Positions 1 through 26,322 of a DNA stretch of 26,322 bases are shown in pieces. Within the stretch, counting starts at the first letter, position 1. Each line of letters starts with the position of its first letter. The notes below the pieces were generated by a model that saw only the letters and a program-made list of their open reading frames with translations, was not told where the DNA came from and did not search any database. Source of the stretch: a virus. A program made the position numbers and the translations under genes. Location: positions 1-26,322 of the IMG/VR virus record IMGVR_UViG_3300035698_000330; one strand, written 5' to 3'.

Positions 1-140
1 GGGTGGACTCAGGTGGACATGGGTGGACTCAGGTGGACATGGGTGGACTCAGGTGGACATGGGTGGACTCAGGTGGACATGGGTGGACTCAGGTGGACAT
101 GGGTGGACTCAGGTGGACATGGGTGGTCATGGGTAGGTCC
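1..140. repeat. 20-bp G-rich tandem repeat array
   Basis: Six perfect head-to-tail copies of a 20-bp unit fill 1-120. Each unit is two imperfect 10-bp halves, gggtggactc and aggtggacat, so the array also has a 10-bp period, close to one helical turn. Two diverged 10-mers (gggtggtcat, gggtaggtcc) follow to 140. The + strand is rich in GGG/GG runs. An open frame runs through it (3-200), but the peptide is only the repeat read in three phases, so I do not call a gene. The array reaches the window edge, so its true copy number is unknown. It could be a phage terminal or recombination element, a VNTR, or an assembly boundary. Confidence 0.95.
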
Positions 141-515
141 CCATTTTCACAGAAGAAATATAGGGTCATTCCAATAATTTTTAGAAGAATCAAATGCTAA
201 TGTGTATCACTCGCAACAACAGCCAAGATCGGACAAGGGATAATATATCCGTTGCCCATAGGAACCCAGGTAACACGGGGCCTGTGGCCTGATCGCTCAG
301 AATTTTAGGTTCCCTGGCTGGAAAATGGACCCCCATGCCCATTGCCTCCAGTCGATTTCAAAATCAACGGTTAACCCCTTCGTCGTTGTTGTTGTTGTTG
401 GCCTCTTTTAAGCAGCGTCCAAATTTGAAAAAGACCACCCAAGCAGACCTCAGAATCTCCCGGGTAGACAAAAGTCCCCAGGACTCCCTCAGTAAAACAC
501 TTAAGGTAAACCAAC
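141..515. other. Non-coding leader before the tail module
   Basis: No convincing gene lies here. A 70-codon frame from 335 runs into the next gene out of phase and has no ribosome binding site, so I reject it. Visible items: an inverted repeat ggata-ata-tatcc at 238-250; complementary arms ggaacc (261-266) and ggttcc (308-313), which could close a structured RNA; and a (GTT)5 run at 375-389. I found no sigma-70 promoter with two good boxes at proper spacing. Its position before a long same-strand gene block suggests a 5' leader or a promoter for a phage or host polymerase that I cannot recognise. Confidence 0.4.
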
Positions 516-1235
516 ATGGCACTCGAATCCGGCACCTACATCAATAGCCTAAACATTAGTAACCCGGCTGCAACCGATGCTCTGAGCCAGGCTGACGAAC
601 ATTTGAGGCTTCTGAAAGCTAGTATTAAGGCATCCTTCCCCGGAGTGACCGGGGCGGTGACCGCCACCCACACTGAGCTAAACACCAAGTCTGCTATCAC
701 TAGCAATGGCTCTACCCCCGCCCTGGCTAGTGGCATTTCTGCTGCCGAAGTGTTAACCCTACTAGGTGTCACTGATGCCACCCCCGCTATTGTGTCTGAC
801 GGCTCTGCCCCGACCCTAGCATCTGGGATCACGGGTCCTGAGATCGTCCAGCTTATCGGTGCTGCCACCCTGGCCACCGTGTACCCGGTCGGTAGCATCT
901 ATACCTCTGTTGTGTCTACCTCCCCGGCGACACACTTCGGTGGTACCTGGGCTGTATTGGCTGCGGGTAAGGTCCTGGTTGGTTTCGATGCGTCAGACAC
1001 CGACTTCGCCGGGGGTGCTACTGGCGGCAGTAAGACCCATACATTGACGATAGCGGAGATGCCTGCCCACACCCACAACATAACCATTGAGAATACGCGG
1101 GGTGAAGGTTCTGACGGTGCAGAGAATGGGGCCAGCAGCTTTGCTTCTACGGACACCAGTTCCACTGGTGGTGGTGCTGCCCACAGTATTCTCCAGCCTT
1201 ACCTGGCAGTCTATATGTGGAAACGTACCGCCTAA
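516..1235 (+). CDS. Tail fibre/collar-domain protein
   Basis: Virion protein of 239 residues, probably an external tail appendage. The N-terminus (MALESGTYINSLNISNP, then QADEHLRLLKASIKASFP and a VTGAV.ATHTELN stretch) is a common opening of podovirus structural proteins. The middle contains two copies of a short 'S.GS.P.LASGI...E' motif around residues 62-115. From about residue 120, VYPVGSIYTSVV, GGTW, GKVLVGFD, a MPAHTHN motif near residue 185 and the ending ILQPYLAVYMWKRTA fit phage tail-collar or gp10/gp12-like C-terminal domains, in which the HxH can bind a metal. The start has only a weak 'aagg' upstream. It precedes the nozzle-like gene, which supports a tail role. Receptor target unknown. 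Confidence 0.75.
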   Translation: MALESGTYINSLNISNPAATDALSQADEHLRLLKASIKASFPGVTGAVTATHTELNTKSAITSNGSTPALASGISAAEVLTLLGVTDATPAIVSDGSAPTLASGITGPEIVQLIGAATLATVYPVGSIYTSVVSTSPATHFGGTWAVLAAGKVLVGFDASDTDFAGGATGGSKTHTLTIAEMPAHTHNITIENTRGEGSDGAENGASSFASTDTSSTGGGAAHSILQPYLAVYMWKRTA

Positions 1236-1265
1236 TTTTTAGATACCAGGAACAGGTTCCATATT

Positions 1266-2888
1266 ATGGCAAATATAATCCCAGTGCGCGGGGTCGGTGA
1301 CGTTGGCGTGGTGACAGATATACGTCCCGCCTCCCTGCCCGTAGCAGCCTTCACCCGGGCAAAGAACGTCAGGTTTGACCAGGGCGCAGTCTCTCGCGGT
1401 CCTGTGTTCCGAACAATCAAAAGTAGCCTCAGCGTAATCCCCAGGTTCACCTACGGTATTCCCGCAGCAGCCGGGGGCGGCTTCTCAAACGTAATAATGG
1501 TGTCCCCCACCTACCAGATACGCAGTTACAACAATGGCTCAGTAGTATCCAGACAGGGCTCTATAGGTACCACCTCAGCATCCACAGCAAGTTTTACGGG
1601 GGCCTCCTTAGCGGACATAACGTACCTCAACCGAAACGATAAGATTCCGGTATATATGGCTAATGGGGGCTCCTCTTTTGCTGACCTGACACACTGGGAT
1701 TCCACCTGGAGGACTGAGGTACTCAGGTCCTATGGTGACTTCCTGATTGCTTTAAATAACGTCGAGGGGGGTGTTAACTATAACTCCCGTGTTCGGTGGT
1801 CAGACCTCACCTTGGCCAACTCAATACCAGGGTCCTGGGATGCATCCGACACCACAAAGTCTGCTGGCTTTAATGACCTGGTCGAAATGAAGACCCCCAT
1901 CGTTGATGGTTTAGCCCTAGGTACCAACTTCATTATCTATAGCCAAGACCAAGTATGGCTCATGGAATATACGGGCGGCAGCTTCATCTTTAACTTCAGG
2001 AAGCTATTCTCTGATGTTGGCATCATGAATCAGAATTGTGTTGTCGAAGTCGAGGGCAAGCATTTTGTGTTTGGCGATAATGATCTTTATATGCACGACA
2101 CTCATTCGAAGCAATCGATAGCTGATGAGAAGGTTAAGCAGTATGTGTTCTCAGGTTTAAACTCGGCCAGGACAGATAGGTGTTTCGTTCAGCACAACCC
2201 AGAACTCGAGGAAATCTACTTTTGTTATTCCTCCGGGGATGACATGGCCGAGTTCACCTCTGGTGACAGATGCAACCGGGCGGCAGTCTACAACTACAAA
2301 AATGCTACCTGGTCATTTCTAGACATGCCTAATGTTAGCTCGAGTACTCAGGGCACCGTGGACTCTACAGAGACCTACGCGACTGTCGTGGGTAGCTATG
2401 CCACCATTGGTGGTAGCTACTTTTCTCAAGAGGCGCAGTTCAATACCCACATCCTCTTCACGGGTGAGGTGTCCACAGCCGATGGAATATCCTCTAGCAA
2501 ACTCTATGGACTTGACCTTGCGGACTTCAATTCCAACCTAACTTTTCCTCTTGATACCGAGGCTACCAAAAATCCCCAGGTTGAACGAGTCGGCATTGAT
2601 CTTGACGAATTGTCATCGGTCGCCGGGTATAAAGTGGTCACTCGAATATACCCCCAGGTAACTACAGAAAGCTCGAACAAGCAGTTCGATTTTACTTTAG
2701 GTGCCTCGGACCTCCAGGGTAATGCCCCAGTGTATTTGGATACTGTTTCCTTCGATGGGACCACCGATCACAAGATCGATTCCCGAGCTGCTGGTCGTTA
2801 TTTAAGCTACAAGATGACGGTCACTGACGGCAAAGATTTTGCCTTCATAGGTTTTGACGCAGATGTGCAAACCACTGGCAGGAGGTAA
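1266..2888 (+). CDS. Tail nozzle/hub-like virion protein
   Basis: A 540-residue structural protein, probably the distal part of the short tail. The N-terminus (VRGVGDVGVVTDIRP, SLPVAAFTRAKNVRF, GAVSRGPVFR) matches the pattern 'G.G...D..P..LP..AF....NVRF..GAV.R' seen in T7 gp12-like nozzle and P22 gp10-like stabilisation proteins. The rest is beta-rich with repeated blade-like stretches (DQVWLMEYTG, KHFVFGDNDLYMHD, EEIYFCYSS), which suggests a beta-propeller. No membrane segment or signal peptide is seen. Its stop is followed 6 bp later by the next gene, whose strong AGGAGG site lies in the end of this one, so the two are probably co-translated. The family call is by resemblance only; a generic tail protein is the fallback. 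Confidence 0.6.
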   Translation: MANIIPVRGVGDVGVVTDIRPASLPVAAFTRAKNVRFDQGAVSRGPVFRTIKSSLSVIPRFTYGIPAAAGGGFSNVIMVSPTYQIRSYNNGSVVSRQGSIGTTSASTASFTGASLADITYLNRNDKIPVYMANGGSSFADLTHWDSTWRTEVLRSYGDFLIALNNVEGGVNYNSRVRWSDLTLANSIPGSWDASDTTKSAGFNDLVEMKTPIVDGLALGTNFIIYSQDQVWLMEYTGGSFIFNFRKLFSDVGIMNQNCVVEVEGKHFVFGDNDLYMHDTHSKQSIADEKVKQYVFSGLNSARTDRCFVQHNPELEEIYFCYSSGDDMAEFTSGDRCNRAAVYNYKNATWSFLDMPNVSSSTQGTVDSTETYATVVGSYATIGGSYFSQEAQFNTHILFTGEVSTADGISSSKLYGLDLADFNSNLTFPLDTEATKNPQVERVGIDLDELSSVAGYKVVTRIYPQVTTESSNKQFDFTLGASDLQGNAPVYLDTVSFDGTTDHKIDSRAAGRYLSYKMTVTDGKDFAFIGFDADVQTTGRR

Positions 2889-2894
2889 TTTAAA

Positions 2895-3932
2895 ATGACA
2901 GCCTTAAAGACTTACAAGAGAAAACCTGCCCCTACATTGCAGCAAGCAGGACAAGTACGCCACACGGGAATAATGCCTGGTCGAACCCTGGGCACTCCAG
3001 CTCCCCCAATACAAAACGAGGCTTTGACTAACTACATAGCCGATGAACTCCAGCAACTTGAGAACACCCTCACGATACATGGCCAGGCTACTACCTCAAT
3101 CGAGGATGGCGTTACGACAATAAAGCAAAACATCATCGACATCACCAACACGACCGGGACGAACACAGCAGCTATCAGTCAAGAAGCCACCACAAGAACT
3201 TCTGCTGACTCTGCTCTAGCCACTTTAGTAACCAATTTGACCGCTACGGTAGCTACTGGGGACTCGACTAATGCTGCTGCGATATCGAATGAGTTAACGG
3301 TCAGAGCCAATGCCGATAGTGCGTTAGCCACCACAGTTTCCAACCTGACTGCTACAGTGACCTCTGGTGACAACAGCAATGCTGCGGCCATATCGAGTGA
3401 AGCAACAGCGCGAGCCAATGCGGATAGCGCAGCCGCGACAACAGTTTCCAACCTAACGGCTACCGTCACTTCTGGTGACAACACTAATGCTGCTGCAATA
3501 AGTAGCGAAGCTACGGCTAGGGCTAACGCCGACTCTGCCCTTTCAAGTAGCGTCAGTTCGCTAACGTCAACAGTGAATGGTGTATCTGCTTCCGTAACGA
3601 CTGAGCAAAATGCAAGAGTCGCAGCCGACAACACATTGTTAGCTAAGTATGGTGTCAGGTTAAATTCGAATGGTTATATCACTGGCTTTTCTCAAAATAA
3701 TAACGGTACTACAGGTACTTTCAAGATCATAGCCGACGAGTTTAAAATCATTGATCCTAACAATGCCTCCGGTCAAGCAGGCGTGGAAGTCTTTGGTGTA
3801 TCTGGCGGTTACGCCACAATCAAAAATATTCGGAGTGCGGCCAGCGGCGCGAGACTCCAGATAGACTCAGATGTCATGTCCGTCTTTGACGCTAGTGGTG
3901 TACTCAGAGTAAAACTTGGAAACCTTTCCTGA
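2895..3932 (+). CDS. Tail fibre with 36-residue repeats and J-like C-terminal domain
   Basis: A 345-residue fibre protein. Residues 1-95 look like a basic attachment segment plus a short helical region (ADELQQLENTL). Residues 96 to about 225 are about 3.5 copies of a 36-residue repeat (EATARANADSA, VSNLTATV, SGDN.NAAAIS), likely trimeric coiled coil. Residues from about 230 (KYGVRLNSNGYITGFS, FKIIADEFKIIDP, GVSGGYATIKNI) resemble the DUF1983-type C-terminus of lambda J-like tail-tip proteins. The start has a strong AGGAGG about 10 bp upstream. The stop TGA overlaps the next start (tgATG), so translation is probably coupled. A J-like end is unusual in a short-tailed virion. Confidence 0.7.
   Translation: MTALKTYKRKPAPTLQQAGQVRHTGIMPGRTLGTPAPPIQNEALTNYIADELQQLENTLTIHGQATTSIEDGVTTIKQNIIDITNTTGTNTAAISQEATTRTSADSALATLVTNLTATVATGDSTNAAAISNELTVRANADSALATTVSNLTATVTSGDNSNAAAISSEATARANADSAAATTVSNLTATVTSGDNTNAAAISSEATARANADSALSSSVSSLTSTVNGVSASVTTEQNARVAADNTLLAKYGVRLNSNGYITGFSQNNNGTTGTFKIIADEFKIIDPNNASGQAGVEVFGVSGGYATIKNIRSAASGARLQIDSDVMSVFDASGVLRVKLGNLS
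3180..3600 (+). repeat. 108-bp coding repeats in a fibre gene
   Basis: Three full in-frame repeats of 108 bp (3180-3287, 3288-3395, 3396-3503) and a diverging fourth, each encoding a 36-residue unit that opens with a form of EATARANADSA. The protein copies are much more alike than the DNA, where synonymous positions vary, so the duplications are old and kept by selection on the protein. Confidence 0.85.
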
Positions 3933-4237
3933 TGGCTTACGGCCTTGAGGTGTTTAACTCAGCAGGCACTAAGAGAATAGTGGGCAACACTGATCGTCTT
4001 TTAAGGTTGGTGACGCATGGTACTGTTACGGTAAATAGAAATAGCTATGTAGACATTGCTATTACTGGAATGGCGAATGATGATAGTTGGACAGTAGGTC
4101 TTAACATAGCTTTGTTTTCCGGTTTTGTGACGGACTGGTACTACACCAAATCTACAAATAACTTGAGGATTGGATACAACACATCAGCATCAACGCCAGC
4201 TTCTCAGAGTATTCCTTTTTACGTTTTTAGGAGTTAA
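3932..4237 (+). CDS. Small tail-associated protein, YGLEVF module
   Basis: A 101-residue protein of unknown function. It starts at the ATG that overlaps the fibre stop (tgATG). The opening MAYGLEVFNSAGTKRI, then LLRLVTHGTVTV, is shared with the next gene, so they are paralogues. The sequence is beta-rich with no membrane segment, signal or cysteine pattern. I recognise the 'YGLEV.N..G' opening from small proteins in tail regions of podoviruses and siphoviruses, where they are presumed virion decoration or fibre-tip proteins. Position between a fibre and a tail assembly chaperone supports a tail role. Confidence 0.65.
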   Translation: MAYGLEVFNSAGTKRIVGNTDRLLRLVTHGTVTVNRNSYVDIAITGMANDDSWTVGLNIALFSGFVTDWYYTKSTNNLRIGYNTSASTPASQSIPFYVFRS

Positions 4238-4239
4238 GC

Positions 4240-4941
4240 ATGGCATATGGAATGCAAATTTTTAACGCTGACGGTAGGAAGCAATTAGATACGAATGAAA
4301 GCTATCCGAATACCCAGCTAAAAAATGTAACGACTTCTGCATACTCCGCGATGGCGTATCCCCCAAGCGGGTATGTCGCTGGTGATCTGATTCTAGCTAG
4401 GCCAGTAAATAGCCCCGTCTACACTTCGGGCGGGTATGTGCCTATTGCGATGGGTACTCTGAACAGGTTTTATGGTTCACAGACTTCAACTTCGTCTAGT
4501 AACTTTCAGAACACTGCTGGCATTGTGACTGCGCTGTTAAAAAACCAATCAGTTGGGGTAGGCTCACCATCATCGGGCGAGTACGGGTTAGACGTTTACG
4601 ATACGAACGGCTCGACACTATTGTTTTCCGCAACCCGCATGACAGGTGTCCGATTACTTGCGGTAGGTACAGTGACAATAGGTTCTTCGGTGACTTATAC
4701 CCCGCCGGCTTCTCTTGACTTCAATAAAATCTATGCGGTTGTCAATGGTTCGCTTATGAACTACATACCCCCGATTGGGTTCCCCGTGAACTCGGCGGCA
4801 CAAACATTTACCTTGGGATATCATTTTTTCTCGTCCGCAAGCACTCCATATGTTGTTGTAGAACATAAATATATATCCGGCGGCGGTTCAGCCACAGGAA
4901 CCGGAACCTTCACCTATCAGCTTGTCTACGACCCAACCTAG
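4240..4941 (+). CDS. Tail-associated protein with two YGL.V modules
   Basis: A 233-residue, beta-rich protein of unknown function. The start has AGGAG about 6 bp upstream. Residues 1-12 (MAYGMQIFNADG) repeat the N-terminus of the upstream 101-residue protein. A second copy of the module begins near residue 110 (EYGLDVYDTNGSTLLF, then RLLAVGTVTIGSS), which aligns with the whole upstream protein. The gene therefore looks like a tandem duplication or fusion of the small module. The end is Gly/Ser/Thr-rich (SGGGSATGTGTFTYQ). Probably a virion surface or fibre-tip protein by position; no enzymatic motif is visible. Confidence 0.65.
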   Translation: MAYGMQIFNADGRKQLDTNESYPNTQLKNVTTSAYSAMAYPPSGYVAGDLILARPVNSPVYTSGGYVPIAMGTLNRFYGSQTSTSSSNFQNTAGIVTALLKNQSVGVGSPSSGEYGLDVYDTNGSTLLFSATRMTGVRLLAVGTVTIGSSVTYTPPASLDFNKIYAVVNGSLMNYIPPIGFPVNSAAQTFTLGYHFFSSASTPYVVVEHKYISGGGSATGTGTFTYQLVYDPT

Positions 4942-4951
4942 AGGATATTAA

Positions 4952-5398
4952 ATGGCAGTTCAATATGCGTTTGTTGCAGCCAATGGCGAAGTCCAGCATG
5001 TGATGTCGATGGGTGCTGATTCTGATTATGTGGACGGCCAAGTCTACAACGGCCTGACAGCAAAAGCCGTAGCGACAGCGGCTGATGCTCAAGACTTGAT
5101 AAACACGAAATACTTCTCTGACGGAGAGTGGTTCGACCGACAGGCCAGAGCCAATCAGTGGCAAGACTGGGTGGACAATGCCTGGACTTTTAACTCTGAA
5201 AGATTTTGGGTGTATGTGCGTCATGAGCGAGACCTAAAACTTGGAGAGTCAGACTGGACTCAAATCCAAGACGTACGCTTTAACGCTGGCGTTCAATCAG
5301 CCTGGGCTACCTACCGACAAGCCCTTCGCAATGTACCTGCTAACAACGCCGATTGCATATCGATAAACGATATAGTCTGGCCAACTCCTCCGACATAA
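4952..5398 (+). CDS. Phage tail assembly chaperone (Phage_tail_APC-like)
   Basis: A 148-residue protein that should help fold or assemble tail fibre and not remain in the virion. The C-terminal two thirds match the tail assembly chaperone pattern: VRHERDLKLGESDWTQIQD, then AWATYRQALRNVP, ending INDIVWPTPP. The N-terminus (YAFVAANGEVQHVMSMG, then WFDR) is of the type that varies with the cognate fibre. A GAGG site lies just upstream of the ATG. It follows the fibre and YGL-module genes, so one of those is the likely client. A different, fibre-assembly-type protein sits beside the second fibre set at 23768. Confidence 0.75.
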   Translation: MAVQYAFVAANGEVQHVMSMGADSDYVDGQVYNGLTAKAVATAADAQDLINTKYFSDGEWFDRQARANQWQDWVDNAWTFNSERFWVYVRHERDLKLGESDWTQIQDVRFNAGVQSAWATYRQALRNVPANNADCISINDIVWPTPPT

Positions 5399-5416
5399 CT
5401 TCCTTGGGATTCCATT

Positions 5417-5704
5417 ATGAAAGTAACTGTAATGGAACGCCAAGACTACCAAGTAAAATTTGAAACTCTAGGCGAACACACGGTCATCCACTGCGATGTC
5501 TATCGGTACACCCGGGAAATAAAAAAACAACTCCTGGCTGACCTTCGTCTTCTTTTGTCTATTCGAGAATCCCCCCTAATTGCTGTCTTAGAAGGCGGCG
5601 TTAAGCATCTCAAGTTTCTGAAAATGATGGGATTTGAAAAATTAATCATCGCCGAATGTACAGATGGTATCGGACGCGAAATCTACATTATAGACCCACT
5701 TTAA
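5417..5704 (+). CDS. Small GNAT-like virion-region protein
   Basis: A 95-residue protein. The alternating beta/alpha layout and the segment LIAVLEGGVKHLKFLKMMGFEKL resemble the second half of a GNAT acetyltransferase fold, as found in internal virion protein A of T7-like phages (gp13, DUF2833-type). The canonical acetyl-CoA loop (R/Q-x-x-G-x-G/A) is not evident, so catalysis is doubtful. The upstream ribosome binding site is weak. Position directly before the ejection-protein genes matches the place of T7 gp13 before gp14. The assignment is inference; the safe label is hypothetical. Confidence 0.4.
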   Translation: MKVTVMERQDYQVKFETLGEHTVIHCDVYRYTREIKKQLLADLRLLLSIRESPLIAVLEGGVKHLKFLKMMGFEKLIIAECTDGIGREIYIIDPL

Positions 5705-5714
5705 GAGGTTAATC

Positions 5715-6683
5715 ATGGGAGCAGCATCAATAGTTTCAGGCGCAATGGCAATCAACGGCGCTATTCAAGGTAGGAAATCTGCCAAAGAGCAACGTGCAGC
5801 CATTCAGGAGCAGCGCGAGAACCACATGCGTTCTTACAATTTTTCGGAGCCATACATTCAGCGATCCTATGATCGGTCCGAAGACGCTCTGAACAGCTCG
5901 TTGGAACAAGGCACATACCAGGGCAAGACCTACGCCGATATGAACCCATATTCTCGCCAAGGTAATAATTTCATGGGTGACTCTGGCGCTGCCCAGGGCG
6001 CAAATGCCTTTGGGATAGCTAATGCATCCGCAGGTTTTGCGAATAACTACCAGGACCTATACGACAGGTCTAGCCAAGACCGAATGGGCGCAGCTCAAGA
6101 CTATGCATTAGGTACTTCTCAGCCTTTGATCGATGCCGCTATGCGTGATCCAAGCCGACAGCTAAATGAGCAGACCTTGCCTGGCATCAATCGCACCGCA
6201 AGCTCCCAGGGCAACATGAATTCATCCCGTGCGGGTATGGCAGACGCTGTTGCCCAACGTGGATTTCAAGATCGCTACGCCGACATGTCTGCCTCGATCA
6301 ATGACCAGCAGATGCAGCGTCACCTGGGCATGCAAGAGAATCAATTTAGAGATGCTATGTCAGCTAATCAGGGACTCTACCAAGGCTTTGGCGCGGGTAT
6401 GCAGGGTATCAATCAGGCAGGCAACATGATGGTTGGTGCAGGTAATAATTTCCGTAATTTCGAGCAAGGTGCCCTTAACGATAACCGAGATTACTTTAAC
6501 CGCAATCGTGATTTTGCTCTTGATCAGAATATTAAATATCAGAAGGGAATATTGAACAACGCTGACTACGACTCGACGGCGATGGAAGCAGTTGAGAAGC
6601 CTAATACTATGATGAGTACTATTGGTGGATTCCAATCCGGCTATGGTATGGGCAATGACTTCACAAAGGCATTTAACTCATGA
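5715..6683 (+). CDS. Internal virion/DNA ejection protein (gp14-like)
   Basis: A 322-residue protein, likely packaged inside the capsid or tail and released into the host envelope with the DNA. Residues 1-20 form a small-residue hydrophobic segment (MGAASIVSGAMAINGAIQG), followed by a charged helix (RKSAKEQRAAIQEQRENH), as in T7 gp14-like proteins. The rest is rich in Gln, Asn, Ala, Met and Gly with long helical stretches (e.g. GMQENQFRDAMSANQGLYQG) and no enzyme motif. GAGG precedes the ATG. Its last four bases overlap the next start (ATGA). The three-gene run small/medium/very large is typical of podovirus ejection modules. Confidence 0.65.
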   Translation: MGAASIVSGAMAINGAIQGRKSAKEQRAAIQEQRENHMRSYNFSEPYIQRSYDRSEDALNSSLEQGTYQGKTYADMNPYSRQGNNFMGDSGAAQGANAFGIANASAGFANNYQDLYDRSSQDRMGAAQDYALGTSQPLIDAAMRDPSRQLNEQTLPGINRTASSQGNMNSSRAGMADAVAQRGFQDRYADMSASINDQQMQRHLGMQENQFRDAMSANQGLYQGFGAGMQGINQAGNMMVGAGNNFRNFEQGALNDNRDYFNRNRDFALDQNIKYQKGILNNADYDSTAMEAVEKPNTMMSTIGGFQSGYGMGNDFTKAFNS

Positions 6684-7798
6684 GCATGTTTTCACCCCCA
6701 GGCTATATTGACCCCTACGCGCAGTATGCGCTCCAGCAGCAGCGGAATAAGACTCGCAATAACGGACCTTATGTCCCGCCAAACTATGTCAACAAAGTTA
6801 ACCCCACTAACCCTATCCTCACAATGCCTGGCAGTTATGTCGATCCAAACGGCACAACGCATTGGCCTGCTCAGGGCGGTCCCCAGCCCGTTGTTACCGC
6901 TCCAGGCGCACTTAGTGAGGAGCCTAAAGTAATTCCCGAAGAAGTCCCAGTAGCTGGAAACCCTATCCTTACTCAAAATAATGAAGAACCCAAAATGCCA
7001 GGTGTACTGGCAGAGCCAACACACACCATGCCTGACGGCACCCAAATGCCTGGCGCAGAGCATCCGAAAACTCCTGGTCTCCCTGGGTACGAGATGTCCT
7101 TCGGTGAGAAGATGGGCAGGTATGGAGGCAACATCATGTCTGCGGGTTCTAAAGGTGGAATGGCGCAGGTAGGCGCGATGGGTACAACGGTTGGTGAAAT
7201 AAAGAATATAGAGCGAGACCAGACTCGCATGATGCGTGAGGACGAATTAGCCAGAGAGCAGGCAAATGCAAGAAAAGTTCCGAATGCTGCCGCTCTAGAA
7301 AGGCAAGCCGAAATCCAGAACATGTACGACACTCAAGTGAAGTATGACCAAGCCATACAAGATTTCATAAAGTATGGGGACAGCGTAACTGGCCTTCTAG
7401 ATTCTACTGTACAGTCCGGAAAAGATAGCCAAGGAGTTTTCGGAGGTGATCCCGAGCGCGAAGCATTTAGATATCGCATCAAAGACATCATTATCAGCGA
7501 CACCCTATTGCAGACTGCGAAGACCTCGGGTGCCATATCCGACAAAGAAATGGCCCTGTTCAAATCTGGCGTTCCTAAAATGACTGACCAAGAAAGCGTA
7601 TGGATCGCATGGCTCACTAAACGATCAGCCTACCTCAAACAGATCAATCAAAGAATTTCGGATGGCGTTCAGATTTCGGCTACCGCTGAGATTGGTTTTA
7701 CAGGCTATGTACCTACTAGCCCGTCTGGCCAATCTGCAACGGCACCTTCCGCATTGACTCAAGCTCAAACAGACGCAATGACGAACAACATAAAATAA
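6680..7798 (+). CDS. Putative internal virion protein
   Basis: A 372-residue protein translated from an ATGA overlap with the upstream ejection gene. The first ~140 residues are Pro/Gly/Asn-rich and probably disordered (YVPPNYV, NPTNPILTMPG, PGVLAEP, TPGLPGYE). A central helical region follows (about 180-310; ERDQTRMMREDELAREQANARK, then a long helix with KYDQAIQDFIKYGDSV). The C-terminus is Ser/Thr/Ala-rich. No membrane segment or catalytic motif is seen. Position between gp14-like and very large polyvalent genes makes it a second ejection or internal protein. I do not recognise the family by name. Confidence 0.55.
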   Translation: MSMFSPPGYIDPYAQYALQQQRNKTRNNGPYVPPNYVNKVNPTNPILTMPGSYVDPNGTTHWPAQGGPQPVVTAPGALSEEPKVIPEEVPVAGNPILTQNNEEPKMPGVLAEPTHTMPDGTQMPGAEHPKTPGLPGYEMSFGEKMGRYGGNIMSAGSKGGMAQVGAMGTTVGEIKNIERDQTRMMREDELAREQANARKVPNAAALERQAEIQNMYDTQVKYDQAIQDFIKYGDSVTGLLDSTVQSGKDSQGVFGGDPEREAFRYRIKDIIISDTLLQTAKTSGAISDKEMALFKSGVPKMTDQESVWIAWLTKRSAYLKQINQRISDGVQISATAEIGFTGYVPTSPSGQSATAPSALTQAQTDAMTNNIK

Positions 7799-7815
7799 AA
7801 TATGAGACTCCCCCT

Positions 7816-10800
7816 ATGCCTGCACAATACACTTTAGATGAGATTAAGGCAGCGGCACAGAATGCCTTTAAGAAAGGCAGCTACGAAGAAGCGCAGACGC
7901 TTGATGACCTTTACAAATCCCAGTGGACCGCACAGCAGCCCCAGCAGCAGCCACAGCAACCCGTTACCCCGATGGCTGCCTACCAGGCAAAAGTTGCATC
8001 GGACAAGGCTGACACCAAAGACGGTGCGCTAGGCTACTCAGTTGACCAGGCGCAAAAAATGCTAGGCAAGGGCATTGAAGCCGGTGGCCAGGTCTTTGGC
8101 TCCGATGCGTTGACTCAATATGGCGCTCAAGTAGTTGAACAGCAGGATAAAGATATAGCTGCTGGAGGCTATCAGCCTACCTACAACAAGAGCCTGAGAG
8201 AGACCTACAACGAAGATGGTCTAGGGTCAGCAATTGGCTGGGCGGCAGAGAAAACAGCGGAGAACGCAGCTTCAGGTGGCGCAGCCTTAATTGGTAGTGC
8301 AGCCGCTGCGGTAACTGCTCCGTTTTCCATGCCTCTGGCTGCTCTTATTGGGGGTGTAACCACAGCTGGCGCAGTAGCAATGGGTGCAGGTGAGTCTGCG
8401 TTTGAGCAAGAAGAAAAAACGGGTGAGTATGACGCGAAATTGGCTCTTGGTGTAGGTGCTTTAATAGGCTTCCTTGACAAATTTGGTGCAGGTAAAGTAA
8501 TACCAAAAGACCGCCTGATGAAAATGACGGCAGAGCAAGTTAGCGAAGAATTGGCACAAAAAGGCTTTGCAGACGCGGCAGCAAGTGTTCTTAAAAAGAC
8601 TGGTATTGAGGCGGCTACTGAGACTGCCCAGGAGGGCCTCTCAATAGGTTCAGCCGCCATCAGAGGTGGCGATTACACTCCGCAGGAACTGGGTGACAGA
8701 GCCTTAGAAGCCGCCGTACTTGGTGGCACCACATCGGTAGCTGCACAGGGCGGCATAGGCACTATAGGAGCCGCTACTAATTTAGTCTCTGGCAGTAATA
8801 GCGGATCTCCAGCTGATCAACAAGCTGCGGCATCTTTCGCACAGCGTTTGGCTGAGATTTCAAAAGCAAATGGATATGACCTCACAGATATCGACAAAAT
8901 GTCATCCCAAGGAGCCCGTGAAACTGTAGACAAGGCTCACATCCAATACACTGAGCAACTGAAGCAGCTGTTCAAGGATTTGAAGTCTAGAGTAGCTGTA
9001 ACAGACCAAGACACCCTGTCTGAGGTCTCTGAAAAAATACTAGCAGCGTCAGCCTATCGAGAAGGCCGCAATAAAACAAAAAGCACCGTAGGCGCTCAAG
9101 AGATGGCAGCCCTCGAATCACTGGCAGGCGATACACGGGAAGGCCAGGATGCACTTATGGTACTGCGCCAGCTCAACCAACTTACCCAGCTGCACAACGA
9201 TGGGTACCAGGGCGGTGTGTCTAAAATTACAGACCAGTTCGCTCCTTTGGGTGGTGGAATTGGTTACGACAAGGGTGCTGTTGCAACAGAGCGCCTACTG
9301 CGCCCTCTAGTTTCTGGAAGCGCAGCCATATCTACTGGTGGTACTTCACTGCTTGCCCAAGCAGCCGTTCAGGGCACAGGGCGTATGATAGACAAGGTTA
9401 CCGGAAGGCGGTCAGTCGTTGACAGGTTTGTCAAAAAGAATCGTGGCCAGCCGGGAATGCCTGGGCCTACCGGACCAAGTCTACGAATGGAAAACATTGC
9501 GACACAAGAGGCAGCTGAACGCGAAGCCCAAGAAGCCCAAGCTCAACAAGAAGCACAGACCGCACAAGAAGCGCAGGACCAGGCCGACCTAAATCAGTAT
9601 GTCTATGATCAAGGCGGAGTACCGTCTGACCAGTCTCCAGTAGGGAAAATGTCGCAGGTCCTAGGTGTTGATGTAGAAACCATAATGGTGCTGACTGATG
9701 AAATAATTACACAGAATGATCAGCCGCAGATTGTCCAAGCAGCTCAAGCAGCCCAGGCTTCAGCTACAACTGGCGGCCAAATTACGGACATGAACCAGCT
9801 TATTTCTATCTTAAAGAAGCGTCTTAACCCAGACCCGCAGTATTGGATTGAGCGCGGTCGCGGAGCTGCACAACAAGGTGCCCAGGTCAAGCTCACTCGT
9901 CAGGAAGAAAACTACCAGCGTGGCATAGAGAACAATCGTAAGGCCGCAGCCGCAATTACCGATGAGCTAAATGCAGACACCAAAGTTGCTAAGGTGGACA
10001 AGGCTCTTTTACTTAAGGCTCTCCAAGACCTTCAGTTAGACTTAGGTATAAACCCGGTTGCTACCCTCGAAAGCATGTATGCACGGCTCCAAGAGAAAAA
10101 CGTCGATGCAGCCGCTATCGATCAGTACCTTGGTCCGTACATGGAGCGAGTCGTTCAGCAGCAGGAGTCTAAGCAGCAGGTTCTTTCTGCCCAGGACGAA
10201 GTCCAGGACCTAAGTGAGCCTATGGATTCGCGTGGTCTGGCTGCTCCTGTTTTAGAGGAGACTGCAGAGCAGCGTAAGCAAAGAGCCGAAGAGCAAGGGT
10301 ATGACACTTCGACTGTCTACTACCACGGAACAGCCGCGGACTTTGACTCGTTCTCAAAAGGTGAGCTTGGGCGTGTTACTGAGGCTCGCTCCGCAAAACA
10401 AGCGTTTTTCTTTAGTGACAGCTCCCGCACAGCACAAAGTTACGCGCATAACACTGCGGTAAACATGCCTGTATTGGAAATAATTAAAGATGCTAATGCT
10501 GCCGAAAGACAGGGTGACTTTGATAAGTATGACGCCTTACTGGGAGAGGCAGAGGCACTTGAAGCCAGCCTAAACGCCGAGCGCCGCAACGGTCAGAATA
10601 TAATCCCAGTCTATCTCCCTAACGATGATTCACTTAGAATTAAAAACATGAGAGGGAGGTCTTTTGACGACTTTGGAGTGTCCGATGAAATTTCTGAGGA
10701 GCTGAAATCGGCCAAAAGAGATGGTCTAAAAGGAGTCAAGTTTTTAAACTTTAATGACTCTGCTGGCCTAGCTGATGACGCTTCTACTCATGTAGCTATT

Positions 10801-11988
10801 TTTGAGCCTTCAAACATACGCTCAGTCAACGCCCAGTTCGACCCTGACAAGACAGAGTCCGCGCAGCTAACTGACTCTCGCGCTTTAGGTGTCCCAGCAT
10901 TAGAAAGGGACAGCCAACAACTGGACCTCCCATTCGGGAAGCCCGATGTAATCCCCAAGATGGCTAAACCCACAGTGGTTCAAGTTAAGAATCACATGGA
11001 CAAGGCTCAGGAGATTCTCGAAGTAGCCATCGGTAAGCCTGGCAGTAAGTTTGAAAAAGGTGTCAGTACCGAAGCCGACATTATTCAGATCGCCGAAGTC
11101 CTAAATATATTTCCTAGGATATTTGATAATCGAGGAGACTATCAGGCGGCCTCTGGAAAATCTCAAAATGACACAAGTATTGGTAACTTTTTGGACTACG
11201 GAGATTCCAAGGGTGAAGCACGAGTTCTTGCTGCAAACGTCATAGAACAAGGGAAACCTATTGGTAACCTGAACTTTCTTATTACTATGATCCACGAAAT
11301 TATTGGTCATGGTCTTGAGAGTAGGGACTACCGTAACGCTAAGGCAGACTCTTACTCAATGTCTAATTTTCATCCACAAAGTAGTGGTTATCAGCATGCT
11401 AATAGTGGAAGCCTCCGTGGTGTAATTGCTCAGACATTAGGTATCGCACTTGACAGGGGCGGCTCTAGTAAACAGGAAATAGAAAGCGCCCGTAAGATCC
11501 GCGCCGAAATTGAAGCTATCCAAGATGAGATTGAAGTTTCCTTTGAGAATGCTCCTGAGTTAGGCACAACATTTTTGCGGGACTCACCTATCAAATGGGA
11601 AAAAGAGTTGATCGCTAAGATGGAGAAGGGAGGTGAATTTAGAAAAAGCATTGAAAGGCAGGTTAAAATAAAGCGTAAGATTTACCAAGACCACTTTGAT
11701 TCCTCCACAGATTATACTGAGTACAAGCGTAACAACGCTGAGTTTTCCGTAGACCCTGTCATCCTATATGTAATGAATCCAACCTTGATGAAAAAGGTAG
11801 CCCCAGAAACTGCAAAGTTAATCCGAGGCCACTTTAATACATCTAAAATCCCAGTCTCTTTCCACGCCAACCCTATAGCAACTATCCTGGCCATAATCAT
11901 GTCGGGCATTGCTGCTATGGATGATGAAGAAGAAGAGAAAAATAACCCTGGGGCTCTTACCCCAGAACCTGGGGCACTCACCGCATAG
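7816..11988 (+). CDS. Polyvalent internal protein: ART and HExxxH zincin-like domains
   Basis: 1390 residues. Residues 1-60 are Gln/Pro-rich. Residues ~150-230 hold Gly/Ala hydrophobic stretches (GGAALIGSAAAAVTAPF, LALGVGALIGFLDKFG) that could insert in a membrane. Residues ~560-600 are an Ala/Gln/Glu coiled coil. At ~835-1005 an ADP-ribosyltransferase-like domain is suggested by VYYHGTAADFDSF (His837), AFFFSDSSRTAQSYA and HVAIFEPSNIRSV, as in ART domains of phage polyvalent proteins. At ~1025-1350, MIHEIIGHGLES (His1160, Glu1161, His1165) and AEFSVDPVILYVMNP (Glu1309) suggest a zincin-like metallopeptidase; HExxxH spacing is known from M49 peptidases. It follows two ejection-protein genes, so virion delivery is likely but inferred. 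The upstream ribosome binding site is weak. Confidence 0.65.
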   Translation: MPAQYTLDEIKAAAQNAFKKGSYEEAQTLDDLYKSQWTAQQPQQQPQQPVTPMAAYQAKVASDKADTKDGALGYSVDQAQKMLGKGIEAGGQVFGSDALTQYGAQVVEQQDKDIAAGGYQPTYNKSLRETYNEDGLGSAIGWAAEKTAENAASGGAALIGSAAAAVTAPFSMPLAALIGGVTTAGAVAMGAGESAFEQEEKTGEYDAKLALGVGALIGFLDKFGAGKVIPKDRLMKMTAEQVSEELAQKGFADAAASVLKKTGIEAATETAQEGLSIGSAAIRGGDYTPQELGDRALEAAVLGGTTSVAAQGGIGTIGAATNLVSGSNSGSPADQQAAASFAQRLAEISKANGYDLTDIDKMSSQGARETVDKAHIQYTEQLKQLFKDLKSRVAVTDQDTLSEVSEKILAASAYREGRNKTKSTVGAQEMAALESLAGDTREGQDALMVLRQLNQLTQLHNDGYQGGVSKITDQFAPLGGGIGYDKGAVATERLLRPLVSGSAAISTGGTSLLAQAAVQGTGRMIDKVTGRRSVVDRFVKKNRGQPGMPGPTGPSLRMENIATQEAAEREAQEAQAQQEAQTAQEAQDQADLNQYVYDQGGVPSDQSPVGKMSQVLGVDVETIMVLTDEIITQNDQPQIVQAAQAAQASATTGGQITDMNQLISILKKRLNPDPQYWIERGRGAAQQGAQVKLTRQEENYQRGIENNRKAAAAITDELNADTKVAKVDKALLLKALQDLQLDLGINPVATLESMYARLQEKNVDAAAIDQYLGPYMERVVQQQESKQQVLSAQDEVQDLSEPMDSRGLAAPVLEETAEQRKQRAEEQGYDTSTVYYHGTAADFDSFSKGELGRVTEARSAKQAFFFSDSSRTAQSYAHNTAVNMPVLEIIKDANAAERQGDFDKYDALLGEAEALEASLNAERRNGQNIIPVYLPNDDSLRIKNMRGRSFDDFGVSDEISEELKSAKRDGLKGVKFLNFNDSAGLADDASTHVAIFEPSNIRSVNAQFDPDKTESAQLTDSRALGVPALERDSQQLDLPFGKPDVIPKMAKPTVVQVKNHMDKAQEILEVAIGKPGSKFEKGVSTEADIIQIAEVLNIFPRIFDNRGDYQAASGKSQNDTSIGNFLDYGDSKGEARVLAANVIEQGKPIGNLNFLITMIHEIIGHGLESRDYRNAKADSYSMSNFHPQSSGYQHANSGSLRGVIAQTLGIALDRGGSSKQEIESARKIRAEIEAIQDEIEVSFENAPELGTTFLRDSPIKWEKELIAKMEKGGEFRKSIERQVKIKRKIYQDHFDSSTDYTEYKRNNAEFSVDPVILYVMNPTLMKKVAPETAKLIRGHFNTSKIPVSFHANPIATILAIIMSGIAAMDDEEEEKNNPGALTPEPGALTA

Positions 11989-12009
11989 TCGAATAAGGAG
12001 AGTTATCCG

Positions 12010-12345
12010 ATGAAAGCAACTGTAAAAGATATCCTAGAAATCCTTTCTCAAGTCGAACAAATAAAAACCACTCAACTACTCAACGCAGACCAGCGTCAAA
12101 CCATGCTCACCGAGTTAATGTTTGATGTACCGCTGGATATTTTCTGCCATAACTCCAAAGGTAGTCGTGCCGCTATTTCTGAAATCATTGAGAGAGAATT
12201 ACATGGAAACGCCCCCGCGCAAGCAAAGAAAAAAAGCCCCACCAAAGCCAAAAGTGTGTCCACAAAAAGCCCCCAAGAGGCATTATTTCTCGACTCTAAT
12301 GGAGACACCCGAGGGCCGCGAACTAAGAAGGCAGTGGTCAAATAA
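12010..12345 (+). CDS. Hypothetical protein upstream of terminase
   Basis: A 111-residue protein with a good AAGGAG site about 11 bp upstream. Residues 1-65 are predicted helical (MKATVKDILEILSQVEQIKTTQLL, then EIIERELHG). Residues 68-111 are Lys/Ser/Ala-rich and likely disordered (AQAKKKSPTKAKSVSTK). I do not recognise a family. The last 143 bp overlap the proposed start of the small terminase in another frame. Both reading frames are basic there. A role in packaging is suggested only by position. Confidence 0.5.
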   Translation: MKATVKDILEILSQVEQIKTTQLLNADQRQTMLTELMFDVPLDIFCHNSKGSRAAISEIIERELHGNAPAQAKKKSPTKAKSVSTKSPQEALFLDSNGDTRGPRTKKAVVK

Positions 12346-12724
12346 ACCTAAGGTGAATGGTGGGAGGCCCATCGGTGTAAGTGACGGCCATACTAAAGAA
12401 TCAATCGCTCCTATCCAGGCTAAGGCCAAGATAGATGCAAAAAGGATAACTGAAATCATGTCAGAGAAATACGATATTGAAGACGAGTACCAAAAGGAAG
12501 CTTTGTTCACCGCAGTCGAAGTAATGCGCCTGGTTGGCGAGACTCGAGAGCGTCTAGCAGCCGCTCGTCTGGTTTTAGACTTCACCAAGTCAAAGCCAGC
12601 AGCAAAATCAGATGTGTCAATTCATGCGGCTGAAGATTTCCTGGCCTCTTTACTGATCGAGGATGAGACTAGTGATGAGCAAAATGAAACAATTGAAACA
12701 GATACGGAAACGCCTACTGACTGA
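12203..12724 (+). CDS. terS: Terminase small subunit
   Basis: A 173-residue protein that should recognise phage DNA and load the large terminase. I chose the ATG at 12203 because a GAGAG site lies just upstream; the frame is open further upstream (12122), and an internal ATG at 12299 is possible but lacks a site. The N-terminus is strongly basic (PPRKQRKKAPPKPK). Then come METPEGRELRRQWSNK and GRPIGVSDG, followed by helices (KIDAKRITEIMSEKYD, EDEYQKEALFTAVEVMRLVGETRERLAAARLVLDF), a layout typical of small terminases. The tail is acidic. The call rests mainly on its place overlapping the large terminase. Confidence 0.65.
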   Translation: METPPRKQRKKAPPKPKVCPQKAPKRHYFSTLMETPEGRELRRQWSNKPKVNGGRPIGVSDGHTKESIAPIQAKAKIDAKRITEIMSEKYDIEDEYQKEALFTAVEVMRLVGETRERLAAARLVLDFTKSKPAAKSDVSIHAAEDFLASLLIEDETSDEQNETIETDTETPTD

Positions 12725-14255
12725 GTTTGGGTTCTATTCCAAAGCTTCGCTAAAGATCAGAACCAAGGCGGGAGACATCGCTCCGTTAAAACTTAACTCA
12801 GCACAGAAAATCTTAGACAAAGCCGTCACTGATCAATTAGCAGCCGAAGGCAAAGTCAGAATAATAATCTTAAAGGCTCGGCAGCAAGGTTTAAGCACCT
12901 ACACTGGTGGCTATCTATACTTTTCAGTAAGCCAACGCGCAGCCAGTAAAGCTATGGTTATTACGCATCATGCTGACAGTACCAGGGCACTGTTTGACAT
13001 GACTAAACGATTTCATGAGCATTGCCCTGATATCTTAAAACCACACACTAAATACTCAAGCAGAAGGGAAATGAATTTTGATGTTCTTGACAGTAGTTTT
13101 GTCGTTGCAACGGCTGGCGGAGAATCTATCGGTCGCGGCGAAACACTTACGCATGTACATGCCTCCGAGCTGGCATTCTGGCAAAAAAGTACCGCTCTCG
13201 ACAACTGGAACGGACTCACCCAGGCAGTCCCAAATACACCTGGTACAGCTATTTTTATTGAAAGTACGGCAAACGGCATTACCGGAATCTTTCATGATCT
13301 CTGGGCAGGCGCTGTTGACGGCACTAATGGCTATGTTCCAGTTTTCATCCCTTGGTTTGTCGATATTGATTATCGTGAACCTGCAACATCCGATTTTCTA
13401 AGAACGCCTGACGAAATTGATTTAGCCGGACAGTATGACCTAGACAATGAGCAGCTTATGTTCCGTAGAAAAAAGATAGCGCAGAACGGTCTTGACCTTT
13501 TCAACCAGGAATATCCATCGTCACCAGAGTTAGCCTTCAGAAACACAGGCCGTCCCGTGTTCAACCCTGAGCAGCTCGTAAACGTCCTTAGCGGCACAAG
13601 AGAACTCGAGCAGAGATTAGCCTGGGAAGATTCAGAGTGGCGCGACAATGCCCGTGGTGAACTTATGACCTGGCGTAAACATGTGCCTGGCGAAAGCTAC
13701 TGCATCGGAGCCGACCCATCTATGGGACTGGTCAACGGCGGTGACTACAGTGTCGCTCAGGTGCTGGACTCTAAGAAACGACAAGTTGCTACTTTTCGAG
13801 CCCATGTCCACCCGGATTACTTTGCTGAGATTCTCTTTGCACTAGGTACTTATTACAACGAAGCCCTCGTATGCGTAGAAAATAATTCTCACGGAATACT
13901 CACCTGTACTCGGCTAGGGAAAGACATGGCCTATCCGAACTTTTATACCGAGGTCCAGGTAGACAAGCTGACGGACCGCGAAACGATCAAGCTAGGCTTT
14001 ACGACAACATCGAAGACCAAGCCTTTGATCATTGATCAGCTCAGGGCAGAAATGCGTGATGGCAACATCGAGCTGAATGACAAAGTCACGGTAAGGGAGA
14101 TGATGAGTTATATCGTCACCGAAAGCGGTGCTATGCAGGCAGAGTCTGGCTGTTTTGATGACTGTGTCATGGCGTTGGCCTTAGCAAATCATGTTCACCA
14201 GGGTGCCTGGGAACCAATCGAATCGACTGACAATTACTATATTGAGATGGTATAA
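12675..14255 (+). CDS. terL: Terminase large subunit
   Basis: The packaging motor and nuclease, 526 residues from this start (an ATG four codons earlier, 12663, is also possible; GAGG sits right before it and is better spaced for 12675). The ATPase part shows a Walker A variant KARQQGLST (residues 67-75) and a Walker B-like VHASELAFW with Glu165, where Ser replaces the usual Asp. A likely coupling region, ESTANG, follows. The RNase H-like nuclease part shows Asp347 (IGADPSMG), Glu402 (VCVENNSHG) and Asp495/Asp496 (CFDDCVMALA). Length is usual. The start overlaps the small subunit and the stop is one base from the portal start. Confidence 0.92.
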   Translation: MSKMKQLKQIRKRLLTEFGFYSKASLKIRTKAGDIAPLKLNSAQKILDKAVTDQLAAEGKVRIIILKARQQGLSTYTGGYLYFSVSQRAASKAMVITHHADSTRALFDMTKRFHEHCPDILKPHTKYSSRREMNFDVLDSSFVVATAGGESIGRGETLTHVHASELAFWQKSTALDNWNGLTQAVPNTPGTAIFIESTANGITGIFHDLWAGAVDGTNGYVPVFIPWFVDIDYREPATSDFLRTPDEIDLAGQYDLDNEQLMFRRKKIAQNGLDLFNQEYPSSPELAFRNTGRPVFNPEQLVNVLSGTRELEQRLAWEDSEWRDNARGELMTWRKHVPGESYCIGADPSMGLVNGGDYSVAQVLDSKKRQVATFRAHVHPDYFAEILFALGTYYNEALVCVENNSHGILTCTRLGKDMAYPNFYTEVQVDKLTDRETIKLGFTTTSKTKPLIIDQLRAEMRDGNIELNDKVTVREMMSYIVTESGAMQAESGCFDDCVMALALANHVHQGAWEPIESTDNYYIEMV

Positions 14256-14256
14256 A

Positions 14257-16284
14257 ATGACTAAAAAAGACTATAAGAAGCTCGATGATGAGAACATCGT
14301 CACCCTGCTCGACGATTGCATAGGCAGGTCAGTCGGCTACTCGAATTCTGAGTTGTCGGTTGAGCGCAGCAAAGTCATTGACTATTATAACGGTACACTG
14401 CCACGCCCAATGCATGATGGCAATTCTAAGTATGTCTCGCTTGATGTCTATGACGCAGTCGAGAGCCTTCGCGCTGCCCTGTTAGAAACTTTTAGTTCAG
14501 GTAATCAGAACGTAAAGTTTGCCCCACAGAATGGCGAAGACGTTGAGATGTCGCAGGTTTGTACCCAATATACTGACTATGTCATGCACCGCCAGAACGA
14601 CCTCTACAGCATAATGTCCGGTGCTATATTTGACGGATTGGTAGCCCGGGTAGGCGTAGTCAAAGTCTTCTGGCATGAGTCTATGGAATATGACTACGAG
14701 GAGTTTGAGGACCTTACAGAAGATGAGCTTGATTTTCTTTTGGCGCAAGACGGCGTTGACCTGGTCGAAGATGATGAGGATGACCTTGGGCTACACACAG
14801 GCACTATCAGTATCGAGGTAGACACTAGCCAGGTGGTCATAGAGAACATAGCCCCCGAAGAGTTTCTAATTGAAGCCCAGGCTAAGAGTTTAGACGATGT
14901 CGGTTTCTGCGCTCACCGCACAAAGAAGACACTCAGTGAGCTGCGACAGCTAGGCTACGACGAAGACAAGATAGAGAAGATTGGTGAGCATAACGATGTT
15001 GACATGGAAACTGATCCAGAGGTCATGGCTCGATTTGAAAATACAGGCAATGGCCGAGCGTTTTCTAGTGATGATTATCAGGACCAGGTCCGCACGGTCA
15101 TGGTCTATGAAGCCTACATCATGCTCGATGTTGAGGGCACAGGAGAGGCCGAGCTGTACCGTGTCGTTAAAGCTGGCAACCAGATGCTCGAGAAGTCTAA
15201 GGCAACCAGGAGACCATTCGTGGCCTTCTGTCCCCTGCCTATACCTCACGCCTTCTTTGGTACTAACTACAGCGCCAAAATAATCGCGACACAGAACGCC
15301 AGGACAGTATTAACTAGGTCAATTCTAGATCACGCGATGATTGCAAATAACCCGCGCTATATGGTTCTTAAAGGCTCCCTGACCAACCCAAAGGAGCTGA
15401 TCGAGTCACGAGTCGGCGGCATTGTAAACACTACTCGCCCGGACGCTGTTACACCCATGCTCCAGGCTCCGTTAAACCCGTTTGTATTCCAGACTATCCA
15501 GATGTTGGATGAGGACAAAGAGGACACCACTGGCGTATCTAGGATGTCTCAAGGCATCAACAAAGATGCGCTTTCTCACCAAAATTCGGCAGCGATGGTT
15601 GAGCAGTTAGCGACCATGTCTCAGCAGCGCCAGAAGATAATCGCCAGGAACTTCGCTAGTCAGTTTGTAAAGCCACTGTTTCAAGAAGTCTATCTACTGT
15701 GTGTTGAGAATGAGTCTGAAGAAAAGATCGTGGACCTGGCTGGTAAGTACATCGCCGTCAACCCTCGCGCTTGGAAAGATAAACGCGATGTGGTCATCGA
15801 GATGCACCTTGGCTATGGCGAACAGCAGAAGGAAGCTGAGAAGTATGTACAGCTACACGGCATGCTATCCACCGACCCTAACCTGGCCGCAATGTATGGA
15901 CCTGAAAATCAATACGAACTAGCCAAGAAGATTATGGTGATGTCTGGTATCAAAGATGTCGATTCGTATCTGACCAACCCTGCCGATCTGCCAGAGCCAC
16001 AGCCGGACCCAAGTGAAGAGTTACAAAAGCAAATGCTCCAGCAGCAAATGGAACTCCAAGAGCGGCAAACAGCCGTAGCAGAAATGAAGCTCCAGGTTGA
16101 GCAGCAGATCGCTCAGATGAAACATGATATTGAAATGGCCAAGCTAGAGAACCAGTTAGCTATTGCCAGCGATAACATGGATCACAAAGAAGATCAGTTA
16201 GATCACAAGAGAGTCATTGCAAATGCCGAACTGGCACTAGCAAGACAGGCTGAAGAGATAACTGCAATAGCAAGCCCGAACTAG
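14257..16284 (+). CDS. Portal protein
   Basis: A 675-residue portal, the dodecameric ring through which DNA enters and leaves. The start MTKKDYKKLDDENI lies one base after the terminase stop; the longer open frame upstream only reads terminase sequence. Recognisable stretches: SKVIDYYNG, YVSLDVYDAVESLRAALLETFSSG, APEEFLIEAQAKSLDD, GVSRMSQGINKDALSHQNSAAM and RQKIIARNFASQFVKPLF, a pattern of P22-like or 'head-to-tail connecting' portals of podoviruses. Residues ~585-670 are a long Gln/Glu/Lys coiled coil, fitting the barrel helix. An acidic insert (LVEDDEDDLG) lies near residue 170. A terminator follows directly. Confidence 0.88.
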   Translation: MTKKDYKKLDDENIVTLLDDCIGRSVGYSNSELSVERSKVIDYYNGTLPRPMHDGNSKYVSLDVYDAVESLRAALLETFSSGNQNVKFAPQNGEDVEMSQVCTQYTDYVMHRQNDLYSIMSGAIFDGLVARVGVVKVFWHESMEYDYEEFEDLTEDELDFLLAQDGVDLVEDDEDDLGLHTGTISIEVDTSQVVIENIAPEEFLIEAQAKSLDDVGFCAHRTKKTLSELRQLGYDEDKIEKIGEHNDVDMETDPEVMARFENTGNGRAFSSDDYQDQVRTVMVYEAYIMLDVEGTGEAELYRVVKAGNQMLEKSKATRRPFVAFCPLPIPHAFFGTNYSAKIIATQNARTVLTRSILDHAMIANNPRYMVLKGSLTNPKELIESRVGGIVNTTRPDAVTPMLQAPLNPFVFQTIQMLDEDKEDTTGVSRMSQGINKDALSHQNSAAMVEQLATMSQQRQKIIARNFASQFVKPLFQEVYLLCVENESEEKIVDLAGKYIAVNPRAWKDKRDVVIEMHLGYGEQQKEAEKYVQLHGMLSTDPNLAAMYGPENQYELAKKIMVMSGIKDVDSYLTNPADLPEPQPDPSEELQKQMLQQQMELQERQTAVAEMKLQVEQQIAQMKHDIEMAKLENQLAIASDNMDHKEDQLDHKRVIANAELALARQAEEITAIASPN

Positions 16285-16303
16285 AGATAGCCGGGAACAC
16301 CAT

Positions 16304-16325
16304 GCCCACTTCGGTGGGCTTTTTT
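16304..16325 (+). terminator. Rho-independent terminator after portal
   Basis: Perfect 6-bp stem gcccac/gtgggc with the extra-stable UUCG tetraloop, followed by six T (16320-16325). It separates the packaging genes from the scaffold and capsid genes and is well placed to set different transcript levels for the two. Confidence 0.9.
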
Positions 16326-16345
16326 ATGTCTTAAGGAGACGCAAA

Positions 16346-16612
16346 ATGAAAACTGAAGAAAACCTAGTAGCAGAAGGAGATGACGCGGAAGCATTGCTTA
16401 ATAGCCAAGCGTTTAGTGGAGTAGTGAACAGCTTGATCGAGACTACATTTGAGAAGTTCTGTATGTCTGGTGACAGCCAAGAAAAAGAAAGAGAAGCAAC
16501 CTACCAAGGGTATCGAGCATTAGCTAACTTGGTAGACACACTGAAAGAACGTGTCGCTGTACGCGATCAAATTAATGAGAGAGCAAGCGAAAGCCGCTCA
16601 GAAGAGGAATAG
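16346..16612 (+). CDS. Hypothetical small acidic protein
   Basis: An 88-residue protein of unknown function with an AAGGAG site 7 bp before the ATG, the first gene after the portal terminator. It is acidic and helical (EALLNSQAFSGVVNSLIETTFEKF, then a coil YQGYRALANLVDTLKERVAVRDQ) and ends in SRSEEE. No membrane segment. It lies between portal and scaffold, where many podoviruses carry a small conserved head-region protein of unknown role; an assembly role is possible but not shown. Confidence 0.6.
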   Translation: MKTEENLVAEGDDAEALLNSQAFSGVVNSLIETTFEKFCMSGDSQEKEREATYQGYRALANLVDTLKERVAVRDQINERASESRSEEE

Positions 16613-16616
16613 GACC

Positions 16617-17642
16617 ATGTCAGACAACGTCCAAAGTAACACCACTTCGGAATACCCAGGTCTCGACTCTGTCGATGATGCTGCGGAAGCAATTCTTGGA
16701 AATTGGAATGACCCTGATGAAGATCAGGTATCTGAAGATACTCAAGAGGCAACGGATGAAGACACCGATGAGATAGGTGACGAATCTGAAAACGAAGAAA
16801 GCCAAGACCAAGATGAAGATCAAGAAAGTGAGGACCCTGATGAAGACGCAGAAGAAAGTGAAGATGACCAGGAAGACCAGGTAGAAGAAATAGACCTGGA
16901 CGAAGATACCCTGGTTGAAATCACTGTCGATGGCGAGACCAAGCAGGCATCTATCAAAGACTTGAAAAGACTCTACGGTCAAGAGCAGTCTTTAACCCGA
17001 AAGTCTCAAGAGACATCAGCCCAGAAAAAACAGGCCGAAGAGTCTCTGCAAAAGTCACAAGCAACATTACAGGCGATGATCTCTCGCGCTGAAGAACGGT
17101 ACAAGCCCTACGCAGATGTTGACATGCTCCTAGCGAGTAAACAAATGTCTGCCGATGACTTCGCCGCCCTCAGAGCCGAGAGTAAATTAGCTCACGATGA
17201 TCTTAAGTTTCTAACTGAAGAGTCCGATCAATTTATGGGTTATGCCCGGGAACAACAAGCACAGCAACAGCAGGAATCTGCGAAAGAATGTGTGAAGGTT
17301 CTCCAGGCAGAAATTCCAGAATGGTCTAATTCTATGTATAACGATATTCGCCAGTATGCGGTATCGAGAGGACTTGACGAATCAGCGGTTAACCAATTTA
17401 CCGATCCAAATGTCATTATGCTTTTGAACAAAGCGCGACTATACGATCAAAGTAAAAAGGTTGCCACCGTCAAGAAATCAACAGCAGCTAAGAAAATTTT
17501 AAGATCAAAGAAAGCAGCCCCGACTAAGACTGACGTTTCAAAACAGAAGGCTCAGGCGGCTCAGGACAGACTGCGTAACAGTGCGTCCGGTGGTAATGAT
17601 CTTGACGATATAGCAGATGCAATTATGTCTGGCTGGGATTAA
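16617..17642 (+). CDS. Capsid scaffolding protein
   Basis: A 341-residue protein expected to guide capsid assembly and then leave. The ATG at 16617 follows the previous stop by 4 bp with AGGA just upstream. Residues ~30-105 are extremely acidic (runs of Asp/Glu/Ser such as DEDQESEDPDEDAEES). A helical coiled-coil region with many Gln, Lys and Glu follows (~120-240). A basic helix-rich tail (~275-325; KKVATVKKSTAAKKILRSKK) could be the coat-binding end, as in P22-like scaffolds. No protease motif is seen. Composition and position right before the major capsid gene give the call. Confidence 0.8.
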   Translation: MSDNVQSNTTSEYPGLDSVDDAAEAILGNWNDPDEDQVSEDTQEATDEDTDEIGDESENEESQDQDEDQESEDPDEDAEESEDDQEDQVEEIDLDEDTLVEITVDGETKQASIKDLKRLYGQEQSLTRKSQETSAQKKQAEESLQKSQATLQAMISRAEERYKPYADVDMLLASKQMSADDFAALRAESKLAHDDLKFLTEESDQFMGYAREQQAQQQQESAKECVKVLQAEIPEWSNSMYNDIRQYAVSRGLDESAVNQFTDPNVIMLLNKARLYDQSKKVATVKKSTAAKKILRSKKAAPTKTDVSKQKAQAAQDRLRNSASGGNDLDDIADAIMSGWD

Positions 17643-17675
17643 CCCTATTCAATTTTCTAAAAAGGTAAATTAACA

Positions 17676-18560
17676 ATGGCTACGTTGCAAACATATCAAG
17701 TGGTCGGGATGAGCGAGGACGTTTCCTCAACTATCGCCAATATCTCTCCAACCTCAACACCCTTCCAAGCAGCAATCAAAACAGAGAAAGTCCACGCTCG
17801 TACATTCGAGTGGATGGAAGATTCTGTACGCGCTGCGGGCGTGAATGCCCTCGTAGAAGGAGCAAATAGCTCAGACACAAGTGTAGGGCAGCCTACCCTC
17901 CGATCTAACACTACTCAGATCATTGGCGAGTCATTTAAGATCGCTGGTACAGTAGAGGCCGTTAAGAATCATGGCCGTGCGAAAGAGACAGCCTATGCTC
18001 TTGCTAAGACACTGAAAGCTATCAAGCTCGACGTTGAAAAGGCTATGGTCGGTATTGACCAGGCAGCCGTGGTTGGATCGGCAAGTGCAGCTCGGAAGAT
18101 GGCATCAGCCACTCAGATGATCTCTACTACGCTCGATGCGGGAAGCAATAGCACCGATGCTCTTACAGAAGCAAAATTATTAGCTTTGCATCAGACTACT
18201 TATACCAACGGTTCTGACCCATCAATTCTGATGGTAAAGCCTGCGGACGCTGGAATCATCTCTGGTTTCACTACTGCATCTTCTCGTACCCGCGACTTCG
18301 GTCAAAGCAAAACCCTGACCGCCGCTATAGAAGTACTCGTAACGAGTTTCGGAACTCTGCGCGTACTTATCAACCGTAATCAACTAAGTACCCACGCTCT
18401 GTTGATTGATCCGTCGATGTGGAAGCAGTGTCAATTGCGTCCGTTCACTCGCACATTGTTAGCGCGGAATGGCGATGCCGATCATCATCTCGTTCTCGGG
18501 GAAACGAGCTTAAAGCATTCTTCTTTCGCAAGTTGTGGAATGATCACCGGACTTTCTTGA
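17676..18560 (+). CDS. Major capsid protein (DUF5309/SU10-like)
   Basis: A 294-residue shell protein. The opening (MATLQTYQVVGMSEDVSSTI, ANISPTSTPFQAAI, FEWMEDSV), the middle (LALHQTTYTNGSDPSILMVKP) and the end (WKQCQLRPFTRTLLARNGDADHH then LVLGETSLKHSSFASCGMITGL) match my memory of the DUF5309 family, which includes the phage SU10 major capsid protein with an HK97-type fold. The length is usual. An AAAAGG site lies about 10 bp upstream. Scaffold precedes it, and a very strong terminator follows, consistent with high and separate expression. Confidence 0.88.
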   Translation: MATLQTYQVVGMSEDVSSTIANISPTSTPFQAAIKTEKVHARTFEWMEDSVRAAGVNALVEGANSSDTSVGQPTLRSNTTQIIGESFKIAGTVEAVKNHGRAKETAYALAKTLKAIKLDVEKAMVGIDQAAVVGSASAARKMASATQMISTTLDAGSNSTDALTEAKLLALHQTTYTNGSDPSILMVKPADAGIISGFTTASSRTRDFGQSKTLTAAIEVLVTSFGTLRVLINRNQLSTHALLIDPSMWKQCQLRPFTRTLLARNGDADHHLVLGETSLKHSSFASCGMITGLS

Positions 18561-18579
18561 TCCCGGTTAGCTAGACTTT

Positions 18580-18653
18580 GGGGGTACTGTGGTAGAGAAA
18601 AGGTTTCGCTCTCCTTACTTTTTTCTATTGCAGTATTCCCATTTATTTTTTTT
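18580..18653 (+). terminator. Long-hairpin terminator after major capsid gene
   Basis: Bases 18580-18602 pair with 18618-18640 without a bulge: 23 consecutive pairs, six of them G-U or U-G (18583, 18584, 18590, 18591, 18592, 18597). The loop is 15 nt. An interrupted T tract follows, with T8 at 18646-18653. In the complementary strand the six wobbles would be A-C mismatches, so the structure is specific to the + strand transcript. The ribosome site of the next gene (AAGGAG) begins right after the T tract. Confidence 0.9.
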
Positions 18654-18665
18654 AAGGAGACCCCT

Positions 18666-18986
18666 ATGTTAGACCAAGATAAACCCAGTCCAATTGTCCA
18701 TGATTTAGGCACCAGGCTTATTCAGGACCACGATGACCACAATTTTACTTTTGCTCATACTCAGCATATTTCTCAGGACTTCTTAGACAGATTAAAAGAC
18801 ACCCGGGAAAATAGTTTGAACCAAAGCGAAAACGAATATATGTCTGTTGCCAGTGTCCCGGTTGCTGTTGTCGAGCAATGGCTCCGCGAAGGATTTGACA
18901 TCATGACAGAGCCAGCTCATGCAATTGTAGCTCGGCTAAAGCAGCAAAATCTCGACGCATTTCTCACCACCAAAAAACAGGTATAG
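18666..18986 (+). CDS. Hypothetical head-region protein
   Basis: A 106-residue protein with a strong AAGGAG site right behind the capsid terminator. The C-terminal half (VASVPVAVVEQWLREGFDIMT, PAHAIVARLKQQNLDAF, ending TTKKQV) looks like a conserved helical motif I associate with short genes next to the major capsid gene in podoviruses. The N-terminus is rich in Asp and His (IQDHDDHNFTFAHTQH). No enzyme or membrane signature. It may be a minor head or completion protein; function unknown. Three bases separate it from the adaptor gene. Confidence 0.6.
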   Translation: MLDQDKPSPIVHDLGTRLIQDHDDHNFTFAHTQHISQDFLDRLKDTRENSLNQSENEYMSVASVPVAVVEQWLREGFDIMTEPAHAIVARLKQQNLDAFLTTKKQV

Positions 18987-18989
18987 CTA

Positions 18990-19595
18990 ATGAACCTCGG
19001 TCAAATAAGAACTCACTTTAAGGCACTGCTCAACCGAAGCGACATCACCGATGCCCTTGCCAATACTTTTATTGACCAGGCTATCGCGAGGATTCAACGG
19101 AGCATCCGAATCCCAAGTATGGAGAAGACGCATACCTATACAATTACGGCCTCTACACCTTCGGTATTGCTACCCAATGATTTCATCGAAGGCATCGATC
19201 TTAGTTTCGCTAGTCATACCCTGGACCGTCTTCCTATGAGCGAAATGCTCAATCGAAAATCCACTTCGGAAATCGGCAATCCCCACTTCTTCGCCAGGGA
19301 GGGTGGGTCATTCTTAATCACCCCGGTACCCTCCTCCGGCAAGCTCATACTTAACTACTACGCACAGTTTGCCGCGATGACGGCAGACAGCGATGAAAAT
19401 AGCCTGGCAGCAGTCGGTAGCGACCTCCTCATTTATGCCGCGCTCACCTACGCCAGCGACTATTACCTGGACGAGCGCCAGGTACTCTTTGAACAGAAAT
19501 ACAATCAGTTCATGGTAGAGATCCAGGACCAGGCTTACGATGCCGAAATAACGGGTAGCCTCCAGGCTATACGCCCAGCATATCAATACCACTAA
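18990..19595 (+). CDS. Head-tail adaptor protein
   Basis: A 201-residue protein that likely binds under the portal and joins head and tail. The N-terminal helical part (MNLGQIRTHFKALLNRSDIT, then LANTFIDQAIARIQRSIRIP), the central YTITASTPSVLLPNDFIEGIDL, a beta stretch with FLITPVPSSGKLILNYYA, and the C-terminal helix LLIYAALTYASDYYLDERQVLF fit the adaptor family of P22 gp4/SU10-like podoviruses. The distance to the preceding stop is 3 bp, and the ribosome site is weak, so coupling is likely. Confidence 0.75.
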   Translation: MNLGQIRTHFKALLNRSDITDALANTFIDQAIARIQRSIRIPSMEKTHTYTITASTPSVLLPNDFIEGIDLSFASHTLDRLPMSEMLNRKSTSEIGNPHFFAREGGSFLITPVPSSGKLILNYYAQFAAMTADSDENSLAAVGSDLLIYAALTYASDYYLDERQVLFEQKYNQFMVEIQDQAYDAEITGSLQAIRPAYQYH

Positions 19596-19607
19596 TTCGG
19601 AGCCCTC

Positions 19608-22226
19608 ATGTCTAAGTCATCTTTTTTTAGTAATACTGGACCGTCCAACACTCAGAACACCGCAATCGCAAGTTCGGTATCCGGTGCTGCGGCCTCTGCA
19701 ACCGCAGCAGCAGCCAGTGCCACTTCAGCGGCTTCGAGTGCCGCATCTGCGTCTGCAAATGTAACTAATAATGCGGCTTCGGCGGCAGCTTCCGAAGTTT
19801 CGCGACAGGCTTCTCTTTCTGCAAAGAATGCAGCGGTGGTTGCTAAGTCTGCCGCAGAAACTGCTGAGACCAATGCGGAAACCGCACAGTCTGCAAGTGC
19901 CAACTCTGCGACCGCAAGTGCAGCTTCAGCTACAGCGTCCGAAGCCTCAAAAGCCACATCCACGACAAAGGCATCTGAGGCGAGTACCTCCGCTTCAACA
20001 GCCTCAACAAAAGCTGCTGACGCAGAGACAGCTAGAGCCGCCGCAGTGGTTGCTAAAGACGCTTCGGTGTCTGCCAAAGATGCAAGTGTTGCAGCTAAAG
20101 TTTTGTCCGTTGCGGCTAAAGATGCTTCGGTTGTAGCAAAGAATGCCGCCGTAACTGCTCAGAATAATGCTTCAGCAAGCGCACAAACCGCAACAACGAA
20201 AGCATCTGAAGCAAGTACCTCCGCAGCAACCGCTACCACAAAAGCTTCGCAAGCTGCTACTTCTGCTACCGCCTCCGAAGCGTCAAAAGTTACGAGCGTT
20301 AATAGCGCATCGACCGCGACCACCAAAGCATCTGAAGCATCAACGTCTGCGGCATCCGCTGCCGCCAGTTACGATCTTTTTGATGACAGGATGCTTGGAG
20401 CAAAGTCATCTGCGCCTACCGTTGACAACGATGGCGGGACGCTTGTTCAAGGTACGCTGTACTTCGACACATCTAGCCAGACTATGAAAGTCTATGGCTC
20501 CAGTGGTTGGGTTCCTGCGGGCAGTTCAGTCAATGGAACTTCGGCACGTTTCAAGTTTGTCGCAACTAACAACCAGACAACCTTTAGCGGCTCTGATGCT
20601 AACAGCCAGACGCTTGGGTATGACGCTGGATTTCTAGATGTATACCTGAGTGGTTTACGTTTGGTCAACGGTACTGACTTCACAGCGACTACAGGAACTA
20701 ACATTGTATTAGCTGCTGGTGCAGCCACTGGTGACATCCTTGAGGTAGTTGCCTACGGTACTTTTGTACTTGCGAATTTCAACGCCGACAAGCTAGATGG
20801 GCAGCACGGTAGTTACTACACAGGTTATACCGACAGTGCTGTTTCTGCTCTAGTCGATAGCTCACCCGCTGCGCTTAATACTTTGAATGAACTAGCGGCA
20901 GCCCTGGGCGATGACGTTAACTTCTCGACTACTGTGACCAATAGTATTGCTACTAAAGCAGCATTGGCAGGAGCGACCTTTACAGGAGAAATCACAGCCA
21001 ACGGTGGCATTGCATTAGGCGACAGCGACAAGGCTACGTTCGGTGCTGGTGATGATTTAGAGATTTATCACGATGGGTCAAATAGTTATATAGCCGACAC
21101 TGGGACTGGCAGTTTAAACATTCGTTCATCAGCAACTTTACGATTGCAAAATGCCACTGGCGCAAACTTTTTATATGGCACAGTAGGCGGTGAAGTTGGT
21201 GTGTATCACGATGGAAACCCCAAACTATACACCACCTCCACAGGCATAGACGTTACTGGTACTGTGGTAGCTGATGGTTTAGATGTATCGCACACCACTG
21301 GAACACTGGGATTCAAGATAGCAACTAACGATGCAACAGCGGCTAACAACGCGGGGATTCTAAACTACAACTACGCCTCTGCTACAGCAGGTTCTCGACA
21401 TGCGGATTTAATATTTGATGCCTCTGGTGCAAATGCGTCAGGCGGCGACTACTTTGTTATCTCTCAAAAAGGAGACACAACCGTTAGCCTTATACCTTAT
21501 GGCGCGGCATCAACATTAAGTCTAGGCTCTGCTGGGGTCGAACGCATGAGAATAGATAGCTCAGGTAAAATCCAGATAGGCAACAACATACCTATGTGGT
21601 CGGGTTCATTTGGCGGTGCTATATTCTTAAAAGGAAACAACGCAACGGCAGATAGACACATAAAACTAGCTGTAGTGAATTCTGTTGGGGCGGTTGATGG
21701 AACTAAAACGTTAGTCTTAGACAATGATGGCGATGTAACTATTGGTGGTGGCAACCTAGTCATCGGCACATCAGGCAAAGGCATAGATTTTAGTGCTACT
21801 GCGGGTTCTGGAACAAGTGGACTTTTGGATGACTATGAGGAGGGTACTTGGACTCCAACCATTAACTTTGCTGGAAGTTCCGTAGGTGTGGTCTACACTA
21901 AGCAACTTGGGCATTACACTAAAATTGGTCGGATGGTTTACGCCTCTTTTGATATTCTTCTATCAAGCAAAGGAAGTTCCAATGGCGGCATCACCATTGA
22001 CGGACTTCCCATAGCAAGCTACGGTTCTCACCAAAACAACGCGGGGACTATAATTTGCGAAAGCGGCGGCGTAAGTTGGCCTCAAAATGGTGTCTATGGC
22101 ATGGTCTGGTCAGACGGAAATATCTATGTCCGACAACAACAGTTAACTGCTTATGCCTCTGTTTCTGACACCCATTGTTCAAACACGGTTAAAATCTTCG
22201 GGATGATGGTCTACGAAGCAACATAA
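19608..22226 (+). CDS. Long tail fibre protein
   Basis: An 872-residue fibre. Residues ~15-250 are almost only Ala, Ser, Thr, Lys and Glu with heptad-like repeats (TTKASEASTSAATATTKAS, AAVVAKDASVSAKDASVAAK), a trimeric coiled-coil shaft like the collagen-like part of lambda Stf. Residues ~254-390 form a beta-rich attachment-like domain (GTLYFDTSSQTMKVYGSSGW, FLDVYLSGLRLVNGTDF). A second shaft has LNELAAALGDDVNFSTTV and GDDLEIYHDGSNSYIADTGT. The C-terminus from ~740 (LLDDYEEGTWTPTINF, LGHYTKIGRMVYASF) is probably the receptor-binding tip. CGGAG precedes the ATG. No S74 chaperone domain follows the tip. Confidence 0.85.
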   Translation: MSKSSFFSNTGPSNTQNTAIASSVSGAAASATAAAASATSAASSAASASANVTNNAASAAASEVSRQASLSAKNAAVVAKSAAETAETNAETAQSASANSATASAASATASEASKATSTTKASEASTSASTASTKAADAETARAAAVVAKDASVSAKDASVAAKVLSVAAKDASVVAKNAAVTAQNNASASAQTATTKASEASTSAATATTKASQAATSATASEASKVTSVNSASTATTKASEASTSAASAAASYDLFDDRMLGAKSSAPTVDNDGGTLVQGTLYFDTSSQTMKVYGSSGWVPAGSSVNGTSARFKFVATNNQTTFSGSDANSQTLGYDAGFLDVYLSGLRLVNGTDFTATTGTNIVLAAGAATGDILEVVAYGTFVLANFNADKLDGQHGSYYTGYTDSAVSALVDSSPAALNTLNELAAALGDDVNFSTTVTNSIATKAALAGATFTGEITANGGIALGDSDKATFGAGDDLEIYHDGSNSYIADTGTGSLNIRSSATLRLQNATGANFLYGTVGGEVGVYHDGNPKLYTTSTGIDVTGTVVADGLDVSHTTGTLGFKIATNDATAANNAGILNYNYASATAGSRHADLIFDASGANASGGDYFVISQKGDTTVSLIPYGAASTLSLGSAGVERMRIDSSGKIQIGNNIPMWSGSFGGAIFLKGNNATADRHIKLAVVNSVGAVDGTKTLVLDNDGDVTIGGGNLVIGTSGKGIDFSATAGSGTSGLLDDYEEGTWTPTINFAGSSVGVVYTKQLGHYTKIGRMVYASFDILLSSKGSSNGGITIDGLPIASYGSHQNNAGTIICESGGVSWPQNGVYGMVWSDGNIYVRQQQLTAYASVSDTHCSNTVKIFGMMVYEAT

Positions 22227-22235
22227 CAACCATAC

Positions 22236-22253
22236 GCCTATCGGACGGTAGGC
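22236..22253 (+). other. Intergenic stem-loop without T tract
   Basis: gcctatc and ggtaggc form a 7-bp stem (one U-G pair) around the loop ggac, between the long fibre and the next small gene. No T run follows, so it is not a standard terminator. It may be an RNA processing or stability element, or chance. Confidence 0.4.
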
Positions 22254-22272
22254 ACAGACAGGAATAAATAAC

Positions 22273-22518
22273 ATGGCATTAACTAAAGAAACAGTAGTCG
22301 ATAAGGTAGAAGTATTAGAGAACGGCACGGTGCAAGTACGCACTGCAACCAGAGTATTAGAAGATGGTGTAGCTTTATCTTCATCATTCCATAGGCATGT
22401 ATGCACCCCAGACCACGACTGCACGAATGAAGACCCTAAAGTCCAAGCAATCTGTGCGGCTGTACATACCGAAGCAGTGGTGGCGGCATACCAAGCATCA
22501 TTGGAAACTGGCGTATAA
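22273..22518 (+). CDS. Hypothetical fibre-region protein
   Basis: An 81-residue protein (AGGAA just upstream) of a type I remember as a conserved hypothetical in marine phage tail regions: MALTKETVVDKVEVLENGTV, then RTATRVLEDGVALSSSFHRH. The HRHVCTPDHDC stretch places His40, His42, Cys44, His48 and Cys50 close together, with Cys61 further on, which could hold a metal. It lies between two fibre genes. Function unknown; a small tail-tip or assembly protein is plausible by position only. Confidence 0.6.
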   Translation: MALTKETVVDKVEVLENGTVQVRTATRVLEDGVALSSSFHRHVCTPDHDCTNEDPKVQAICAAVHTEAVVAAYQASLETGV

Positions 22519-22532
22519 CTGGAGAATAACTA

Positions 22533-23765
22533 ATGTCAAAAGCAAGAGACATCGCTGATTTAAACGTCACGATTTTAGACTCCGTTGAAGCCTCTGCAAC
22601 CGCAGATCAAACCAACGCAGAGATTCGAGCGGCTGTTGAGGCCGCAACAGATTCGAATGTTTTTACCGATGCAGATCACACCAAGCTAAATTCGGGTGTT
22701 GCCACAGTTGTCGGAAGTGAAACTCTTACGAATAAAACGCTGACAAGCCCCGACATCAACACCCCAGATATCGATGGCGGCACTATAGATGGGGCAGCCA
22801 TTGGCGCATCTAGTGCATCCACTGGCGCGTTTACTACGCTGTCTGCCTCAGGCACAGCCACTGTTGATGGGTTGATTGTTAGTTCAACTACAACCGTAGG
22901 AGGCGCGGGAATACAAGGGGCTAATACCGACCCAACCATTACCACTAACCCTGCGGATGAGGGCCATATCTGGATCAATACAACTTCGGGATCTATGTAC
23001 ATATGTCGAGACAACACCAGTAACAATAACGTATGGCAAAGCCTTACGCACGAGTCAGAGGATATTGTCCCTGCTACTAGATTTAGTGGCGCGTATGACT
23101 TCTTTGGAGATGGTAGTGCTAAAGCCTTATGGCAATTTGACGGTAATGCTGTAGACACGGGCGGCAACTATGATGGACAAGTACAAGCGGGGGTTAGTTT
23201 AACACCGGCTAGGCAAGCTATGTATGGTACAAAAACGGCTAACTTTAATGGTACAGGCTCAATACTACTACCTTTTATTGCCAACACGTTTAGGCGGACC
23301 GATGCCTTTACTATCTCTTTCTGGCTCACACGAAAGGGAACTTTACCGGCTAGTACTTTACCTTTCTCATTTAACGCGCGTTCAGCAAACAGGGGGAGGG
23401 GTACCGCCATTTATAGCGGTCAATGTTGGCGACAATCAACTACCGTTGACAACGAGATGTATGGTGGTATAACCGGATTCTCTCTTGCAGATGGAGATCA
23501 CTTTGTAGTGGTCGGTAATACGAATGCCACTACAACTTTATACAAGAATGGCTCTCTACATGCTACCTCCGCTGTAGCTACCCTCGGCCACAGCAACCAG
23601 TCTGGTGGGCACGGCGGGGAGATAGGAAGCCGTAGTCATTCGTATAATCCAACCAATGTAATTAGTTCAATGGGTTATTTTGACTGCTCTGTTGACCAGT
23701 TCAGGATATTTAATAAAGCTGTTTCATCTTCAGAAGCGACAGCACTCTACAACGAGGGGGCATAA
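22533..23765 (+). CDS. Tail fibre with LamG-like domain
   Basis: A 410-residue fibre. MSKARDIADLNVTILDSVEA is a frequent N-terminus of fibres in marine phages, followed by a shaft (EIRAAVEAATDSNVFTDADH, GSETLTNKTLTSPDINTPDI). Residues ~135-165 (NPADEGHIWINTTSGSMYIC) form a small beta module. From ~185 to 408 the sequence (ALWQFDGNAVDTGGNYDG, TANFNGTGSILLP, FTISFWLTRKG, GDHFVVVGNTNATTTLYKNG, SVDQFRIFNKAVSSSEATAL) is a concanavalin/laminin G-like sandwich, which usually binds carbohydrate. A surface glycan receptor is therefore likely. A GGAG site precedes the ATG, and the fibre chaperone gene is 2 bp downstream. Confidence 0.85.
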   Translation: MSKARDIADLNVTILDSVEASATADQTNAEIRAAVEAATDSNVFTDADHTKLNSGVATVVGSETLTNKTLTSPDINTPDIDGGTIDGAAIGASSASTGAFTTLSASGTATVDGLIVSSTTTVGGAGIQGANTDPTITTNPADEGHIWINTTSGSMYICRDNTSNNNVWQSLTHESEDIVPATRFSGAYDFFGDGSAKALWQFDGNAVDTGGNYDGQVQAGVSLTPARQAMYGTKTANFNGTGSILLPFIANTFRRTDAFTISFWLTRKGTLPASTLPFSFNARSANRGRGTAIYSGQCWRQSTTVDNEMYGGITGFSLADGDHFVVVGNTNATTTLYKNGSLHATSAVATLGHSNQSGGHGGEIGSRSHSYNPTNVISSMGYFDCSVDQFRIFNKAVSSSEATALYNEGA

Positions 23766-23767
23766 TA

Positions 23768-24121
23768 ATGATTGTTAGAAAACTAGATGATGACAAAGTA
23801 GTGGTAATAGATTTGGATTATACAGTTGCTCAAGAACAAGCATTTATTGTGAGCAACCCTACGGGGGGCTTTATGCGTCTAGATAACCTCCCCGACCAAC
23901 CAGATTTCGGGCAGAACTATAAGTGGAGCGGCTCAGAAGTTATCGTAGATGAAGCCGCTAATACGGCGGCTACTCAGTTAATCACAAAGAAAAATAGTCT
24001 TGCATACCTCGCGTCTACCGATTGGTACATTACCCGACACTCAGAAACTGGTACAGCGATCCCAGATGATGTTTTAGCCCTTCGGCCCCAAGCGCGTATT
24101 GATGCAAGCGAGGAATCATAA
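23768..24121 (+). CDS. Tail fibre assembly/chaperone protein
   Basis: A 117-residue protein starting 2 bp after the LamG fibre stop, with GAGGGGG upstream. The C-terminal half (NSLAYLASTDWYITRHSETG, AIPDDVLALRPQARIDAS) is the typical 'L..TDWY..R..E.G...P..V...R..AR' segment of fibre assembly proteins. The N-terminus (MIVRKLDDDKVVVIDLDY) is probably the part fitted to the cognate fibre. It most likely serves the fibre directly upstream. It is unlike the APC-type chaperone at 4952 in sequence outside the short helical motif, so the phage has two systems. The stop overlaps the next start (taATG). Confidence 0.7.
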   Translation: MIVRKLDDDKVVVIDLDYTVAQEQAFIVSNPTGGFMRLDNLPDQPDFGQNYKWSGSEVIVDEAANTAATQLITKKNSLAYLASTDWYITRHSETGTAIPDDVLALRPQARIDASEES

Positions 24122-24219
24122 TGAGCGGATTAAATACAATTGCACTAAAGGCAATACAAGAATTATCTGCAAAAGTCGAAACTTTAGAAGCAAGATTAAC
24201 TGCACTCGAAGGAGAATAA
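24121..24219 (+). CDS. 32-residue coiled-coil micro-protein
   Basis: ATG overlaps the stop of the fibre assembly gene (taATG), and the frame encodes 32 residues: MSGLNTIALKAIQELSAKVE continuing into TLEARLTALEGE. The heptad pattern (I/L at A/D positions: LKAIQEL, VETL, ARLTALE) is like the coiled-coil tail that ends S74-type intramolecular chaperone domains of tail fibres. Here it stands alone. Its end carries the AAGGAG site of the next gene. It may be a fibre relic, a small trimeriser in trans, or a translational coupler. Confidence 0.55.
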   Translation: MSGLNTIALKAIQELSAKVETLEARLTALEGE

Positions 24220-24220
24220 A

Positions 24221-24382
24221 ATGGAAATGATCTGGAATTTTATAAACATAGGCACCGCTCTTGTGGCCATTGCCAGCGCAGTGGCTGCAATAACGGAAAC
24301 AAAGAAAGACGATAATCTGGTTGGCAAAGCACAGAAGTTGTTAGACCTTGTTGCTTTAAATATCGGCCGCGCCAAACAGTAA
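24221..24382 (+). CDS. Small single-TM protein, holin candidate
   Basis: A 53-residue protein with an ideal AAGGAG site 8 bp upstream (inside the micro-ORF). Residues 6-24 are one transmembrane segment (NFINIGTALVAIASAVAAI); the rest is charged and amphipathic (TETKKDDNLVGKAQKLLDLV, ALNIGRAKQ). I recall small marine phage proteins with the same layout and a similar LALN.G.AK ending annotated as holin-like. It opens the lysis block. Whether it is the main holin, an antiholin or a pinholin cannot be told. Confidence 0.6.
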   Translation: MEMIWNFINIGTALVAIASAVAAITETKKDDNLVGKAQKLLDLVALNIGRAKQ

Positions 24383-24396
24383 GGAGATGGCACAAG

Positions 24397-24603
24397 ATGC
24401 TTTTAGTTTTCGCACTCACGGTGTCGCTCAATGGCACGGTGGATGCAAAAGCCACTAGCTATTGGAGATCACTAACTCGCTGTAATTATTTCGCAAGACA
24501 CCTCATGTACCAAAGCCCGAACACCCACAGATCACGGACTCCAGTGACGGCGTACTGCGTTCCCATCTATAAAAACCCCAAGAAGGCGGTGATTCATGAT
24601 TGA
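24397..24603 (+). CDS. Hypothetical protein with possible signal peptide
   Basis: A 68-residue protein with AAGGAG 10 bp before the ATG. The N-terminus MLLVFALTVSLNGTVDAKA is a short hydrophobic, signal-like segment. The remainder has two cysteines (Cys29, Cys54) in RCNYFARHLMYQ and PVTAYCVPIY, which could form a disulphide if exported. I have seen similar short proteins in lysis regions of marine phages, without a known function. A spanin subunit is conceivable but no lipobox is seen. It overlaps the next gene by 8 bp. Confidence 0.6.
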   Translation: MLLVFALTVSLNGTVDAKATSYWRSLTRCNYFARHLMYQSPNTHRSRTPVTAYCVPIYKNPKKAVIHD

Positions 24604-25075
24604 CCCATTCACAGCTATTGCGGTTGCAACAAAAGCCTTCAACACAGTTAAACGCATGGTGTCCGCTGGTCACGAAATCGAATCGACACTGTCACAAATC
24701 GGTATATGGTACGGAGCAGTAGCAGATTTTAATGAAGCAAAAAGAGAAGCCCACAACCCACCCTTGTTTAAACGCCTTGTATCAAAAAAAAGTGTTGAGC
24801 AAGAGGCAATGGATATTTATGTTCAACAAAAGAAAGTCAACAAACAAGAAAACGAACTACGCACCCTCCTACTCTATACCTACGGAACAGGGGGCTATCA
24901 AGAACTCGTAGACCTCAGAAGAAAGATACGAGAGCAGCGCGAAGCTACTGTCTATGCTCAAGCTCGTCGGCGAAGATCGTTCATGTGGAATTCAATAGCT
25001 TGCCTGGCACTCTCGGCAATGGCCTATGGAATCTATTTAATTATTACAGTAATCGCGAGACAAGCAAATGGATGA
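24596..25075 (+). CDS. Hypothetical protein with C-terminal membrane anchor
   Basis: A 159-residue protein. The body (MIDPFTAIAVATKAFNTVKR, VSAGHEIESTLSQIGIWYGA, KRLVSKKSVEQEAMDIYVQQ, ELVDLRRKIREQREATV) is helical and charged. A basic run RRRRS precedes a transmembrane segment near residues 131-153 (FMWNSIACLALSAMAYGIYL). This would be tail-anchored, with the body in the cytoplasm by the positive-inside rule. I recognise it as a conserved hypothetical of marine phages. It could be lysis-related or an inner-membrane protein; it does not look like a classical i-spanin, which is anchored N-terminally. It overlaps both neighbours. Confidence 0.65.
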   Translation: MIDPFTAIAVATKAFNTVKRMVSAGHEIESTLSQIGIWYGAVADFNEAKREAHNPPLFKRLVSKKSVEQEAMDIYVQQKKVNKQENELRTLLLYTYGTGGYQELVDLRRKIREQREATVYAQARRRRSFMWNSIACLALSAMAYGIYLIITVIARQANG

Positions 25076-25241
25076 TGAAGTTAAAGATATGATTGATATT
25101 GCAGCTGGCGGCACCGCCCTCTTTTCGATGGCAGCCTGGCTACCTCCCACCGCATCACTTTTTACAATTGCTTGGCTCGGCCTTCGCATTTTTGAATCGG
25201 ACACTGTCCAGAAACTACTAAAGAGAGACAAGTCAAAATGA
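25068..25241 (+). CDS. Holin (class II-like, T7 17.5-type resemblance)
   Basis: A 57-residue membrane protein. The start overlaps the previous stop (ATGGATGA) and the stop overlaps the endolysin start by four bases (ATGA), so holin and endolysin are translationally coupled. Two short hydrophobic segments (about 9-25, IDIAAGGTALFSMAAWL, and 29-42, ASLFTIAWLGLRIF) are joined by LPPT, followed by a charged end (SDTVQKLLKRDKSK). The segment 'LP..A.LF.I.WLG.RI.E.DTVQ' is familiar from small holins of podoviruses. Of the three holin-like genes here, this one has the best case because of the endolysin coupling. Confidence 0.7.
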   Translation: MDDEVKDMIDIAAGGTALFSMAAWLPPTASLFTIAWLGLRIFESDTVQKLLKRDKSK

Positions 25242-25648
25242 ATACTGAACGACTGAGAGAAACCATAACCCGGCACGAAGGCTCCAGGCTAGATATGTAC
25301 CAAGACACGCTGGGCATCTGGACGATAGGTGTCGGCCACAACATACAGGAGAAAGGTATTAGCCCAGCAGTCATGGAACTGATGCTAGACGAAGACATAG
25401 AAGAGGCTATTGTTGAACTTAAGAGAAGCGTCAGTTTCTTTTCTAAGATGCCCGAGCAGGTACAGGAAGCCCTGGTCAATCTATCGTTTAACATGGGCAT
25501 CCCCAGGCTCATGCAGTTCAAGAAAACACTGGCCTATTTACGCGATGGCGATTTCGAGGCAGCCGCTGATGAGCTGCTAGATTCTAGGTACGCCGAACAA
25601 GTTGGCCGCCGGGCTGACGAAGTCGCGGACATGATAAGGAGTGCTTAG
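25238..25648 (+). CDS. Endolysin, T4-type lysozyme (GH24)
   Basis: A 136-residue muramidase that cuts peptidoglycan at lysis. Comparison with T4 lysozyme shows the full active-site layout: Glu14 (RHEGSRLDMY), Asp23 (QDTLGIW) and Thr29 (TIGVGHNI), equivalent to E11, D20 and T26. The C-terminal helices (VQEALVNLSFNMGI, FKKTLAYLRDGDFEAAADEL, RYAEQVGRRADEVADMI) are typical of the family. No signal peptide or SAR anchor is present, so release depends on a holin. The ATG overlaps the holin stop. Confidence 0.93.
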   Translation: MNTERLRETITRHEGSRLDMYQDTLGIWTIGVGHNIQEKGISPAVMELMLDEDIEEAIVELKRSVSFFSKMPEQVQEALVNLSFNMGIPRLMQFKKTLAYLRDGDFEAAADELLDSRYAEQVGRRADEVADMIRSA

Positions 25649-26026
25649 ATGTTGCAAGCTTTAATAAGTCCCATCCTGGGATTAGTTGGGACAGCCGTCA
25701 ACGGCCACCTAGAGAAAAAGAAAGCCCAGGCAGAGTTCCAGGTAGAAAACATCCGAGCCCAAACCGCGATCAGGACCAAGGTAGTCACAGGCGAACTCGA
25801 GTGGAACCAGACAATGGCTGAGGCATCATCTGGATCTTGGAAAGATGAGTGGTTAACAATTTTGGTCAGCATACCTTTGATCCTGGCATTCACTGGCCAC
25901 ACCCAGGTGGTGGAGGACGGCTTCGCGGCCCTAGAGGCAATGCCTAGTTTTTACCAGACGGCTGTCGGCGTGGTATTTGCTGCTAGCTTCGGCGTACAGC
26001 AGCTTACAAAGATGTTCAAAAAGTAG
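25649..26026 (+). CDS. Holin-like protein, 3-TM (GTA-holin) type
   Basis: A 125-residue membrane protein starting right after the lysozyme stop, with AGGAG 8 bp upstream. A hydrophobic N-terminus (LQALISPILGLVGTAV) is followed by a charged helix (EKKKAQAEFQVENIRAQTAI), then SWKDEWLTILVSIPLILAF and YQTAVGVVFAASFGVQQLTK. This fits the 'holin of 3 TMs' family (PF11351), in which SWKDE before the middle membrane segment is common. It could act as a second holin or antiholin. The gene ends the late block and a terminator follows. Confidence 0.7.
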   Translation: MLQALISPILGLVGTAVNGHLEKKKAQAEFQVENIRAQTAIRTKVVTGELEWNQTMAEASSGSWKDEWLTILVSIPLILAFTGHTQVVEDGFAALEAMPSFYQTAVGVVFAASFGVQQLTKMFKK

Positions 26027-26046
26027 TAAAGAGACATAGGCAGTCC

Positions 26047-26081
26047 CCGGTCACGCTAGAATAGGTGATCGGTGTTTTTTT
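26047..26081 (+). terminator. Rho-independent terminator of the late block
   Basis: Arms ccggtcac (26047-26054) and gtgatcgg (26065-26072) form an 8-bp stem with one G-U pair and a 10-nt loop, followed by tg and T7 (26075-26081). It closes the lysis genes and stops transcription before the opposing tRNA gene. Confidence 0.85.
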
Positions 26082-26197
26082 GAGAAGTGTCCACCCTTAA
26101 CATCGGGGGTTGTACCAACCTGATTATTATAGGTATACTGACCATCTGTTAACGCAGGGCAAAGGAACATCCTTTGTCGGAGAGAGCATCTACGCTA

Positions 26198-26284
26198 TGG
26201 TGCCCGGGGTCGGACTTGAACCGACACGGTGTTGCCACCGAGGGATTTTAAGTCCCTTGCGTCTACCAATTTCGCCACCCGGGC
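26198..26284 (-). tRNA. tRNA-Leu (anticodon UAA)
   Basis: On the - strand an 87-nt class II tRNA folds fully: acceptor gcccggg/cccgggc, D stem gcg/cgc, anticodon stem aggga/tccct with loop CTTAAAA (anticodon UAA, reads UUA), long variable arm cggtg/caccg, T stem gtcgg/ccgac with loop TTCAAGT, discriminator A and an encoded CCA (26198-26200). The encoded CCA and the sequence are of gammaproteobacterial type. It may be a host gene at a prophage edge or a phage-borne tRNA. The facing frame on the + strand (26110-26322) is spurious. Confidence 0.95.
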
Positions 26285-26322
26285 ATTCTGAAGTGGGCTT
26301 TTTAAATGTTACACGACTGTAA

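Follow-up and report, generated by a model that had tools for sequence, protein, structure and literature searches.

An ADP-ribosyltransferase-like domain that looks like an exchangeable cassette in a predicted ejection-type polyvalent protein of uncultured SU10-type podoviruses

We describe a 1390-residue predicted protein, encoded on a metagenome contig (an IMG/VR virus record of 26,322 bases, analysed whole and referred to here as the window), whose ART-PolyVal domain differs in presence and type between otherwise near-identical phages. Our preferred reading, to which we assign a probability of roughly two in three, is that this domain is a cassette, open to exchange, within a polyvalent protein of the ejection type made by an uncultured clade of podoviruses with SU10-type structural genes, and that it would act as an injected effector. 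What is new is the clade, the H-F-E subtype of the domain with its helical insertion, and the base-level evidence of a site that has been emptied, refilled and core-swapped; a limited search of the open literature found no paper on this exchange site.

Results

The open reading frame at 7816-11988 (plus strand, like all features below) encodes 1390 amino acids and does contain the three motifs reported in the initial annotation, namely YYHGTAADFDSF at residues 835-846 (10318-10353), AFFFSDSSRTAQSYA at residues 863-877 (10402-10446) and HVAIFEPSNIRSV at residues 992-1004 (10789-10827). The Pfam model ART-PolyVal (PF18760) matches residues 833-1005 when the whole protein is searched (E = 1.4e-10, 42.5 bits) and also matches the excised ART segment (E = 2.5e-12, 48.2 bits); both scores lie above the curated cut-off of 31.2 bits, so the match is beyond chance. 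An AlphaFold2 model of the domain (residues 816-1014; 10261-10857), built on an alignment of 39 sequences after further collection scans, reached a pLDDT of 91.2 and a pTM of 0.84; an earlier model from 11 aligned sequences had a pLDDT of only 47 and was discarded. When the model was compared with viral models by Foldseek, the top BFVD match was an "ART-PolyVal-like domain-containing protein" (E = 4.7e-17, TM 0.75), with several further ART-PolyVal entries at E < 1e-3. ART folds also make up 8 of the 9 top Foldseek matches in the PDB (the neighbours include diphtheria toxin CRM197, tankyrases, PARP4, PARP2 and a RES toxin complex), each of them individually weak (E >= 0.1, TM about 0.34) and none significant alone. 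The scores are probably lowered by an insertion of two helices after the second strand (residues about 870-921, 10423-10578; model helices 55-83 and 87-106), which is absent from the short ART subtype of one relative (L003). The claim of an ADP-ribosyltransferase-like domain is thus borne out by a family match above cut-off and by a predicted ART fold whose best viral neighbour is ART-PolyVal.

Third codon positions were the most divergent in all ten ART pairs compared, and dN/dS to the ART of L029 was ~0.05 (most other dS values were saturated), which argues that the domain is under purifying selection and is being maintained. By profile match and structural model, residues 833-1005 belong to the described ART-PolyVal family and are not a new type of effector. 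The initial annotation had considered them a candidate "undescribed effector", a label that finds no support in that form: Iyer et al. 2017 (PMC5512222) had already presented the family, its occurrence fused to zincin peptidases in the polyvalent proteins of phages, and the likelihood that it is injected.

Relatives were gathered by collection scans with the whole protein (hereafter the carrier), its N-terminal part, its C-terminal part and the ART, and were then compared gene by gene at the DNA level. Comparison with two of these loci, L002 and L004, delimits a variable bay at codons 815-1034 (10258-10917) that in relatives is empty or holds other modules. The DNA of the window and that of L002 agree at 93% of positions in codons 1-814 and at 77% from codon 1035 onward; the bay between them gives no alignment, and L002 encodes an unrelated module of ~500 amino acids there. 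L004, which lacks the bay, is 100% identical to the window over codons 1-47 and 98.6% identical over codons 578-797, and carries another allele at codons 48-577; downstream of the bay, L002 and L004 are 99.5% identical to each other. The closest relatives, 93-99% identical just upstream of the bay, have the site either empty or occupied by an unrelated module. Between L033 and L044 (92-94% identity on the left, 88% on the right), replacement is confined to the core of the ART (about codons 812-973), which belongs to another ART subtype, and the edges RAEEQGxDTSxVYYHGT and IRSVNAQFDP are unchanged around the swapped core.

The window ART is 82, 76 and 73% identical to those of L029, L030 and L033, respectively, while the corresponding C-terminal regions are only 35, 34 and 31% identical and the middle segments 33-49%; this ART is found at 73-82% identity in phages whose carriers are only 31-65% identical. 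Judged by the large terminase subunit (TerL), phages that are 99% identical have no ART, one at 92% has a different ART subtype, and those at 79-82% have the same subtype. Taken together, the ART and carrier identities and the TerL comparison indicate that the ART moves on its own and, as far as sequence can tell, the domain looks like an exchangeable cassette within the carrier. No direct DNA repeats, which would be a sign of a recombination site, were found flanking the cassette. Its cassette nature had gone unremarked in the initial annotation.

One trivial explanation is that the variable bay is a chimera of metagenome assembly: every sequence comes from a metagenome contig, and the window is the sole place where its precise junction was seen. 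However, like junctions recur across separate samples (L030/L031, L033/L032, L039/L040 and L044/L045), the sister carriers L003 and L007 have an ART at the same site with the same right-hand linker, and the frame is open throughout. On these grounds we rejected chimerism, which we regard as highly improbable.

The occupancy of the bay was sampled by TerL and not by ART, to avoid a search bias toward the latter. A TerL relative is encoded in at least 574 of the 599 candidate stretches, and the best 80 of these (at least 574) were kept for counting carriers and bays. Among these best 80, the bay edge is visible in 36 carriers, of which 8 have an empty bay, 7 or 8 lack the C-terminal region (the eighth, L170, is a frame-broken fragment), 6 or 7 hold an ART (6 by profile, with L147 added and L125 made doubtful by Pfam) and the remainder contain other modules. 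The most frequent bay content is a module of ~400 amino acids, which adjoins the ART in L029, L033, L035, L039 and L044. Pfam places DUF7178 in the bays of L013, L014, L038, L121 and L125, RadC in that of L125, a Zeta-toxin-like module in L158 (whose carrier has no C-terminal region) and, below cut-off, methyltransferase-like and GNAT-like stretches in that of L034. By eye, we had suspected the ~400-residue module and the L002 module of being DUF7178 relatives; a profile comparison gave this no support, and we dropped the idea.

The carrier itself is of the polyvalent, ejection type, as judged by the ORF call, a match of residues 9-343 to PHROG 6958 ("virion structural protein", E = 7.4e-13) and the synteny of relatives with terL. 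Alignment of relatives, hydropathy and DNA comparison define a conserved N-terminal part (residues 1-552; 7816-9471), in which hydropathy reveals hydrophobic Ala/Gly-rich stretches at residues 151-229. Comparison with relatives adds a middle segment (residues 590-812; 9583-10251) that is conserved up to the cassette. Upstream of the carrier lie an ejection-type gene (5715-6683; PHROG 4287, "DNA ejection protein", E = 4.4e-6) and a second gene of the same block (6680-7798), which is syntenic in relatives and has no PHROG match. The statement that the carrier gene follows two ejection-protein genes consequently holds for the first of these and falls short for the second, whose ejection role rests on synteny. 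Downstream are the genes for the large terminase subunit (12663-14255; PHROG 2, E = 9.6e-21), an SU10-type portal (14191-16284; PF23899 SU10_portal, E = 1.9e-174; its true start is probably ~23 residues in, where the portals of relatives start), an SU10-type major capsid protein (17676-18560; PF17236, E = 1.8e-68) and an SU10-type adaptor protein (18990-19595; PF24175, E = 1.2e-27). By Pfam, the SU10-type structural module of the window is complete for portal, major capsid protein and adaptor. Every relative contig that extends far enough has the carrier gene ahead of terL, and the position between the ejection-type gene and terL/portal agrees with the earlier placement of the domain in a large internal protein, here one of the late or virion block. 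As in polyvalent proteins generally, several unrelated (predicted) activity domains are joined in one polypeptide, and the gene context is that of late or virion genes.

Among 50,697 named phage records, no match was found for the carrier (at E <= 1e-5), the ART alone or the ejection gene; a 1066-residue "virion structural protein" from the structural block of Pseudomonas phage Bjorn gave a weak carrier match (E = 0.8), and the nearest isolate by TerL is 37% identical. Scans of prokaryote species genomes with the ART and the C-terminal region found no relative, so neither a host nor a prophage can be named. PADLOC reported no convincing defence family.

On the far side of the bay, residues 1045-1390 (10948-11985) form a zincin-like region, in which an alignment of 19 relatives shows no variation at His1160, Glu1161, the second His, His1186 or Glu1309. 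HEIIGH (residues 1160-1165; 11293-11310) is an HExxxH variant of the zincin motif; the window subgroup has HExxxH, more distant relatives have HExxH, and the HExxxH form has been described for polyvalent MPTases/zincins (PMC5512222). The region matches no Pfam or NCBIfam model, and metalloproteinases appear in a PDB profile search of it at E = 0.14 and above (not significant), so the label "zincin" rests on the conserved pattern. The conserved HExxxH C-terminus of the carrier was likewise absent from the initial annotation.

Polyvalent ARTs are defined by an H-Y-D triad, with His on strand 1, Tyr on strand 2 and Asp on strand 5 (PMC5512222). The window has a relaxed version of it, H-F-E, made up of the strand-1 His837 (10324-10326), Phe865 (10408-10410) where the canonical triad has Tyr and Glu997 at the position of the strand-5 Asp (10804-10806). 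In 49 ART sequences from the loci of relatives, the His is invariant (49/49) and a ring residue is kept at the Tyr position in 47 (F14/Y13/W11/H9), while the strand-5 position is acidic in just 34 (D24/E10) and something else in the other 15; H-W-N, H-W-K and H-W-Q triads occur in relatives of the same subtype. The third catalytic residue had been called unclear from the start, and the doubt was justified. Given H-F-E against the published H-Y-D, we consider the window ART probably, not certainly, active.

It may instead be that the ART fold has been kept in a catalytically weak or dead form, as a module that binds NAD, an ADP-ribosylated molecule or a host protein, comparable to the non-catalytic ART domain of ZAP/PARP13. 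The Phe in place of the canonical Tyr and the varying acidic position (including the H-W-N, H-W-K and H-W-Q forms) would fit this, and ZAP is the sole ART among PDB profile matches, all of which were non-significant. However, the invariance of His837, the ring residue in 47 of 49 sequences and the purifying selection speak against it, and other ARTs can be active with a different aromatic residue at the Tyr stacking position. We therefore regard a binding module as unlikely, and continue with the reading of the domain as a probable enzyme.

Discussion

The window ART shares with the ART-PolyVal/Tox-ART-HYD2 domains of polyvalent proteins (PMC5512222) its family match, predicted fold and strand-1 His, as well as a late-block carrier with a zincin-like region. 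It differs from them in having Phe for Tyr, Glu for Asp and a two-helix insertion after strand 2, and its carrier has a conserved virion-type N-terminus of its own. The N4-like virion RNA polymerase of Roseovarius Plymouth podovirus 1 (PMC5512222) has an ART and an MPTase (zincin) on one giant virion-type podovirus protein, which resembles the pairing of ART and zincin-like region in the window carrier; however, we detected no RNA polymerase module in the window carrier, and the structural genes of the window are SU10-type and not N4-like. As for T4 Alt, with which the domain had initially been compared, the likeness is confined to the proposed role (an injected ART acting early on a host target) and stands as a functional parallel. 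As a relation it fails: Alt has no zincin, is not polyvalent and belongs to the R-S-E clade, while polyvalent ARTs fall into the Tox-ART-HYD2 (H-Y-D) clade (PMC5512222). Membership of the T4 Alt family was rejected given the His-type active site and a Pfam search of the window protein at E <= 1, which returned neither Alt nor any other ART family besides PF18760.

Functionally, bay turnover is most closely paralleled by the T4 internal proteins Ip1-Ip3, variable injected proteins which share only a packaging part and which block different GmrSD enzymes (PMC12373910). Those, however, are separate small genes with an N-terminal signal, whereas the variable part in the window is internal to a single large protein and has a conserved part on either side. 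The window also resembles phage SU10, with its ejection proteins gp20-gp24 (PMC9509320), in its portal, capsid and adaptor; the window carrier differs in that no named phage matches it at E <= 1e-5.

By analogy with published systems, the carrier is probably injected together with the phage DNA: injection has been proposed for polyvalent proteins (PMC5512222), and in SU10 five ejection proteins leave the head (PMC9509320). The N-terminal and middle parts would carry the protein into the capsid and then out via the tail, as in published polyvalent and ejection proteins. Once in the host, the zincin-like C-terminus may release the cargo or itself, as proposed, largely by prediction, for polyvalent proteins (PMC5512222), and from the first minutes onward the freed ART would mono-ADP-ribosylate a host or defence target.

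The placement of the gene in the late structural block could also be taken to mean that the ART is not injected at all and works late, in the producing cell or on the phage's own particle. Against this, the carrier matches PHROG 6958 and adjoins an ejection-type gene, the SU10 head is known to release ejection proteins (PMC9509320), polyvalent proteins are believed to enter the host by injection (PMC5512222), and a near-identical phage lacks the cassette, which speaks against a part in particle assembly. We judge late action to be somewhat less probable still than a binding module. That the content of the bay changes between near-identical phages accords better with an arms-race cargo than with an assembly role, as the reading of the ART as an injected effector would have it. 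A broader and more tentative possibility, which we would put somewhat below even odds, is that the carrier serves as a delivery chassis with constant ends, in which whole effectors or the ART core are swapped to match host defences, in the way that T4-like phages vary their internal proteins, and the zincin frees each cargo in turn.

Polyvalent proteins have so far been defined by domain shuffling across distant phages. Here, near-identical phages in which the ART is present, absent or replaced provide natural matched sets for testing one presumably injected domain through carriers that differ at that site alone, and the ART subtypes with swapped cores offer a route to what determines the target. 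The clade that carries them is abundant (at least 574 related contigs by TerL), yet has no isolate above 37% TerL identity.

The 1,390-residue polyvalent protein that carries the ART domain (the carrier, window 7816-11988, plus strand) is variable at more than one place. When window positions 7957-9546 are set against the related metagenome contig L004 (2701-6177), carrier codons 48-577 are different sequence throughout, while the two are 100% identical before the swapped codons and 98.6% identical after them. The N-terminal hydrophobic segment is a second site of exchange, separate from the bay, the variable site at codons 815-1034.

Across the bays of relatives, the commonest ART neighbor is a module of ca. 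400 residues (L029, L033, L035, L039, and L044; e.g., L029:5667-6881), which belongs to no known family and had no detectable kinship to DUF7178 by profile comparison. In L034 (3870-6188), a single carrier contains consecutive methyltransferase-like, GNAT-like, and ART stretches. On other contigs (L050-L065), ARTs lie inside giant proteins of ca. 2,500 to 2,900 residues, with an entry motif (AEEQGFDTxxVYYHG) nearly the same as that of the carrier ARTs.

The conserved C-terminal region of the carrier (residues 1045-1390), which includes an HExxxH motif (window 11293-11310), is likely a zincin peptidase, as predicted from sequence. Two copies of a short motif, (G/P)(A/V/I)L(T/S/A), lie at the extreme C terminus (window 11950-11985), and four more occur at residues 45-110 of the gene directly upstream (window 6680-7798), a count reached by none of 500 shuffles for a pattern picked only after it had been seen. 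The motif is perhaps a docking or packaging signal.

Elsewhere in the window, terL and the called portal ORF overlap at 14191-14260, the portal start lying ca. 23 residues later in relatives, and a tRNA-Leu (taa) is located close to the window end (26198-26284, minus strand).

In L158 (7980-8951), a Zeta-toxin-like module (PF06414; E = 1.4e-10) ends a carrier that lacks the C-terminal region. Four short carriers (L024:5300-7615, L133, L153, and L160) stop after the middle segment (residues 590-812 in the window carrier), with bay and zincin both absent; these two parts are therefore dispensable.
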